A DNA stretch of 64,000 nucleotides, taken from the NCBI RefSeq assembly GCF_038725785.1, contig NZ_CP109796.1, forward strand, positions 1,922,001 to 1,986,000. The letters are read 5' to 3'. Positions 1 to 64,000 of this stretch are shown in pieces (the stretch's first letter is position 1; each line of letters starts with the position of its first letter). Source of the DNA: Termitidicoccus mucosus (GTDB taxonomy: Bacteria; Verrucomicrobiota; Verrucomicrobiia; Opitutales; Opitutaceae). The notes beneath the pieces are model-generated. The model did no database searches, had not been told where the DNA came from, and worked only from the letters and a program-made list of their open reading frames with translations. Made by a program: the position numbers and the translations under genes.

Positions 1-747
1 GAGAAAAACGCGTGGTATCGCCGCCAGTGGCTCGGATGGCGCGACACCGGCGCGCGCCTCTTCTCGCGCGGCAACCAATGCCTCGACGGCTACACCATGC
101 CGCACATCTACGCGCATGAGTTTTCGGAGGAGTTCCGCTTCATGGCCGAAAATGGCATGGTTGCCACCGACTACGACGCCCTCACCGGCCAGTGGGCCGC
201 GCACGGCCCCAACATCTACGCGCTCATGCGCCTGCACGTCACGCCCGCCGCCCGGACCGACGCGATTCTTGATCGCTATTATTCTGTCTTCGGTCCCGCC
301 GCCGCCCTCGTGAAGGAATATTTCACCTACTGGGAAAACTACACCCGCGACAATCGCGCCCGTCTTGAGGGCGTTTTTGAGGAAATCAACGTCTCGCGCT
401 CCCGCAACTGGCCCGTGGCCGCGCACCGCGTGCATCCGCCGGAATGCTTCGCCCCCGCCGAAGCCATCCTCGCCCGTGCCGCGCAGGCCGCCGCGGGCGA
501 TCCCGAAGCCGCCGCGCGCGTCGAATTTCTCCGCGCCGGGCTTTCGCATTCACGGCTTTGCGCCCGTATCTCCGAGCTGCTCACCACCGCCGATCCGCGT
601 TCCACGCTCGCCCGGGGCAGGACGGCCCTTGATGAGCTCATCGCCTTCCGCCGGGCCCACGAGCGTGAGTGGATCGCCAATTTCAACCACTGCGCCTGGG
701 AGGAATCCACCAGCTGGGTGCTCACCGACGCCCCGCGCAAGCAATGA
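1..747 (+). CDS. DUF4838 domain protein, C-terminal part (5' end outside window)
   Basis: The reading frame is open from base 1 and ends with TGA at 747, so 248 residues are visible and the start lies upstream. The visible part aligns by eye with the C-terminal half of the two complete DUF4838 proteins in this window: an NIYALMRLH stretch matches their NYIMARAMY, followed by a conserved Tyr-rich helix (YFTYWENYT against YYTYWRQIW). DUF4838 proteins are large, usually secreted proteins of Verrucomicrobiota and Bacteroidota. They are thought to act on glycans and resemble alpha-glucuronidase-like TIM-barrel enzymes, but no activity is established. A sulfatase follows after 64 bp on the same strand, which fits one glycan-degradation transcript. 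Family assignment is inferred from similarity to the neighbours. Confidence 0.78.
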   Translation, partial: EKNAWYRRQWLGWRDTGARLFSRGNQCLDGYTMPHIYAHEFSEEFRFMAENGMVATDYDALTGQWAAHGPNIYALMRLHVTPAARTDAILDRYYSVFGPAAALVKEYFTYWENYTRDNRARLEGVFEEINVSRSRNWPVAAHRVHPPECFAPAEAILARAAQAAAGDPEAAARVEFLRAGLSHSRLCARISELLTTADPRSTLARGRTALDELIAFRRAHEREWIANFNHCAWEESTSWVLTDAPRKQ

Positions 748-811
748 CGCCGCCTTCCTCTTTATCTCCTCCCCGCTGTCGAATTTTTATATAAACAATG
801 CGCAAACCGGT

Positions 812-2287
812 ATGAAAAACCAGCTCCCCGCCGCGCTCATCGCCCCCCTTGTCGCCGCCGGGCTCTCCGCGCCCTGCGTTGTCACGGCCGCCGAACCAGC
901 GCGCCCAAACATCGTCCTCATCGTCTCCGACGACCACGGTCTCGACGCGCTTGGCTGCTACGGCAATCCCGTCATCCGCACACCCCACCTCGACGCGCTC
1001 GCCGCCGCCGGCACGCGCTTCACCCGCGCCTTTTGCACCAGCGCCAGTTGCAGTCCGTCGCGCTCCGTCATTCTCACCGGCCTGCAAGGTCATCACAACG
1101 GCATGTATGGCCTCCAGCATGACGAGCATCATTTCCTGTGCTTCGATCAGGTGCGCAGCCTCCCGGTGATGCTGGAGGCGGCGGGCTACCGCACCGCCCG
1201 CGTCGGCAAATACCATGTCGCGCCCGACTCTGTCTTCCGCTTCCAAACCGTCCTCTCCGGCGGCGCGGCCAACGACCCGAAAACCCTCGGGCGGAGCCCG
1301 ATGGAAATGGCGTGGCGCTCCCGCGAGGTTATCGAATCCTCCGACGCCCGCCCGTTCTTTTTGTATTTCGCCACCGACGATCCGCATCGCGCCAACGCCG
1401 TCCTGCCCGACGGCACGCCGACCTTCGACACCTGGCCCGAGCCAAACCATTTTGGCAACCGTCCCGCCGGCTACCCCGGCATCACGCCGGTTGTCTATAA
1501 TCCCGCCGACGTGCTCGTGCCGCCGTTCCTGCCCGACACGCCGGCCTGCCGCGCCGAACTCGCGCAATATTACCAATCCGTCTCCCGCCTAGACCAGGGC
1601 ATCGGCGTCTTGATAAAACAGCTCAAGGACGCCGGCAAATACGACAACACGCTCATCATCTATATATCGGACAACGGCGTCGCCTTCCCCGGCGCCAAGA
1701 CGACGCTTTACGAGCCCGGCATCCGCCTCCCGTGCATCATAAAAAACCCGCGCCAGCCAAAAGGCGGCGTCACTCAGGACGCGCTGGTCTCGTGGGTGGA
1801 TCTCACGCCCACCATTCTTGACGTCGCCGGCGCGCTGCCTCCCGGCGCCGCCGGATTCGACGGACGCTCTTTCAAGGCCGGCCTCGACGGCACGCCGCTG
1901 CGCGGCCGGGACGAGGTGTATGCGTCGCACACGTTTCATCAGGTCACCATGTATTATCCCATGCGCGCGGTCAGGACGGAGAAATACAAACTCATCCATA
2001 ACCTCGCGTATCCCCTCGCCTTTCCGTCCGCCCGGGACCTCATCCAGTCGCCGACGTGGATCAGCGCCACCCGCGACGGGGGCGGCCTTTTCGGGAAACG
2101 CTCCATCGCGGCATTTCTTCACCGTCCCGAGTTCGAACTCTACGATCTGGAGGCCGATCCCGATGAGATCGACAACCTCGCCGACGCCCCCGCCCTGCGC
2201 GAGGTGCGCGACGCTCTCATCGAAAAAACAAGGGCATTCCAGTCCGCGACCAAGGATCCCTGGCTGCATAAATGGCAGTATGAATAA
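812..2287 (+). CDS. secreted sulfatase (Cys-type, family S1)
   Basis: A 491-residue arylsulfatase-like enzyme predicted to remove sulfate esters from glycans in the periplasm or outside the cell. The ATG at 812 is chosen because it opens directly into a signal peptide (about residues 1-27). The frame is open further upstream, but that part overlaps the preceding gene and reads as low-complexity noise. The N-terminal metal site (SDDHG, residues 39-43) and the formylglycine motif C80-S-P-S-R84 are intact, so the enzyme should be active once the Cys is oxidised by a maturase. A second metal-site motif (SDNG) lies in the middle of the protein. No maturase gene is in the window. An AT-rich run (ttttatataaac) lies just upstream of the start. 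The sulfated substrate cannot be told from sequence. Confidence 0.93.
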   Translation: MKNQLPAALIAPLVAAGLSAPCVVTAAEPARPNIVLIVSDDHGLDALGCYGNPVIRTPHLDALAAAGTRFTRAFCTSASCSPSRSVILTGLQGHHNGMYGLQHDEHHFLCFDQVRSLPVMLEAAGYRTARVGKYHVAPDSVFRFQTVLSGGAANDPKTLGRSPMEMAWRSREVIESSDARPFFLYFATDDPHRANAVLPDGTPTFDTWPEPNHFGNRPAGYPGITPVVYNPADVLVPPFLPDTPACRAELAQYYQSVSRLDQGIGVLIKQLKDAGKYDNTLIIYISDNGVAFPGAKTTLYEPGIRLPCIIKNPRQPKGGVTQDALVSWVDLTPTILDVAGALPPGAAGFDGRSFKAGLDGTPLRGRDEVYASHTFHQVTMYYPMRAVRTEKYKLIHNLAYPLAFPSARDLIQSPTWISATRDGGGLFGKRSIAAFLHRPEFELYDLEADPDEIDNLADAPALREVRDALIEKTRAFQSATKDPWLHKWQYE

Positions 2288-2409
2288 ACTTGGAGCCCTC
2301 CGGCGGGGAGAACCGGCATCACTACGTCGCCATCAGAAACCGCGATCCGGAAAAACTCGGCGCCCTCATCGCCGGATTGCAATCCGCCCCGCCCGCCAGA
2401 TGGGCATGA
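2287..2409 (+). pseudogene. possible C-terminal gene remnant
   Basis: Directly after the sulfatase stop, in a different frame, about 40 codons read as plausible protein (including the stretch HHYVAIRNRDPEKL) and end in TGA at 2407-2409. There is no start codon or upstream domain. It may be the tail of a gene deleted when the sulfatase gene was inserted or rearranged. It could also be chance, since GC-rich DNA often has open frames. I do not recognise the family. Confidence 0.25.
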
Positions 2410-2457
2410 ACGCCCGGGACACAGGCAACCGCGGACTCGCGGCCAGACCGGCGCGCC

Positions 2458-3888
2458 TTATTCCGACGGCGGGGGAACCGAACTGACCGGACGGAGTTTT
2501 CCGGCGGGGACGATGGTCACGTTGTCGAACAGGATGCGGCCGGCGTGCCGCACATACTCGGTGGCGGAGACACCCTCGAAGACGCAGTCTTTGAAACGGA
2601 TATCGTCCGCGGTAGCGCCTTGAAACCCGGCGATTTGCAGGACGCGGGGACTACTTTTGCCATTCACGTTTTCGAGCGAGACATTGCGGACGGCGGGAAG
2701 ATGCGGTCCGTCGGCCCCCTCTTGATACATGAAATCGATGGTGAGAATTGCCTCGGCAACCCGGCCGACGGAGACATTGCGCATGTGAATATTTTCAATG
2801 ACTCCTCCCCGCCGGGCATTGGATTTGAAGCGGAGGGCGCGGTCGAGATTGGGGCTGTCCATGACGCAATTTTCCACAAAGACATTGCGGCATCCGGCGG
2901 AGATTTCGCTGCCGATGACAACGCCGCCATGCCCATCCTTCATCTCGCAATTGCGAACAATGATGTTTTCCGAGGGAACGTTGACGCGCCGCCCGTCATT
3001 GTTGCGCCCGGATTTGATGGCGATGCAGTCGTCCCCGGTGTCGAAGCGGCAGTCCTCTATCAGCACATTGCGGCACGAGTCGGGGTCGCAGCCGTCGTTG
3101 TTGGGGCCGTGACTATCGATTTTCACCCCGCGCACGGTGATGTTTTCGCAAAGCACGGGGTTGAGTTCCCAGAAGGGCGAGCGAATGAGGGTGACGCCCT
3201 CGATAAGAATATTTTTGCAGCGGTAAAATTGCACAAAAGGAGGACGCAGGTAGTGCCCCTCCCCGAAAATGCGCTCGGCGACGGGCGTGTTTTTGTCGCC
3301 CATTTCATTGAGACGCCGGACGCTCGCGCGCGAGAGAGGCGGCCCGGCGTGACGTTCGCCGGGTTTTGTCCATCCCCACCAATTATCCGGCGACGCACCG
3401 CCGTCGAGCATGCCGGAGCCGGTCACGGCGATATTTTCCTGTCCGTGAGCGTGGATGAGCGGCGAATAATTCATGCACTCGATGCCCTCCCAGCGGGTGA
3501 GAACGACGGGGAGATACGCGGCGGGATCGGTGGAAAAAACAAGCCTGGCGCCTTCGCTCACGTGGAGATTGACATTGCTTTTCAGGTGAATGGCTCCGGT
3601 GAGAAAAATGCCGGCGGGAATGACGACGCGGCCTCCGCCCGCCTCGTGGCACGCGGCGATGGCACTGGCGATGGCGGCGGTGCAATCGTGCGCGCCGCCG
3701 GGCCTCGCGCCGAATCGCGCGTCGGTGATGATAAAATCACGGGCGGGAAACAAAGGCGCCTTTATTTGCGCGAGAATCGCCGGCACCGCGTTCCACGGAT
3801 CGGCGTGGCGCGCTGCGCCGGAGGCCGGCTGAAGAAGCACCGCAAAAAACAACGCGATGCCTGGGAGGAAAAATCCGTGGTTTGGCAT
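2458..3888 (-). CDS. secreted polygalacturonase-like glycoside hydrolase, GH28
   Basis: A 476-residue right-handed beta-helix enzyme predicted to hydrolyse alpha-1,4-galacturonan or rhamnogalacturonan. The start at 3888 gives an immediate signal peptide ending near SGAARHA. An upstream extension to 3987 is possible but would bury the signal peptide. All GH28 signatures are visible: NND (263-265), the DD pair (286-287) in GDDCIAIKSG, GHGG with the active-site His (about 320) and the RFK substrate-binding motif (353-355). It is the last gene of the long minus-strand operon, 102 bp after a sulfatase. With the pectate lyase at 27.6 kb it marks pectin-type uronan as a probable target. Exo or endo action cannot be decided. 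Confidence 0.9.
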   Translation of the reverse strand: MPNHGFFLPGIALFFAVLLQPASGAARHADPWNAVPAILAQIKAPLFPARDFIITDARFGARPGGAHDCTAAIASAIAACHEAGGGRVVIPAGIFLTGAIHLKSNVNLHVSEGARLVFSTDPAAYLPVVLTRWEGIECMNYSPLIHAHGQENIAVTGSGMLDGGASPDNWWGWTKPGERHAGPPLSRASVRRLNEMGDKNTPVAERIFGEGHYLRPPFVQFYRCKNILIEGVTLIRSPFWELNPVLCENITVRGVKIDSHGPNNDGCDPDSCRNVLIEDCRFDTGDDCIAIKSGRNNDGRRVNVPSENIIVRNCEMKDGHGGVVIGSEISAGCRNVFVENCVMDSPNLDRALRFKSNARRGGVIENIHMRNVSVGRVAEAILTIDFMYQEGADGPHLPAVRNVSLENVNGKSSPRVLQIAGFQGATADDIRFKDCVFEGVSATEYVRHAGRILFDNVTIVPAGKLRPVSSVPPPSE

Positions 3889-3990
3889 GGGAATAGAAGA
3901 CGATTTTCTGGATCGGGCGATCCGTCCGGGATTCGATATATTATATGGGTATTTCATATGCAATGGGGATTGATTTCTCGTCCGCAAGCA

Positions 3991-5484
3991 TCAGGGAGCG
4001 TCCGGTTCTCCTTTTGCGACAGGTTGCCCAAGCGGGAAAGCCGTGCTGTTGACGCGTGCGGAGGCCATGAGTCGTTCAAAATATTCGACCTTGCCGGGAT
4101 TTTGGGAGGAGAGGTTGCTCCTTTCCGACGGGTCGCGGGAAAGGTCGTAGAGTTCGATGCCGGCCTTCATCCCATTGCGGACGGCCTTCCAGTTGTTCTG
4201 AAGGATGGCTTGGCGGCCTTCGAGCTCCCAGTAGAGATAATCGTGCTTCTTCTGGCTTTCGGCGCGTCCAAGCAGGGTCGGAGCGTAGCTGATGCCGTCA
4301 ATATCCGCGGGGACGGGTTCACCCAGGATTTCAAAGACAGTGGGCATGAAATCCCAGAACGCTGCGGGATGATCGCTCGTCGAGCCGGCTCGAATGTGTC
4401 CGGGCCAGCGGATGGCGAAGGGTTCGCGGATGCCGCCCTCATACATGTCACGCTTGATGCCGCGCAGTCCGCCGGAAGAGTGGAAGAAGGTGTTGTCCTT
4501 GCCGCCCTCGGCATGAGGGCCGTTATCCGAGGTGAAGACAACAAGGGTGCTTTCATCAAGACCGCGTTCCTTGAGCCTGTCCATAATGAGCCCGACATCG
4601 CGATCGAGGCGCATCATCATGGCGGCAAAAATGATCCGCTTATCCCCCTCGATGGCTTTTTTCTGAGGGTCTTCGGCATGGACCGCATCGTCCGGTCCGG
4701 CGATTTCATGCACCCAGGCCTGTTCTTTTTTGAGCTGCTCCATGACCGTGTCGCGCGGGCAAACCAGATCGGCATGCGGGGTGGTATAGGCCATGTAGAG
4801 AAAAAAAGGATGTCCCGCGCCAGCGGCGGCGCGATCAATGTAGGCAAGCGCCTCCACGGTGAAACGGTCATTGGCAAAACTGTTTTGCCCGTGTGAGTAA
4901 TTCTGGACGAGAGGCTCCTTGGCCGCATTGCGATAAAGGAACTCCGGATATTGATTGTGCGCGTGCGCCTGATTGACGAAGCCGTAAAAGAAATCCCAGC
5001 CCCGGAGCCACGGCGCGCTGTAACTGTCCTCCTCGCCGAGGCCCCATTTGCCAATCATTGCAGTCTGGTAGCCGAAATCCTTCAGGTATTCGGGAATCAG
5101 TTTCTCCCTGCGTGAAATCGGTATGCGGCCCGGGGTGTCCGCGCCCCGGGAATATCCGAGATTGCCGCGGATGCTTCCGTGTCCGGTGTGCAGTCCGGTC
5201 ATAAGTGCGGCGCGAGAGGGCGCGCAGACCGGCGAGCCCGCATAGTGCCGCGTCATGATCATGCCCTCGCGGGCGAGCCGGTCTATGTTGGGTGTGTTGA
5301 AGCGGGCCTGTCCGTTGAAGCCCACATCACCATAGCCGGCGTCGTCGGCGAGTATGAATATGATATTAGGGCGCGACGGCGCGGCGGCGTGCGCAGTGGC
5401 TTGCACCGGGCCGGATGACAGCACGGCTGCGGAGGCGGCAATGCCCGATAGAAATGAGGTCAGGTGCGTGGCAGGAACTTGCAT
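3991..5484 (-). CDS. secreted sulfatase (Cys-type, family S1)
   Basis: A 497-residue sulfatase with an N-terminal signal sequence (hydrophobic residues about 10-35). The first metal site is ADDAGYGD (46-53) and the formylglycine motif is C87-A-P-S-R91. The second metal site (TSDNGPH) and a conserved Lys-containing C-terminal region are present, and the length is normal for the arylsulfatase A/GalNAc-6-sulfatase-like branch. The CxPSR variant differs from the CSPSR of the other two sulfatases in the window, so the three are not recent duplicates. It lies between the esterase fusion and the GH28 gene on one strand, with gaps of 76 and 102 bp, consistent with a shared transcript. The substrate is unknown. 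Confidence 0.93.
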   Translation of the reverse strand: MQVPATHLTSFLSGIAASAAVLSSGPVQATAHAAAPSRPNIIFILADDAGYGDVGFNGQARFNTPNIDRLAREGMIMTRHYAGSPVCAPSRAALMTGLHTGHGSIRGNLGYSRGADTPGRIPISRREKLIPEYLKDFGYQTAMIGKWGLGEEDSYSAPWLRGWDFFYGFVNQAHAHNQYPEFLYRNAAKEPLVQNYSHGQNSFANDRFTVEALAYIDRAAAGAGHPFFLYMAYTTPHADLVCPRDTVMEQLKKEQAWVHEIAGPDDAVHAEDPQKKAIEGDKRIIFAAMMMRLDRDVGLIMDRLKERGLDESTLVVFTSDNGPHAEGGKDNTFFHSSGGLRGIKRDMYEGGIREPFAIRWPGHIRAGSTSDHPAAFWDFMPTVFEILGEPVPADIDGISYAPTLLGRAESQKKHDYLYWELEGRQAILQNNWKAVRNGMKAGIELYDLSRDPSERSNLSSQNPGKVEYFERLMASARVNSTAFPLGQPVAKGEPDAP

Positions 5485-5560
5485 GGCGATTTTGGCAATC
5501 AGTGTGTGAAATCTTAAAAAACCGGACAGGCAGTGACGGGGGACTTTAAATCATCCGGAA

Positions 5561-6952
5561 TCACTCGGCTGACTCGAAAATTTTATCGAGTTGCTTCATG
5601 CCCTTGATGGCGCGGGCGGGGAGAAATCCACCGTTCGGGCCGAAAGCGAGGAGTGCCTCGACGGGCTCAACCGTGCAGGCGGACTCGTCGATTTCACCCT
5701 TTGCATTTTGGGCCGCCGTCAAATCCATGCCCAGATGCGCGGCGAGGAATGAATACACGGCCTTCCGCTTGCTTGGGCCGTAATCGTGGCCCTCCCGGGG
5801 GAAGTGCACGTTGGCCACGGCCTCCGTTTTCCCGTAAAGACCATAGACGTGCCTGAGAAAAGGATACTCCACATCGGGCACGCCGGCCGTCCAGTCGCCG
5901 CCATCCGACACCACGAGTTGGGGGCGCGGTGCGGCAAGGGCGGCAAGCTCGACATTGTTCATGCCGCCAGCGGCCAGATGGATGGGTTGTCCGCTTTCGC
6001 ACGGACAACCGCCGTCGAAATGCGCCGACACCATGACGACCGGCACACTGACGCCCACGCGGTCGTCAATCGCGGCGAGCATCATCGTTTGCGAACCTCC
6101 ACCAGAGGCGCCGGTGACCGCAATCCTGTCGGGGTCTATCTCCGGAAGTTTTGAAAAATAATCGATGATGCGGATGCCATTCAGGATTTGCATGGTTTGC
6201 GCCATCGGGGTGCGGTGCGCGGAGGCATCGAATTGCAGGAGCGATTCGCCCCAGGCAAACAGGTCGTAGGAAACCGCCCACGCGCCCATGCGGGCAAACA
6301 TCGCGCAGCGGATTTGCTGGTCGTCGCGGTAGCGTCCGCCGGGAAAGTGCCCGTTGGGGCTGACGACGAGGGGACATTTGCCGGCGACGCGGCCGGGCAT
6401 GTAAACGGAACCGCACACAAACACGCCGGGCAGCGTCTCGATGGCGAAGTTTTGCACGCGGTAGCCGTCCATGCGGCGCTCGGAGGTGAGGATGGGTTGC
6501 GCCCGGGGGGCGTCTGGCATGGGAGACAATCGCAGTGCGGCCAGCAGCGCCGGACGCAAGGCTCGCGCCTGCTTTTCCCATGCGGCCCTGTCCTTGTAGA
6601 GCGCGGCGAGGTATTGCATTTCCCGCGCCCCCTCGGCGGGCGAACGGCGCGGGTGATCGTAGGCGAGGAGCCGGTAGGTTTTTCCGGTCTCGTATTCAAA
6701 CATCAGGTCGAAGGGCGCGAGCACATTGCGCAAGGATTCCTCCGCGCTGTAACGCCGGATGCGGTAGTCCGCGTAATCAAGCGTCTTGCCGTCGAGAAGC
6801 CTCTGGGGAATTTTGAGGTCCAGGTCGAACTGTTTCCGGATGTCCGCCATCACGTCGGCCAGCGGGCGCGACTGGCGGGGATTGTCGTTGCCGCCAGGGG
6901 CCGCGGGCATCACCGCCGTGATGGCGAGGAGGAATATCAAACTGTGTTTCAT
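5561..6952 (-). CDS. secreted alpha/beta-hydrolase (acetyl esterase-like) with N-terminal STN-like domain
   Basis: A 463-residue protein with a signal peptide (1-20). Residues about 31-95 resemble the STN (secretin/TonB short N-terminal) fold: a predicted beta-alpha-beta segment with the pattern LADVMADIRKQFDLDL and a paired strand ending in KTYRLL. The rest is an alpha/beta-hydrolase similar to acetylxylan-esterase or dienelactone-hydrolase-like enzymes, with the nucleophile elbow GASGGG (Ser283) and a probable His389 in REGHDYG. An Asp near 350-353 is the likely third member of the triad. Its position among sulfatases and a polygalacturonase suggests removal of acetyl or other ester groups from the glycan. 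STN domains normally sit on secretins, TonB receptors and FecR-like sensors, so this fusion is unusual. The STN call is by pattern only. Confidence 0.78.
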   Translation of the reverse strand: MKHSLIFLLAITAVMPAAPGGNDNPRQSRPLADVMADIRKQFDLDLKIPQRLLDGKTLDYADYRIRRYSAEESLRNVLAPFDLMFEYETGKTYRLLAYDHPRRSPAEGAREMQYLAALYKDRAAWEKQARALRPALLAALRLSPMPDAPRAQPILTSERRMDGYRVQNFAIETLPGVFVCGSVYMPGRVAGKCPLVVSPNGHFPGGRYRDDQQIRCAMFARMGAWAVSYDLFAWGESLLQFDASAHRTPMAQTMQILNGIRIIDYFSKLPEIDPDRIAVTGASGGGSQTMMLAAIDDRVGVSVPVVMVSAHFDGGCPCESGQPIHLAAGGMNNVELAALAAPRPQLVVSDGGDWTAGVPDVEYPFLRHVYGLYGKTEAVANVHFPREGHDYGPSKRKAVYSFLAAHLGMDLTAAQNAKGEIDESACTVEPVEALLAFGPNGGFLPARAIKGMKQLDKIFESAE

Positions 6953-7006
6953 AAAAACATTCGTCTGTTTTGCACGGGAGATTTTCCCGGCAAGGTATGC
7001 AAGTTT

Positions 7007-8413
7007 CTATTTTCCGGACGGTACCAGGCGCCATTCGCCACCTTCGCGCGGGAGCATTTCCTGGGCGCTCACGTCACGTCGCCATTGGGCGAGCTTTGCG
7101 CGGAGCCTGACAACCAGCTCCGGTTTTTGCGCGGCCAGGTCGTTTTGCTGTCCGGGATCGGCGGAAATATCAAACAGGCTGGCCGCGGGGCCGACGCCAA
7201 GCAGCGCCCCCTCGTGCCATTCGATGAGCATGTGGTTGCCCTCGCGGATGGCCGAGCCCGGCTGGAATCCCCCCGCTTGATGATAATGCGGATAATGCCA
7301 GTAAAGCGCGCGGGACGGCAGCGCCGCGCCGGTGGACAAATGCGCGAGCAGGCTCACTCCATCGGGAGGCAGGTCTGAAGTGTCGCAACCGGCCGCGTCC
7401 AGCACGGTGAAAAACACATCCTGTGTGATCGTGGGGGCGTCCGACAACATGCCCGCACGCACCTTGCCGGGCCAGCGCGCGCACATGGGCACGCGCAGCC
7501 CGCCCTGCCAGAGGGAAGCCTTGCCGCCGCGAAACGGATGCTGCGACTGGAGCTGCTCCAGGTTCCCGTTGTCGGAAATGAACACGACGAGCGTGCGGCG
7601 CGACAGGTCGAGCCGGTCCAGCGTGTCGAGTATGCGTCCGATGCCGGCATCCATGCGCTCGATCATCGCAGCCATGACCGCGTTGTTTTCCGCGCGCCCC
7701 GCCCCGGGCTTGTTCGCATACTTCGCGGTCAGCAACGACTCTTCCACCAATGGGGTGTGCACGACGTTGTGCGCGATATAACAAAAGAACGGGCGGTCCC
7801 GGTTTGCCTGGATGAAATCGACGGCGTGGCCGGTGATGGCCCCGACGTTGTGGGCATCGGGCTCATCGAGTTTTTTTGGAGACGGTTTCCGGACATGAAA
7901 CACCACGTCAAATCCCTGCGACTCGGGATCCATGGGACGGCCCGGCGTGTAATCGTAATCCGGAGCGAGGTGCCATTTGCCGAACAGTCCGTTTATATAA
8001 CCGCGCTCGCGCAGCCGTTCGGCGATGGTTTTCTCCGCCAGCGGCAGGCCCTGCTCCATCTTCGGCGTGACCAGCGCACGGCCTTCCCAAGCGGTGCCCG
8101 GGATGAAATCCGTGAGGTGCAGGCGCGCCGGGGCCTTCCCGGTCATGAGCGCGGCGCGCGACGGCGAGCAGACCGGCGCGGCGGCGTAAGCCTGGGTGAA
8201 GGCCGTGCCCTCGCGGGCGATGCGGTCGATGTTGGGCGTCTCATACCACGCGCCGCCGTGATAACCGACCTGATTCCAGCCCATGTCATCGGCGACAATG
8301 ATGACGATGTTGGGCGGTATGCCGCCGTCCGCCTGCGCAGCGACCGCCCCTGGCGCCGTTGTCAGCGCGCCGAATGCAAGCATTTCGAAAGGATTTATAT
8401 TATGCGTCTTCAT
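7007..8413 (-). CDS. secreted sulfatase (Cys-type, family S1)
   Basis: A 468-residue sulfatase with a weak signal sequence (about 8-28), the metal-binding ADDMGW (41-46) and the formylglycine motif C82-S-P-S-R86. A second metal-site motif (ISDNGN) is present. The C-terminal region is compact, as in choline-sulfatase/A-type branches. The ATG overlaps the TGA of the upstream DUF4838-NHL gene (ATGA at 8410-8413), so translation is probably coupled and the two proteins are made together. It is the second sulfatase of the minus-strand operon. The overlap with a putative surface-anchored protein suggests they act on the same glycan at the cell surface. That link is inference. Confidence 0.93.
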   Translation of the reverse strand: MKTHNINPFEMLAFGALTTAPGAVAAQADGGIPPNIVIIVADDMGWNQVGYHGGAWYETPNIDRIAREGTAFTQAYAAAPVCSPSRAALMTGKAPARLHLTDFIPGTAWEGRALVTPKMEQGLPLAEKTIAERLRERGYINGLFGKWHLAPDYDYTPGRPMDPESQGFDVVFHVRKPSPKKLDEPDAHNVGAITGHAVDFIQANRDRPFFCYIAHNVVHTPLVEESLLTAKYANKPGAGRAENNAVMAAMIERMDAGIGRILDTLDRLDLSRRTLVVFISDNGNLEQLQSQHPFRGGKASLWQGGLRVPMCARWPGKVRAGMLSDAPTITQDVFFTVLDAAGCDTSDLPPDGVSLLAHLSTGAALPSRALYWHYPHYHQAGGFQPGSAIREGNHMLIEWHEGALLGVGPAASLFDISADPGQQNDLAAQKPELVVRLRAKLAQWRRDVSAQEMLPREGGEWRLVPSGK

Positions 8414-11400
8414 TTCATATAATCCGCCGATCTGATGGTTTTCACTGTCTTTGGATTAAACCAAAGCGCGCGCAGCGCGATGAGTGCGGCCGTCGCGGCA
8501 AAATACCACGGCGCGGTCGCCCCTCCGCCGCTCCCGCCTCCATTATTGTTGTTGCCATCGTTTCCCTGACCGCCCCCACCGCTTTGGGAGGCAAATGGAG
8601 TGGGCAGGAGCGTGGTGACCGAATCATCGGGCGCGATGCGGCGGATGACGGCATTACCCGTGTCGGCAACGAAGATATTTCCGGACATGTCGAGCGCCAG
8701 ACCGCGCGGATGGTCGAAGATGGAGTCGGTCCCAGCACCGGCCTGCATCCCGTGGGTCGGCCCCGGGCCGGGACGGCCCGCGATGGTGAGAACATCTCCG
8801 GTGGCGAGATTGAGTTCCCGGACCAGCGAGTTGCCCGTATCCGCTATATACAGATAGCCGCCGTCAACTTCGATGCCGCGCGGCGAGCGGAAGCGCGCCT
8901 GTGCCGTGGCATTCCCGTCCGCAAAGCCCTCCCCTCCGGCCATCCCTGCGAGGGTGCGCACGACAAACGTGCCCGGCGCGATGGCGCGGAGGGTGTGGTT
9001 GCCGGTGTCGGCGACGTAAATCGTTCCGGACCCGGCCACGGCGATGCCGGCGGGAAGCCGGAAGCGCGCCGCAATGCCGATGCCGTCCGCGCCGCCGGCA
9101 CTCCCGTCCGGCGCCCCCGCGATGGTGGACACACTGCCGGATGCGTTTATCATGCGAATGGCGTTGTTTTGCGTGTCAGCGACATAAATATTGCCAGCGG
9201 CGTCGGCCGCAACGGCTTCGGGGCCATTAAAACGCGCGGCGGCGCCCGTCCCGTCAACCGCACCGGGGGTGTAAGCGGAGCCGGCCAGAGTGGCCGCGAC
9301 CGCGCCGGATGAAAGGATGCGGATGACATGCGCATTGGCGTCCGCCACCACGAGCCGGCGGTCGGGCGTGACAGCCAGTCCGGCCAGCCTGTCGAAACGC
9401 GCCGCGGTGCCGGTGCCATTGACCATGCCCGTCGCTCCCGGCAAGCCTGCAAACGTGGACAACGTGCCGCTGACCGCGAGAAGCTGCACGGTGGAAAGCG
9501 AGTCATCCGCGATGTATAAATTGCCCGCCGCGTCCGCCGCCAGAGCGACGGGCCGCGGATAGCGATTGTCGTCCTCGACACGCAGCACGGCGGCATTGCT
9601 GTTAACCGGGGAGCCGACGCCGTTGGTCGCGACAAAGCGATACCGCCAGCCGGACATGCCCGCCTCTACACCGGAAATGCGCAGCGTGTCCGTGGTTGCG
9701 CCATTATATATACCACCATCGCCAATGGCCTGCCAAGTTGCCCCGGCGTCGGTCGTGAGCACCTGCCAGGCGTATTCCGCTGCCGGGACGCCAGCCGCAG
9801 ACGCGGTCAGCACCAAGTCGTGCCCATTGACCACAATCTGGTTCGAGAGCTGGCGCAGACCGGAGACGGGAGCCTCCCTGGCAAACCTCGTGCTGCTGCC
9901 CACGGATACTCCGCTTTGGGTAATGATGGTGACATGGCCTGTTTCCGGCACATTCGCGGGAATCGTGACAGTCAGCCTTTCCGCCGACTCGCGATGCCAT
10001 GCGGCAGGCTCATCGCCCACGAGCACGCCGGCCATATCGTAGAAATTCGCGCCTTCGATTGTAACCGTGCCGCCCGGCGCGACGGCGACGGGCGAAAATG
10101 ACGCGATGACGGGGCGCGCGGCGAGACTGGTGACCTGGCGGGATGCGGCGACGAGCGGTTCAAGGCGCAGGCGCTCGGTTTTCTGTCCGGGAGCCTCGGT
10201 GCCGAGCAGACGCATGAGGCCGGCGTTGTCCTGATAGGTGTCGTTCAGGTAGCAGAGAAGCTCCCAATGAATGTTGAGATCGAGGCGGTGGGCGACACGG
10301 AAATCGAGGAGATTTTGCGCGGCCATCCGCTGCTCCGTCACGCCGGACGCGCTGGCAAGACGATTGGCGATGACGGCGCGGTAGCTGAGGCGGTTGTGCT
10401 GGTTGGCAAGCTGGAGGCTCTGGATGCGCGCACGCTGCCGCGTGTCGGGCGGGGGCCGGGCGAGGGCGCGGGAAAGGATGGCATCGGTGATGTCGTAATC
10501 ATTTTCTGAATACAATTGGTCGGTAAGCTGGGTGACTTTCTGGCGGAAAAGGTCGAGGGGCGCGCCCATGGCGTGGATTTTCTCCACGTTTTTCATGATG
10601 CGGTCATTCCAGATTTGACGCCAGTAAGTGTAATAATCGCGAATATCGCCGGAGACCGCCCCGTAGGTGGCGAAGTATTCATTGTCCCAGTCGCTCATCG
10701 GGCGGTCGGGGCGATACATGGCGCGGGCCATGATGTAATTGGCGATCCCGGTGGTGGGCCAGAAGCCCCAGCAGGTATCGTAGTCGGTGCCGAGAAGGGC
10801 GAGGTGCTGGTTGCCCAATCGATATTTCTCGAACATGTGGCTTTCGAAACCGACGGGCATGCCGGTGTCCTGGCAGAGATCGTTGGGCCGGAGGAAGGCG
10901 GCGTTCGCGCCCATGTTTTTCCAATCGAGATAATACTGGTCGAGCTCTGCGAGAGGGACGGCGAGATTGGGAATGAGAAAGAGAAAGACGCCGTCCTTTA
11001 AGATTTCCCGGCGGGGCGGAAAGTTGTAGCGGCTGTAGGCGTAGAAGAGCACCCGCACCTTGCCGGAGCTTTCACCGGTCTCTTGCGCGTAGTGTTCGTC
11101 GAAAATCTTGCGCGCCTCGGTGAGGACGGCGTTGGCGAAATAAACATAACGGTCGGAGAGGACGCGGTCGTCAATGTCGAGGTTTTCCTCTCCGGGAAGC
11201 ACGACGTCAAGCGCCTGGCAGTTTTCGCAGCGGCAGTAGTTCCGGCTGTCGTTTTCAATGGCATTCACGTTGTAGCCAACATCCTTGATATTTTTCAGCG
11301 TGCCATCGTCGCGAAAGAAATGGTCGTGCGCGACCTGCCTGGCGACATCGGGATTGCTGACACAGAGTTTGATGCGGTCGGCGGCGCTGGCGCTGACGGG

Positions 11401-12204
11401 CCGGCGCTGGCCGTTTTTATTGAGGGCGAAATATTCGGGATGGGTGGCGCCGTATCTTGCCCACCACTGCGTGAAGGCATGGCCGTAGGAAAGATGGACG
11501 CTGCTCCCCATGCGCATGCGGCGCATCCAGATTTGCTCGTCAAGCTGGCGTCCGGCATATTCTTCGTCGGCAAACTGCATCCCGTCAGGAATGTTGCCGT
11601 CGGCACGGGCCATGTCGCGCATGTCGCTCTTGTAGGCGAGGCGGATTTTGCGCTGAATAAGCTTCGGACTCCAGGCGCCGTTTCCGATCTCGAGGGTAAG
11701 CGCGGTCTTCGACGCGTATGAAATCCCGGCCGCGCCAGGCTCGATCCAGGTGACACCGGCCTGTTTTTCCAGAAATTCATAAACGGCAAAGAGTGTGCCG
11801 GGGCGGGAATCGTTGTTGAGCGCAACCTCCTGCGCGGTGGCGCCGGAGGCGTCCTTGTCCTCGCCATAGAGCCAGACGCCGTCGGCGGCAATGCGCCAGC
11901 GCGCCTCCTCGGGCAGAAAGACCGCGCCGTCATCAGCGGGACGGATTCCCACGTATATAGGGAACATCCCGGACGGGGCAGTGCCGGTGCCGACTGGGAT
12001 GTCCATCCCGACAATGAGCTGCAAATGCGAACGCAACTCCTCCACGGCGTATTCCACCACCTTGGGGACCTTGCCGCCCGATGGCTTGACGATCGCGCAG
12101 GCAGAGATATCGAGGGGAACCGCGTCCCCGGCGGCGGACGCCATGAGCATGCCTGCGGCAAGCACAGGCATCGCGGCAATCCATTTTATTTTCATGTGGG
12201 GCAT
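8410..12204 (-). CDS. DUF4838 - TIG - Ig-like - NHL repeat surface protein with C-terminal sorting-like tag
   Basis: A 1264-residue multidomain protein. After a signal peptide (Met1 or Met4, 12195, could start it), residues about 30-690 form a complete DUF4838 region, including a C-x-C-x-x-C motif (YCRCENC, 323-329). Residues about 697-775 look like an IPT/TIG domain, about 780-878 an Ig-like domain, and about 885-1200 at least five NHL beta-propeller blades with repeated IYVADTGNHTLR-type strands. A Gly/Asn-rich linker (1208-1230) precedes P-W and a short hydrophobic helix (about 1233-1248) followed by basic residues, in the manner of exosortase or rhombosortase tags. The protein therefore probably sits on the outer membrane or surface, binding and processing glycan. 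The last 16 residues are longer than usual for such a tag. Translation is coupled to the next sulfatase. Confidence 0.85.
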   Translation of the reverse strand: MPHMKIKWIAAMPVLAAGMLMASAAGDAVPLDISACAIVKPSGGKVPKVVEYAVEELRSHLQLIVGMDIPVGTGTAPSGMFPIYVGIRPADDGAVFLPEEARWRIAADGVWLYGEDKDASGATAQEVALNNDSRPGTLFAVYEFLEKQAGVTWIEPGAAGISYASKTALTLEIGNGAWSPKLIQRKIRLAYKSDMRDMARADGNIPDGMQFADEEYAGRQLDEQIWMRRMRMGSSVHLSYGHAFTQWWARYGATHPEYFALNKNGQRRPVSASAADRIKLCVSNPDVARQVAHDHFFRDDGTLKNIKDVGYNVNAIENDSRNYCRCENCQALDVVLPGEENLDIDDRVLSDRYVYFANAVLTEARKIFDEHYAQETGESSGKVRVLFYAYSRYNFPPRREILKDGVFLFLIPNLAVPLAELDQYYLDWKNMGANAAFLRPNDLCQDTGMPVGFESHMFEKYRLGNQHLALLGTDYDTCWGFWPTTGIANYIMARAMYRPDRPMSDWDNEYFATYGAVSGDIRDYYTYWRQIWNDRIMKNVEKIHAMGAPLDLFRQKVTQLTDQLYSENDYDITDAILSRALARPPPDTRQRARIQSLQLANQHNRLSYRAVIANRLASASGVTEQRMAAQNLLDFRVAHRLDLNIHWELLCYLNDTYQDNAGLMRLLGTEAPGQKTERLRLEPLVAASRQVTSLAARPVIASFSPVAVAPGGTVTIEGANFYDMAGVLVGDEPAAWHRESAERLTVTIPANVPETGHVTIITQSGVSVGSSTRFAREAPVSGLRQLSNQIVVNGHDLVLTASAAGVPAAEYAWQVLTTDAGATWQAIGDGGIYNGATTDTLRISGVEAGMSGWRYRFVATNGVGSPVNSNAAVLRVEDDNRYPRPVALAADAAGNLYIADDSLSTVQLLAVSGTLSTFAGLPGATGMVNGTGTAARFDRLAGLAVTPDRRLVVADANAHVIRILSSGAVAATLAGSAYTPGAVDGTGAAARFNGPEAVAADAAGNIYVADTQNNAIRMINASGSVSTIAGAPDGSAGGADGIGIAARFRLPAGIAVAGSGTIYVADTGNHTLRAIAPGTFVVRTLAGMAGGEGFADGNATAQARFRSPRGIEVDGGYLYIADTGNSLVRELNLATGDVLTIAGRPGPGPTHGMQAGAGTDSIFDHPRGLALDMSGNIFVADTGNAVIRRIAPDDSVTTLLPTPFASQSGGGGQGNDGNNNNGGGSGGGATAPWYFAATAALIALRALWFNPKTVKTIRSADYMK

Positions 12205-12230
12205 TGCTTAATACGAACATGGCACGGCAC

Positions 12231-14333
12231 TCACGATACAGTGAGCGTGCCGATGCCATATATCCACGGATAATCAGCTCCGCTTTTCTGCAGACGGATT
12301 GTCACCAGTCCCTGTTGCTCCGCGCTGGAGTGACCGGAGGCAGGCGCGAGTTCGCACTCAAACCGTCCATTCTCGTCATATGCAACCGCGACCGCAGGCC
12401 CGCCATCGATGGCGAGTGACAATCCTGCGGACTTAGTCTTGTCGCCCTCCACGCGCAAACGTGCCCTGCCTCCCGGAGGAAGCGCCAGTTCGCATTCGAT
12501 AAAACCGTTGGGAAACACCCGGTTGCCAGCCGCGCGACTGACGCGTCCGCCTTCCAGTCGCGCGTGGCTGGCGTGCATATAACGTCGCACACGCCAGTCG
12601 TCCCCCACTCCGCCGCACACTATATAATCCACAATGCCGGGCATGGCTCTCCACCGCATCCGCTCGGCCAGTTCGGCGTCATACTCCATCCGCAGTAGCT
12701 GGATGATGCGCCAGAGCGGAGCCGCATAGGCGGCCTCGATGCAATCGTCCTGCGAGGCATCGTTGCTATATTCGTGACGATGCACCACGTGAGACTCGCT
12801 CGCCTTCCCCGCTTCAACCAGAGCCGCGCCGCCCAGCACCTGCTCAAAACAAGCGCGCGCCTCCGATATCTCCGCGGCCAGCGACGGGCTCCCTTGGACA
12901 AGGTCATCCATGTCGTTAAAATAGGCGCAGACACAGCGGGACCATTGATAAACCAATCGCGTGACCACGACTGCATTCCCCCATGCCGTGCGCGCGATTT
13001 CATATTCACCCGATGGCAAAGATTCCCTCAACGTGCCGAGCGCGGCCAGGTTCTTTTCCGCCAATTCCACCGCCATCGCCTTTTCCACCAGCAACGCCTC
13101 GCGCGACGGCGCGGTCCCCTCCGTTTTTATCCCCCACATGCCGATGTGCCGGGCAAGGTCGAACCCGGGTTTGAACAACGAGAGGATTCCGCTCGCCTTG
13201 ATCCATTTCAGCGCGGGATCAATGGGAAACGCATGGAAAATCACACATCCGGCGATAAAGTGGGTTTTCTTCACCATTTCGATGCCCTGCCGCATGATGT
13301 GCGTCATCTCCATGCCGCATGACTGCCAGCGTCGCGCCGACCACTCCTTCCAGATTTCTTCTGCCGTGGCATCGGCGTCACGAATCGCCCGGTCAAATGC
13401 CAGCAGGTTGACCGCCTGCGGCCCCTCGAATGTCGCATGACCGATTCGATCGACGCGAATCACATGCCGGCTCGCACCCGCCGCGCGGGCGTGGCGCACG
13501 CATTCAATCACCCGCTCCGGGTCCGCGGCCGGCAGATACCCCGCGCCCAGAAATTCGCCGATGCTGTCGTATTCCGCGGAAAGCGCCGCATGCCCGGATC
13601 TCCGCAAATATCCGTTCATCGGCAGGAATGGGCTGAAATCATAGGGGGTTATCTTTGTCTCAATTTCAAGCTTGTGGCGCGCGTCAACCCTCTCCACTCC
13701 TGCCAGAATGTCTTCATAGTCCCGGCCAATCGAACCAAAACTGCGCAGTATGAAACGTTTTCCGAGCTGCTCCAGCTCCTCCGCAAAAGTAGTGATTATT
13801 TTTTCGATCACCAGCGGCGGTGAATAACGCTCCTGGTTTGAATTATGTATGACGGAATAGTTGGACTCGGTCAGTGTAAGCACGAGGCCGTCCATGTCCG
13901 GAACATGGTCAAAGAATTCCCGAATTTTGGAGCGGAGCAATTCGTGATAGGCCGCGCCCAGCAGATCAAACTCGCCGTCCGCGTCGAGCAGTCCCCGCAC
14001 TGTCGCCACCACCTCAGGCGGCACCATTACCTCGCGGTGCCAGTAATAAACCGGCCGTCCGGATTGGCGGGCCAGGCCGACCACTTCGTTTAGTGCGGCA
14101 ATGGTCGCGCCGGTTTCCGCAAAATCGAGCATGGCGGCTGCCTCCGGATAATCCCGGAACCGGATCGCCCCTTCCAGGCCGCCGGTGGAGGAATGCGCAT
14201 CGCCGCAAATTTCAAAACTATCCACATGATAATCCGCCGCCGCGGCCATGACCGCGCGCATGTAGGACGCATCAGGCTTCACCGGATGCATGAGGGACCA
14301 TGTTATTTCGGGATGTTTCCTTGGCGTATTCAT
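12231..14333 (-). CDS. uncharacterised cytoplasmic protein, glycoside-hydrolase-like (GH67-related?)
   Basis: A 700-residue protein with no signal peptide, so it probably acts in the cytoplasm on imported oligosaccharides. The first about 330 residues show TIM-barrel-like alternation with strand-end motifs VYYWHREV (about 95-102) and LTLTESNY (about 152-159), where E156 is a candidate catalytic acid. This resembles alpha-glucuronidase (GH67-type) barrels. A helical middle follows (340-560), then a C-terminal beta-sandwich-like part (about 590-700). The gene lies 10 bp from the symporter gene and 26 bp from the DUF4838-NHL gene, so a shared transcript is near certain. Function is not recognised directly. 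A uronidase role is inferred from the neighbours and fold pattern. Confidence 0.82.
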   Translation of the reverse strand: MNTPRKHPEITWSLMHPVKPDASYMRAVMAAAADYHVDSFEICGDAHSSTGGLEGAIRFRDYPEAAAMLDFAETGATIAALNEVVGLARQSGRPVYYWHREVMVPPEVVATVRGLLDADGEFDLLGAAYHELLRSKIREFFDHVPDMDGLVLTLTESNYSVIHNSNQERYSPPLVIEKIITTFAEELEQLGKRFILRSFGSIGRDYEDILAGVERVDARHKLEIETKITPYDFSPFLPMNGYLRRSGHAALSAEYDSIGEFLGAGYLPAADPERVIECVRHARAAGASRHVIRVDRIGHATFEGPQAVNLLAFDRAIRDADATAEEIWKEWSARRWQSCGMEMTHIMRQGIEMVKKTHFIAGCVIFHAFPIDPALKWIKASGILSLFKPGFDLARHIGMWGIKTEGTAPSREALLVEKAMAVELAEKNLAALGTLRESLPSGEYEIARTAWGNAVVVTRLVYQWSRCVCAYFNDMDDLVQGSPSLAAEISEARACFEQVLGGAALVEAGKASESHVVHRHEYSNDASQDDCIEAAYAAPLWRIIQLLRMEYDAELAERMRWRAMPGIVDYIVCGGVGDDWRVRRYMHASHARLEGGRVSRAAGNRVFPNGFIECELALPPGGRARLRVEGDKTKSAGLSLAIDGGPAVAVAYDENGRFECELAPASGHSSAEQQGLVTIRLQKSGADYPWIYGIGTLTVS

Positions 14334-14343
14334 TTATTTGAAT

Positions 14344-16377
14344 TCAGGGTGTCAGCCACTTCATCACTCCTATAAACACAGCCAGAATGGCTGCGGTCAT
14401 CGCGCAGCATAGGACAAATCCGATTGTATCCACCCGATTCCACCGGGTGAACTCCCACGACGTGTCCCGGAAAAGCTTTGTGTGATCCATGCGCGAAGGA
14501 TTCCTGCGCGTCTTTTCCATCTCCGCGGCGTCGAGTTCCGGGGTGTCGGCCACGGGAGTCTTCATTTTCCCAAAGAACGCGTCCACCCGCTCCTTGTCGG
14601 GTTTCCGCGTGAACAGGCTCACAATGACCACTAGGAACACGGGAAGGAGTGCATCCACGAAGAATCTCGCGGCGAAGCGCCCTCCCGCGGTGAAGTGCGC
14701 CGGATTCATCCCGAGCGCACGGAGCACCAAGAGTTCGGTATGCAGCCGTCCGCGTCCCTCAAGCCGGCTTTCGGAATCCTCGGGATTTGCACGCACCACG
14801 GACTCGAAATACACCGGAACGGGACGCCCGGCCGCATCCACTGTGCGCGTGACCAGCATGGAATTGTGGGCCAAAACCGGGAGTTTATGTGCGAATACGG
14901 GAAAAAGAATATTGATGAACGCCCCTCCCAGAACCGCCACCCAGACCGCCTTGGCTGTCACCTTGCGCCAGATAAACATCATCAAAATTGCCGCGCCGAA
15001 CGGCACATTTATGGTCATGGCAAACTGCAGCACGACATAGATGCTCTCCAGTTGCGTCGCCACGAGCACGCCGAGCATCAGAATCACAACCAGCGTCCAG
15101 CGGCCGGCCCTTACCGTTTCCGCATCAGTCAAGTCCTTCCTCAGCATTCCGTAGATGTTGCGCGCGAACAATGCCGAGACTGCCATGCCTTGCGAGGCGA
15201 CCGTGGACATGTTGGCCGCGAGGATGCCGGCAAACATCAATCCCAACAATCCGGGCCCCAGCAGCCGCCGTGACATCGCCCCCCACACCATGTCCGGGTC
15301 CGCCAAGATATCGTGACCCGAAAACAATACGATGCCAATCAATCCGCATATCGCCCAGACGACGGTAAGGATGCGCTTGCCAAACGTGCCGGTGACGGCC
15401 CCGAAGCGGGCCGCGTATTCGTTGCGCGCAGAGCCGGCGACCGCCATGTTATTCGGCAGGGCATGGGCCTGCATGAAGGTTGCCGCCAGAATGGCCAGAA
15501 TCGTCCAGACGGTGAAATCCGTGTCGCCGCTGCCGCCAAAGACGTTGAGCATGGCGGCCGGAACCCTCTCGCCGATCTGGTCCCAGCCGCCCATGGCCGC
15601 AAGCCCGGTTGGAATCAGCAATATTGAAAAAATTATGATCAAGATCCCCTGAAAGGCGTCGGTCATGGCGGTCGCGCTCATGCCTCCAAGCACAATATAG
15701 AATCCCACGGCGAGCGTGTAGATGATATAAAATACCCACGGATTAAGCGCGGTGACATAATCGGTCAGCTCGTTGCGCGCCAGCTTTTCACGCAGCACGG
15801 CCAGATGAGCCTGGCCGCCGGCATCAAGCATCCCGCCCTCGCGAATCGCCGCCTCGTATTTGATGAGCTGCTTATAATCGTCGACCGACTGGCGCTCCCG
15901 GGCGGTCCACTCCGCCTCCGGCTTGGTGATGAGCGCGGCGGATATCTTGTAGGAGACCAGATTACCGAACGCCATCGTGACCGTCACCGCCATGATGATC
16001 TGGAACGACGCGTAGAACAACGCGAGCCGGCGGCTGCCGAGCCGGTCCCAGAACAGATCAGCCATGGTCGTGAGACGCACGCGGCGCAGCCACGGATAAA
16101 AAAACCAGTAATAGGGATTCAGGAATATCATCTGCAATCCCATCCAGACTCCGGCCACGCCTTGTTTATAAACGATGCTAGCCGTGCTGACCGTGTCGTT
16201 GGCCGCGACCGCGTTCCCGAAATTGAGGAAGAATTGGTAAATCGTCCCGAGTTTGCGCCCGGCAAGGAAATATCCCTCGCCCGAGGCCGCGTGCTTGGCG
16301 GTTATCTTTCCGATAACAATGAGCATCGCGAAATAGGCGACGAGGATTATGCAATCAAGATAGTGGAGATTGGCCAT
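14344..16377 (-). CDS. sodium:solute symporter (SSS family)
   Basis: A 677-residue membrane protein with about 14-15 hydrophobic helices, predicted to import a sugar, uronate or other organic solute with sodium. Typical SSS features are the N-terminal LDCIILVAYF helix, the YFLAGRKLG motif (about residues 35-43) and a conserved helix with MFAGILAANMSTVASQG. A long hydrophilic insert around 175-210 and an extended C-terminal segment (about 560-640) before the last helix match the large SSS transporters common in polysaccharide-utilisation clusters of Planctomycetota and Verrucomicrobiota. It is the only transporter in the degradation operon and no SusC/D pair is present. It therefore probably brings in monomers or short products released outside. 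Confidence 0.92.
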   Translation of the reverse strand: MANLHYLDCIILVAYFAMLIVIGKITAKHAASGEGYFLAGRKLGTIYQFFLNFGNAVAANDTVSTASIVYKQGVAGVWMGLQMIFLNPYYWFFYPWLRRVRLTTMADLFWDRLGSRRLALFYASFQIIMAVTVTMAFGNLVSYKISAALITKPEAEWTARERQSVDDYKQLIKYEAAIREGGMLDAGGQAHLAVLREKLARNELTDYVTALNPWVFYIIYTLAVGFYIVLGGMSATAMTDAFQGILIIIFSILLIPTGLAAMGGWDQIGERVPAAMLNVFGGSGDTDFTVWTILAILAATFMQAHALPNNMAVAGSARNEYAARFGAVTGTFGKRILTVVWAICGLIGIVLFSGHDILADPDMVWGAMSRRLLGPGLLGLMFAGILAANMSTVASQGMAVSALFARNIYGMLRKDLTDAETVRAGRWTLVVILMLGVLVATQLESIYVVLQFAMTINVPFGAAILMMFIWRKVTAKAVWVAVLGGAFINILFPVFAHKLPVLAHNSMLVTRTVDAAGRPVPVYFESVVRANPEDSESRLEGRGRLHTELLVLRALGMNPAHFTAGGRFAARFFVDALLPVFLVVIVSLFTRKPDKERVDAFFGKMKTPVADTPELDAAEMEKTRRNPSRMDHTKLFRDTSWEFTRWNRVDTIGFVLCCAMTAAILAVFIGVMKWLTP

Positions 16378-16410
16378 GGTGATTTTGTCAGGAAAAATTT
16401 TGCATGTCCC

Positions 16411-18057
16411 TCAGCGGTCGTTTCCGGTTATGTAAAAAGCGCGCTCCACCGCCGCCGCCGCCGAAACGGGATCAGCGCCTCCCCGGCCCAGTTGCCATGC
16501 GGTCACGGTCACCTTTACCGGCAGCCTCGCGCGCGGCGGCAACGTCAGCAGCACGAGCCGGCCATCGACAACCTTGGCCGGGCCGGAGCGGACAAAATAA
16601 TACACGGGCAGCCCGGCGCTGGATTTTGCATCAAGGGGAATTTCGCCTGTCCCGGCGCGACAATCCTTCAAGGACGGAAAATCAATCCGCTGCGGTCTGC
16701 CTTTATGCATGGGAACCACAAAACGCGCCGGTTGCACCGAAGGACGGAACCGATCGTCGCCCGGATGACGCACCAGGACGAATTCGGGGACCTCTGGCCA
16801 GCCACGGTTGAGTCTGATGCGATATGTGCCGTCGGGTCCCGCGTCAAAGACTCCGGAAACACGCTCGATCGTGCGCTGCCCTCCGGCGGCGTGGCCAAAC
16901 TTCATGCCTGCCTGTTCGAAATTTCCCGGCAGCTCGTCGAGAAAGGTCGTTTCAATGCGCTTTATGGTGATGCCGTCCCCGGCATATTCGCATTCGACTG
17001 GAACGAGATGGGAGGTGATTTCGACAGGAGAACCATCGAGTCTGGCAAATGCGACGATCTGATTTTCGCGCTGCCAGCGACCGGAATGGCTCATGAACTC
17101 GACCGCGCCTTTTGCGGTTTCCCTGTCAATAAAGAAGGGGGCATGGCGGAGTTCACCGGCGGCCTCGGCATAACGTGTGATTTCCAGCGGCAGCACGGGT
17201 AGCGGAAGCTGCATATCCACGACATATCCGTCATCCGGGGAAATGGGGCGCAGAGTGCCGTCGGATTTCAGGCGATACGCGGCGGTCCGCTCAATATAGA
17301 GCGCGAGGAACCGCATGTACGGTTCGCTGAAATCGAAATGTCCGCAGCCATATTCCTCCACATAGGAAACCGGGCGGAAACGGACGGTCTGCACCTCGCG
17401 CACGGCCCTCAGCACATTCAGCGCGGAGCCGTTTGTCCTCCAGTCCTGCTCGGGCTGGCGCCACTCGGGGAAATGCCCGCCCGAATATAAAACGGGGCCT
17501 TCATATTTATCAAATTCCGGATACGAAAAACCGCCCTTGGCCGAGATGACTGCGATGGTGCGTTCCGGGCGCGCCTCCGCGAGCCGATGCGCAAAGATGG
17601 TGGTGGACGAGTGGCCAAAGGTAATCCACGGCGCGCCGGCAAGCTCGGTGTAGCCGGAAAGGGCGGCGAGTTTGTCCAGCATGTCCTGCTGCACGGCGAT
17701 GGAACGCTCGCGATCCTGCTTGTAACGCATGTCGAGAGCCGGATTCGTCCAGACAATGGCGATGTCGTTTTTTGCGCACGCCCCGCGGATGGCCGGATGC
17801 TCGACCAGGATTTGCTCACCCACGTTCTGGTGAGCCAGCAAAAGGCCGCGCACTTTCCGGCAAGAAGGCGGAATCCAGAGATATGCGGTGAAATCATAAG
17901 GTTTTTTGCTGCCAAGTCCCTGATTGCTGAGTGTGACACTGAATTGAAACTCCCCGTCGGCGCACCCCGGCGGGGATGCGGTTGAGCGCGCTCCACTGCC
18001 GATTGCCAGCATTGCCAGAATAATGAGGGCGGGCCGACGGTGACCTTGGAATTTCAT
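16411..18057 (-). CDS. secreted alpha/beta-hydrolase-like protein, first gene of degradation operon
   Basis: A 548-residue protein. Starting at 18057 gives a signal peptide (MKFQGHRRPALIILAMLAIG). A start at 18126 would add 23 residues ahead of it. The first about 290 residues look like an alpha/beta-hydrolase: an oxyanion-type strand (GLLLAHQNVG), a nucleophile elbow GHSST (Ser150) and a candidate catalytic His240 in CGHFDFS. The C-terminal half is beta-rich, perhaps a carbohydrate-binding or immunoglobulin-like module. It probably cleaves an ester on the glycan. The family is not one I can name. The gene opens the minus-strand operon, 33 bp before the symporter, and follows the IclR gene after 210 bp, which leaves room for its own promoter. 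Confidence 0.72.
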   Translation of the reverse strand: MKFQGHRRPALIILAMLAIGSGARSTASPPGCADGEFQFSVTLSNQGLGSKKPYDFTAYLWIPPSCRKVRGLLLAHQNVGEQILVEHPAIRGACAKNDIAIVWTNPALDMRYKQDRERSIAVQQDMLDKLAALSGYTELAGAPWITFGHSSTTIFAHRLAEARPERTIAVISAKGGFSYPEFDKYEGPVLYSGGHFPEWRQPEQDWRTNGSALNVLRAVREVQTVRFRPVSYVEEYGCGHFDFSEPYMRFLALYIERTAAYRLKSDGTLRPISPDDGYVVDMQLPLPVLPLEITRYAEAAGELRHAPFFIDRETAKGAVEFMSHSGRWQRENQIVAFARLDGSPVEITSHLVPVECEYAGDGITIKRIETTFLDELPGNFEQAGMKFGHAAGGQRTIERVSGVFDAGPDGTYRIRLNRGWPEVPEFVLVRHPGDDRFRPSVQPARFVVPMHKGRPQRIDFPSLKDCRAGTGEIPLDAKSSAGLPVYYFVRSGPAKVVDGRLVLLTLPPRARLPVKVTVTAWQLGRGGADPVSAAAAVERAFYITGNDR

Positions 18058-18267
18058 TTCAGTTTTGGGTTTGGTTGATTGGGATGCTGCCACCCATGTT
18101 ACTCGTGTCCGTGCATGGCGCGGCATGCTTCACGCACGGAGATGAAGCTGCCAAAATCCATCGCCCGGAATATCAGGACATGGGCTGGATGTTATTATAA
18201 GAATGAAACCGGACTATCTGATGAATGATATTAAGGGGTTATAAAATTATGATTCGCCGCCAGTTTG
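18058..18267 (-). promoter_or_regulatory. probable promoter region of the minus-strand degradation operon
   Basis: This 210-bp gap separates the IclR stop from the first gene of the 15-kb operon. It is AT-richer near 18185-18250 and contains a 7-bp inverted repeat TCCGTGC / GCACGGA (18108-18114 and 18134-18140) with a 19-nt loop. That repeat could be an operator or part of a terminator of the IclR transcript. I see no convincing -35/-10 pair. Confidence 0.35.
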
Positions 18268-19041
18268 TCACTGGGGCTTGCGCGCCGCCTTTTTCCGTCC
18301 AGGGCCGCTTCCCGCCGCGGACGCCCCCGCCGCCTCCAGCATCGCCTGCTTTATTTCCTCACGGCGTTCCGGAGGAAAGCGGTGCACGGGCACCGAGACG
18401 CTGACGGCCACAAGCGGCTCGCCCATCGAGGCCAGCGGCACGGCGATGCATGCGACCCCGGGAACCGTTTCCTCCTCCTCGGTCGCCCATCCGCGCTCCC
18501 GGGTCGCATCGAGTTCGCTTTTGAGCGCGGCCATGGCGGTGCGGCGCTTTGACGAAGGCAGGGTCGCGCCGATTTTCGCAATCAGGCGTTCGCGCTGCAC
18601 TTCATGAAGATTGGCGACCACCGCCCGGCCAAGCGCGGTGGTATGAAATGCATCCCGCGCGCCGGGTTTCACAATCCAGCGCAATGGCTGCGTCGTCTCC
18701 AGCACGTGCGCATACCGGATATAAATCCCTTCCAACACTCCCAGGTTCACGGTCTCGTCAAACTCGGCGTGGAGGCTTTGCATGAGCGGAAGCGCCTTGT
18801 TGCGCAGGTATTCATCGCGGCCATATTCGCGCAGGGAATTGAGGCGCTCGGAAAGCCGGTAAGAACCGCGTTCCTCCTCCTGCTCGACATACCCCAGATC
18901 CCTGAGGCTTCGCAAGATACGAAACGCGCTTGGTTTCGGCTGGCGGCTTTCTTCCGCCAGTTCGGCGAGACTTAGTGACCGACCCGCGCGGGCAAGCACT
19001 TCAAGGATGGAAAAAGCTTTGTCTAATACTGCGATAGCCAT
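18268..19041 (-). CDS. IclR-family transcriptional regulator
   Basis: A 257-residue regulator with an N-terminal winged helix-turn-helix (about 5-70, with LSLAELAEESRQPKPSAFRIL as recognition region) and a C-terminal effector-binding domain (about 80-240, with a typical PGVACIAVPL strand). IclR proteins sense small carboxylates, uronate or aromatic catabolites. The last 15 residues are a basic tail (GRKKAARK). It lies between the 15-kb degradation operon and the amidohydrolase-SDR-aldolase operon, so it probably controls one or both. A 10-bp sequence just upstream of its start (19067-19076) recurs in the divergent promoter region at 22 kb, a candidate operator and a hint of autoregulation. 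Confidence 0.92.
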   Translation of the reverse strand: MAIAVLDKAFSILEVLARAGRSLSLAELAEESRQPKPSAFRILRSLRDLGYVEQEEERGSYRLSERLNSLREYGRDEYLRNKALPLMQSLHAEFDETVNLGVLEGIYIRYAHVLETTQPLRWIVKPGARDAFHTTALGRAVVANLHEVQRERLIAKIGATLPSSKRRTAMAALKSELDATRERGWATEEEETVPGVACIAVPLASMGEPLVAVSVSVPVHRFPPERREEIKQAMLEAAGASAAGSGPGRKKAARKPQ

Positions 19042-19136
19042 GTTGTTTTCTCTCTTTGAACGCCGCGTTTCGTCAAGTGAAATGATTGTTTAACTTCATT
19101 GTTTATATAGATATTGCGGGAATTATTAATCGAATC
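19042..19136 (-). promoter_or_regulatory. IclR gene upstream region with candidate operator
   Basis: A 95-bp AT-rich gap upstream of the IclR gene. On the minus strand it contains TTGACGAAAC (19067-19076), 25 bp before the ATG, and further upstream a ctatataaac run. The same 10-mer occurs at 22037-22046. There is also an inverted TGAA/TTCA arrangement (GAAGTT to CATTTCAC). This fits an IclR operator but is not proven. Confidence 0.4.
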
Positions 19137-20234
19137 TCATTGTGAGCATCCTCGCGCATCGACGCGCCATCTGGCGGCGACCTCATGGCGCCGGCGCACC
19201 ACCACCTCGTCGGCAAGGTTTACCACGGTGCAGACATGGGCGGGGACGAAGGGCACGCGCTCGCCCACACGCAATGCGTCGGCTCCCGCGCCTGTCACAT
19301 AGCCGTGCTCCTCGTTCACACGCGACACGGAAAAATCCCGTCCATCCGCCGGAAGTGCAAAGATCCCCGCAGGGGTGCGGTCGGATGAAAAGGTCTTGGA
19401 GCCAGCGTCAATCAACGCCAGCCCCGGGGACGGCTTGTCGATCACGGTGGCCAGCACGTGAAGCGCGACTTCGCCGGACCGCATGACACCGGTTACGGCG
19501 GTCAGCGCGAGGTCGCCAAACACATACGCGCCCGGACGGACGGCCTGCACGCGACCGGTGGATCGGGCCGCGACGTCTTGGGCTGTCACGCTGCATCCCG
19601 GCCAGACGGGAAGTCCCGGGTCAATCGCGTCGCGTGCCGCGCAGAGGGATTCAATCATCGTTTCCACCCTTTGGTCGCCAGGCGTGAAAGGCGCGCCGTA
19701 AAACCAGCCTTCGTGCGTATAGAAACCGCGCAGGTCAAGATGCGTGCAGCGCGCAATGACCGCGGCAAGGCGCGCGGCCGCCTTTGCATCCCTCGCCCCT
19801 TCGCGCCCGAGCCCGGTGTCGATCGCCATCATGACCGCGAGTTTGCGCCCGGTGCGCGCGGCCAGATTTTCCAGCGCCCCGGCCTGTTCCCCGCTGGTCG
19901 CGGCCACGCGAAAATCATCGAGCCGCTCGGCCAGCGCGGCAACGCGCGGCGCCTGCCGGGGATCGACCAGGGAGTGAGCGACAAACATCTCCCGCGCGCC
20001 GGAAGCCAGCATCGCCTCCGCCTCGCCGAGTTTGGCGCAGGTCAGGCCGCGCGCACCGGCGGCCAGTTGCCGCGCCGCCACCGGCACGAGTTTATGCGTC
20101 TTGATGTGCGGGCGCAGCTCCACGCCCGCCTCGTCGCATGCGCGTTGCATCCCGAGAATATTGCGGTCGAGCTGTTCCTCATCCACGAGAATCACGGGCG
20201 TCGGCAGGTCGTCGATGGTTTGCGGCGCGGTCAT
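19137..20234 (-). CDS. D-threonine aldolase / D-serine dehydratase-like PLP enzyme (alanine racemase N-fold)
   Basis: A 365-residue fold-type III PLP enzyme. The start at 20234 begins MTAPQTIDDLPTPVILVDE, typical for this family. The upstream frame is noise overlapping the SDR gene. The PLP lysine is in PHIKTHK near residue 43, and the C-terminal metal site HxC is visible in PAHVC. Such enzymes cleave D-threonine or beta-hydroxy-D-amino acids to glycine and an aldehyde, or dehydrate D-serine. The gene lies 10 bp after an SDR and in the same operon as an amidohydrolase, facing an aminotransferase-M81-RidA operon. Together they suggest catabolism of a hydroxylated D-amino acid or amino-sugar derivative. 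The exact substrate is unknown. Confidence 0.85.
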   Translation of the reverse strand: MTAPQTIDDLPTPVILVDEEQLDRNILGMQRACDEAGVELRPHIKTHKLVPVAARQLAAGARGLTCAKLGEAEAMLASGAREMFVAHSLVDPRQAPRVAALAERLDDFRVAATSGEQAGALENLAARTGRKLAVMMAIDTGLGREGARDAKAAARLAAVIARCTHLDLRGFYTHEGWFYGAPFTPGDQRVETMIESLCAARDAIDPGLPVWPGCSVTAQDVAARSTGRVQAVRPGAYVFGDLALTAVTGVMRSGEVALHVLATVIDKPSPGLALIDAGSKTFSSDRTPAGIFALPADGRDFSVSRVNEEHGYVTGAGADALRVGERVPFVPAHVCTVVNLADEVVVRRRHEVAARWRVDARGCSQ

Positions 20235-20244
20235 GAGAGGGAGG

Positions 20245-20994
20245 TCACATTTTTCCAATTTGCCCGACCGTGAGGCCGCCATCGACGACAATGACCTGCC
20301 CGGTGATATACGACGCGGCGGGCGAGAGCAGAAACGCCGCCGCGCCGGCGCAGTCCTCCGGACGTCCGATGCGCCCCAACAGGGTTTTCTTTTCATAGTG
20401 GCGCTCCTTCTCCGGCTGCGCCTTCAGCCAGGGCGTGGTGAGCTGCGTGTAGATCAGGCCGGGGGCGAGTCCGTTGACGCGGATGTTGTGCGGGGCGAGC
20501 GCCTGCGCGAGGGAGCGGGCAAGCATGACGAGACCGGCCTTCGACGTGTCGTAAACCGTGCAGCCATCCTCCGGCTGGAAGCCGTTGGTCGAGGAAACAA
20601 TCACGACCGCGCCCGGGCGTTTCCGCTCCACCAGCGCCCGCGCAAAACATTGCACCAGGAAATACACCGAGCGCAGGTTGATGGACATCACGCGGTCCCA
20701 CTCCTCCGGCGTGATTTTCAGGAAATCGCCGTCGCTCGGCACGCCGGCGTTGCACACCAGCAAATCCAGTCCGGGCTTCTCGCGCAACGCGGCCTCGAGC
20801 ACCGCGGCCGGCGCGCCTACCGCGGAAAGATCCCCCTGCACGAACGCCGCCCCGCCGGGCATGTCCGCAGGGCGCCCGGTGTTGCCGTGAAACACCACTT
20901 GCGCGCCGGCTTCGAGCAGGCCGAGACCGATGGCATGGCCGATGCCTTTCGACGAGCCGGTGACGAGGGCGGTGTTATGAGCGAGCGAGAACAT
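20245..20994 (-). CDS. short-chain dehydrogenase/reductase (SDR)
   Basis: A 249-residue classical SDR. The start at 20994 opens with the NAD(P) motif TGSSKGIG (about 12-19), overlapping the end of the amidohydrolase gene by 20 bp. The NAG motif (CNAG), the catalytic Ser pair (VSSTNG) and Tyr-x-x-x-Lys (YDTSK) are all present, and the C-terminal GQVIVVDGG is standard. It probably oxidises a hydroxy group of an intermediate in the pathway of its operon, between the amidohydrolase and the aldolase-like enzyme. 3-oxoacyl-ACP reductase-like SDRs are similar in sequence, but the context speaks for catabolism. Confidence 0.9.
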
Positions 20995-21949
20995 GCTCGT
21001 CCCGGAGCTGGAGCAGGGAAAGGAGGTTGTCATGTGCGATGGCGGTGATGGTTTTTTCAGGAAGCGCGCGCAGGCAGGCGATTTCTTCCTCATAAGTGCT
21101 GCGGAGGGAAACAAGCCCCGCCTCCCCGCTGGCCACGAAGGTCTGGAAAGGCGTGTCGGAACCCCAGATCAGTTTCGTTGGATAGCGTTGCGCAAGCACG
21201 GCGAGCACGGCCGCGGGATCCCGGTAATCCGCCTCCAGCCGGCGTTCCGGCGCGGCAACGAATTCCATCTCCCGGGCCGCACCCTGGCAGTGGATGCGAT
21301 GCGCGGAGCAATCGAACCACGTGTTGGGCAGCTCCGCCACGCGATCGAGATAAACGCGGTCGAACCGGCACGAATGCGCGAGGCAGAATCTTACCCCCGG
21401 GACGGACTCGGCGACCCGCAGGATCGACCCTGCGCCCGACCACGGATCATTGGCGATGACGCTGGAGTGGATGAGAAAGGGCAGGTTCAGTTCCTCCGCA
21501 AATTCCAAAAAACAACGCCCCGTGCCAAGCAGCCCGGTGATGTCGGACTGGATCATCGTCGCCTGTATTTTCAATCCGTAAAACGGAAACTCCCGGTGCA
21601 GCTCCCGCAGCCGGGCCGCCTGCGCCCCCGGCTCGCGCGCCGGATCGAGCATGACAAACGGAAGCGTCAGCCTGCCCAGATCGGGAAACATTTCATATAT
21701 TTCCCGCAGCATCCGCTCGTTTTCAAATGCGTAGGGAATCCGCTCCGGCCCGCCGGGGACGAGCCGCCCCGCGCGCATCGCGTTCATATCGAACCACGCA
21801 TGGGCCACCATGGGAAACACGACCCAGCGGTCCACCCCGTGGCGGCGGCCCCCGGTGACGAGGGCGGGCAGGTCCTGCCCGTAGGGATAATAGCCGTTCA
21901 GGTAGAAAAAAAGATCCGCGCCGATATGGTTGTGACAGTCGATGATCAT
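20975..21949 (-). CDS. amidohydrolase-family metal-dependent hydrolase
   Basis: A 324-residue amidohydrolase_2-type TIM barrel. The start at 21949 begins [10 protein letters not shown], where the HxH pair binds the metal. A longer frame upstream is not needed. Other expected features are a His in AHSCRFDR, a barrel-end WGSDTP motif with the catalytic Asp, and a C-terminal helix ending in NLLSLLQL. Family members include 2-pyrone-4,6-dicarboxylate lactonase, L-fuconolactonase and gamma-resorcylate decarboxylase types, so lactone hydrolysis of a sugar acid is a good guess here. It is the promoter-proximal gene of the minus-strand amidohydrolase-SDR-aldolase operon, divergent from the aminotransferase operon. 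Confidence 0.85.
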
Positions 21950-22131
21950 GCGGGCTGGTGATGAATGTTTCGCCGTGGTCCGGGGCGTGTTGCGAGCCAC
22001 CGTTGGCATTATTTTCGATCTCGGCAAGTATTTTGTTTGACGAAACTGAAATTTCATATTGTGAAACTAAATGGAAACAAAAACGCCGCTCCGTCCGCGC
22101 CGGCGCCAATCTTGTTCCAACCCCGCAAATC
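21950..22131. promoter_or_regulatory. divergent promoter/operator region between two catabolic operons
   Basis: A 182-bp AT-rich gap between divergent start codons at 21949 (minus) and 22132 (plus). It holds TTGACGAAAC at 22037-22046, shared with the IclR upstream region, directly followed by the perfect palindrome TGAAATTTCA (22047-22056) and then TGTGAAAC. TTGACG could also serve as a plus-strand -35 box, but no good -10 follows at 16-18 bp. The arrangement suggests one operator controlling both operons. Confidence 0.5.
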
Positions 22132-23502
22132 ATGCCTTATACATTCAACCGTTCGCAGGAATTATTTCAACGCGCCCAGAAAAGCATCGCCGGTGGCGTC
22201 AACAGCGGCATCCGCAAAATGGAAGCCCCCGTCCCGCTCTATTTCGAACGCGGGGAAGGGCCCTTCCTTTGGGACGTGGACGGCAACCACTACCTTGACT
22301 TTCAACTCGGCCAGGGAGCCATCCTCTACGGCCACGCCCCGGCGGGCATGGCGGAGGCCATCGCCGCGCAAGCCCGGCTCGGCACGCACTGGGCCGCGCA
22401 AAGCCGCCTGGAGATTGAAGTCGCCGAGCGGCTGCAATCCATGATCCCGTCGGCCGAACTTGCGCGCTTCAACAACTGCGCGACCGAGGTGGTCATGGCG
22501 GCGTTCCGTCTCGCCCGGGCGCACACGGGCCGCCCGCTGATCCTGCGCTTCGAGGGGCATTATCACGGATGGAGCGACGAGGGCACGGTCAGCGCCGGCA
22601 CCCCGCCGTCAAGCTGGGGGGATGACGAGGCCCCCGCCAGTTTCCATGCCAGCCAGGGAGTGATTCCTTCCGTGCCGGAACAATTTGTGGTCGCCCGCTG
22701 GAACGATCCGGAGCACCTCCGCCGCCGCGTCGATGCTCATCGCGGAAAAATCGCCGCCATCGTCTTCGAGCCCGTCGGTTGCAACACCTGCTGCCTCGAG
22801 CCCGTCCCCGGCATGATGTCGGCCATCCGCGAATTATGCGACCGCGACGGCATGTTGATGATCGCCGACGAAACCATCACCGGGTTCCGCTTCGGCGCGG
22901 GCGGCGCGCAGCGCTGGCTGGGCATCAGCCCCGACCTCACCATCATGGGCAAGGCCATCGGCGGCGGCACGCCGTTTGCCGCGCTCGCCGGCACCCGCGC
23001 CGCCATGGCGTGCATCACCTCGGGCGAGGTGATGCACGCCGGCACCCTCAATGCCAACCCGCTCTGCCTGGCCGCCTCCAAATGGTGCCTCGACCAAATC
23101 ATCGCGCTCGGCGACGGGCATCCGGACGGGCTGTGCAGGCTGGGGAAACGCCTGATGGCCGGACTCGTGAAACTGGCCCGCGAAAACGGCATTCCCTTGC
23201 ATCCGCAGGGACCGGGAATGATTTTCCACGCCGTGATGCTGAAACCCGGCGCGACCGAAGGCCCGGTGATCGATTACCGTGATTACATGCGACGCCATGA
23301 CGCCGCGCGCTGGGCGCACCTGCGTCGCTGCCTGCTGGAGGAGGGCGTGCGCGCCATCGAACGCGGCCTCTGGTCGATCAGCCTCGCGCATCGCGACGAG
23401 CACATCGAGGAGGCGTTGCACCGCGCGGCCATCGCTTTCAAACGTCACGCCGCCGAATGGGCGGTAAACGCGGTTCCCTCCGTGCCGGCGATGGCCAAAT
23501 AA
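22132..23502 (+). CDS. class III aminotransferase (glutamate-1-semialdehyde aminomutase-like)
   Basis: A 456-residue fold-type I PLP enzyme. The start at 22132 begins MPYTFNRSQELFQRAQ, as in GSA-aminomutase-like proteins. The PLP lysine is K274 in IMGKAIGGG, with the Asp of ADETITGFR (about 246) contacting the cofactor nitrogen. Although similar to HemL, its place as first gene of an operon with an M81 peptidase and RidA, next to a D-amino-acid-type enzyme, argues for a catabolic transaminase rather than tetrapyrrole synthesis. It would move an amino group from a product of the pathway to an oxo acid. RidA downstream fits, since such PLP chemistry releases enamine/imine intermediates. Confidence 0.88.
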   Translation: MPYTFNRSQELFQRAQKSIAGGVNSGIRKMEAPVPLYFERGEGPFLWDVDGNHYLDFQLGQGAILYGHAPAGMAEAIAAQARLGTHWAAQSRLEIEVAERLQSMIPSAELARFNNCATEVVMAAFRLARAHTGRPLILRFEGHYHGWSDEGTVSAGTPPSSWGDDEAPASFHASQGVIPSVPEQFVVARWNDPEHLRRRVDAHRGKIAAIVFEPVGCNTCCLEPVPGMMSAIRELCDRDGMLMIADETITGFRFGAGGAQRWLGISPDLTIMGKAIGGGTPFAALAGTRAAMACITSGEVMHAGTLNANPLCLAASKWCLDQIIALGDGHPDGLCRLGKRLMAGLVKLARENGIPLHPQGPGMIFHAVMLKPGATEGPVIDYRDYMRRHDAARWAHLRRCLLEEGVRAIERGLWSISLAHRDEHIEEALHRAAIAFKRHAAEWAVNAVPSVPAMAK

Positions 23503-23516
23503 GCAATCCCGATCAC

Positions 23517-25031
23517 ATGAAAAGACCTCGCATCCTCTACGCCGGGCTGTTTCACGAGACCAACAGTTTCGTGGACCAGCCGACGCACTGGGGCGATTTC
23601 AACGTGTCACGCGGCGCGGCGATCCTCGCCAAGGAAGGCGACGCCTCCGTCACCGACGGTTTTCTCACGGAAGCGCGCAAAGCGTTCTTTGACGTCATCC
23701 CGACCATTGACGCCTGGGCGCTGCCCGGCGGCACCGTGCGGGACACGGCATTTGAGAATTTCTGGAACGAGTTCGAAACCGCCGCCAGACCCGCGCTCGC
23801 CGACGGTGTGGACGGGATCTTTCTTGTCCTGCACGGCGCGATGGCGACGGAAAGCCACGCCGATGCGGAAGGCGAGTTTTTGCGCCGCCTGCGGACGCTG
23901 CCGGGCGCCGCATCGACGCCGGTTTTCGGCGTGCTCGATCTCCACGCCAACGTGACGGAGGCCATGTGCCGCCACGCCAACGCCCTCGTCTGCTACCGGG
24001 AGAATCCCCACATCGACGCCTGCGAGACCGGGCGGCGCGCGACCGCGCTCCTTCGGCGCTGCATCGACGAAGGCCGCGTGCCGCACATGGCATGGTGCCA
24101 CCCGCCGATGATGTGGGCGCCGCCCGCCACGGGCACTGGCGACGAGCCGATGCGCGCACTCACCCAATTCGCCCGGGCCATCGAAACCGCCAACCCCTCG
24201 GTGTGGACCTGCAACATCGCGGCCGGATTTTCCTTTGCCGATACGCCCGACACAGGCGTGTCCGTCAGCATCATCACAACCGGCCCGCGGGATGCCGGCT
24301 GCAATCTGGCCGCCGAGGGCGCGAGACTGGCCTGGACGCTTCGCGAAAAGGGACGCATCGCGTATCCGGATGTCGATACGCTGATCGCGGACATCGTCCG
24401 GAATCCGCCGATACCGGGAGAAAAACCCGTCTTGCTGGTCGATCCGTCCGACAACATCGGCGGCGGCGCGCCCGGCGATTGCACCGGCGTGATGCGCGCC
24501 CTCCTGCGCCACCGCGTGCCCCGCGCCCTGGTTGTGATCAACGATCCGCTTTCGGTGCGCGCGCTTTCCGAAACCTCGCCCGGCGATATCAGCACGCTCG
24601 AAATCGGCGGACGCGGATCGCGCTTCGACGAAGGCCCCGTGAAACTTGAGGCCACCCTGGTCTCGCGCGGTGACGGACGTTTTGCCCTTGAGGATAAACA
24701 AAGTCATCTCGCGGCCATGAGCGGATCCCAGTTCGACATGGGACCTTGCGCGGTGGTGAAAAGCGGCGGATTGACGCTGCTGCTCACCAGCAGGAAAACG
24801 CCTCCCTTTGATCTCGGCCAGTTGCGCAGCCAAGGCCTGGAGCCGCTGGACTTTGCATTCATCGGCGTGAAAGCGGCCGTCGCCCACCGGCGCGCCTACG
24901 ATAAAATTTCCAGCCGCTCCCTTTACGTCGACGCCCCCGGCCCCTGCACTTGCGACCTTGCCCGCCTGCCTTGGCGGCGTCTTCACCGTCCGTGCTGGCC
25001 GATTGATCCATCCGCGCAATTTCCCATCTGA
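23517..25031 (+). CDS. M81 family metallopeptidase (MlrC-like)
   Basis: A 504-residue protein. The start at 23517 gives the family hallmark ILYAGLFHETNSF near the N-terminus. HGAM and DLHAN motifs follow (zinc-binding residues), and the C-terminal MlrC domain begins near LLVDPSDNIGGG. MlrC of sphingomonads finishes microcystin breakdown, but most family members sit in small-molecule catabolic clusters and probably hydrolyse amide bonds of modified amino acids. Here it lies 14 bp after the aminotransferase and 6 bp before RidA. The last about 30 residues are slightly Arg/Pro-rich and less conserved. Substrate unknown. Confidence 0.9.
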   Translation: MKRPRILYAGLFHETNSFVDQPTHWGDFNVSRGAAILAKEGDASVTDGFLTEARKAFFDVIPTIDAWALPGGTVRDTAFENFWNEFETAARPALADGVDGIFLVLHGAMATESHADAEGEFLRRLRTLPGAASTPVFGVLDLHANVTEAMCRHANALVCYRENPHIDACETGRRATALLRRCIDEGRVPHMAWCHPPMMWAPPATGTGDEPMRALTQFARAIETANPSVWTCNIAAGFSFADTPDTGVSVSIITTGPRDAGCNLAAEGARLAWTLREKGRIAYPDVDTLIADIVRNPPIPGEKPVLLVDPSDNIGGGAPGDCTGVMRALLRHRVPRALVVINDPLSVRALSETSPGDISTLEIGGRGSRFDEGPVKLEATLVSRGDGRFALEDKQSHLAAMSGSQFDMGPCAVVKSGGLTLLLTSRKTPPFDLGQLRSQGLEPLDFAFIGVKAAVAHRRAYDKISSRSLYVDAPGPCTCDLARLPWRRLHRPCWPIDPSAQFPI

Positions 25032-25037
25032 TCCTGC

Positions 25038-25424
25038 ATGAGCCATATCACCGTTTCGTATCCAAAGGATAAAAACACACCCGTCTCCCACCTGCCGTTC
25101 AGCCCGGCGGTGCGCGCCGGCGATCTTATTTTTGTCTCCGGCCAGGCGTCGGTTGATGCCTCCGGCAATTTGATGCCCGGTTCATTCGAAAGCGAATTCA
25201 GGCGCTCGGTCGAAAACCTGCAAAAAGTCCTGAAATCTGCGGGCAGCGACCTGGGGCACGTCATCCAGACCCGCAACTACGTGCGCGACCCGGCTGATCT
25301 TCCCGAGTTTAACCGGCTGTATCGCGAATATTTTTTCGCGCCCCACCCGGCGCGCACCACCATCACCCACTGCCTGCCTGAAACACTGCATTTCGAGATC
25401 GAATGCATCGCCGTTCCCGCGTGA
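25038..25424 (+). CDS. RidA family enamine/imine deaminase
   Basis: A 128-residue YjgF/YER057c/UK114 protein. The residues that make RidA members active deaminases are visible: R106 (in HPARTTI) and E122 near the C-terminus (EIECIAV). The central SGQASVD and LQKVLKSAGS segments are typical. RidA removes reactive 2-aminoacrylate-type enamines made by PLP enzymes, matching the aminotransferase two genes upstream and the D-threonine-aldolase-like enzyme in the divergent operon. The gene is 6 bp behind the M81 gene and followed by a 64-bp gap before a DUF4838 gene. Confidence 0.93.
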   Translation: MSHITVSYPKDKNTPVSHLPFSPAVRAGDLIFVSGQASVDASGNLMPGSFESEFRRSVENLQKVLKSAGSDLGHVIQTRNYVRDPADLPEFNRLYREYFFAPHPARTTITHCLPETLHFEIECIAVPA

Positions 25425-25488
25425 ACCCGGGAAGGAATCACGTCAATGTCCACTGCCTTTCCCAATCCGGGATAACCTCAATAATATT

Positions 25489-27531
25489 ATGAAGCCTCGC
25501 AAATCCATCATCACCGCCGCGCTGATTCTCATGGTCAGCTTGCTTTCCCCCCTCGACGCCGCCGAAAAAAATATCACTGTGGATTTTGAACGGTGCATGA
25601 TTGTCATTCCCAACAAACGGAATGAGGTGGTCAAATATGCAATCGACGAACTGGCGGCCCATATAAAATTGATCAGCGGCGTGGATGTCCCCATCGCCAA
25701 GAAAGCGGAAAAGGGAAAGTTCCCCATTTATGTCGGCATCCAGTTTCCGGACGACAAGACTGAGTTCAAGACCGAGGAGGCTCGCTGGGTGCTCACCCCG
25801 AACAAAGGCATTTATCTCTACGGCCGGGACAAAATCGGCGGGAAAAAAGAGGCGATCAAAACCTACAAGGACGCCGCCCTTTCCTCCGGCACGGAGGCGG
25901 GCACGCTGTTCGCCGTGTATGAATTTCTGGAAAACGTCCTCGGCATCCGCTGGGTCGAACCGGGACCGAAAGGCACCGCTTGCACGCCGGCCAAATCCTT
26001 TTCCTACACGCCCTCGGCCGGCTCGTATAAACCGCAGCTTATCCAGCGCCACATGCGCGCGGCCTATAGCGAAAACTTCCGGGCGCGCGCGATTGCGGAC
26101 GGATTCATCCCGGCGGATCTTCAACTAAGCGGCGAGGAGTTCGCACAACGCCAGGACGACGAGCAGGTATGGCGCCGCCGCATGCGCATGGGCAGGCCGA
26201 CCGTGAACTTCACCTACGGTCACGCCTTCACCAAGTGGTGGGACAAATACGGCCACACGCACCCGGAGTATTTCGCGCTGAACAAGAATGGCAAGCGCGC
26301 CCCCATGGGGGCCAAACGGGCCGACCGCATAAAGATGTGCGTGAGCAACCCCGCCCTGATCAAGCAAATCGTGGACGATCATTTCGCCACCAGCAAGGGG
26401 CTGGTGATCAATGCCTGCGAAAACGACAGCCGCGACTTCTGCACCTGCGACAACTGCAAGGCGCTCGACGTCGTCCTGCCCGGCGAGGAAAACCTCGCCA
26501 TCGATGACCGCATGCTCACCGACCGCTACGTGCATTTTGTCAACGCCGTGCTGCGCGAGGCCAAAAAGCGCGATCCGAGAATGCAGGTGGCGTTTTATTT
26601 CTACAGCCGCTACAACGAGCCGCCGCGCCGCGAAAAACTCGACGACGGCACCATCATATTCCTGCTGCCCAACCTCGGCGACCAGATGGATTTCAACAAA
26701 TATTGCGACGACTGGAACAAGGCCGGCGCGCGCATCGTTTTCATGCGCCCCAATGACCTGAACCAGGACACCGGCCTGCCGCACGGGTTTGAGGAAAAAA
26801 TGTTCTCCAAGCTCAAAATAGCGAACAATCACTTCAGCCTCCGCGGCACGGATTATGACATATGCTACGGTTTCTGGCCTGTTTCCGGAGTCGCGAATTA
26901 TATCATGGCGCGCGGATTTTACCGCCCCGAACGCAGCTTCGAGAACTGGAATGACGAATACTGCGGCGTTTTTGGCGAGGCGTCCGGGGACATGAAGAAC
27001 TACTATGCCTACTGGCGCCAGATATGGAACAAGCGCATAGACGCCAACATGGAACTGATTCAGAAACTGACGGGGGCGGGCAAGCTCCTGCTCCGCACAA
27101 GAATCTCGCACCTCACCGACTTGCTCTATGATGAAAGTGACTTCGACAAGACAGACGCGTTCCTCGGAAACGCCCTTAAACGAAATCTCACGGCATGGCA
27201 AAAGGACAGGATCGAAAACATGCAGCTCGCCAACCAGCACAGCCGCCTGAAATACCGCGCCATGTGCGCCAACCGACTGGCCGCCACCGCAACCGTGGAA
27301 GAACAGAAAGAAACCGCGCAGGCCCTTTATGATTTCCGCAGACGGCACAGGCTCGATTTGAACATCAATTGGGAACAATTGATCTATCTTGAAAATCGTT
27401 ATGAAGACAATGCCGGTCTCATGCGTCTGCTCGGGACGGAATCGGCCGACAAGAACCTGCGCACTTACTGGCTGGAAACCGAGGCGAAATTTAATGAAAC
27501 ACGAGGCAACTATAACACACCCCTGCGCTGA
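25489..27531 (+). CDS. secreted DUF4838 domain protein
   Basis: A 680-residue protein with a clear signal peptide (1-24, ending LLSPLDAAE). It is a close paralogue of the DUF4838 region of the 1264-residue protein at 8.4-12.2 kb: both share GHAFTKWW/GHAFTQWW, the C-x-C-x-x-C motif (FCTCDNCKALD), a GEENL run and the NDL-QDTG segment. It lacks the TIG, Ig and NHL modules and the C-terminal tag, so it is probably soluble in the periplasm or released. Family function is not established. The local set of pectate lyase, polygalacturonase and sulfatases suggests action on uronate-rich glycans. Its codons favour AT more than the housekeeping genes in this window. Confidence 0.88.
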   Translation: MKPRKSIITAALILMVSLLSPLDAAEKNITVDFERCMIVIPNKRNEVVKYAIDELAAHIKLISGVDVPIAKKAEKGKFPIYVGIQFPDDKTEFKTEEARWVLTPNKGIYLYGRDKIGGKKEAIKTYKDAALSSGTEAGTLFAVYEFLENVLGIRWVEPGPKGTACTPAKSFSYTPSAGSYKPQLIQRHMRAAYSENFRARAIADGFIPADLQLSGEEFAQRQDDEQVWRRRMRMGRPTVNFTYGHAFTKWWDKYGHTHPEYFALNKNGKRAPMGAKRADRIKMCVSNPALIKQIVDDHFATSKGLVINACENDSRDFCTCDNCKALDVVLPGEENLAIDDRMLTDRYVHFVNAVLREAKKRDPRMQVAFYFYSRYNEPPRREKLDDGTIIFLLPNLGDQMDFNKYCDDWNKAGARIVFMRPNDLNQDTGLPHGFEEKMFSKLKIANNHFSLRGTDYDICYGFWPVSGVANYIMARGFYRPERSFENWNDEYCGVFGEASGDMKNYYAYWRQIWNKRIDANMELIQKLTGAGKLLLRTRISHLTDLLYDESDFDKTDAFLGNALKRNLTAWQKDRIENMQLANQHSRLKYRAMCANRLAATATVEEQKETAQALYDFRRRHRLDLNINWEQLIYLENRYEDNAGLMRLLGTESADKNLRTYWLETEAKFNETRGNYNTPLR

Positions 27532-27575
27532 ACCGTCTTCACACCCAGTGTGCATATATTCCACCATTTAATCGC

Positions 27576-28919
27576 ATGAAAGACATTCTCCCGCTCCTGT
27601 TCCTGTCCGTGCTTCTTCAGGCGGCCTGCCATGCGGACAAACCCGCGACGCCGGCCGATGCCATCCCCGGAAGCGCCGTGATGCGCTTCGACGGTTTCGG
27701 CGCCGACACGGCCGGCGGCGCGGGCGGACGCGTCATCAAGGTCACCACCCTCGACGCCACCGGCCCGGGCTCGTTCAAGGCCGCGCTCGAAGCCAGCGGT
27801 CCGAGAATCATCGTGTTTGAGGTCGGCGGCATCATCGACTGGCGGCAGGACGCATTTGAGGTGGCCAACGGGCGCCTGACCATTGCGGGGGAAACCGCGC
27901 CGTCGCCGGGAATCACCATCATCCGCGGAAGCCTCAACATTCACGCCGGCGACGTGATTGTGCGGCACATCCGCATCCGCTCGGGTGATGGAGGCGACCT
28001 GAAAAAAACCAACTTCGAAAATGACTCCATGACGGCCCACGGGCCGGACGCGAGAAACATCCTGTTTGATCATTGTTCCGTCGCATGGTCCATCGACGAA
28101 AACCTTTCCGTATCCGGCCCCCGCGTGAAAAACGGCACCGCCGCGCGCGTGACCCTGCGAAATTGCCTCATTGCCGAGGGACTGGACAACTCGACGCATT
28201 CCAAGGGCCCTCACTCCAAGGGCACGCTGGTCCACGACTTCGTGCGAGACGTGGCGATCGCGGGGTGCTTTTACGCGCACAATTTCAACCGTCATCCTTA
28301 TATAAAGCCCAATGCCACGGTTTTCATGGCGAACAATCTGATTTATAATCCCGGCAATGCGGCCATTCATTTCGCCTATACGCCCTCCGAATATAAAACC
28401 ATCCCCGACCCGATGCTTCCCTCATTTCTGACCGCCATCGGAAATGTTTATAGAATGGGATCCGATACGAAACCGAAAGTGGCCCTCTTCACATGCTCGC
28501 CGGCCGCGCCAACGGATGCCTTGGTCGGCTATGTCTATCAACGTGACAACCGGGTTTATGACCAGCAGGGAGCATTGTTATGGAATGGCGTCTCCGGTGA
28601 CGCCGCATTTCTGAGCGACCCCCGGCTGACCCTGCTTGACGCGCCGAAAATTGCCCCGGCAAACTTTACTCCCCTGCCCTCCTTGGTGACCGAAGGCTAT
28701 GTGCTCAAAAACGCGGGGGCGCGTCCCAAGGATCGCGACGCCGTGGACAAGCGGATCATCAACGATTATCTGGCACGCAGAGGCCGCATACCAGACTCGC
28801 AGGACGAGGTCGGCGGGTATCCGAAGTCCTTGGGGACGCACCGCCCGCTTGAGGTTCCGGCATCCCCCGATGCTGTCGCGAAATGGCTGGAGGCTTACTT
28901 GGCAGAGGTTGAATACTGA
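27576..28919 (+). CDS. secreted pectate lyase-like protein (PL1-type beta-helix)
   Basis: A 447-residue protein with a signal peptide (MKDILPLLFLSVLLQAACHA). The Cys18 within LLQAAC could also make it a lipoprotein. The early GFGADTAGGAGGRVIKVT and the GSFKAALEASGPRIIVFEVGG pattern are typical of PL1-type pectate lyases that cleave polygalacturonate by beta-elimination. The central parallel beta-helix shows HCSVAWSIDENLS, and the C-terminal DEVGGYP motif is common to environmental members of this group. It follows the DUF4838 gene by 44 bp and ends the plus-strand operon. With the GH28 gene it makes a pectin-like substrate likely. Confidence 0.85.
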   Translation: MKDILPLLFLSVLLQAACHADKPATPADAIPGSAVMRFDGFGADTAGGAGGRVIKVTTLDATGPGSFKAALEASGPRIIVFEVGGIIDWRQDAFEVANGRLTIAGETAPSPGITIIRGSLNIHAGDVIVRHIRIRSGDGGDLKKTNFENDSMTAHGPDARNILFDHCSVAWSIDENLSVSGPRVKNGTAARVTLRNCLIAEGLDNSTHSKGPHSKGTLVHDFVRDVAIAGCFYAHNFNRHPYIKPNATVFMANNLIYNPGNAAIHFAYTPSEYKTIPDPMLPSFLTAIGNVYRMGSDTKPKVALFTCSPAAPTDALVGYVYQRDNRVYDQQGALLWNGVSGDAAFLSDPRLTLLDAPKIAPANFTPLPSLVTEGYVLKNAGARPKDRDAVDKRIINDYLARRGRIPDSQDEVGGYPKSLGTHRPLEVPASPDAVAKWLEAYLAEVEY

Positions 28920-29298
28920 TACCCATCGGCTTGCCTTGGACTCGCGAGGCCGTGATTGGGCTTCAGCAGTGCGAATTCTCAATTCGCAATGGACTCGCAA
29001 TTGACTGCCGTCAACCCGCTGTGCCAAGGAAAATGAGTGTTGCTACATTTCCCCTCTGGTTAATTGCAATACATTACCATTCAAAATGATGCAAATATCC
29101 CTCAATAAACTACCAAGGTGAAACAAAACCGGGGGCACCTCTCACAAAACACTTATCCCTAATAAACAGATTCATATATCCAGGCAGATTTGTGAATTCA
29201 TGAAAACAGGGGACACGGCTGGTGTGTTTGCGCCATGCCAGCAGCCATCGCGCGAGACACGTCTTGACCTCATGCAGCGTTTCCCAGCTATTGGGACA
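28920..29298. other. 379-bp intergenic region with one small hairpin
   Basis: Between the pectate lyase and the ABC-transporter lipoprotein gene. A perfect 8-bp stem with 3-nt loop (28970-28977 / 28981-28988, TGCGAATT-ctc-AATTCGCA) lies about 50 bp after the lyase stop but lacks a T-tract. The rest becomes AT-rich (29040-29200) and should contain the promoter of the transporter operon. I see no convincing riboswitch or open reading frame. Confidence 0.4.
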
Positions 29299-30096
29299 AT
29301 GAAAGTCCGCGCCTTCCTTGGATTCATGAGTCTGACCGCGAGTTTGCTGTTTGGCGGCTGTGCCAAAAAAGAAACACCTTCAACTCATTCCCTCTCTTCG
29401 CCAGAAACCCAGACCATCATCGTGGGCCTCGATGATAATTTTCCTCCCATGGGCTTCCGCGACGAGCAGCACCGGCTCGTCGGCTTCGACATCGATCTCG
29501 CCCGCGAAGCGTGCAAACGCATGGGCGTTGCAGTGGAATTCAAACCCATCGACTGGAGCGCCAAGGAAGCCGAGCTCAACAGCAAACGCGTGGATGTTCT
29601 CTGGAACGGCCTGACCATCACCGAGGAACGCAAAAAGAAAATCGCCTTCACCGCGCCCTACATGGAAAATCACCAGATCATCGTCGTCACCGGTAAATCC
29701 GGCATCAAGGACAAAGCCGGGCTCGCCGGCAAGGTGGTCGGCGTGCAGGAAGGCAGCAGCGCCGTGCAGGCGGTGGAAAAGGATGCGAAAATCCGCAATT
29801 CATTCAAGGGCCTGAAGTCCTTCGGTGACAATGTCACCGCTCTCATGGACCTGAGCGCGGGACGCCTCGATGCCGTCGTTGTGGATGAAGTTGTCGGTCG
29901 CTATTATACATCGAAAAGGCCTGGTGAATATATTATATTGATGGAACACTTCGGCACCGAGGACTATGGCGTCGGCACGCGCAATGATGATATAGAACTG
30001 CTGGCCAAATTGCAAAAAGCGCTCGACGATATGAAGGCTGACGGCACCTCCGCGCGCATCGCCGTGCAGTGGTTCGGTGCGAATATCGTCAAATAA
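29299..30096 (+). CDS. amino-acid ABC transporter, substrate-binding lipoprotein (SBP family 3)
   Basis: A 265-residue periplasmic binding protein. The start at 29299 gives a lipoprotein signal with lipobox LFGGC (Cys21), whereas the longer frame from 29200 would hide it. The family-3 fold is recognisable by IIVGLDDNFPPMGF and GFDIDLAREACKRMG, followed by LTITEERKKKIAFTAPYM. It binds a polar amino acid or similar compound outside the inner membrane and delivers it to the permease and ATPase encoded next, 77 bp and further downstream. Specificity cannot be read from sequence; glutamine-, arginine- and cystine-type proteins look alike. Confidence 0.92.
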   Translation: MKVRAFLGFMSLTASLLFGGCAKKETPSTHSLSSPETQTIIVGLDDNFPPMGFRDEQHRLVGFDIDLAREACKRMGVAVEFKPIDWSAKEAELNSKRVDVLWNGLTITEERKKKIAFTAPYMENHQIIVVTGKSGIKDKAGLAGKVVGVQEGSSAVQAVEKDAKIRNSFKGLKSFGDNVTALMDLSAGRLDAVVVDEVVGRYYTSKRPGEYIILMEHFGTEDYGVGTRNDDIELLAKLQKALDDMKADGTSARIAVQWFGANIVK

Positions 30097-30173
30097 CATG
30101 ATTCGAAGGCCGGGATTTCTTCGAAACTCAACATATTGGTATTTAACAACATTCCCCATCGCGAACCTGCCTG

Positions 30174-30824
30174 ATGGATTACATATTCAAGATTCTGCCG
30201 CCGCTTCTTGAGGGCAGCGCGACCACGCTCAAGCTGTTTTTCGTCACGCTGATCTTGTCCGTGCCCCTGGGATTGCTGCTGGCGTTGCTGCGCATTTCCC
30301 GTTTCCGCACCGTCAGTCTGGCCGTGAACGGATACATCTGGCTCATGCGCGGCACACCGCTGATGCTGCAAATGCTGTTTATCTATTTCGCGCTGCCCTT
30401 TGTGCCGGTCGTTGGCGTGCGGTTGCCCGATTTCCCGGCGGCGATTGTCGCATTCGCGCTGAATTACGCCGCTTATTTCGCCGAGATTTTCCGCGCAGGC
30501 ATCCAATCCATCGACAAGGGCCAATACGAGGGCGCGAAGGTGCTCGGATTCAGTTATCCGCAGACTATGCGGCGCATCGTGCTGCCCCAGGTGATCAAGC
30601 GCATCCTGCCGCCGATGAGCAACGAGACCATCACGCTGGTCAAGGATACCTCGCTCATCTACATCCTCGCGCTCAATGATCTGCTCCGCGCCGCGCGCGG
30701 GCTCGTGCAACGCGATTTCACCACCTCTCCGTTCATCGTGGCGGCACTTTTTTATCTGCTCATGACCCTCGTGCTCACATGGGGCTTCCAGCGTCTGGAA
30801 AAACGTTATGCCGCTTATGACTAA
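30174..30824 (+). CDS. amino-acid ABC transporter permease (HisMQ/GlnP type)
   Basis: A 216-residue inner-membrane permease with five to six predicted helices. The N-terminal LLEGSATTLKLFFVTLILS is the hallmark of this subfamily, and the EAA loop appears as YEGAKVLGFSYPQTMRRIVLP, the site that contacts the ATPase. A single permease gene suggests a homodimeric channel. It overlaps the ATPase gene if the latter starts at 30808. Function: import of the amino acid captured by the upstream lipoprotein. Confidence 0.93.
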   Translation: MDYIFKILPPLLEGSATTLKLFFVTLILSVPLGLLLALLRISRFRTVSLAVNGYIWLMRGTPLMLQMLFIYFALPFVPVVGVRLPDFPAAIVAFALNYAAYFAEIFRAGIQSIDKGQYEGAKVLGFSYPQTMRRIVLPQVIKRILPPMSNETITLVKDTSLIYILALNDLLRAARGLVQRDFTTSPFIVAALFYLLMTLVLTWGFQRLEKRYAAYD

Positions 30825-31581
30825 CCCCATGATCGAGACGCGTGACGTCCGCAAAAACTTTGGCGCGCTCGAAGTGCTGAAAGGCGTTTCACTGCGTCTG
30901 GAGAAAGGCGAAATCGCCGCCATCATCGGACCGTCCGGCTCGGGCAAGAGCACGTTTCTCCGCTGCCTCAATCATCTCGAAACCATCGACCGGGGACGCA
31001 TCGACATAGAGGGCGAAAATCTTGTCGCCACCGACCAGGCGGGGGCCTGCCGCTATGTGCGCGAATCCGAGGTGCGCCGTATCTGCGCGCGCATGGGCAT
31101 GGTGTTTCAGCATTTCAACCTTTTCCCCCACATGACCGTGTTGGAAAACGTGATCGAGGCCCCCATCACCGTAAAGGGCATGCGTCGCGCCGATATTCTG
31201 CCCAAGGCAGAGGCATTGCTCAACAAGGTCGGCCTGTGGGACAAGCGCGACAGCTACCCGTCGCATGTCTCCGGCGGACAAAAACAGCGTGCCGCCATCG
31301 CACGCGCGCTGGCGATGGAGCCCGACATCATGCTTTTCGATGAGCCGACTTCCGCGCTGGATCCCGAGCTAACTGGCGAGGTGTTGCGCACGATGAGACA
31401 GCTTGCGGACGAACGCATGACGATGCTCGTGGTTACGCACGAGATGGCCTTCGCCCGCGAGGTGGCCAACACCGTGGTTTTCATGGATCAGGGCGAAATC
31501 ATCGAGTCCAAACCGGCCGTCGAGTTTTTCAAGAATCCGGAACACCGCCGCACCCGGGCCTTTCTGGAAAGCATGCTGTAG
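30808..31581 (+). CDS. amino-acid ABC transporter ATP-binding protein (GlnQ type)
   Basis: A 257-residue ATPase with Walker A GPSGSGKST (41-49), Q-loop (MVFQHFNLFPHMTVLEN), signature SGGQKQR, Walker B IMLFDEPTSALD and the switch His in VVTHEM. It energises the permease encoded immediately upstream. The first ATG (30808) overlaps the permease end by 17 bp. An internal ATG at 30829 starts MIETRDVRK, closer to the usual family start, and is a plausible alternative. A convergent operon begins after 138 bp. Confidence 0.93.
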   Translation: MPLMTNPMIETRDVRKNFGALEVLKGVSLRLEKGEIAAIIGPSGSGKSTFLRCLNHLETIDRGRIDIEGENLVATDQAGACRYVRESEVRRICARMGMVFQHFNLFPHMTVLENVIEAPITVKGMRRADILPKAEALLNKVGLWDKRDSYPSHVSGGQKQRAAIARALAMEPDIMLFDEPTSALDPELTGEVLRTMRQLADERMTMLVVTHEMAFAREVANTVVFMDQGEIIESKPAVEFFKNPEHRRTRAFLESML

Positions 31582-31659
31582 GCGACATCGAAGAGCGGTC
31601 ACCGGCCATCTGCGTCACTTGGCCAAGACCATGCGAACGCCCCTGCATCAATCCCACCA

Positions 31660-31692
31660 ATAAAAAACCGCCGAAAGGTTTATCCGGCGGTT
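31660..31692 (-). terminator. rho-independent terminator of the exbB-tonB operon
   Basis: On the minus strand an 8-bp perfect stem AACCGCCG / CGGCGGTT (31685-31692 with 31666-31673) and an 11-nt loop is followed by a run of T (complement of aaaaaa at 31662-31667). It lies 28 bp after the last stop of the minus-strand operon. The plus strand has no T-tract on its side, so it serves mainly the minus operon. Confidence 0.85.
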
Positions 31693-31719
31693 CACAATAG
31701 ATGGGCAACCTGAAACGCT

Positions 31720-32259
31720 TTACTTGGCGGCAGTTGTCGGAGGCGGAGGCAGCTTGGTCAGGGAACTCTCGTTCGCCTTTTGCGCCACCATCTCGGCATA
31801 GCGATGCACCTCCAGCTCGGCAGTGTTGCGGGCAATCATCGCCTGAGCTATTTCCTTGTTCATCTCAATGAGGCTACGGGAAACGCCCTGCCGTTTCTCA
31901 CGCAAGGCATCCAGCTCTTTTTCCAAATCAGCAGATTCCTGCTTGTATTGGTTCAGGTCAGCCGTGAAGCGATCGCGGTCATTCTCGATAGCCTTGATGG
32001 CATCATCAAACTCCTTCTTTTTGGCCAGACGCTTTCTCTCCTCTTCCGCCTTACGCTCGGCGTCACGCTTTTCGGCCTCGACGCGCGCTTTTTCGCGCAG
32101 CTCGGCCTTTTCCTTCATCTGGCGCGTCTCCTCTGCATCCTTGGCGACTCTCTTGGCCTCTTCATCGGCAATGATCCTTTGTTTTTCGCTGCCATGGAAA
32201 AACAGAAACGCCACCATGAGCACAATGGGAACAACAATATAAAAAATACGGGCTTTCAT
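31720..32259 (-). CDS. membrane-anchored coiled-coil protein (TonB operon), copy 2
   Basis: A 179-residue protein: one N-terminal membrane helix (about 4-22, IFYIVVPIVLMVAFLFF), then a highly charged Lys/Glu/Arg/Ala-rich coiled coil (about 25-150) and a short Pro-rich end (PPPPTTAAK). It is most likely periplasmic with the helix in the inner membrane. It has the same layout as the next gene upstream (18 bp away) and looks like a tandem paralogue. No known family is recognised. As the last gene of an exbB-exbD-exbD-tonB-TPR operon it may brace or guide the TonB-type machine across the periplasm. That role is inference. Confidence 0.8.
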   Translation of the reverse strand: MKARIFYIVVPIVLMVAFLFFHGSEKQRIIADEEAKRVAKDAEETRQMKEKAELREKARVEAEKRDAERKAEEERKRLAKKKEFDDAIKAIENDRDRFTADLNQYKQESADLEKELDALREKRQGVSRSLIEMNKEIAQAMIARNTAELEVHRYAEMVAQKANESSLTKLPPPPTTAAK

Positions 32260-32277
32260 CAGGAAAATCGTAAAGGT

Positions 32278-32814
32278 TTAACTTTTCTTCTGTTGCGCGG
32301 CCAGACGGGCCGCATCGGCGGCCGCCTTCTCCGCCGCATTTATCTTGATCAAGGTTTGTTCAAACACAGCCTTGGTTTGGGTCACCTTTTGCGTCTCGGA
32401 TTTAAGATAATCGATCTGGATCTGCTGGAGATTGATCTGCTCGGTCAACTTGTCCAAAGCGGCTTTCTCTTCCGATATCGCCTCCTTTAGCTTGCGGACC
32501 TGCCCCATCTGGCGGTCACGTTCGCGATAGGCCAGATCCCGGGCATCCGTGACCTTCTCCTTGAGCTCAGCGTTGGCCTGCTCCTCGGCGGTGCGCTTTT
32601 CCCGTTCGATCCGGCGCTGTTCGCTTGCCGCCACCGCGTCCTTGTAAGCCTCCTCGCGTTTCTGGTTTTCCAATCGCCGGCGTTCGGCGATATCTTTGGC
32701 GATTTGCTCCTGGCGCGCATGCTCGGCGGCTTCAATGCCGTCCTTTTTCTGGGCATAGAAAATATAAAAAATTCCACACGCCACGATTGGTATTATGAAA
32801 TATAGTTTTTTCAT
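32278..32814 (-). CDS. membrane-anchored coiled-coil protein (TonB operon), copy 1
   Basis: A 178-residue protein with an N-terminal helix (about 3-20, LYFIIPIVACGIFYIFY), a charged coiled coil (about 28-160) and a C-terminus rich in Ala, Lys and Gln (LAAQQKKS). Sequence pattern and length are nearly the same as for the neighbouring downstream gene, indicating duplication. It lies 8 bp from the TPR gene. I do not recognise the family. The predicted rod would extend into the periplasm. Confidence 0.8.
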   Translation of the reverse strand: MKKLYFIIPIVACGIFYIFYAQKKDGIEAAEHARQEQIAKDIAERRRLENQKREEAYKDAVAASEQRRIEREKRTAEEQANAELKEKVTDARDLAYRERDRQMGQVRKLKEAISEEKAALDKLTEQINLQQIQIDYLKSETQKVTQTKAVFEQTLIKINAAEKAAADAARLAAQQKKS

Positions 32815-32822
32815 TTTGGAAA

Positions 32823-34325
32823 TTAGGCTTGTTTGTTGGTCGGTTTGGATGCGGCCGTTGCTTGTTGCGGTTGATTTCTGTTCAGTCGCGCATCCCGGTC
32901 CTTGATTGCATCGTCAATGGCCTGCTTGAGATCCTTGGCCTCGCGCGATTCAGGCGCGAGCGTCAGCGCCTTGTCCACGGCCGCCTTGGCGTCATCAAGC
33001 TGCTTGAGCTCAAACATGAGGTAAGCGATAAAAAATTGCAGCGGCCCCGGGCGGGGGACTCCCTTGTCCACGGCGGACTGCATGTATTTAAGCGCCTCGG
33101 GATAATTATCCAGATTATAGAGCAGGTTGCCAATCTGCATGTCGATCGTCCCTTCCTTGGGGAACATCTTTGCGATCTCCTTGTAGCTATTGAGCGCCTT
33201 TTTCTCGTCCTTGATCTGGACATAAGTCTGGGCGAGCATCTCCCAATTCTTCTGCGTCGGCTCGATCCTGCCGTCCCGCAGTCCGCTTTCCAGCAGATCA
33301 ATCGCCCCCTCGAATTGATTGGAGTTGAAATAAATTCCAACCAAGCGGAAATAATCCTCCGGTGTCTTCAGGAATCCCGCTTTCTGGGCGCGCTCAATGG
33401 TGATGATCGCCTTGGCATAGGCGTCCTGTCTTTGCAGCGTTCCTTCCTTGAGGCTCTCTGCCTGAATCAAGTAGGGATTCAGCAACTGGCCCCAGTATTG
33501 GCTGTTGTTTGGATTTTGTTGAACGAGCAGCTCAAGATACTTCGAGGCCTCCATCAATTTTGCCACGCCCTGTGCCTTTTTTTCGGCGGCGGAGTCCTTG
33601 CCCGCTTTTTCATCTTTTTCCGCCTCCACCATGAGTGCCTGCGATTGCACCTGCAAGGTGGCGATCAAAAGTGTGTAGAGTTGCTCCCGCGGTTTTACTT
33701 CCAAAAGGAGTCCCTTGCGGCATTCGTTTTCGGCCAAGGCCAAGCGCGCGAGATCCGGCGTGTCCGCATTATCGGTGGCCTGACTGTATAAAATCGACGC
33801 GGAAAAGAGCAATGCCTCCACGGTCGGCTTTGGCGTCTCATTCAACCATTGGCGGACGGTTTCATAAGCTTTGTTATACTTTGCCCGCTTGACCTCGGGA
33901 TTTTTTTCCATCGCGGCTTCCTGCGCATAGAGTTGCGCGAGCAGCCAGCGAAGCTCGAGTTCGCCGCGTTTCTCGAAATACTTATAACGCTCGCTGAGGC
34001 TGAGCGCGGTCTCAAGGGGGGCGATGGCGGCGGCATAGGCGCTTTTATACAGGTATGCCTGCACCTTCATCTGTGAAAGGTAGGCGATATCAAAGCTGTT
34101 CGGCTTGGCCTGGGCGATCAGCTTGTCAACCGCGTCGACAAGCTGGTCATATTGCTTGTCGTTCAGCATCTTTCCAAGCGCAGCCACCTGCTCGGACACC
34201 TTGTCCGAAAGTTGTGGTTTTTCGTCCGCCTGAGCGGCCATCCACGAGGGAATGGCAAATCCTGCAAGAAGGAGAACCATCTTGAGCACGGATTGGCGGG
34301 GAAAAATGGATTTAAAAAACGTCAT
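32823..34325 (-). CDS. periplasmic TPR repeat protein of the TonB operon
   Basis: A 500-residue protein with a signal peptide (about 1-33, ending SWMAAQA). Most of the chain is alpha-helical with tetratricopeptide-type repeats, clearest at about 345-460 (for example YFNSNQFEGAIDLLESGL, NYPEALKYMQSAVDKG and LDDAKAAVDKALTLAP). The tail is Gln/Ala/Thr-rich. TPR proteins beside TonB-ExbB-ExbD genes are common in Verrucomicrobiota, Planctomycetota and Gammaproteobacteria (TtpA-like), where one was shown to aid TonB-dependent uptake. A scaffold role between motor and outer-membrane partner is likely. It lies 16 bp after tonB. Confidence 0.85.
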   Translation of the reverse strand: MTFFKSIFPRQSVLKMVLLLAGFAIPSWMAAQADEKPQLSDKVSEQVAALGKMLNDKQYDQLVDAVDKLIAQAKPNSFDIAYLSQMKVQAYLYKSAYAAAIAPLETALSLSERYKYFEKRGELELRWLLAQLYAQEAAMEKNPEVKRAKYNKAYETVRQWLNETPKPTVEALLFSASILYSQATDNADTPDLARLALAENECRKGLLLEVKPREQLYTLLIATLQVQSQALMVEAEKDEKAGKDSAAEKKAQGVAKLMEASKYLELLVQQNPNNSQYWGQLLNPYLIQAESLKEGTLQRQDAYAKAIITIERAQKAGFLKTPEDYFRLVGIYFNSNQFEGAIDLLESGLRDGRIEPTQKNWEMLAQTYVQIKDEKKALNSYKEIAKMFPKEGTIDMQIGNLLYNLDNYPEALKYMQSAVDKGVPRPGPLQFFIAYLMFELKQLDDAKAAVDKALTLAPESREAKDLKQAIDDAIKDRDARLNRNQPQQATAASKPTNKQA

Positions 34326-34341
34326 GGAATTGCGTCGTAAA

Positions 34342-35028
34342 TTACTCGTCCTCGGAGAGGGTGAAGTTGATGGGAACCTGCATGCGGGTGTTCACCGCCT
34401 TGCCGCCCTTGCGACCGGGACGGAAACGCCATTTATACACCGCATCCATGGCCGGCTTCTCAAACTCGCGATGAGTGGAACGAATCACTTCAACATCACG
34501 GACGGTCCCGTTCATATCCACGATGAATTGGAGAATCACCTCGCCGTTGATACCGTTGCGTTTCATCTCAAACGGATACACCGGCGCCTGACGGACGCCG
34601 CGCACGGCGGGCTGCTGATCGAGGTCCGCAAGGTTAAAGACTTGTCCGAGATTGCTGCTCACACGACCGGTAGCCGGAGGACCGGCCGGAATCGTGACGG
34701 TATTGGAGGGCGCACCCAAGGATGGCGGCGGCGGCGGCGGAATCGCAGTCGTGAAATCGGTGACCGACACGGAACTGGGGACAGCCATCAGACTGGGCGG
34801 GGCAATCGTGGCGACATCGACCGCGGGCTCGTCCGACTGGGTCGGATCAATCTCCACCGGTTCCTCGGGCAGCGGTGGCGGAACATACAGGTCCACCTGC
34901 GTCGTTTGGCTATGGGCGGTGTCAGCCTTCGAAGATGGAAAAATCGAATCCCAAATCTTCCCGCCATAACCCAAACCTCCGTGAAAGGCGAGGGAAGCGA
35001 GCAGTCCTATGATTAAATCGCGGCGCAT
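34342..35028 (-). CDS. tonB: TonB-family energy transducer
   Basis: A 228-residue protein with one N-terminal membrane helix (about 5-25), a Pro-rich spacer (about 45-115, rich in PP and PE) and a C-terminal TonB domain (about 140-225) with the canonical ING-EVILQFIVDMNGTVRDV and WRFRPG motifs. It transmits the proton-motive force harvested by ExbB/ExbD to outer-membrane receptors. Length is typical for the shorter TonB type. It is the fourth gene of the operon and lies 15 bp after the second exbD. Receptor genes are not in this window. Confidence 0.9.
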   Translation of the reverse strand: MRRDLIIGLLASLAFHGGLGYGGKIWDSIFPSSKADTAHSQTTQVDLYVPPPLPEEPVEIDPTQSDEPAVDVATIAPPSLMAVPSSVSVTDFTTAIPPPPPPSLGAPSNTVTIPAGPPATGRVSSNLGQVFNLADLDQQPAVRGVRQAPVYPFEMKRNGINGEVILQFIVDMNGTVRDVEVIRSTHREFEKPAMDAVYKWRFRPGRKGGKAVNTRMQVPINFTLSEDE

Positions 35029-35043
35029 GGTTGTCTCGTAAAT

Positions 35044-35499
35044 TCAGCGTCCCGATGGACGATAAGCGGTTTCAAATGAAATGTTTTCACGCTCAATGCC
35101 CGAGCTGACCGCGATGTCCAGCGCCTGGATGAGGCGTCCATACTTTGCGCGATCATCGCCCGTTATGATCACCTTGGGCACCGTCCCGTTCGCCATCGAG
35201 GTGTTTTTGTATGATGTTATATGGTGTGTCAGCTCACGAATGGTCGTGATGTCACGATTAAAAAACACGGAATCGCCATCCGAGACTTGCACCACGGCGG
35301 GTGGTTCGGGCGGCGTGTCTTTAGTGGGTACCGGCGTGGGCAGTTTGCTTTCCTGCGATTGGATTTTGTTCAGGGATAACGTGAACAGAACGAAAGTCGC
35401 CAGCAGAAAAAAGATAACGTCGATCAGAGGGATGATCTCGATGCGCGCCTTCTTTTTGCCGCCTGTGTCGAATGGATTTTTTACTTCAACTTCAGCCAT
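35044..35499 (-). CDS. exbD: ExbD/TolR family protein (second of two)
   Basis: A 151-residue protein with a short cytoplasmic N-terminus (KKKARIEIIPLID), a single membrane helix holding the essential Asp of LIDVIFFLLATF (about residue 27), a linker rich in Pro, and a periplasmic ExbD domain with VIITGDDRAKYGRL. It forms the proton channel with ExbB. It differs from the upstream copy in the periplasmic part but is almost identical around the helix, consistent with an old duplication and a heteromeric ExbD pair, as seen in systems with ExbD1/ExbD2. Confidence 0.92.
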   Translation of the reverse strand: MAEVEVKNPFDTGGKKKARIEIIPLIDVIFFLLATFVLFTLSLNKIQSQESKLPTPVPTKDTPPEPPAVVQVSDGDSVFFNRDITTIRELTHHITSYKNTSMANGTVPKVIITGDDRAKYGRLIQALDIAVSSGIERENISFETAYRPSGR

Positions 35500-35527
35500 G
35501 TGATGTGTTCCCCAAAGTTTGTCCTGT

Positions 35528-35971
35528 TTAGAAAATCTCCTCGCCGGGCGGCATGATGCGCGTTTCCACCATCACTCTGGTGACGCCCGCGTTGCTAATC
35601 TGCTCAAAAACGTAACGCGCCGAACTATACTTGGCATTTTCATCCGCGTTTATAAGGAAGACCGCGTTTTGCGGGCCCACCTCGGCCACCCGCGCGGACA
35701 GCCTTTGTATAAACTCCTGCAATGTGATCTGGTCTTTTTCCCAACCGACGGTGTCCTCCTCGGTGATGGAAATCGTGACGGTGTTTGTCGGGTCGCGCGG
35801 CACGCTGTTTTTGGTCGAGGGCAGACTGACGTTCAAGCCGTTGGACTTGTTCAACGAGAGGGTAAACAAAACGAATGTCGCGAGGAGAAAGAAGATGACA
35901 TCGATCAGGGGAATAATCTCGATGCGCGCTCTTTTTGGTCCGTCGCCTTTATGTGCTCCGCCGCCAGCCAT
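35528..35971 (-). CDS. exbD: ExbD/TolR family protein (first of two)
   Basis: A 147-residue protein. The N-terminal stretch KRARIEIIPLID and the helix with LIDVIFFLLATF carry the conserved proton-path Asp (about 23). The periplasmic domain has the AVFLINADENAKYS motif. It lies 28 bp before the second exbD and 100 bp after exbB. Two ExbD proteins with one ExbB and one TonB suggest a specialised, perhaps polysaccharide-receptor, energiser. Confidence 0.92.
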   Translation of the reverse strand: MAGGGAHKGDGPKRARIEIIPLIDVIFFLLATFVLFTLSLNKSNGLNVSLPSTKNSVPRDPTNTVTISITEEDTVGWEKDQITLQEFIQRLSARVAEVGPQNAVFLINADENAKYSSARYVFEQISNAGVTRVMVETRIMPPGEEIF

Positions 35972-36071
35972 GGTGGTAAATTATTTTTGGAAGGATTTTT
36001 TGAAAAGAGAATGGCCAAAGCCTGCAGGTTTTGGCCGATGCCGGCCGAAGGCCCGCCGCCAATAGGCGCCG

Positions 36072-36743
36072 TTAGACGTGGGCTTCTTTTCCCTTATTGG
36101 TGAGAAGGGTGAGCGCGTTGGACGCGTCGCCGATGTCGTGTTTGGCCTGCTCCGTCTGGGCGTTAAGGATGTTGAACGGGATCAGGCCGAAGATGGCGAT
36201 GGCCAGACCGCACATGGTGGCGATGAGCGCCTCACCGATGCCGCCCATGAGGGAGTTGGAGGCGGAGGCGATGTCGGTGGAGCCGCCCAGCTCGCCGAAG
36301 ACCCTCATCATGCCGGTGACAGTGCCGAGAAGGCCGAGGTAAGGGGCGGCGGTGACGGTGGTGTCGAGCACCGCGCCGCCCGCCTGGTAACGCTTGAGTT
36401 CCTGGCTGGAGGCGCGCACGAAGGCGGTGGAGAGGGACTGTTCGCGATGAGTCAGCGCATAGATGAGGATGCGGGCCACGAAATCGCTGCTCTTCTTGCC
36501 CAAGGCGATCGCGCCTTCGGGATCGCCCTGCTCGACGCGCTCAAGCATCTTCTCCACCACCTCGGGCTGGCGGCTGATCATCTCGCGGATAATGAAGATC
36601 GCGCGCTCGATGGCCACGGTGAAGCAGACAAAGGATGTGATGAGAATCGGCCACATGATGGGTCCGCCATGGATGAAGAGCTCCATGGGCCCGAGGCCCA
36701 TCAGCTTAAACGCGGCTATTGGCATACTGGTAGCAGTGATCAT
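36072..36743 (-). CDS. exbB: MotA/TolQ/ExbB proton channel protein
   Basis: A 223-residue inner-membrane protein with three helices: about 20-45 (GPIMWPILITSFVCFTVAIE), about 125-150 (the APYLGLLGTVTGMM motif, diagnostic of the family) and about 165-195 (MGGIGEALIATMCGLAIAIF). Several Met codons are possible starts (1, 7, 15, 20); the first is used here without strong support. It is the first gene of the seven-gene exbB-exbD-exbD-tonB-TPR-coiled-coil operon. Confidence 0.92.
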   Translation of the reverse strand: MITATSMPIAAFKLMGLGPMELFIHGGPIMWPILITSFVCFTVAIERAIFIIREMISRQPEVVEKMLERVEQGDPEGAIALGKKSSDFVARILIYALTHREQSLSTAFVRASSQELKRYQAGGAVLDTTVTAAPYLGLLGTVTGMMRVFGELGGSTDIASASNSLMGGIGEALIATMCGLAIAIFGLIPFNILNAQTEQAKHDIGDASNALTLLTNKGKEAHV

Positions 36744-37159
36744 AATGGATTTTTTTGTTCAGGAGTTAGAATCGGTTATTTTGCAAGATTGTGTAACTGA
36801 CAGAAAGGGGAATGCGTCTTCGGGATGTATGACGCAGTGAGCGTCGTTTTATTAAAAAAAATCTTCGGTGGGATTTAACTAAAAGCGCCAGAAAGGACTA
36901 TTCTTACAGTTCGAGTTACTCAGGGTCTTGATCGAATTTTCGGATGCGTGTGCCTGTCTGACAGGTTTTTTGGGAATCGGTGCCGAATCGGGACTGAGGA
37001 GAGGGGATTGATTTTGGGTGGAATCCGGCATTGCCGGGTGGAGGGATTGGGAAACTTTACAAGTGAGATAAGGTCGCGAGCAAATTCAAGAAATTCTGGT
37101 TTGCCGCAGAGGGAGTCAATGCTGTTTTTGGGTTTAAGAGGCCATTCAATCGAGGGATT
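36744..37159. other. 416-bp intergenic region, exbB promoter side
   Basis: Between exbB and tRNA-Gln, both on the minus strand, so it should hold the terminator of the tRNA cluster and the promoter of the exbB operon. The part at 36740-36900 is AT-rich. I see no clear -35/-10 pair. A 5-bp stem CCTGT-ctg-ACAGG (36953-36965) followed by six T points along the plus strand, where no gene precedes it. No coding sequence is supported. Confidence 0.4.
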
Positions 37160-37233
37160 TGGCTGCCCGACTAGGACTCGAACCTAGACAAGCAGAGTCA
37201 GAATCTGCTGTGCTACCATTACACCATCGGGCA
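37160..37233 (-). tRNA. tRNA-Gln (anticodon CTG), CCA encoded
   Basis: On the minus strand a full cloverleaf: acceptor TGCCCGA / TCGGGCA, D-arm GTG-TAATGGTAG-CAC, anticodon stem GCAGA / TCTGC around loop TTCTGAC, T-arm CTAGG-TTCGAGT-CCTAG, discriminator G and CCA. The anticodon CTG reads CAG, the preferred Gln codon in this GC-rich sequence. It is the last of three tRNAs on this strand. Charging may use the GatCAB amidotransferase encoded at 43-46 kb. Confidence 0.96.
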
Positions 37234-37265
37234 GTGAGAAAACACACGAGCGGCACGGACGCGGA

Positions 37266-37340
37266 TGGAGCCGGTGACTGGATTCGAACCCGCAACCGCC
37301 TGTTTACAAAACAGGTGCTCTACCGTTGAGCTACACCGGC
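37266..37340 (-). tRNA. tRNA-Thr (anticodon TGT), CCA encoded
   Basis: Acceptor GCCGGTG / CACCGGC, D-arm GCTC-AACGGTA-GAGC, anticodon stem CCTGT / ACAGG with loop TTTGTAA, T-loop TTCGAAT, discriminator T, then CCA. The T-stem (GCGGG / CCAGT) has a central mismatch and a G-T pair, slightly weak but otherwise regular. Anticodon TGT reads ACA/ACG threonine codons. Confidence 0.95.
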
Positions 37341-37441
37341 AAATCCCGGAGCGATCTCTGGGTGGGTTGAAGGCGGCGCGCCAATTCATGCGATTAAAGT
37401 GAAAAGAACAGGCCGGAATGGAAGCCGGCGGGTGGATATTT

Positions 37442-37516
<75 letters not shown>

Positions 37517-37533
37517 AGTCAAAACAAGGGGGC

Positions 37534-37564
37534 GAATACCTTGGCAACAAGGCTAGCTTGTCAA
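37534..37564 (-). promoter_or_regulatory. candidate promoter of the tRNA-Lys-Thr-Gln cluster
   Basis: On the minus strand a perfect -35 box TTGACA (37559-37564) is followed after 19 bp by GTATTC (37534-37539), a weak -10 match. Transcription would start about 10 bp before tRNA-Lys (5' end 37516). The -35 is convincing, while the -10 and spacing are uncertain. Confidence 0.5.
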
Positions 37565-37847
37565 ATCCTTTTCTGGAAAACGATGCGAATTTCATGGATT
37601 GGATGAAAGCGGAAGATGCCCATCTGGTTTGGGCGGGAGGGTTTGCAGCCCGCTCGCAAGCCCGTCCCAGACAGGGAGTGGAAAGGGGCACGGTGAAAAA
37701 TCCACCGGCCATCGACCACCGCGGGAGCATTCTAATTATCGAATGAGTGGTGAAACGTCATTCCCCGGCGCGCGGCTTGGACGGGGATTTCCCTCTCTTC
37801 AACGCGTCGCTTTCCAAGCAGGAGCCGCAACCCGGGGCACGATGGCA

Positions 37848-37898
37848 GGCCGACTTTCTCCTCGCGCCGCATCCTTAGGATCGAGGAGAAAGTTGGCC
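37848..37898 (+). ncRNA. candidate structured leader of rpmI-rplT (long hairpin)
   Basis: A 17-bp inverted repeat with one mismatch (37848-37864 / 37882-37898; arms GGCCGACTTTCTCCTCG and its complement) encloses a loop that itself has the palindrome ATCCTTAGGAT. It lies 95 bp before the rpmI start. L20 controls rpmI-rplT through leader RNA structure in many bacteria, so an autoregulatory leader is possible. It could equally be a promoter-proximal repeat element. No T-tract follows. Confidence 0.35.
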
Positions 37899-37992
37899 GA
37901 AAACAGGCAAATCGCGTCCGGCTTCCGGGCGGTCTCCTGAAATTTTCCCTTTACACCGTCGGCGCGCTCTAGTGTTTTCTTCCGCTCTTCTC

Positions 37993-38187
37993 ATGCAAAA
38001 GACCAAAAAGTCCGTTGCCAAACGCTTCAAGCTTACCGCCAAAGGCAAGCTCGTGCGTCGCACTCCCGGCTTCCGTCACCTGCTCGCCTCGAAAAGCACC
38101 AAGCAAAAACGCCGTGCCTCCAAGGACAAGCTCGTTGCCGAAGGCCACGCCGCGCCGCTCCTCCGCTGCCTCCCGCACGGTCTCTAA
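37993..38187 (+). CDS. rpmI: 50S ribosomal protein L35
   Basis: A 64-residue basic protein beginning MQKTKKSVAKRFKLTAKGK, the standard L35 start, with FRHLLASKSTKQKRR in the middle. It is part of the large ribosomal subunit. A start 21 bp upstream is possible but would add residues absent from the family. In many bacteria infC precedes rpmI; here the upstream neighbour is a divergent tRNA cluster, so the operon is rpmI-rplT only. The 92-bp gap to rplT contains a 7-bp hairpin (GCCGGGT / ACCCGGC, 38225-38253). Confidence 0.96.
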   Translation: MQKTKKSVAKRFKLTAKGKLVRRTPGFRHLLASKSTKQKRRASKDKLVAEGHAAPLLRCLPHGL

Positions 38188-38279
38188 GCCGGCAAGCGCC
38201 ACATCAAACCAACAACTCCGCCCTGCCGGGTGATCCCAACGAGACGACCCGGCGGCGATCAAACCACACATAACATAAC

Positions 38280-38663
38280 ATGCCTCGTGTCACAAACTCA
38301 CCCGCGTCGCGCAAGCGCCGCAAAAACACGCTGAAGCACGCCAAAGGCTACTTCGGCAACAAATCGAAGCTCTTCCGCTACGCGAAAGAAGCCGTCCAGC
38401 ATGCCTGGCGCTACGCCTACGCGCACCGCCGCAAGAAAAAAGGCGATTTCCGCGCCCTCTGGATTGTCCGCCTCAACGCCGCCTGCCGCAACGCCGGCAT
38501 CAGCTACAGCCGCTTCATCGAGGGCCTCAAGGCCGCCAACATCGGTCTGGACCGCAAGGTGCTCTCCGACTTGGCCATCCGCGACGAAGCCGCCTTTAAC
38601 GCCCTGGTCAAGCAAGCCCAGGACGCGTTGAAGACCAAGGCCGCCGCCGCGACGAAAGCCTAA
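38280..38663 (+). CDS. rplT: 50S ribosomal protein L20
   Basis: A 127-residue L20 with the classic MPRVTNSPASRKRRKN start, a YAHRRKKKGDFR segment and the NIGLDRKVLSDLAI region. It binds 23S rRNA early in assembly and is the usual feedback regulator of rpmI-rplT. The C-terminal end (KTKAAAATKA) is slightly longer and Ala/Lys-rich compared with the normal about 118 residues. A strong terminator follows at 38725. Confidence 0.97.
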   Translation: MPRVTNSPASRKRRKNTLKHAKGYFGNKSKLFRYAKEAVQHAWRYAYAHRRKKKGDFRALWIVRLNAACRNAGISYSRFIEGLKAANIGLDRKVLSDLAIRDEAAFNALVKQAQDALKTKAAAATKA

Positions 38664-38724
38664 GCTCTCCCAAACGCGAGCCCCTGCGCTACAGAGCGGC
38701 TCGCCTCCTCAATCACCTTCCACG

Positions 38725-38766
38725 GAGGACGGGCCTCGATACCACGAGGTGCCGTCCTCTTTTTTT
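38725..38766 (+). terminator. rho-independent terminator after rplT, upstream of pheS
   Basis: An 8-bp stem GAGGACGG / CCGTCCTC (38725-38732 / 38752-38759) with an inner stem CCTCG / CGAGG is followed by seven T (38760-38766). It lies 62 bp after rplT and 72 bp before pheS. It either ends the ribosomal operon or works as an attenuator limiting read-through into pheS. I see no Phe-rich leader peptide ahead of the stem. Confidence 0.9.
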
Positions 38767-38838
38767 GGCAGGATTTCCCAATCATCCTCTCTTCTTTTTC
38801 TCCCAAAACACCGCGCATTTCGCGGCCAACAACCACTC

Positions 38839-39879
38839 ATGCAAACCCAGCTCACCGCTCTCCTCGAACAAGCCCGCGCCGAACTTCTCACGCTCAAGGC
38901 GCGCCCCGAGTTTGAGGCCGCCAAGGCCCGCTACGTCGGACCCAACGGCGCCCTCACCGCCTGCATGAAACAAATGGGCGGCCTTCCCAAGGAGCAAAAG
39001 CCCATCGTCGGCAAACTCATCAACGAAGTAAAAACCGCCCTTGCCGCCGAACTCGACGCCACCCTCGCCCGCATCGAGGCCGCCGAACTCGACGCCCAGC
39101 TCGGCCCGCCCATCGACCCCACCCTCCCCTCGCCCGACGACCACGAGGGACTCCGCCACCCGCTCACCCAAACCCGCGACCTCATCGCCGCCACCTTCCG
39201 CAAGCTCGGCTTCGTCATCGCCGAGGGCCCCGAGCTGGAAAGCGAGTGGTTCTGCTTCGACGCCCTCAACACCCCCGACGACCACCCCGCCCGCGACATG
39301 CAGGACACCCTCTACTTTCCCCCCGCGACCCGCGCCACCGAAACCACCAAGAAAGCCGACGAAGCTTACGTCCTGCGTCCCCACACCAGCTCCGTGCAAA
39401 TCCGCACGATGCTCGCGCGCAAGCCCCCCATCCGCATCGTCGCCCCCGGACGCTGCTTCCGCCGCGACACCGTCGATGCCACCCATTCCGCCAATTTCCA
39501 CCAAATCGAGGGCCTCTGGGTTGATCGCAACGTCACCGTCCGCGACCTCAAGAGCGTGCTCGACAGCTTTGTGCGCGAGATCTTCGGCGCCACCGCGCAG
39601 ACCCGCCTGCGCCCCAGCTTCTTCCCCTTCACCGAGCCGAGTTTCGAGATGGACATCAAGGCCCCCAACCTCGGCCGCCTCAGCGACCGCTGGCTGGAAA
39701 TCATGGGGTGCGGCCTCGTTGACCCGAAAGTTTTCAAGAACGTCGACATCGACCCGGAGCAATGGACCGGCCTTGCCTTCGGCATGGGCATCGAACGCAT
39801 TGCCATGCTCATCCACGGCATCGACGACATCCGCCACTTCTACGCCAACGACCTCCGCTTCCTCCGCCAGTTCGCATGA
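38839..39879 (+). CDS. pheS: phenylalanyl-tRNA synthetase, alpha subunit
   Basis: A 346-residue class II synthetase subunit that aminoacylates tRNA-Phe with PheT. The start at 38839 (MQTQLTALLEQ) opens the N-terminal coiled coil. Motif 1 region is GPELESEWFCFDALN, motif 2 FRRDTVDATHS and motif 3 GFGMGIERIAM-type (GLAFGMGIERIAM). Length is normal. PheT lies 527 bp downstream instead of directly adjacent, because a GxxExxY gene with flanking inverted repeats sits between them. Confidence 0.97.
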   Translation: MQTQLTALLEQARAELLTLKARPEFEAAKARYVGPNGALTACMKQMGGLPKEQKPIVGKLINEVKTALAAELDATLARIEAAELDAQLGPPIDPTLPSPDDHEGLRHPLTQTRDLIAATFRKLGFVIAEGPELESEWFCFDALNTPDDHPARDMQDTLYFPPATRATETTKKADEAYVLRPHTSSVQIRTMLARKPPIRIVAPGRCFRRDTVDATHSANFHQIEGLWVDRNVTVRDLKSVLDSFVREIFGATAQTRLRPSFFPFTEPSFEMDIKAPNLGRLSDRWLEIMGCGLVDPKVFKNVDIDPEQWTGLAFGMGIERIAMLIHGIDDIRHFYANDLRFLRQFA

Positions 39880-39892
39880 GCAATCGCGGAGT

Positions 39893-39919
39893 GTTTTTTT
39901 AGACAGAATGAACGGAATG
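39893..39919 (+). repeat. left arm of inverted repeat flanking the GxxExxY gene
   Basis: A 27-bp arm (GTTTTTTT then AGACAGAATGAACGGAATG), 13 bp after the pheS stop. Its reverse complement recurs at 40373-40399 with 25 of 27 positions identical. Short direct units (GAATGAAC, AAAATGA) continue inward and supply the start codon of the GxxExxY gene. Confidence 0.85.
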
Positions 39920-39926
39920 ATTTTGA

Positions 39927-40328
39927 ATGAACAAAATGAGCGACACTCCGGAACAGCAGCCCTATGACCTCTCTGGAAAAATTATCGGATTGGCGATGAA
40001 AATTCACTCCACGCTCGGCCCGGGATTTCTCGAATCCGTCTATCAAAACGCCCTCGCCCACGAATTGCGCCGCGCAAACATCCCCTTCCAAACCGAAGTC
40101 CGCCTCAATGTTCATTACGAAGACGCCATCGTGGGTATTTTTGATGCCGACATGGTGGTCACCTGCTCGCTCATTGTTGAAAACAAATCCGTTCAAAAAC
40201 TCGCCCTCGCGCATGAAGTGCAACTCGTCAATTACCTGACCGCCACGAAAATCGAGGAAGGACTGCTCCTCAACTTCGGCTCCGACCGCTTGGAATTTAA
40301 GAAAAAATACCGCCACCGCTCCGAATAA
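39927..40328 (+). CDS. GxxExxY family protein, inserted between pheS and pheT
   Basis: A 133-residue protein with the family hallmark GPGFLESVY (G-x-x-E-x-x-Y at about 32-38), followed by an ADMVVTCSLIVENKSVQKL strand-turn-strand that resembles a nuclease-like (PD-D/ExK-type) core: D, then E-x-K. The function of GxxExxY proteins is not known. They are scattered as single genes in many environmental bacteria. The start may be 39927 or Met4 (39936). Both lie in the inward part of the left repeat arm. A second, divergent GxxExxY gene lies at 62602 in the nuo operon. The gene sits on the same strand as pheST, so transcription is not blocked. Confidence 0.9.
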   Translation: MNKMSDTPEQQPYDLSGKIIGLAMKIHSTLGPGFLESVYQNALAHELRRANIPFQTEVRLNVHYEDAIVGIFDADMVVTCSLIVENKSVQKLALAHEVQLVNYLTATKIEEGLLLNFGSDRLEFKKKYRHRSE

Positions 40329-40372
40329 CACCCCATCCGATCCGCCTAAAATCCATTCCGTTCATTTTCTCC

Positions 40373-40399
40373 CATTCTGTTCATTCTGTCCAAAAAAAC
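40373..40399 (-). repeat. right arm of inverted repeat flanking the GxxExxY gene
   Basis: Reverse complement of the arm at 39893-39919 (25/27). It ends 7 bp before the pheT ATG (40407). Together the arms bound a 507-bp cassette. I see no obvious target-site duplication outside the arms. Confidence 0.85.
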
Positions 40400-40406
40400 T
40401 TTCCCG

Positions 40407-42914
40407 ATGAAAATCTCCCTCCAATGGCTCTCCCGCTACATCGACCTCTCCGGCCTCCCCGTCGCGCAAATCACCGACGCCCTTCCCATGCTCGGCCTCG
40501 AAGTCGAGGAAACCGCCAGCGCCGGCCTCCAGCCCCTCAAAAATGTCGTCATCGGCAAAATCCTCTCCTTCGAGAAACACCCCAAGGCCGACAAGCTCTC
40601 CGTCTGCTCCGTTGACACCGGCGACCCCGCCGGCCCGCGCCAAATCGTCTGCGGCGCGAAAAACTTCGCCGCGGGCGACCTCGTCCCCGTCGCCCTCCCC
40701 GGCGCCGTCCTCCCCGGTGATTTCGAGATCAAGGTCAGCAAGCTCCGCGATGTCGAATCGCAGGGCATGATGTGCTCCGCCCGCGAACTCGGCCTCGGCG
40801 ACGATCACGCCGGCCTCCTCATCCTCACCGCCCGCGGCCTCCCGGTCGGCACCTCCATCAACGACCACTTCCCGCCGCCCGACACCGTCCTCGACCTCAG
40901 CATCACCGCCAACCGCGGCGACTGCCTCGGCCACATCGGCGTCGCCCGCGACCTCGCTGCGTATTTCGACCGCGCCCTCCGCCTGCCCGGGCTCACCGAC
41001 GCCACCCCCGCCGCGCCCGCCCCCGCCTCCGAGGCCGCTCCCCTCCTCGCCTCCGTCTCCACCACCATCGAGACCTGCCCCTACTATACGGCCACCGCCA
41101 TTCGTGGCGTCCGCGTGGCGCCGTCCCCCGACTGGCTCGCCCGCGACCTCCTCGCCGTCGGCCTGCGCCCCATCAACAACATCGTGGACATCACCAACTG
41201 GGTCATGCTCGAAACCGGCCAGCCCCTCCACGCCTTCGACGCCGCCAACATCGGCGGGCAACAAATCAACGTCCGCCCCGCCCGCCCCGGCGAAACCATA
41301 AAACTTCTCGACCAAGGCCGCGTCGTCGCGCTCGAGACCACCGACTGCGTCATCGCCGACGCCCAAAACGCCCTCGCCATCGGCGGCATCATGGGCGGCG
41401 AAAACAGCGGCGTCACCGCCGCCACCGCCAACATCGTCCTCGAAGCCGCCTGGTTCCGCCCCGGCCCCATTCGCAAGACCAGCCGCCGCCTCGCCCTCTC
41501 CACCGACAGCGCCCAGCGCTACACCCGCGATGCCGATCCCGCCGGCGTCCTCTTCGCCGCCCGCCGCGCCACCGCCCTCATCCTCGAACTCGCCGGCGGC
41601 ACAGTCATCGGTCCCCGCGCCGTCGTCGGTGCCCCCTCCCGCGGAGACCGCGCCATCGACCTCACCGCCGACTACGTCCGCGCCCGCTGCGGCTTCGATA
41701 TCGACGACACCACCATCGCCGGCACCTACCGCCGCCTCGGCTTCACCGTCGCCCAGGCACCCTCCGGCGCCTGGCGCGTCACCGTTCCCTCCTTCCGCTC
41801 CGACATCGACCGCCCCATCGACCTCGTCGAGGAATTCGTCCGTATCCACGGCACCACTACAATCCCCTCCACGCCCATCGCCGCCCCCGCGCCCGGCGAC
41901 ATCGAAAACGACGACCCGCTCGCCACCTTCACCCGTCGCGCCGGCGCCCACCTAGCCGGCCAGGGTTTCGCCGAGTGCGTCCACTACACCCTCTGCGACG
42001 GACACGACCTCGCCGCGCTCTTCGGCCAGCCGATGGCCGACGCCCTCGCGCTCGCCAATCCCCTCACCAGCGAACTCGGCCACATCCGCCCCTCGCTCAT
42101 CCCCGGCCTGCTCGACGCCCTCGCGCTCAACCTCGCCGCGCACAACGCCCCCCGCCGCCTCTTCGAGATCGGCCGCGTCTTCCGCCCCGCGCCCGACGGA
42201 GCCTTGCGCGAACTCACCGCCGTGTCGTTCGTCGTCCTCGCCGCCCCCGCCACCCGCGCCTGGCTCACGCGCGCCCCCGTTGACTTCTACCACGCGAAAA
42301 AACTCGCGCTCGACCTTGCGGCGCTCGCCGGCGTTTCCGCCGCCCGCCTCCAGTTCCATCTCATCACCGACAACGCCGCCGCCGGCGCCGGAAAAGTTGC
42401 CCCTCTGCCCGCCCCCGCGCTCTGGCAGCGCAACCACTCCGCGCAGACCACCGACCGGGCCCGCCAAATCGAGCTCGCCTGCGGCCTCATCGACGCGAAA
42501 ACGGCCCGCGCCCGCGACATCAAAGGCCACGCCATCATCGCCGGCGAATTGCTCCTGCCCCGGCAGATTTTCACGACCGAGTCAAAACGCACCCGCTTTC
42601 AACCCTTCACCGCCTATCCCCCGACCACGCGCGACCTCGCCCTCGTGGTTGACGCCGCCACGCCCGCCGGGGACGTGGCCGACAAACTCAAAACCACCGC
42701 GGCCAAAATCGCCGGCAAAACCTTCGCCGTGGAAGCGATCAACATCTTCGACCTCTACCAAGGCCAAAACCTTCCCGACGGCAAAAAGAGCCTCGCCCTC
42801 TCGCTGACCTTCCGCGCCTCCGACCGCACGCTGACCGACGACGAAGTCAACGCCGCCTTCACCAAGCTCCAGACCGACCTCGCCAAATCCACTCCCTGGC
42901 AAATCCGAAAATAA
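40407..42914 (+). CDS. pheT: phenylalanyl-tRNA synthetase, beta subunit
   Basis: An 835-residue subunit with, in order: N-terminal B1 domain with an EMAP/OB-like tRNA-binding region (about 40-160, FEKHPKADKLSVC), the B3/B4 editing domain (about 215-400, with PINNIVDITNWV and MGGENSG), the B5 domain, a degenerate catalytic core and the C-terminal anticodon-binding FDX-ACB domain (about 740-835, starting YPPTTRDLALVV). It proofreads mischarged tRNA-Phe and helps bind tRNA. Length is near the usual 790-830. The ATG lies 7 bp after the right repeat arm of the cassette. Confidence 0.97.
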   Translation: MKISLQWLSRYIDLSGLPVAQITDALPMLGLEVEETASAGLQPLKNVVIGKILSFEKHPKADKLSVCSVDTGDPAGPRQIVCGAKNFAAGDLVPVALPGAVLPGDFEIKVSKLRDVESQGMMCSARELGLGDDHAGLLILTARGLPVGTSINDHFPPPDTVLDLSITANRGDCLGHIGVARDLAAYFDRALRLPGLTDATPAAPAPASEAAPLLASVSTTIETCPYYTATAIRGVRVAPSPDWLARDLLAVGLRPINNIVDITNWVMLETGQPLHAFDAANIGGQQINVRPARPGETIKLLDQGRVVALETTDCVIADAQNALAIGGIMGGENSGVTAATANIVLEAAWFRPGPIRKTSRRLALSTDSAQRYTRDADPAGVLFAARRATALILELAGGTVIGPRAVVGAPSRGDRAIDLTADYVRARCGFDIDDTTIAGTYRRLGFTVAQAPSGAWRVTVPSFRSDIDRPIDLVEEFVRIHGTTTIPSTPIAAPAPGDIENDDPLATFTRRAGAHLAGQGFAECVHYTLCDGHDLAALFGQPMADALALANPLTSELGHIRPSLIPGLLDALALNLAAHNAPRRLFEIGRVFRPAPDGALRELTAVSFVVLAAPATRAWLTRAPVDFYHAKKLALDLAALAGVSAARLQFHLITDNAAAGAGKVAPLPAPALWQRNHSAQTTDRARQIELACGLIDAKTARARDIKGHAIIAGELLLPRQIFTTESKRTRFQPFTAYPPTTRDLALVVDAATPAGDVADKLKTTAAKIAGKTFAVEAINIFDLYQGQNLPDGKKSLALSLTFRASDRTLTDDEVNAAFTKLQTDLAKSTPWQIRK

Positions 42915-42928
42915 GCAATCTACCCGCC

Positions 42929-43213
42929 ATGCCCGCCGACCTCGACATCGACCACATCGCCCGCCTCGCCCGCATCGACCTCACGCCGGAGGAAAAAGCC
43001 GCCTTCTCCGCCCAGCTCGGCGATGTCCTCGCCCACATCGAAAAACTCAAGCAAGTGGACGTCACCTGCGTCGAACCCACCGCGCACGGTTTTCCCATCT
43101 ACAACGTCTGGCAGGCCGACGAGCCCGGCCCCACCCTCACACCCGAACAGGCCCTCGGCAACGCCCCCGCCCAGCGCGACAACATGATCGCCGTCCCCAA
43201 AGTCGTCGAATAA
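42929..43213 (+). CDS. gatC: Asp-tRNA(Asn)/Glu-tRNA(Gln) amidotransferase subunit C
   Basis: A 94-residue GatC. The start IDHIARLARIDLTPEE and the C-terminal NAPAQRDNMIAVPKVVE are family signatures. GatC tethers GatA and GatB in the enzyme that converts Glu-tRNA(Gln) or Asp-tRNA(Asn) to the correct amide. It is 14 bp after pheT, so the genes probably share a transcript. A large palindrome separates it from gatA. Confidence 0.95.
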   Translation: MPADLDIDHIARLARIDLTPEEKAAFSAQLGDVLAHIEKLKQVDVTCVEPTAHGFPIYNVWQADEPGPTLTPEQALGNAPAQRDNMIAVPKVVE

Positions 43214-43241
43214 TACCATTTATGAACAAGATTGTCTCTTT

Positions 43242-43308
43242 AGGTAGGGCGAGGCGTCCCGCCGAGCCGCGAATACCCAATGGCTCGGCGGGACGCCTCG
43301 CCCTACCT
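43242..43308. repeat. 27-bp perfect palindromic repeat between gatC and gatA
   Basis: Arms at 43242-43268 and 43282-43308 are exact inverted copies (core GGTAGGGCGAGGCGTCCCGC and GAGCC) around a 13-nt loop. Outer bases (ACCATT / AATGGC) extend the symmetry imperfectly. There is no T-tract, so it is not a normal terminator. It looks like a REP/MITE-like palindromic element. Confidence 0.9.
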
Positions 43309-43369
43309 CCTAATGGCATCTATAATGCCATTCTCATTCGCAAATACCCGTGACCTAAAAAATCTCCCG

Positions 43370-44836
43370 ATGCCCACCCACCGCACCATCGCCGACCTCG
43401 CCGACGCCCTCGCGAAAAAAGAACTTTCCTCCGTCGAACTCACCCAGGCCGTCATCGACCGCACCGCCGCCGTCGAACCGCGCGTCCGCGCCTTCACCTC
43501 TTGGGACTCCGCCGACGCCCTCGCCCAGGCCCGCGCCTCTGACGAACGCCGCGCCGCCGGCCACGCCCGCGGGCCGCTCGACGGCATTCCCATCGGCATC
43601 AAGGACAACATCGCCGTCACCGGCCAGCCGCTCACCGCCTCGTCCAAAATCCTCGCCAGCTACCGCTCCCCCTACGACGCCACCGTCATCACCCGGCTCA
43701 GGAATGCCGGAGCCGTCATCTGGGGCCGCCTCAATCTCGACGAGTTCGCCATGGGCTCGTCCACGGAAAACTCCGCCTTCGGCACCACCGCAAACCCCCA
43801 CGATCTCACGCGCGTCCCCGGCGGCTCCTCCGGGGGAAGCGCCGCCGCCGTCGCCGCCGGCGAAGCCATCGGCACCCTCGGCTCCGACACCGGCGGCTCC
43901 ATCCGCCAGCCCGCCGCCTTTTGCGGAGTCACCGGCCTCAAGCCCACCTACGGGCTCGTCTCCCGCTACGGACTCGCCGCCTTTGCCAGCTCACTGGACC
44001 AAATCGGCCCCCTCACCCGCACCGTGGAGGACACCGCCATCCTCCTGCAAGCCATCGCCGGGCACGATCCTCTCGACTCCACCTCCTGCCAGATCGCCGT
44101 CCCCGATTACCGCGCCGCGCTTCATTCCAGGCCGCCCCGCTCCGCGCCCCGCCATCTCGGCATCCCGCGCGAATACTTTGGCGAGGGACTCGACCCGGAA
44201 GTTGGCGCCGCCGTCGGGCAAGCCGTCGCCCACTATAAAAAACTCGGCTACGAAATCCGCGAAATCTCCCTGCCCCACACCGAGCACTGCCTCAGTGTCT
44301 ATTTCATCGTCGCCACGGCGGAATGCTCCTCCAACCTCGCCCGGCTCGACGGCATCCGCTACGGCCACCGTTCCCCCGCCGCGACCGATGCCGTTGACAT
44401 CTACACCAAAACCCGCGCCGAAGGATTCGGCCCCGAAGTCAAGCGCCGCATCATCCTCGGCACCTATGTCCTCAGCAGCGGCTACTACGACGCGTATTAT
44501 CTCCGCGCGCAAAAAGTCCGCACCCTTATCCGCCAGGATTTCCAAAAAGCCTTCGAGCAGGTGGATGCCATCATCACGCCGGCCAATCCCGGCACCGCCT
44601 TCAAGAAAGGCGAATACGCCAAGAACCTGATGGCGCTCTACCTCTCCGACATCTACACCATCGGGGCCAATCTCGCCGGCCTCCCCGGCATCAGCCTGCC
44701 CTGCGGCTACAGCAAGGACAACCTCCCCATCGGCCTCCAGCTCCTCGGGCAGCCCTTCAAGGAAACCGACCTCCTCCAGATCGCCCACGACTACGAAGCC
44801 GCGCACGACTGGGCGAAACGTTTTCCGAATCTCTAA
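43370..44836 (+). CDS. gatA: Asp-tRNA(Asn)/Glu-tRNA(Gln) amidotransferase subunit A
   Basis: A 488-residue amidase-signature protein that releases ammonia from glutamine for tRNA amidation. The start at 43370 (MPTHRTIADLADAL) is the usual position; the frame continues upstream into the palindrome but without family similarity. The Ser-cisSer-Lys triad is K78 (GIKDN), S153 (GGSSGGS) and S177 (DTGGSIRQP). The length is typical. The 156-bp gap to gatC is filled by the palindromic repeat. Confidence 0.97.
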   Translation: MPTHRTIADLADALAKKELSSVELTQAVIDRTAAVEPRVRAFTSWDSADALAQARASDERRAAGHARGPLDGIPIGIKDNIAVTGQPLTASSKILASYRSPYDATVITRLRNAGAVIWGRLNLDEFAMGSSTENSAFGTTANPHDLTRVPGGSSGGSAAAVAAGEAIGTLGSDTGGSIRQPAAFCGVTGLKPTYGLVSRYGLAAFASSLDQIGPLTRTVEDTAILLQAIAGHDPLDSTSCQIAVPDYRAALHSRPPRSAPRHLGIPREYFGEGLDPEVGAAVGQAVAHYKKLGYEIREISLPHTEHCLSVYFIVATAECSSNLARLDGIRYGHRSPAATDAVDIYTKTRAEGFGPEVKRRIILGTYVLSSGYYDAYYLRAQKVRTLIRQDFQKAFEQVDAIITPANPGTAFKKGEYAKNLMALYLSDIYTIGANLAGLPGISLPCGYSKDNLPIGLQLLGQPFKETDLLQIAHDYEAAHDWAKRFPNL

Positions 44837-44862
44837 AACCGAATGCTCTTCTGTAATTTTGC

Positions 44863-46458
44863 ATGAACTACGAAGCCGTCATCGGACTTGAAGTCCACAT
44901 CCAGCTCAAGACCCGCACCAAGATGTTCACCCGCGCCCCCGCCGGCTACGGGCACGAACCCAACACCCTCACCGACCCCGTTGTCCTCGCCCTTCCCGGC
45001 GCCCTCCCCGTCCTCAACAAAACCGCCATCGACCAAGTCATCCGCGCCGGCCTCCTCGTCCATTGCCGCATCGCCGACGAATGCCGTTGGGACCGCAAAA
45101 ACTACTTCTATCCCGACTCCCCGAAAAACTACCAGCTCACCCAGCAATTCCGCCCCATCTGCCTCGGCGGCGAAGTCGAGATCGAGCTCCCCGGTCCCGC
45201 CCGCAACATCATGGGGGCGCACAAAAAAATCCCCCTCAACCGCATCCATCTCGAGGAGGACGTCGGCAAGCTCAACCACCACGCCACCGACTCCCTCGTC
45301 GACTACAACCGCGCCGGCACCCCGCTCATGGAGCTTGTCACCGAGCCCGCGTTGCACTCCGCCGACGAAGCCTTCGCCTTCCTCACCGCCCTCCGCGCCC
45401 TCATGCAGCAAGGCGGCGTCTCCGACTGCGACATGGAAAAAGGCCAGATGCGCTGCGACGTCAACGTCTCCATCCGCCCCGCCGGCGCCACCGCGCTCGG
45501 CACCAAGGTCGAGATGAAAAACCTCAACTCCATCGCCTACGTCCGCGACGCCATCGCCCACGAAATCCGCCGCCAGACCGCCCTCGTCCAGTCCGGCGGC
45601 CAGGTCGCGCAGGAGACCCGCGACTACGACGGCCTCACCGGCGCCTCGCAATCCCTCCGCTCCAAGGAAGACGCGCACGACTACCGCTTCTTCCCCGACC
45701 CCGACCTCATGCCCGTCCGCGTGGACGAAACCTGGAAGTCCTCCATCGCCGCCACCCTCCCCGAGCGCCCCTTCGACCGCCAGCGCCGCCTGATGGAAAA
45801 ATACAAACTGCCATATGGAAAAGCCTCCGTTTTCACATGGAATAACGAACTGGCGGAACACTATGATGAGTGCCTAAAGCAGGCAGGAAATCGAGCTGTT
45901 TCTTTTGCGGAAAAAATAGCGGATTATGTAACTAATGCCGCTACCAGCAAAAAAACATGGACAGAATTTTTGCGTGAAATCGAGCGCATAGAAAAAGAAA
46001 ATCCCAGTGCAAAGAAACTAATCCCTTCTGAATCGGATGATCCAAATAAACCTGATTTAGATTTCTTCCTGAAGGAAGTAGCCACTCCTCCGTATCTTGC
46101 AGAGATTGCGAATCTTACATCAAACTATGGCTATTTAATAACGTCATCGAATTTTCCCTCTTTGTCCGCTGAGTATTTTGTGAGCAGCAGTAACGCTGTC
46201 GGAAAAGCAAAAATCCCATTTATTAAAAAGTCTGCTGATAAATTGGGCCTGAAACCCCAGCCCGCCGACACTGGCGAACTCGAGCAATGGTGCCGCGACG
46301 CCATCGCGGCCAACGCCAAGGCCGCCGCCGAATTCCGCGCGGGCAAGGAAAGCGCCATCAACGGGCTCAAGGGCCCCGTGATGAAAGCCAGCCGAGGCAA
46401 GGCCAACCCCCGCGAAGTCGACGCCACCCTCCGCCGCCTCCTAGCACATTCTGAATAA
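44863..46458 (+). CDS. gatB: Asp-tRNA(Asn)/Glu-tRNA(Gln) amidotransferase subunit B, with atypical AT-rich internal block
   Basis: A 531-residue GatB that phosphorylates the acyl-tRNA and passes ammonia from GatA. The N-terminal kinase-like domain (1-295) is standard: YEAVIGLEVHIQL, RKNYFYPDSPKNYQL, NRIHLEEDVGKL. The C-terminal YqeY-like end (about 475-531) is also standard (EFRAGKESA, GKANPREV). The part from about 315 to 465 (bases about 45800-46255) is encoded by DNA much richer in A/T, with codons such as TTA, ATA and CTA rare elsewhere, and it includes an extra charged segment (KENPSAKKLIPSESDDPNKP). The frame is intact, so the gene is probably functional but mosaic. Confidence 0.93.
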   Translation: MNYEAVIGLEVHIQLKTRTKMFTRAPAGYGHEPNTLTDPVVLALPGALPVLNKTAIDQVIRAGLLVHCRIADECRWDRKNYFYPDSPKNYQLTQQFRPICLGGEVEIELPGPARNIMGAHKKIPLNRIHLEEDVGKLNHHATDSLVDYNRAGTPLMELVTEPALHSADEAFAFLTALRALMQQGGVSDCDMEKGQMRCDVNVSIRPAGATALGTKVEMKNLNSIAYVRDAIAHEIRRQTALVQSGGQVAQETRDYDGLTGASQSLRSKEDAHDYRFFPDPDLMPVRVDETWKSSIAATLPERPFDRQRRLMEKYKLPYGKASVFTWNNELAEHYDECLKQAGNRAVSFAEKIADYVTNAATSKKTWTEFLREIERIEKENPSAKKLIPSESDDPNKPDLDFFLKEVATPPYLAEIANLTSNYGYLITSSNFPSLSAEYFVSSSNAVGKAKIPFIKKSADKLGLKPQPADTGELEQWCRDAIAANAKAAAEFRAGKESAINGLKGPVMKASRGKANPREVDATLRRLLAHSE

Positions 46459-46830
46459 TGTCGCGATTGGACTCTGTGACCTGAAACATACCCGAATTTT
46501 GCCGGCAATGTAACCCATTAGGTTACATTGCCGTCCCCGCAGTTCCAAGCGCTCCAGCCATTCTTTTCATTCACCTCACTTTCTCATCGCACAAAAGAGA
46601 AGTCGATTTTGTCCCAAGTCGCGCCCGGAAAATCCTCACGCCCCGCGCGCGCCTCGTGTAAACTCGGCCCCCTGTGCAACCCGCCCTCATTCCCGCTCCG
46701 GAAAAACAATTCCGGCCTGTCTCACCCGCGCCGCTCACAAGCGGCTGGTAAAACTTTTCTGTCCGCACAGCAAAAACGTGACACCGTGCCCTTGCCCATT
46801 CATAATGCCCCGTTTCGTTTATCCTCTCCC
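46459..46830. other. 372-bp intergenic region between gatB and malic enzyme
   Basis: Contains the perfect 12-bp hairpin at 46504-46532 and otherwise no recognised element. The frame of the malic enzyme stays open through 46528 but the translated part has no family similarity. A CATAAT run at 46801-46806 may be part of a promoter for the malic enzyme gene. Confidence 0.4.
46504..46532 (+). repeat. perfect 12-bp hairpin after gatB
   Basis: Arms GGCAATGTAACC (46504-46515) and GGTTACATTGCC (46521-46532) enclose a 5-nt loop, 46 bp after the gatB stop. No T-tract follows, so this may be a factor-assisted terminator, an mRNA 3'-end stabiliser or an operator. The position favours 3'-end processing. 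Confidence 0.55.
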
Positions 46831-48504
46831 ATGAAAAAACAGAATGCCGACAAACTCCACTCCACCGGCGCCTCCGCGCAACCGCGCGGCATGAGCCTCC
46901 TGACCGACGCACTTCGCAACAAGGGCACCGCCTTCAGCGAGGCCGAGCGCGACGCCCTCGGCCTGCGCGGCCTGCTGCCGCCGCGCGTGTTCACCCTCGA
47001 GGAGCAAAAACAGCGCGCCCTCGGCAATCTGCGCCGCAAACCCACCAACCTGGAAAAATACATCTACCTGACCACCCTCCAGACCCGCAACGAAACCCTC
47101 TTCTACCGCGTCCTCCAGGATCACATCGAGGAAATGATGCCCCTCGTCTACACGCCGACCGTCGGCCAGGCCTGCCTCGAATACGGCTCCATCTTCCGCC
47201 GCCCGCGCGGCCTCTTCATCAGCATCCGCGAACGCGGCCGCATCGCCGAAATCCTCCGCCACTGGCCCATCGCCGACGTGCGCATGATCGTCGTCACCGA
47301 CGGCGAGCGCATCCTCGGGCTCGGCGACCTCGGCGCGCTCGGCATGGGCATCCCCGTCGGCAAACTCTCCCTCTACACCGCCTGCGCCGGCGTGCATCCC
47401 GGCTACTGCCTGCCCATCACCCTCGATGTTGGCACCGACAACGACACCCTCCGCAACGACCCCTTCTACATCGGCCTCAATCAAAAACGCGTCCGCGGCC
47501 CCGAATACGACGAATTCCTCGACGAATTTGTCGCCGCCGTGAAAACCGTCTTCCCCCGCGCCTTGCTCCAATGGGAGGACTTCGGCAACACCAACGCCTT
47601 CCGCCTCCTCGCCTCCAACCGCTCCAAAATCTGCTCCTTCAACGACGACATCCAGGGCACCGCCTCCGTCGCCCTGGCCGGCCTGCTGGGCGCGCACCGC
47701 ATCACCGGCGGCAGCATCGAGAAACAACGCATCCTCTTCCTCGGCGCGGGCGAGGCCGGCACCGGCATCGCCGACCTCTTTGTCACCGCCGCCATGGACG
47801 CCGGCCTCACCGAGGCGCAGGCCCGCGCCTGCTGCTGGTTTGTGGACTCCGAGGGCCTCGTCGTGAAAAACCGCAAGGGCCGCCCCCTCGCCCACCACAA
47901 GATTCCCTATGCGCACGACCACGCGCCCATCGCCACGCTCGCCGAGGCGGTCGAGGCGCTCAAGCCCACCGCCCTCATCGGCGTGTCGAGCCAGGCGCGC
48001 GCCTTCACCGAACCCATTGTCCGGCGCATGGCGGCACTCAACAAGCATCCGGTCATCTTCGCGCTGTCCAATCCGACCGCGAAAGCCGAGTGCACCGCCG
48101 AGGAAGCCTATCAGTGGACCGACGGGCGCGTCGTCTTCGCCAGCGGCAGTCCCTTCGATCCCGTGAAACTCGGCGAACGCACCTTCGTTCCCGGCCAGGG
48201 CAACAACGTCTATATCTTCCCCGGCGTCGGCCTCGGCGCGCTCGCCTGCGGCGCGACGGAAGTGACCGACCGCATGTTCCTCACCGCCGCGCGCACGCTC
48301 GCCTCCATGGTCGGGGAGGAGGACCTCGCGAAAGGCCGCGTCTATCCCGCCCTCACCCGCATCCGCGCCGTCTCGCTCGCCATCGCGGTCGAGGTCGCCA
48401 AGGAGGCCCACAAGGAAGGCTTGGCCACGCTGCCCAAGCCCGCCGATCTCGAAGCCGACATCCGCCAGTCGATGTTCGAGCCGGTCTATCAGGACTGCCT
48501 GTAG
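46831..48504 (+). CDS. NAD(P)-dependent malic enzyme (large type)
   Basis: A 557-residue enzyme that oxidatively decarboxylates malate to pyruvate in the cytoplasm. Start at 46831 (MKKQNADKLH). Y108 in YTPTVG and K178 in GKLSLY are the catalytic pair; E249/D250 (WEDF) and D273 (NDDIQGT) bind the divalent metal. The dinucleotide fold has GAGEAG (305-310). Length and motifs match the eukaryote-like/MaeA (SfcA) class rather than the MaeB-PTA fusion type. NAD or NADP preference cannot be decided. The gene stands alone between gatB and a two-component system. Confidence 0.94.
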   Translation: MKKQNADKLHSTGASAQPRGMSLLTDALRNKGTAFSEAERDALGLRGLLPPRVFTLEEQKQRALGNLRRKPTNLEKYIYLTTLQTRNETLFYRVLQDHIEEMMPLVYTPTVGQACLEYGSIFRRPRGLFISIRERGRIAEILRHWPIADVRMIVVTDGERILGLGDLGALGMGIPVGKLSLYTACAGVHPGYCLPITLDVGTDNDTLRNDPFYIGLNQKRVRGPEYDEFLDEFVAAVKTVFPRALLQWEDFGNTNAFRLLASNRSKICSFNDDIQGTASVALAGLLGAHRITGGSIEKQRILFLGAGEAGTGIADLFVTAAMDAGLTEAQARACCWFVDSEGLVVKNRKGRPLAHHKIPYAHDHAPIATLAEAVEALKPTALIGVSSQARAFTEPIVRRMAALNKHPVIFALSNPTAKAECTAEEAYQWTDGRVVFASGSPFDPVKLGERTFVPGQGNNVYIFPGVGLGALACGATEVTDRMFLTAARTLASMVGEEDLAKGRVYPALTRIRAVSLAIAVEVAKEAHKEGLATLPKPADLEADIRQSMFEPVYQDCL

Positions 48505-48799
48505 CCGGACGAAAACGCGAAAATTTCGGCCCCCCGGGAATCCCGGAACGGCGGCGGGGACACCGCCGCTCCCTTGCCCGGGGAGCAACCCAAAGTGAAG
48601 TCACCGCCGGAATCTTTCCTCTTTATTCTTTATCTTTCCTCTTTCTCCCTGCCCGTTCCTGACGAAAGAGAAAGATAAAGAGGAAAGAAGAAAGAGGGAG
48701 TGGCACAACTTTGAGTTTCACCCCTCGTCCCGTCCGTCCCTGCAAAGGGCTTGCCGTTGACGGTGGCGCGGGCAAGCTCGGCTCACCTCCCTTCCTCGC
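48505..48799. other. 295-bp gap with pyrimidine/purine inverted tracts
   Basis: After the malic-enzyme stop, a pyrimidine-rich tract (48615-48649, CTTTATCTTTCCTCTTTCTC-like) is followed by a purine-rich tract (48664-48700, GAAAGATAAAGAGGAAAG-like) that is its imperfect reverse complement. They could form a long imperfect hairpin between the malic enzyme and response-regulator genes. The structure resembles the other low-complexity inverted repeats of this window in style. No gene seen. Confidence 0.5.
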
Positions 48800-49489
48800 A
48801 TGCGCATCCTTGTTGTAGAAGACTCGCCCCGGCTTCAGACCACGCTCGGCATTGCGTTGCGCAAGTCCGGCTATGTCGTGGATGTCGCGGGCGACGGCGA
48901 GACCGGGCTCTGGATGGCGCAGACGAACGACTACGACGCGATCGTGCTCGATCTCATGCTGCCCAAGCTCGACGGGATGAAATTGCTCGCGGAATTGCGG
49001 CACCAGGGCAACGCCGTGCACGTGCTGCTGCTCACGGCGCGCGACGCGGTCGAGGACCGGGTGCGCGGCTTGCAGGGCGGCGCGGACGACTACCTGATAA
49101 AACCGTTCGCCATGGAGGAACTGCTCGCGCGCGTGCAGGCGCTCTGCCGGCGCGGTTACGGCTCGAAGGCGGACATCATCATGCTGGGCGCGCTGGAAAT
49201 CAACGCGCAGGCGCGCACGGTGCGGGTGGCGGGACGGCCCGTGGAGATCACGGCGCGCGAGTATTTGATTCTTGAATACCTGGCGCGGCGGCGCGGGCAG
49301 GTCGCCTCGCGCGGGGAGATCGAGGCGCACATCTACGAGGGCCATGCCGACCTGATGAGCAACGTGGTGGATTCCGCGGTGTGCATGCTGCGCAAGAAAC
49401 TCGGCGGGGGCGCGCCGCTGATCCGCACGCGCCGCGGATTCGGCTACGTGCTGGAAGAGGAGCCCGAGGACGCGGCGGCGCAGACATGA
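48800..49489 (+). CDS. OmpR/PhoB-family response regulator
   Basis: A 229-residue regulator: receiver domain (1-115) with phospho-acceptor D51, T79 and K101, and a winged-helix DNA-binding domain (about 130-222) with TRRGFGYVLEE at the wing. It is QseB/TctD-like in the short inter-domain linker. The stop codon overlaps the ATG of the histidine kinase (ATGA, 49486-49489), so the pair is co-translated. The target genes are unknown. Confidence 0.95.
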   Translation: MRILVVEDSPRLQTTLGIALRKSGYVVDVAGDGETGLWMAQTNDYDAIVLDLMLPKLDGMKLLAELRHQGNAVHVLLLTARDAVEDRVRGLQGGADDYLIKPFAMEELLARVQALCRRGYGSKADIIMLGALEINAQARTVRVAGRPVEITAREYLILEYLARRRGQVASRGEIEAHIYEGHADLMSNVVDSAVCMLRKKLGGGAPLIRTRRGFGYVLEEEPEDAAAQT

Positions 49490-50913
49490 GCGTTTCCATC
49501 CGGCGTCAACTCGCGCGGCGGCTGCTGGCGGTGGTGCTGGTGCTGCTGGGCGCGGGATTGTCCGCAATTTACCTGGCCTCGCGCCGCACGGCGCTGGCGG
49601 AATTCGACGCGACGCTCGATGCGAAGGCGCAGGCGGTGAGCTCCGTCACGGTGCAGGAGGAGGACGGCGATGTGCGCGTGGATTTGAGCGACCGTTTTTT
49701 CCAGGGTTTCGAGGACCATGTGATGACGGATTTTTTTGAGTTGCGGGATGCATCGGGCAAAATCCTCGCCCGCTCGGAATCGTTGTATCATCCCGACGGG
49801 CTGCTCGCCCCGGTCGGATGCGGCGGCGTGACGCCGATGCGCTGGGATCTGACGCTGCCGACCGGCCATGCCGGGCGGGCCGTGCGATTCGATTTTCTTC
49901 CCCCCATCGAGGGGACGGAGCTGCCGGAGCGACTGGGCGAACCGGTGCGGCTCGTGGTGGCGTCGGACCGCGCGCATCTGGACGAGGGACTGTGGCGGTT
50001 TCTCGCATGGCTGCTGGCCGGCGGGGGATTGCTGGCGGGGCTGATGCTGTGGCTGGTGCCGGGCGTGCTGCGGCACGGCTTGCGCCCGCTCGAAAGGCTG
50101 GGCGAGCAGGCAGGGAGGATCGACGCCTCCGCGCTCGGCGAGGGCGCGCGCTTCCCGGTGGACGGGCTGCCGGTGGAATTGCAGTCGATCGCGCGGCGGC
50201 TGAACGACCTGCTGGGGCGCCTCGGCGAGTCGCTGGCCCGGGAGCGGCGTTTCAGCGCAAATCTCGCGCATGAGTTGCGCACGCCGCTGGCGGAATTGCG
50301 CAGCCTGGCGGAGTGCGCGATCAAGTGGCCCGATGCGCGCGACGGCGCGATGGACCACGAGGTGCTGGCCATCGCGCGGCACATGGAAACGCTGGCGACG
50401 CACCTGCTGGCGCTCGCGCGCGGCGAGCAGGGGCGTTTCGAGCCGGCGTTGGAGGAGGTGGACTTGGCGGCGGAGGCCGGGTCGGTGTGGGCTTCGTTTG
50501 CCGGGAGGGCGCGGGAACGCGGGCTGGAGGTGTCGCTGGTGCTGCCGTCCGCGCGGGTGACGGCGGACCGTCAATTGTTGCGGTTGATATTGGTCAATCT
50601 TTTCGAGAACGCCGTCGAATATGCTTCCGACGCGGGACGGATAGAGGTGCGGGTGGATGCCGCCGACCCCGGCGGCAGCGCGGCGTGTTTGCGCGTGGGC
50701 AACAGCACGAGCAATCTCACCGGGACCGAAGTGGCGCATTTCTTTGACCGGCTTTGGCGCAAGGAGGAGGCGCGCAGCAAGCAGCAGCACCTTGGGCTCG
50801 GGCTCTCGCTCGCGCGCGCGCAGGCGGGCGCGATGCGCTGGACCCTGACCGTGGCGCTCGACGAGGCCACGGGTTGGTTGGAATTCAGGCTCGGCCCCGA
50901 AGCCGCGGAATGA
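49486..50913 (+). CDS. sensor histidine kinase
   Basis: A 475-residue membrane kinase. TM1 (about 11-31) and TM2 (about 170-192) bracket a periplasmic sensor of about 135 residues without a recognised domain. A HAMP-like linker (about 195-250) follows, then the HisKA domain with H262 in SANLAHELRTPL and a HATPase domain with N box LVNLFENAVEYA and G box LGLGLSLARA. Overall layout is like QseC/TctE kinases. The start at 49486 overlaps the regulator stop. It phosphorylates the upstream regulator. Confidence 0.94.
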   Translation: MSVSIRRQLARRLLAVVLVLLGAGLSAIYLASRRTALAEFDATLDAKAQAVSSVTVQEEDGDVRVDLSDRFFQGFEDHVMTDFFELRDASGKILARSESLYHPDGLLAPVGCGGVTPMRWDLTLPTGHAGRAVRFDFLPPIEGTELPERLGEPVRLVVASDRAHLDEGLWRFLAWLLAGGGLLAGLMLWLVPGVLRHGLRPLERLGEQAGRIDASALGEGARFPVDGLPVELQSIARRLNDLLGRLGESLARERRFSANLAHELRTPLAELRSLAECAIKWPDARDGAMDHEVLAIARHMETLATHLLALARGEQGRFEPALEEVDLAAEAGSVWASFAGRARERGLEVSLVLPSARVTADRQLLRLILVNLFENAVEYASDAGRIEVRVDAADPGGSAACLRVGNSTSNLTGTEVAHFFDRLWRKEEARSKQQHLGLGLSLARAQAGAMRWTLTVALDEATGWLEFRLGPEAAE

Positions 50914-50926
50914 CGAGGAAACGCGT

Positions 50927-51442
50927 TCAGAATCCCAGCGGACTCGCCGATCGGCGGCGCTGGTAGCGTTTGGCGTCGAATTCGGGCTGGTCGATGCGCG
51001 TGATTTTCCACGACCACGGAAAACTGCTGTCGCGCCGCCACTGGATGACAAACGGCTCGGTGAGCCGGTTGACTTGGTTTTGCGCGTCGGCGCCGAGGCC
51101 GGAACCGGTCGAGACCATCGTGAATTTGGCGCTGATCGTGGCCATGTCTCCCTCGCGGGCGACCAGCACCTCGTGAGGCGTGAGCCCGATGCTCTCGAAC
51201 GGGTAAAAGATGCGCCAGAGGTCCTTGCCCAGCGAATCCTTGTCGTAACCCCAGCAATCCGTGTAATCCGGCGCGAGCAAGCGGTTTACGCCGAACGCGC
51301 TGCGCGACTCGATCGACTCCACCAATCCCGTCCAGCCGCGGTCGAGCTGGCGGTCGGCGTCATAGTAGCGGTTCATTCCGACCGCAATCATCAGGATCGC
51401 CGCGACCGAGGCGATCAGGACTATCTTCCGACGTTGGTTCAT
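50927..51442 (-). CDS. membrane-anchored protein, SnoaL/NTF2-like?
   Basis: A 171-residue protein with an N-terminal membrane helix (about 7-24, IVLIASVAAILMIAVGM) and a periplasmic domain of about 140 residues. The domain has the helix-strand order and a long curved sheet (VLVAREGDMATISAKFTMV) reminiscent of nuclear-transport-factor-2-like folds. Function not recognised. It ends 13 bp from the convergent histidine-kinase stop, with no clear terminator between. Conservation among relatives would decide whether it is linked to the two-component system. Confidence 0.75.
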   Translation of the reverse strand: MNQRRKIVLIASVAAILMIAVGMNRYYDADRQLDRGWTGLVESIESRSAFGVNRLLAPDYTDCWGYDKDSLGKDLWRIFYPFESIGLTPHEVLVAREGDMATISAKFTMVSTGSGLGADAQNQVNRLTEPFVIQWRRDSSFPWSWKITRIDQPEFDAKRYQRRRSASPLGF

Positions 51443-51749
51443 GTTGCGGAAAATGACATGGAAATCCGCCCGCGTCAGGGAAAAAGGATGAAAAGAGAAG
51501 CGCGCCGGCTCGAATTAATGAAACGAAGCAAAAAAGACGCGATGACAAACGATTGTCTCAATGACCCGGAAAAGCGACTCGCAGGCCGGCAAAATGCGCC
51601 TGATTTGGCGTTTTTGCATCCGGATTGCTCATAAATTGCTCTCACGGGTCAAGAAATGAACACTTTTAACCAATAAACAGCACTGCTTCCTCATTGCCGA
51701 AGACGGGGTGCGCTTGTTAGCTGGAGGGCTTTACATCCATTTCACCTAC
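51443..51749. other. 307-bp divergent gap upstream of nuoA
   Basis: It should contain the promoter of the nuo operon and that of the minus-strand membrane protein. The part at 51630-51700 is AT-rich. I see no convincing promoter boxes, repeat or short gene. The nuoA frame is open back to 51708, but the added residues do not belong to the family. Confidence 0.4.
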
Positions 51750-52124
51750 ATGCCTTCCGCTCATCCTTATGCTTTCCTTGCGCTGTTTGCGGTCATCGCT
51801 GCGGCGTTTCCCTTTGCCCTGCTGTTGGTTGCGCGGATTTGGTTCAGACTCTTCCAGCCGCCGAAGCCCAACCCGGTCAAGAACAACGTGTATGAATGCG
51901 GACTCGAATCGACCGACATCCAGCGCGTGCAGTTCAAGGCGCATTATTATCTCTATGCCATTCTGTTCCTGATTTTTGACGTGGAGGTTCTGTTTCTCCT
52001 GCCCTTCGCGGTCGTGTTTACCGGCCTGCCGGCCGGCGCGCTGCTGGCGATGCTGGTGTTCATTTTGTTGCTGGCCGAGGGGCTCGTCTGGGCGTGGCAA
52101 CGCGGGCACCTCGAATGGAAATAA
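51750..52124 (+). CDS. nuoA: NADH-quinone oxidoreductase subunit A
   Basis: A 124-residue inner-membrane subunit of complex I with three helices. The start at 51750 (MPSAHPYAFLALF) precedes helix 1. The conserved loop KNNVYECGLES, with its redox-sensitive Cys, and the YYLYAILFLIFDVEVLFLLP second helix are diagnostic. NuoA forms part of the quinone-site region with NuoH and NuoJ. First gene of the nuo cluster, 21 bp from nuoB. Confidence 0.95.
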   Translation: MPSAHPYAFLALFAVIAAAFPFALLLVARIWFRLFQPPKPNPVKNNVYECGLESTDIQRVQFKAHYYLYAILFLIFDVEVLFLLPFAVVFTGLPAGALLAMLVFILLLAEGLVWAWQRGHLEWK

Positions 52125-52145
52125 CAATCTGGCATCCTTCATCTT

Positions 52146-52844
52146 ATGAGCACCTCTTCCGCCCCGTCCCCCGCATCCATCGAATCCGTCCCGCCTGCTC
52201 CGGTGCCGTTGCCGGGGGGGATCTCGCATGAGGAACGCGAGTCGTTTCGCCAGCAGGGCATCCTGCTGACCAGCTTCAACGAAATCTACAACTGGGGCCG
52301 CGCGAACTCCATCTGGCCGCTCCAGTTCGGCCTCGCCTGCTGCGCCATCGAGATGATCGCGGTGGCGGCGGCGCGTTTCGACATCGCGCGTTTCGGCGCC
52401 GAGATTTTCCGCGCCTCGCCGCGCCAGGCCGACCTCATGATCGTGTCGGGCACCGTCACCAAAAAAATGGCCCCGCAGGTCGTGCGCATCTGGAACCAGA
52501 TGGGCGAGCCGAAATACTGCATCGCGATGGGCGCATGCTCGATTTCCGGCGGCCCCTTCAAGCAGGGCTACAACGTGCTGAAAGGCGTTGACCGTTACAT
52601 CCCCGTGGATGTTTACATCCCCGGCTGCCCGCCGCGCCCCGAGGCGCTCCTCAACGGGCTGATGGAGGTGCAGAAAAAGATCAAGGCCGAGCGCCTCACC
52701 GGCCCCGACGCCCCGCGCCACCTGCGCAAGGATCTCCCCTGCGAATGGCCCGTGCCCGCCTACGGCGAGCACGACCTCGTCCCGCCTAAAAACGATTCGG
52801 TCTGGCGTCCGGCCCCTTCTTTGGTGCGCGCCGACAAACCCTGA
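52146..52844 (+). CDS. nuoB: NADH-quinone oxidoreductase subunit B (N2 cluster)
   Basis: A 232-residue peripheral subunit that holds the terminal [4Fe-4S] cluster N2 next to the quinone. The ligands are visible: adjacent C65-C66 ([10 protein letters not shown]), C131 (GACSISGG) and C161 (GCPPRPE). The N-terminal 45 residues are Pro/Ser-rich and longer than in E. coli, and the C-terminus has a short tail. Instead of nuoC, a metallo-beta-lactamase-fold gene follows after 24 bp. Confidence 0.96.
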
Positions 52845-52868
52845 CTTTTCCCCACTTTCCCAATTGAT

Positions 52869-53873
52869 ATGAACCACTCCGGACATTCGGCACTTTCCCG
52901 CGTCGCCTCCGCCGCATTGCTGGCCGGCGCGATGCTGTTCTCCGCATCGCTGGCGGCTCCGGTTCAGGCTGCCGTCCCCTCGCAAAAACAAGCGCAGGTC
53001 CCGGGTTATTACCGGATGATGCTCGGCCAGTTTGAAGTCACCGCCCTGTATGACGGCTATTTGATGATAGAAAATCCGGTCCTCATCAAAACCGATGCCG
53101 CGGACATCCAAAGCCTGTTTGCCCGGATGTTCATCTCCTCCGAAAACGGAGTGCAAACCGCCGTGAATGCATTCCTGGTCCACACGGGTTCCCATCTCGT
53201 CCTGGTGGACGTGGGCACGGCCGGAAAATTCGGTCCCACGCTCGGGCACATCGCCAACAACCTGCGGGCGGCCGGCTACGATCCGGCCCAAGTCGACACC
53301 GTGCTGCTCACCCACCTGCATCCCGACCACGCGTGCGGCCTGTTGACGGATGACGGCAAGGCGGTTTTCCCCAATGCCACCGTCCATGTTTCCAAAACCG
53401 AGGCCGACTACTGGCTGGACGAGGCCATCGCGGCCAAAGCCCCCAAAGAGCTTCAGGGGATGTTCCAAATGTCCCGCGAAGCCGTGGCCCCCTACCGCGC
53501 GGCCAACAAGCTGAAAACCTACCAGATCGGCGATACGCTGGTGCCCGGCATCGAGGCCGTCCTCACTCCCGGCCATACCCCCGGCCACGTCAGCTACTTG
53601 TTGAATTCCCTCGATGAAAGCATGCTGGTCTGGGGAGACATCATTCACAGCCACGCCGTGCAATTTGCCCATCCGGAGGTCGCGGTCACCTTTGATTCCG
53701 ACGCCGGGCAGGCCGTCGCCACCCGCCAGAAAATCCTGGCCCAGGCCGCGGCCGACAGGCTCTGGATCGCCGGCGCGCATCTGCCTTTTCCCGGCATCGG
53801 CCATGTCGCCACCGAGGGCAAGGCGTATGCCTGGGTGCCCATCGAGTATGCCCCGGTTGAACCCGCGCGCTAA
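52869..53873 (+). CDS. secreted MBL-fold metallohydrolase inserted in the nuo operon
   Basis: A 334-residue protein with a signal peptide (about 1-34, ending APVQAA). The zinc motif HLHPDH gives H149, H151, D153 and H154, and further ligands come from the TPGHTPGH and WGDIIH regions, so two metals are likely bound. Overall similarity is to lactonase or N-acyl-homoserine-lactonase-like MBL proteins, usually found alone. It has no known role in complex I. It lies 24 bp after nuoB and 32 bp before nuoC and reads in the same direction. Its codon use is somewhat less GC3-rich than its neighbours. It is probably a late insertion. Confidence 0.92.
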
Positions 53874-53905
53874 TCCATTCACACCGCCACTTACCGACCT
53901 CTCTC

Positions 53906-54595
53906 GTGGAAACCCTTGAACAACTTCGCGACCGGCTCATCGCGGCCTTTCCGGCCCCGGATGCCGTCACCCTTGTCACCAATCCCGGCCCCGCCGCGCA
54001 GCACTCCCTGCTTCTCGCCCACGCGCATGCCCGCGAGATCGCCCGCTTCCTGCGCGACGACCCCGCGCTCCGCCTCGATTTCTGCTCCAATGTCAGCGGC
54101 GTCGACTGGCCCGACAAGGAAATCACCGAGACCGTGAAAATCACCACGCCCGACCCCGCCGGCGGCCCGGACAAAGTCACCGAGCAAAAAACCAAGCGCC
54201 TCCAGCCCGGTTATCTCGAAGTCGTTTACCACCTCTACTCCATGGCGCTCAAAACCACCGCGCCCGTCGTCCTCCGCCTCCGCACCGCCAACCGCGCCGA
54301 CGACGTGACCGTGCCCTCGCTCACCCCGGTCTGGCGCTCTTGCGAGTTTCAGGAACGCGAGGTCTTCGATCTCTTCGGCGTCCGCTTCGAAGGCCACCCC
54401 GATCTCCGCCGCATCCTCATGTGGGACGAATTCAAGGACCACCCCATGCGCAAAGACTACGTTTCCCCCGACGACTACGAATGGGAGCCCACCCCGCACG
54501 ACGAAGTGCTGGCGCGCGCGAAAACGCACTATCCCGCGCCGCCGGCGCTGACGCCGTCACCCGCCGTCACCACGAAACAGGAGGCCGCCAAATGA
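53906..54595 (+). CDS. nuoC: NADH-quinone oxidoreductase subunit C
   Basis: A 229-residue 30-kDa subunit beginning with GTG at 53906 (no better ATG nearby). The conserved [22 protein letters not shown]-like region appears as [19 protein letters not shown], and DYEWEPT marks the C-terminal part. It is a peripheral-arm subunit and is separate from NuoD, as in most bacteria outside Gammaproteobacteria. The TGA overlaps the nuoD ATG (ATGA, 54592-54595). Confidence 0.94.
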
Positions 54596-55770
54596 GCGCT
54601 TCCGCTGCCACGCCCGACACCTTCACGCCCGGCGCCACCTCGGTCCGCGCCGTTCACGACGACTTCCACGGCGACCTTCTCGAGGTCTCGATGGGGCCGC
54701 ACCACCCCTCGACCCACGGCGTCTTCCGCATGAACGTCGTCCTCGACGGCGAGATCATCGTCAAGCTCCAGCCCGTTTTCGGCTACCTGCATCGCAACCA
54801 CGAAAAACTGGCCGAAGCCATTTCCTACCTCGCCAGCATCCCCTACACCGACCGCCTCGACTACCTCGCCTCCCTCACCAACAACTGGGCCTATGTCATC
54901 GCGGTCGAGAAACTGGCCGGTTTCACCGTCCCCGAGCGCGGCGAATACATCCGCGTCATCGTCGGCGAACTCGCCCGCCTCATCAACCACTGCTGCCTCG
55001 TCGGCTTCCTGCTCAACGACCTCGGCACCTCCTTCACTCCCCTGCTCTACTCCCTGCGCGAACGCGAACGCATGCTCGACCTCGTCGAGGAGCTCACCGG
55101 CTCCCGCATGATGTGCAACTACATGCGTTTCGGCGGCGTCCGCGTCGATCCCTCGCCCGACTGGCTCGCCCGCCTGAAAGACTACCTCGAGGGCGACTTC
55201 CCAAAATTCCTCGACGAGCAGGACGCCCTCCTCACCGGCAACGAAATCCTCCTCGCCCGCACCCAGGGCACCGGCATCCTCAAACCCGATCTCGCCATCA
55301 ACGCCGGCATCACCGGCCCCATGCTGCGCGCCTCCGGCGTGGATTACGACATCCGCAAAGTCGAGCGCTACTCCATCTACGACCGCTTCGACTTCCGCGT
55401 CCCCCTTGGCGACCACGGCGACACCTACGACCGCTACATGATGCGCATGCTCGAAATGCACGAGTCGCTCAAAATCCTCCGCCAGGCCCTCCGCGACATC
55501 CCTGGCGGCCCCGCCACCGATCCCAAGGCCAAATCCCGCGGACTCCGCCCGAAACCCGGCGAAGCCTACGGACGCATCGAGGCCCCCAAGGGCGAACTCG
55601 GCTTCTACCTCATCAGCGACGGCGGCCCGCAGCCCTACCGCTACCGCATCCGTCCGCCCTCCTTCATCAACCTCACCATCCTCGAAGACATGTGCGTCGG
55701 CCAGACCGTCGCCGACGCCGTCATCACCCTCGGCAGCGTGGACATCGTCCTGGGCGAAGTGGACCGCTGA
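54592..55770 (+). CDS. nuoD: NADH-quinone oxidoreductase subunit D (49-kDa)
   Basis: A 392-residue quinone-site subunit. It shows [13 protein letters not shown] near the N-terminus with the quinone-binding His, [12 protein letters not shown], and a C-terminus ending GEVDR, all standard. The ATG overlaps the nuoC stop. A family of AT-rich inverted repeats fills the 174-bp gap to the next gene, which is nuoI. nuoE, nuoF and nuoG are missing from the cluster. Confidence 0.96.
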
Positions 55771-55778
55771 AACCAATC

Positions 55779-55934
55779 ACGAATTACAAATGACGAATTA
55801 CGAATTAAACCAACCACCGGCATCCCGCCCTTGCCCATTCGCCCGAATCCGCCCGCGCTCATTCGCGGCCGGCCACGCGTCCCCCGCCATTCGTCATTCG
55901 TAATTCGTCATTCGTAATTCGTCATTCGTAATTA
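55779..55934. repeat. low-complexity inverted repeat between nuoD and nuoI
   Basis: The left arm (55779-55808) reads ACGAATTACaAATGACGAAT and more; the right arm (about 55888-55934) consists of repeated attcgtcattcgtaattc units, the reverse complement of the left. A 79-bp GC-rich core separates them. Related arms occur at 58836 and 61015. Not a terminator. Confidence 0.88.
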
Positions 55935-55944
55935 ATTTTCTCCC

Positions 55945-56586
55945 ATGCTCGGCACCGGCATCATCAAAGGACTCCTCGTCACCGCGAAAAATCTCGTCGG
56001 CAGCTACCACGACCCCAAGCGCCTGCCCACCATCGAGTATCCGGAAAAACGATACAAACTCCCGGAAAACTTCCGCAGCTTCCCCTTCCTCGTTTACGAC
56101 GGCGACGACGCGAACGCCGGCCTGCGCTGCGTCGCCTGCCGCATCTGCGAGAAGGAATGCCCGCCGCAGTGCATCTACATCGTCCCCGAGCGCGACGAAA
56201 AAGGCCGCGTGCAGAAGAAACCCAAGATCTTCGACATCGACTTCTCCGTCTGCATGGGCTGCCAGATCTGCGTCGAGGCCTGCCCCTTCGACTCCATCAA
56301 GATGGATCACCACTACGAGATCACGGCCACCAACCGCTTCGAGGGCCTGCTCGTCCACCTCGACCAGCTCGCGAAACCCAACAGCTATTTTCACCAAATC
56401 CACCCCGCCGACGCCGCCGAAATCGACGCCCGCCTCGCCGAGGACAAACGCAAGGCCGAGGAAAAAGCCAAGGCCGCTGCCGCTGCTGCGGCAGCCAAAG
56501 CCGCCGCGGCCGCCGCAGCCAAGTCTGCCGCCGCGGTTCCGCCCCCGCCCGCAACCGCTCCCGCTCCGAAACCCGACGCGTCCTGA
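55945..56586 (+). CDS. nuoI: NADH-quinone oxidoreductase subunit I (2 x [4Fe-4S])
   Basis: A 213-residue ferredoxin-like subunit carrying clusters N6a and N6b. First set C62, C65, C68, C72; second set C103, C106, C109, C113. The family core ends near residue 155. The remaining about 55 residues form an Ala/Lys/Glu-rich tail and a Pro-rich end (EEKAKAAAA to APAPKPDAS), probably flexible. Order in the cluster is D-I-H, not D-E-F-G-H-I. Confidence 0.95.
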   Translation: MLGTGIIKGLLVTAKNLVGSYHDPKRLPTIEYPEKRYKLPENFRSFPFLVYDGDDANAGLRCVACRICEKECPPQCIYIVPERDEKGRVQKKPKIFDIDFSVCMGCQICVEACPFDSIKMDHHYEITATNRFEGLLVHLDQLAKPNSYFHQIHPADAAEIDARLAEDKRKAEEKAKAAAAAAAAKAAAAAAAKSAAAVPPPPATAPAPKPDAS

Positions 56587-56601
56587 CCCAAGGGCCTGCC
56601 A

Positions 56602-57840
56602 ATGACCTTCGCCACCGTGAATCCCGCCGATAATTTTCTCGAACGCCTTCCCGGCCTCGCGCTCGACTGGGTGCTTGGCCTTCTCCCCGACAACGATTTC
56701 GTCCGCTGGCTGGTCGCTTCCGTGCTCGCCGTTGCCGTCATCCTCGCCGTGTTCGGGCTGCTCTTCGCCTTCACCACCGTCACCGAGCGCAAGCTCCTCG
56801 GCCGCTTCCAAAACCGGCCCGGCCCCAACCGCGTCCGCATCCTCGGCATCCGCTTCTTCGGCTTTTTCCAGCCCTTTGCCGACGCGGTCAAGGCCCTGAC
56901 CAAGGAAGACCTCGTGCCCGCCGCCGCCGACAAAATCCTGCACTTCCTCGCCCCCGCCGGCGCGGTCTTCTTCACGCTGCTCGGCTTCGCCGTCATCCCC
57001 TACGGCCGCCACCTGACGCCGCTCGACCTCGATGCCGGCGTGCTCTATTTCTTCGCCGCCGGCGCCGCCTCCGAGCTCGTCATCTTCATGGCCGGCTGGT
57101 CGAGCCAGAACAAGTATTCGCTCCTCTCCGCCATGCGCGCCCTCGCGCAGCTCATTTCCTTCGAACTCCCGCTGCTCCTCGTCGTCGTCCCCGTCGTCCT
57201 CGCCGCCGGCACCCTCGGCACCTCCTCCATCGTCACCGCCCAGGGCGGCTGGTCGCTCGGCGGGCTCATCCCGCACTGGAACGTGCTCACGCCCTGGGGC
57301 CTCGCCGGGTTCGTCATCTTCGTCATCGCCGCGCTGGCCGAGACCAACCGCTGCCCCTTCGATCTCCCCGAGGGCGAAAGCGAGATCATCGCCGGGCACC
57401 TAACCGAGTATTCGGGATTCAAATACGCGCTCTTCTTCATGGGTGAGTATTTCGGCATCATCGGCCTGTGCGGACTCGGCGTGACGCTCTTCCTCGGCGG
57501 CTGGCAGGCCCCGTGCGAGTTCCTCCAGTTCATCCCGTCCTACCTCTGGTTCGGCCTCAAGCTCATCGCGCTCATCCTCTTCTTCATCTGGATACGCGCC
57601 ACGCTCCTGCGCCTGCGCATCGACCAGCTCACCCGCCTCGCGTGGAAACTCCTTGTCCCGCTCGGCCTCATCAACCTCGGCGTGGCCGCCTTCTGGATGC
57701 TCACCGCGTCGTGGGACGGCCCCGTCCTGCTGGCCGTCCGCTGGGCGGTCGGCCTCGCGCTCATTCTCATCCCCTACGTGCTCCTCGGTCGCAGCCTCGG
57801 CTCCGGCCTCGGCCCCCGCAACTACCGCTACGCGCAATGA
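56602..57840 (+). CDS. nuoH: NADH-quinone oxidoreductase subunit H
   Basis: A 412-residue membrane subunit with about eight helices that forms the quinone entrance. It contains ERKLLGRFQNRPGPNR, the diagnostic NuoH motif, and AETNRCPFDLPEGESE facing the quinone path. Slightly longer than usual, mainly at the N-terminus. It is 15 bp after nuoI. An AT-rich inverted repeat follows directly after the stop codon. Confidence 0.96.
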   Translation: MTFATVNPADNFLERLPGLALDWVLGLLPDNDFVRWLVASVLAVAVILAVFGLLFAFTTVTERKLLGRFQNRPGPNRVRILGIRFFGFFQPFADAVKALTKEDLVPAAADKILHFLAPAGAVFFTLLGFAVIPYGRHLTPLDLDAGVLYFFAAGAASELVIFMAGWSSQNKYSLLSAMRALAQLISFELPLLLVVVPVVLAAGTLGTSSIVTAQGGWSLGGLIPHWNVLTPWGLAGFVIFVIAALAETNRCPFDLPEGESEIIAGHLTEYSGFKYALFFMGEYFGIIGLCGLGVTLFLGGWQAPCEFLQFIPSYLWFGLKLIALILFFIWIRATLLRLRIDQLTRLAWKLLVPLGLINLGVAAFWMLTASWDGPVLLAVRWAVGLALILIPYVLLGRSLGSGLGPRNYRYAQ

Positions 57841-57938
57841 AATTAAGAATTAAAAATTAAGAATTATGAAAACGATCCCACTGCAAACCCGACGCGGCAG
57901 CGCCCGTCTCCCCCATTCTTAATTTTTAATTCTTAATT
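57841..57938. repeat. 24-bp perfect AT-rich inverted repeat between nuoH and nuoJ
   Basis: Arms 57841-57864 (AATTAAGAATTAAAAATTAA then GAAT) and 57915-57938 are exact reverse complements around a 50-nt core of ordinary GC content. The sequence differs from the attcgt family but the layout is the same: low-complexity arms, unrelated core, intergenic position starting right at the previous stop. Confidence 0.92.
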
Positions 57939-57952
57939 ATTAATTTCCACCC

Positions 57953-58495
57953 ATGCCCGACCTCTCCCTTCTCTCGTTTCTGGCCATCGCGCTCGTCACC
58001 ATCGGTGCGTCCGCCGTGGCCATTACGCGGCGCAACATCATTCACAGCGCCCTCCTCCTCGTCGCCGGCTGGGTGGGCATCGCCGCCTACTACCTCTGGG
58101 CCGGCGCCGAGTTTGTCGCCTTCGCGCAAATCCTCGTTTACGTCGGCGCGGTCTCGATGGTCGTGCTCTTCGCCGTGCTGCTCACGCGCCTCGGTCCCGG
58201 CGACACCGCCCCTGCGCCCGGGGCCTTCCAGCGCGCCGCCGCCGCGCTCGTCGCGGGCGGAGCCTGCTTCGGCGCGCTTTCCGGGGCCATCCTCACCTCG
58301 CCCTTCAAAACCGGCGCCGAAACGCCTGCCGCCGCCCCCGGCGTCCGCCAGCTCGGCCTCGCGCTCATGGAGCCCGCCAATGCCGCCGCGCTCCTTGTCA
58401 TCGGGATTCTCCTCACCGTCGCGCTCATCGGCGCCATCGTCATCGCATCCATCGACCGCCGCGGGGCGGACAAATCCGGGGAGGCCGCGTCATGA
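57953..58495 (+). CDS. nuoJ: NADH-quinone oxidoreductase subunit J
   Basis: A 180-residue membrane subunit with five helices. The third helix has [21 protein letters not shown], which holds the pi-bulge region linking quinone chemistry to proton transfer. The TGA overlaps the nuoK ATG (58492-58495). Length fits the family. Start at 57953 lies 14 bp after the palindrome. Confidence 0.94.
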
Positions 58496-58815
58496 TGAAT
58501 CTCCTTGAAAACATAAGCCCGCTGCACCTCAGCCTGCTCTTTTCGAGCGCGCTTTTCTGCCTGGGCCTCGTCACTGCGCTCGCCCGCAGCAACACCATCC
58601 TCGTGCTTCTCGGCGTCGAGCTCATGCTCAACGCCGCCAACATCAACTTCATCGCTTTCGCGGGCCGCTCGCAGGGCGCGGCGGCCTCGACCGGCGTGCT
58701 CTTCGCGATTTTCTCCATTGCCGTGGCCGCCGCCGAGGCCGCCGTGGGCCTCGCGCTCATCATCGCGATCTACCGGCACCGCCGCAGCGTCCGCCTCCGG
58801 ACGCGAACGAATTGA
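58492..58815 (+). CDS. nuoK: NADH-quinone oxidoreductase subunit K
   Basis: A 107-residue membrane subunit with three helices and the conserved glutamate in [15 protein letters not shown] and a second one in [11 protein letters not shown], both needed for proton translocation. Translation is coupled to nuoJ. A 160-bp gap with an inverted repeat follows before nuoL. Confidence 0.95.
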
Positions 58816-58835
58816 AAGGCTGACCATGAACATGG

Positions 58836-58969
58836 AATTACGAATGACGAATTACAAATTACGGCACCGCCGCGCCATTTGTCCCTCGCGTTCCTGTCTT
58901 TCAGGCAGCCTCCCTGTTTTCGCCGCCGGCGCGGCAGCGCCCTCCATTCGTAATTCGTAATTCGTAATT
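58836..58969. repeat. attcgt-family inverted repeat between nuoK and nuoL
   Basis: Left arm 58836-58863 (AATTACGAATGACGAATTAC and more) and right arm 58945-58969 (cattcgtaattcgtaattcg and more) are imperfect reverse complements (about 22 of 24). They enclose an 81-bp GC-rich core. The arms are closely related to those at 55779-55934. Confidence 0.88.
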
Positions 58970-58975
58970 TCCGCC

Positions 58976-60986
58976 ATGACCAAACTCCTCTGGCTCATCC
59001 CCGCGCTTCCGCTTGCCGCCGCCGCCATCGGCGCGGTCACGCCGCGCCGCTCCCGCGCGCTTTCCTCCACGCTCGCGCTCGTCGCCATGGCCGCCGGCTT
59101 CGTCCTCTCCTGCCTCGCCCTCCGCGACGCGCCCGGCCCGCCGCGCACCAGAGCTTCAACTTCACCTGGCTCGAATCCGGCGGGTTCCACGTCGAACTCG
59201 GCTTCCTGCTCGACCCGCTCACCGCGTTCATGCTCGTGATGGTCACCTTCGTCGGCTTCCTGATCTTTCTTTTCAGCACCGGCTACATGAAGGAGGACGA
59301 AAACTACGCGAAGTTTTTCTGCTACCTCAGTTTCTTCGCCGCCTCGATGCTCGGCCTGATCGTCTCCAACAGCCTCCTGCTCACCTTCATCTGTTGGGAA
59401 CTCGTCGGCCTCGCTTCCTACCTGCTCATCGGCTTCTGGTTCACCAAACCGTCCGCCGCCGCCGCCGCGAAGAAGGCCTTCATCACCACGCGCATCGGAG
59501 ACCTGGGTTTCCTGATTGGCATGCTCTGGCTGCACGGCGCGACCGACACGCTGCTGTTCTATGACGGCGGCGGGGTTTCCTCGAAACCGCGGCCCTTTCC
59601 AAACTCGCATTCCTGCTTCCCTGCGGGCTGGCGGTTTCGACCGGCATCGGTCTCCTGGTTTTCTGCGGCGCGGTCGGCAAATCCGGCCAGTTCCCGCTCC
59701 ATGTCTGGCTCCCCGACGCGATGGAAGGCCCCACACCCGTGTCCGCGCTCATCCACGCCGCCACGATGGTGGCCGCGGGCGTGTTCCTCATCGCGCGCGT
59801 TTATCCGCTCATGGCTGTGGACCAAGCCGGCGCGCACTTCCACGCCCTCACCGTCGTCGCCTTCATCGGCGCCATCACCGCGCTTTTCGGCGCGGTCGTC
59901 GCCGTCGCGCAAAACGACATCAAGCGCATCCTCGCCTTCTCGACCGTATCACAACTCGGATACATGATGCTCGCCATCGGCGTCGGCGCGTGGCCTGTCG
60001 CGATCTTCCATCTCCTCACCCACGCCTTTTTCAAGGCGCTGCTCTTCCTCGGCGCGGGCTCCGTCATCCACGCCGCGCACCACGAGCAGGACATCCGCCT
60101 GCTCGGCGGGCTTTCGCGCCGCATGAAAGCCACCTTTGCCGCCTTTTCCATCGGCATGATGGCGCTCGCGGGCGTGCCGTTCGTGTTTTCCGGCTTCTAC
60201 TCGAAGGAGGGCATCCTCCACGCCGCGCACCACTGGCCTGTCTCGCACCTCCCGCTCTGCGTCGGACTCGTCGCCGTCGTGCTCACCGCGTTCTACATGA
60301 CGCGCCTCATGGGCAACGTCTTTTTCGGAAAACCCCGTTCGCACGCCGCGGAGCACGCGCATGAGAACCCGCCCGCGATGACGCTCCCGCTCACCCTCCT
60401 CGCCGCCTGCTCCATCCTCGTCGGCTTCCTCGGCACGCCCGCCTGGCCCTGGCTCCAGCAAACCCTCGCCGGCCAGCCCGCCGCCGCGCACGGCCTCGCG
60501 GCCATCTTCACCGAGGGCGGCGGGCTCATGTGGCTCTCCATCGCGCTCGTCGCGCTCGGCATCGGCGCGGGCGCCGCGCTCTACATCCGCCGTCCGCGTG
60601 TTTCCGCCACCGCCGCCGACCCGCTCGAAAAAACCTTCCCCGCGCTCTGGCGCGCGCTCGCCAACCGCCTCTGGTTCGACGAACTCTACGCCGCCACCTT
60701 CGGACGCCTCACAAACCTCCTCGCCGCGTTTGCCGACATCCTGACCGCTGCATCATCGACGGCCTGTCGTCTCCTCGCCCTCCTCGGGCGCGGCATCGGT
60801 TTCATCAACCGCGAAGGCGACGAGGACGTGCTCAACGGCGGCTTTGACCGCACCAGCGAGGCCCTTCGCGGCACCGGCAAGGCCTACTCCCGCGCCCAGA
60901 CGGGCGACGCCCACGACAACCTCGGCGCCATCGCCCTCGGCTTCGTCGCCCTCATGGTCGTCATCATGATCGCCGGCATCTGGTGA
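58976..60986 (+). pseudogene. nuoL: NADH-quinone oxidoreductase subunit L, interrupted by two frameshifts
   Basis: The antiporter-like subunit L (about 670 residues when joined). It reads in one frame from ATG 58976 to about 59130, continues in a second frame from about 59146 (SFNFTWLESGG) to about 59570, then in a third from about 59574 (FLETAALSKLAFLLPC) to the stop at 60986. Each step equals one missing base, the second in a G-run. Conserved parts are intact (FWELVGLASYLLIGFWF, the HVWLPDAMEGPTPVSALIHAATMV block). No domain is lost, so sequence error is at least as likely as real decay. Confidence 0.85.
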
Positions 60987-61014
60987 TCCAGACAAACCTC
61001 CGCCACCGCCCTCT

Positions 61015-61048
61015 TCATTCGTAATTTGGCATTCGTCATTCGTAATTT
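61015..61048. repeat. single attcgt-family arm between nuoL and nuoM
   Basis: A run of cattcgtaattTGGcattcg and cattcgtaatttt units lies 15 bp before nuoM. It matches the right arms of the repeats at 55888 and 58945, but no left arm is found in the gap. It may be a solo or decayed copy. Confidence 0.7.
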
Positions 61049-61063
61049 TCCGTCCTCCCGCTC

Positions 61064-62557
61064 ATGCCTTTTCTCTCCTCCATCATCTTCGTCCCCTGGC
61101 TCGGCGCGCTGCTGCTCGCGTTTTTCCCGCGCGGAGACAACCGCCTCAGCCGTCCCGTCGCGCTCCTCTTCAGCGCCTCCACGCTCGTCCTCGCGCTCAT
61201 CGCCTGCGCCTCCTACGACAGCGCCAAAGGCGGGCTCCAGTTCGTCGAGCAACACGCCTGGATCGACGCGCTCAACATCCAGTATCACCTCGGGCTCGAC
61301 GGACTCAGCCTGTTGCTCGTGCTCCTGACCGGCCTCGTCGCCCCCGCCGCGCTTTACGCGACTTGGAGCATCGGGCGCGACGGACGCCTCATCGGCATCC
61401 TCTTTCTCCTTCTCCAAGGCGCGGCGCTCGGCGTGTTTCTCGCGCTCGATTTCTTCCACTGGTTCATCTTCTGGGAACTCAGCCTCGTGCCCGCGTTTTT
61501 CCTCATCCGGCTCTGGGGCGGAAAAGGCGCGCCGCGCGCGGCCTATCAATTTGTCATCTACACCATGGGCGGCGGCGTGTTCATGCTGCTTGCCTTCGCC
61601 GCGCTCTACGCGGCCACCGGCACGTTTGACTTCGTGGCGCTCGAGCGCATGGCCGCCGAAGGCTCGCTGCAAGCCGCGCTGGGCAGCCTCGGCGCCAGCC
61701 TGCCGTGGCTGATTTTCGGCGGAGTGCTCCTCGGCCTGGCGGTGAAGGTTCCGCTCTTTCCCTTCCACACCTGGCTGCCCTCCGCCTACGCCGAGGCTCC
61801 GGCGGGTGCGTCGATGTTCCTCACCGGCGTCATGTCGAAGATGGGCGTTTATGGATTCCTGCGCATCCTCGCGCCGCTCTTCCCCGGGCAGCTTCACGCC
61901 GCCGCGCCCTGCCTGCTCAGCCTCGCGCTCTGCGGCGTCGTGCTCGGCGCGTTTGCCGCGCTGCGCCAGACCGACCTCAAGCGCATGATCGCCTACTCGT
62001 CGGTCAACCATCTCAGCTACTGCCTGCTCGCGCTCTTCGCCATCTGCGCCGGCGGCGGCACCCGCGCCTTTGCGCAGGCCGACGTGGATTCCGCCTACAC
62101 CGGCATCCTCCTGCAAATGTTCAACCACGGTCTCTCCGCCGCCGCGCTCTTCTATTGTATCGGGATTCTGGAGACACGCACCGGCGGCCTGCGCGGCATC
62201 GGCGATTTCGGCGGCCTGCGCAAGGTCGCCCCGGTCTTCGCGCTCTTTTGCGGCGTCGCCATGTTCTCCTCGCTCGGCCTGCCCGGCCTGAATGGTTTCG
62301 TCGGCGAGTTCCTCATTTTCCGCGGCGTCTTCGGCATCGTCCCCTGGGCGGCGTCCGTCGCCTGCGTCGGCCTGCTCATCACCGCGCTTTTCCTGCTGAC
62401 CTTCTGGCAGCGCGTCTTCCACGGCCCCGTCGCCGGCGCGACGGAGAAAGTCACCGACCTCACCGCCCGCGAACTCGTCGTCCTCGCCCCCGCCGCCGCC
62501 CTCATGCTCCTCCTCGGCGTCTGGCCGCAACTTCTCATCAACCTCTTCTCCCGGTAA
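61064..62557 (+). CDS. nuoM: NADH-quinone oxidoreductase subunit M
   Basis: A 497-residue antiporter-like membrane subunit with about 14 helices. It has the conserved Glu in FWELSLVPAFFLI, the lysine in VKVPLFPFHTWLPSAYAEAPAG and a second Lys in DLKRMIAYSSVNH, the proton path residues of NuoM. The frame is intact, unlike its neighbours. A second NuoM-like gene lies downstream after a GxxExxY gene. Confidence 0.95.
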   Translation: MPFLSSIIFVPWLGALLLAFFPRGDNRLSRPVALLFSASTLVLALIACASYDSAKGGLQFVEQHAWIDALNIQYHLGLDGLSLLLVLLTGLVAPAALYATWSIGRDGRLIGILFLLLQGAALGVFLALDFFHWFIFWELSLVPAFFLIRLWGGKGAPRAAYQFVIYTMGGGVFMLLAFAALYAATGTFDFVALERMAAEGSLQAALGSLGASLPWLIFGGVLLGLAVKVPLFPFHTWLPSAYAEAPAGASMFLTGVMSKMGVYGFLRILAPLFPGQLHAAAPCLLSLALCGVVLGAFAALRQTDLKRMIAYSSVNHLSYCLLALFAICAGGGTRAFAQADVDSAYTGILLQMFNHGLSAAALFYCIGILETRTGGLRGIGDFGGLRKVAPVFALFCGVAMFSSLGLPGLNGFVGEFLIFRGVFGIVPWAASVACVGLLITALFLLTFWQRVFHGPVAGATEKVTDLTARELVVLAPAAALMLLLGVWPQLLINLFSR

Positions 62558-62601
62558 AGACATTCCCGCCGCCGCGACAATCTTTGCGCTCAAACCTTTC
62601 C

Positions 62602-62985
62602 ATGACAGAAAACGAAATTGGCAAAATCGTTGTGAATGAAGCAATGCGGCTCCACATGGAATTGGGGCCGGGATTGCTGGAGACGGTTTACGAAGTCCTG
62701 CTTGCCAAAATACTCGAAAAGCAAGGATTGGCCGTCCAACGCCAAGTCCTCGTCCCAATTCGTTTTCACGGGATGAGTTTCGACGAAGGGTTTCGGGCAG
62801 ACATCATTGTCGGGGAAAAAGTCATTCTTGAGTTAAAATCAGTCGAGCGACCAAACCCCGCCCATAAGAAACAAGTTCTCACCTATTTGAAGCTGACCGG
62901 ATTGAAACTCGGTTTCTTGCTGAATTTCGGGGAGGAGCTCATGAAAAACGGCATCACTCGCGTCATAAACGGACAACTGGAATAA
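62602..62985 (+). CDS. GxxExxY family protein inside the nuo operon
   Basis: A 127-residue protein with the signature GPGLLETVY (about 20-28) and the ADIIVGEKVILELKSVE core (D, then E-L-K), like the gene at 39927 but of a different subfamily (about one third identical by eye). Start at 62602 (MTENEIGKIV). Function unknown; the D/E-x-K arrangement suggests a nuclease-like fold. It stands 44 bp after nuoM and 6 bp before a 35-bp perfect inverted repeat. Confidence 0.9.
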   Translation: MTENEIGKIVVNEAMRLHMELGPGLLETVYEVLLAKILEKQGLAVQRQVLVPIRFHGMSFDEGFRADIIVGEKVILELKSVERPNPAHKKQVLTYLKLTGLKLGFLLNFGEELMKNGITRVINGQLE

Positions 62986-62991
62986 AACATG

Positions 62992-63080
62992 AGGATTCTC
63001 ACACAAAGGCACGGAGGCACAAAGGAGGAGGGGAATATTTTCCATTCCTTTGTGCCTCCGTGCCTTTGTGTGAGAATCCT
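62992..63080. repeat. 35-bp perfect inverted repeat after the second GxxExxY gene
   Basis: Arms 62992-63026 and 63046-63080 are exact reverse complements (core ACACAAAGGCACGGAGGCAC) separated by 19 nt. The arms consist of short near-repeats (cacaaaggcacggaggcac). No T-tract. The hairpin would be one of the strongest in this region. Confidence 0.95.
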
Positions 63081-63159
63081 GAAAACGCAGCCGAATCACC
63101 ATTGAGTTAAAACCTCCCTCGCGCCGGCGCCGACAAATTCAAAATCAAAAACTTTCACC

Positions 63160-64000
63160 ATGCCACTCCTGCCCTGGACCATTTACCTGACCTTTGCCGG
63201 CGCGCTGCTCGCTTATCTCGCGGGCCGTCAATCGCCCGGCGCGGCCCGCTGCGTCGCGCTCCTCACCGCGCTCGCGGGCTGGGGAGTCGCGCTGGCCGCC
63301 GCCGCCGGCTTCACGCCCGCCGCCGCGCTGGCTGACCTCGTCAACTGCCCTTGGATTCCGCAACTCGGCATCCGCTACCACCTCGCGGCGGACGGCATCA
63401 GCATGACGCTCGTCGTCCTCACCGGGCTCGCCGCCACCGCCGGCATCCTTTTTTCGTGGAACATCGACGAGCGCGCCGGCGAGTTCTTCGCGCTCTACCT
63501 CGCGCTCATCGGCGGCGTTTACGGCGTGTTTCTCAGCGCGGATGTTTTCCTGTTCTTCGTCTTCTACGAAATCGCCATCGTCCCAAAATATTTCCTCATC
63601 GCGAAATGGGGCTCCACCAACCGCGAATACGGCGCGATGAAACTCGTGCTCTACTCGTTCGCGGGCAGCGCCTCGTCCTTGCCGGGTGCTCTGGGCCTAC
63701 GCCGCCAGCGGCGCGCGGGCTTCGGACTCGCGCAACTCGCGGTCGCGGCGGCCAATTTCACCCCGGTGCAGCAAACCGGCATGTTCGCGCTCGTGTTCAC
63801 CGGCTTCGCCGTGCTCGCGGCATGTTTCCTTCCACACGGCGCCGACCGGCGTGGCCGCGCCCACCGGAGCGTCGATGCTGCTGGCCGGCGTCGTCATGAA
63901 ACTCGGCGCCTACGGCTGCCTCCGCGTCGGCATCGGACTGTTCCCGGCGGGGCTGGAATTTTTCCAGCCCGTGCTCATCGCGCTCGCCCTCATCGGCATC
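63160..64000 (+). pseudogene. second NuoM-like subunit, 3' part outside window, with multiple frameshifts
   Basis: Starts at ATG 63160 (MPLLPWTIYLTF) and runs off the right edge. The N-terminal part (about 165 residues, with DGISMTLVVLTGL and FYEIAIVPKYFLI, where the catalytic Glu lies) is intact. Then the true frame shifts near 63670, 63685 and 63718, each as if one base were missing, and again near 63820 and 63829, with a likely 3-bp loss (the Trp of FHTW) near 63836. After that GVVMKLGAYGCLRVGIG is readable to the edge. It is a NuoM paralogue. The dense one-base deletions look like base-calling errors in GC runs rather than slow decay. Confidence 0.75.

Follow-up and report, generated by a model that had tools for sequence, protein, structure and literature searches.

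Organization of the insert between pheS and pheT

The window (the whole stretch of DNA analysed here, 64,000 nucleotides) carries an insert between pheS and pheT. The pheS gene (38839..39879, forward strand), identified by its reading frame and with a start codon of our choice, ends with a stop codon at 39877-39879, and pheT follows at 40407..42914 on the forward strand. Both genes are intact and provide the context of the site. The insert contains a GxxExxY gene (TIGR04256 / PF13366; 133 aa; 39927..40328, forward strand), which belongs to protein clade II and arm type CAGRAT as defined below. The 5' outer arm (39893..39919, forward strand) consists of approximately 9-bp units (CAGAATGAA/CGGAATG), and 25 of its 27 bases pair with the 3' outer arm (40373..40399, reverse strand). 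The 5' edge lies 13 bp past the pheS stop codon and the 3' edge 7 bp before the pheT ATG. The initial annotation had described a 133-aa GxxExxY ORF within a 27-bp imperfect inverted repeat, with these spacings and with both flanking genes intact, and recomputation on the sequence reproduced all of this exactly. The proposal that an inner repeat unit supplies the start codon also holds, as the ATG lies inside the 5' inner unit (GAATGAACAAAATG; 39925..39938, forward strand). A 3' inner unit was read from the sequence at 40354..40368 on the reverse strand. The description of the bounds as palindromes needs correction: the inverted arms are real, but each is a tandem series of units of some 9 bp and not a plain palindrome. 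The arm-pair score was reached by none of 20,000 shuffles, and when the same geometry was sampled across the window, one of 1,714 positions reached it, which was the element itself. No target-site duplication was seen by eye at this site or at the eutN site of genome G001 described below, with no strain-level empty site for comparison (G-numbers denote genomes and L-numbers loci).

GxxExxY proteins, named as in NCBIfam, form a widespread family of unknown function. The window ORF matches TIGR04256 GxxExxY (E 3.5e-39, 133.8 bits; curated cut-off 35) and PF13366 PDDEXK_3 (E 7.7e-37, 126.7 bits; cut-off 22), the latter being the sole Pfam family found in the protein. The nuclease-like D...E-x-K pattern noted in the initial annotation is real and near-invariant: in an alignment of 169 homologues, the column of D75 holds D in 168, that of E85 holds E or D in 168, and that of K87 holds K in 169. 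Downstream, Q99 is kept in 159/169 and Y103 in 163/169 homologues (Q-x3-Y). The dN/dS ratio between the window gene and its G001 orthologue is 0.127. The predicted structure (pLDDT 91.7) has a PD-(D/E)XK fold, the nuclease core for which modelling had been suggested, and its closest match is SSO0001 (Foldseek E 3e-4; 4ic1_G with Z 9.4 and rmsd 4.9 over 103 residues), which we take to be a Cas4. The next matches are lambda-type exonucleases and restriction-like proteins, among which middling Z values are common, and tRNA splicing endonucleases appear among the lower-ranked Foldseek matches. A PDB sequence search with the window protein gave nothing below E 0.25. Judged by its modelled fold together with the D...(D/E)xK core, the window protein is a member of the PD-(D/E)XK nuclease superfamily. 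An assignment to a defence system was rejected, as PADLOC returned weak Cas4 models only. Carriage by phages or plasmids was likewise rejected, with matches at E 1e-5 in 0 phage records and in 8 of 72,556 plasmid records.

Junction occupancy in relatives and arms at other loci

Of the 57 relatives, 56 gave a match to a query made from the window pheS, and 50 allowed the pheS-pheT junction to be measured. The comparison of this junction for empty sites, as the initial annotation had proposed, revealed tight junctions of 0–51 bp in 24/50 relatives and various occupants in the others. GxxExxY genes occupy seven junctions and S23 genes four, both confirmed by independent searches. The G041 junction holds an unrelated longer ORF. 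In G055 (L040), an ORF on the scale of 67 codons, read as a membrane protein, lies within CACAGAG arms, indicating that such arms can carry other genes. Another 13 junctions measure 66–201 bp and contain no gene. Seven of the 50 relatives carry gene-less hairpins at this site, the inverted repeat scoring above 40/40 shuffles in G003, G004, G017, G022, G028, and G030 and above 39/40 in G026. Inverted repeats in the six other gene-less junctions of this length were no different from those in shuffles; unit-like sequence was recognized by eye in G014 and G019 although their inverted repeats did not differ from shuffles. A tree holding six of the junction GxxExxY genes as one clade was rejected (p 3.7e-5; the seventh, from G012, was fetched later), and the junction has therefore been filled repeatedly. 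The gene is thus not shared at this site by all relatives with a vertical phylogeny; it occurs in 7/50 and represents several independent arrivals.

A total of 170 GxxExxY loci were searched for arms, comprising the 30 best matches of relatives, 60 further matches of relatives, and 80 loci from a wide contig scan. The wide scan kept 80 of 549 confirmed relatives and was queried with clade I proteins; its sequence titles include Verrucomicrobia, Planctomycetes, Chloroflexi, Acidobacteria, Proteobacteria, Bacteroidetes, Cyanobacteria, and Chlamydiae. Inverted arms with a score of at least 11 flank 147/170 loci against 4.1 expected from 8,500 dinucleotide shuffles, and at a score of at least 15 the count is 115 against 0.04 expected. 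Arms are thus common around other GxxExxY genes, as the initial annotation had anticipated. A direct-repeat control on the same 170 loci gave 42 at a score of at least 11 and 29 at a score of at least 15, counts that are partly raised because hairpins also adjoin genes. The remaining 23 loci have no detectable arms. Among the 147 armed loci, the best unit period is 8–10 bp in 117 and another value in eight, and in 22 no period exceeds that of shuffled arms. No description of GxxExxY genes with such arms was found in the open-access PMC literature. The window insert represents a large class of elements, of which the open-access PMC papers searched gave no description.

S23 genes share this layout. 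Matches to S23 were found in 38/57 relatives, and 22 of the 30 loci examined have inverted arms at a score of at least 11 (0.8 expected), with a best period of 7 or 14 in 19 of the 22. For one S23 example, the DGR protein Avd gives a weak match (E 0.0015) that stays under the cut-off. In the window, three gene-less hairpins of the S23 type, whose arms repeat about every 7 bp (AATTACGAATGACG..., AATTAAGAATTAAA...), lie at 55775-55926, 57841-57938, and 58836-58969. According to PMC4990558, RNase III excises the Coxiella 23S intervening sequence, which carries tandem GACAGAT heptamers upstream of an S23 ORF.

Arm types, protein clades, and gene-less hairpins

Arms were typed by their unit as AG (CRCNRAG), AT (CRCNRAT), AA, CAGRAT, GCCAGGAA, or AACGAAG, requiring an inverted score of at least 11 and one leading type. 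A protein tree was built for 89 loci of the Opitutales range (one of 90 rows was dropped for a stop codon), of which 63 were typed; the 26 untyped rows comprise 15 unclassed loci, 10 without arms, and one tie. Arm type requires 14 changes on this tree, compared with means of 31.4 after global shuffling and 26.5 after shuffling within genomes. For AG and AT alone, four changes are required, compared with 15.9 and 11.6, respectively. In each of these tests, 0/300 shuffles were as low. At least two arm types coexist in 15 of 33 genomes. Of 20 loci fetched later, 14 were typable and without exception took the tree position, clade I side or clade II side, predicted by their arm type (four of 110 rows of the enlarged set were dropped for a stop codon or short length). 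In the pooled set, clade I contains 26 AG and 0 AT loci and clade II contains 28 AT and three AG loci, with AA-type arms at 10 loci in clade II and one in clade I. AG arms prevail in the wide scan regardless of phylum, the queries having been clade I proteins. The tree neighbours of the window gene are the gene of the congener G001 and L007 of G035, which is 48% identical, lies at another site, and has ACAGGAT-like arms. The arm unit sequence tracks the protein clade, also within genomes. This match suggests that the protein may recognize, and perhaps spread, its own hairpins. The pairing offers the GxxExxY family a direct, testable function, namely cognate recognition.

A second GxxExxY gene in the window (127 aa; 62602..62985, forward strand) follows an ORF read as nuoM, and its eight nearest tree rows belong to clade I. 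A gene-less AG-type hairpin (CACAAAGGCACGGAGGCACAAAG; 62992..63080, no strand assigned) lies 6 bp past this gene and does not enclose it. A near copy of the gene is located 15 kb further on (C1:1999552-1999871; L003, L152), with an identical upstream region and a broken frame, suggesting a duplication of the nuo region.

In the genome of the window, the window arm sequence gave 63 matches with up to three mismatches, compared with 0 for the reversed pattern. There are 20 inverted arm pairs with a span of 61–94 bp and no outward pairs. Inspection of 30 match places showed hairpins, frequently in mixed clusters in which a linker resembling AAATAAAACGAACCATTATTTT connects several types; their intergenic placement was judged at the inspected loci only. 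Hairpin types for which no matching gene was found are also present. Six strong hairpins occur in the 64-kb window, compared with 0 in each of 10 simulated windows. A perfect 27-bp GC-rich inverted repeat without tandem units was also observed between two ORFs at 43242-43308. A known RNA family was not recognized, since an Rfam search of eight sources gave three tRNAs only. A plain single cassette was set aside because arms elsewhere are mostly gene-less. The initial proposal of a small mobile cassette therefore stands in part: arms at other loci, empty and otherwise occupied junctions, independent arrivals, and the nuclease fold support it, but it is too narrow, since most arms belong to dispersed gene-less hairpins. 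Arms of this kind also enclose S23 genes and a small ORF, and the proposal missed the co-variation of arms and protein clade.

Two general patterns were used to count arms in the relatives. The 39 GxxExxY-positive genomes have a median of 26 arms (0–307) and the 18 negative ones a median of 0 (0–6). Arm numbers differ with the presence of GxxExxY (p 2.4e-8 for all relatives, 0.0016 for members of the family, and 2.4e-4 for the others), a test confounded by phylogeny, genome size, and gaps in MAGs. Arm count correlates with GxxExxY gene number (Spearman 0.73). G009 and G047 contain GxxExxY with 0 matches to either pattern. Among 20 genomes outside the set of relatives, hand-picked from the 80 wide-scan loci, AG arms occur in 10 (up to 80 arms) and in none of the other 10. 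One Parachlamydiales MAG has 49 AG arms, most of them identical in sequence to those of its GxxExxY gene (L199). With not all genes sampled, genomes with a sampled AG gene have no excess of AG hairpins (p 0.51) and those with a sampled AT gene have slightly more AT hairpins (p 0.024; AT share, p 0.08). The genome-by-genome match of AG and AT hairpin counts to AG and AT genes is weak. S23 was rejected as the mover of AG/AT hairpins: the GxxExxY-positive, S23-negative genomes G006, G031, G055, and G047 have 26, 92, 23, and 0 arms, and the GxxExxY-negative, S23-positive genomes G023, G036, and G052 have 4, 1, and 0.

Close relatives differ in their hairpin content. G001 is the sole genus member found with a CACAGAT-type GxxExxY gene (C204), at a junction read as eutN - aldehyde dehydrogenase. 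G001 also has 68 AT-type arms, compared with 10 in G000 and two in G002, and 23 of its 25 inverted pairs span exactly 79 bp, several sharing the same loop. At the matching eutN junction, G000 and G002 have no GxxExxY gene and contain other sequence instead (121 and 120 bp, respectively), absences in G001 and G002 being soft because these assemblies are 72% and 68% complete; G007 has a different, AT-rich hairpin there. The window gene and its hairpins are common to G000 and G001 (50 and 58 matches with up to two mismatches). G002 has 53 arm matches, and those listed are mostly one-strand tandem 9-bp arrays. On its contigs C102, C487, C64, and others, CAGAATG units follow one another on a single strand in long tandem arrays with a 9-bp period and form no hairpins. 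A search for exact empty sites between gene-less hairpins of G000 and G001 gave no clean case because the flanks of L299 map far from each other in G000. They border a G001 hairpin cluster and correspond to L329 and L323 of G000, 0.8 Mb apart, which may reflect rearrangement at hairpins or MAG misassembly.

Interpretation and comparison with known systems

On balance, we lean towards a dispersed hairpin system of the REPIN/RAYT kind, in which a metal-dependent, Cas4/RecB-like PD-(D/E)XK nuclease would take the place of the HUH transposase. As part of the same reading, and with similarly modest confidence, the window cassette would be the gene-bearing form of the dispersed hairpin element. The GxxExxY protein would bind the arms of its own element, with folded single strands or cruciforms as the most likely form of the DNA, and would cleave the hairpin at its base or close by. 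The hairpin, or a copy of it, would then reach another intergenic site, and the gene-less hairpins would be non-autonomous copies moved in trans. Against this reading, no excision or insertion event was observed.

Two alternatives appear improbable to about the same degree. In one of them, the protein acts on RNA: the arms pair in the operon transcript, from which the insert is removed or in which it is processed, making insertions tolerable, with spread perhaps via RNA. The layout resembles the Coxiella intervening sequence with its S23 ORF, GACAGAT heptamers, and RNase III processing (PMC4990558), S23 genes occupy the pheS-pheT junction in 4/50 relatives, and tRNA splicing endonucleases occur among the lower fold matches. 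However, RNase III processing would need no sequence-specific arm types, and the top fold matches of GxxExxY act on DNA. In the other alternative, the hairpins owe their movement to a different agent, such as a Y1 (HUH) transposase, and GxxExxY is either their cargo or regulates them at the level of the host. A Y1 transposase is present in 43/57 relatives, and S23 and a small ORF also sit between such arms. Against this, GxxExxY-positive genomes without Y1 have 92 (G031), 23 (G055), 19 (G025), 2 (G019), and 0 (G047) arms, nine Y1-positive genomes without GxxExxY have 0–6, and co-variation with arm sequence is unexpected for cargo. The Y1 transposase was rejected as the mover since the hairpin distribution follows GxxExxY and not Y1.

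Somewhat less probable still is homing, in which the nuclease cleaves gene-less hairpins of its own type that are already in place and the gene is copied into them during repair. The pheS-pheT junction does hold gene-less hairpins in 7/50 relatives and gene-bearing elements in 7/50, a pattern in which no before-and-after pair was seen because junction types differ between relatives, but gene-less copies far outnumber gene-bearing ones. Immobile, vertically inherited terminators or mRNA-stability hairpins beside an unrelated small gene are very improbable: four nadE-hemL loci (names by reading; G006, G007, G029, G033) form one orthologous-looking clade as such inheritance would predict, but it is opposed by the rejection of a single clade at pheS-pheT and by the lineage-specific hairpin expansion in G001.

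More broadly, and tentatively, the REPIN/RAYT-like elements may belong to a phylum-spanning hairpin superfamily in which GxxExxY reads 8–10 bp arms, the S23 four-helix protein reads 7-bp arms, units are clade-specific, and the 23S intervening sequence is a special case. If true, this would mean that dedicated small readers exist outside both the HUH and the DDE transposases. Cognate recognition by GxxExxY would itself account for large numbers of intergenic hairpins in many bacteria, give REPIN/RAYT a nuclease-based counterpart, and make a link to the long-known, unexplained S23 intervening sequences.

Among known systems, MITEs and BIMEs resemble these hairpins as short non-coding inverted-repeat elements that occur in mosaic clusters with a common linker, but the candidate helper of the hairpins, GxxExxY, is no DDE transposase. 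We know of no transposon ends that match the gene-less hairpins. Cas4 and RecB-type PD-(D/E)XK nucleases share the fold, the D-ExK core, and Q-x3-Y with the window protein, which Cas4 models match weakly (E 0.005 and 0.0013). However, the GxxExxY protein has about 133 aa, no CRISPR setting was seen in the part of the window that was read, and its TIGR00372 score of 16.7 bits is far below the curated cut-off of 65, so that it is not classed as a Cas4. The 23S rRNA intervening sequences likewise have a small ORF between pairing arms, with short repeats in tandem next to its start codon (PMC4990558), and S23 genes in relatives use the same junctions as GxxExxY. Unlike them, the window element lies outside rRNA, between pheS and pheT, GxxExxY is unrelated to S23 by family models, and the arm period is 8–10 instead of 7; with a pheS-pheT site and a GxxExxY gene in place of a 23S site and an S23 ORF, the element falls outside that class.

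The closest comparison is REPIN/RAYT (the TnpAREP 'REPtron'), in which, according to PMC3116915 and PMC8266576, intergenic hairpins of two inverted units are dispersed and repeat and protein co-evolve. The likenesses are a single gene beside or within inverted units, as described there (PMC3116915; PMC8266576), dispersed inverted doublets (20 pairs in the genome of the window and 25 of another type in G001), and a repeat that co-varies with the protein on the tree, which whole-genome hairpin counts do not confirm. The two differ in that the GxxExxY protein is a PD-(D/E)XK family member and no HUH (Y1) protein, that hairpin numbers follow GxxExxY and do not need Y1, and that GxxExxY arms are tandem 8–10 bp units whereas REPINs are short palindromes with a GTAG tag.
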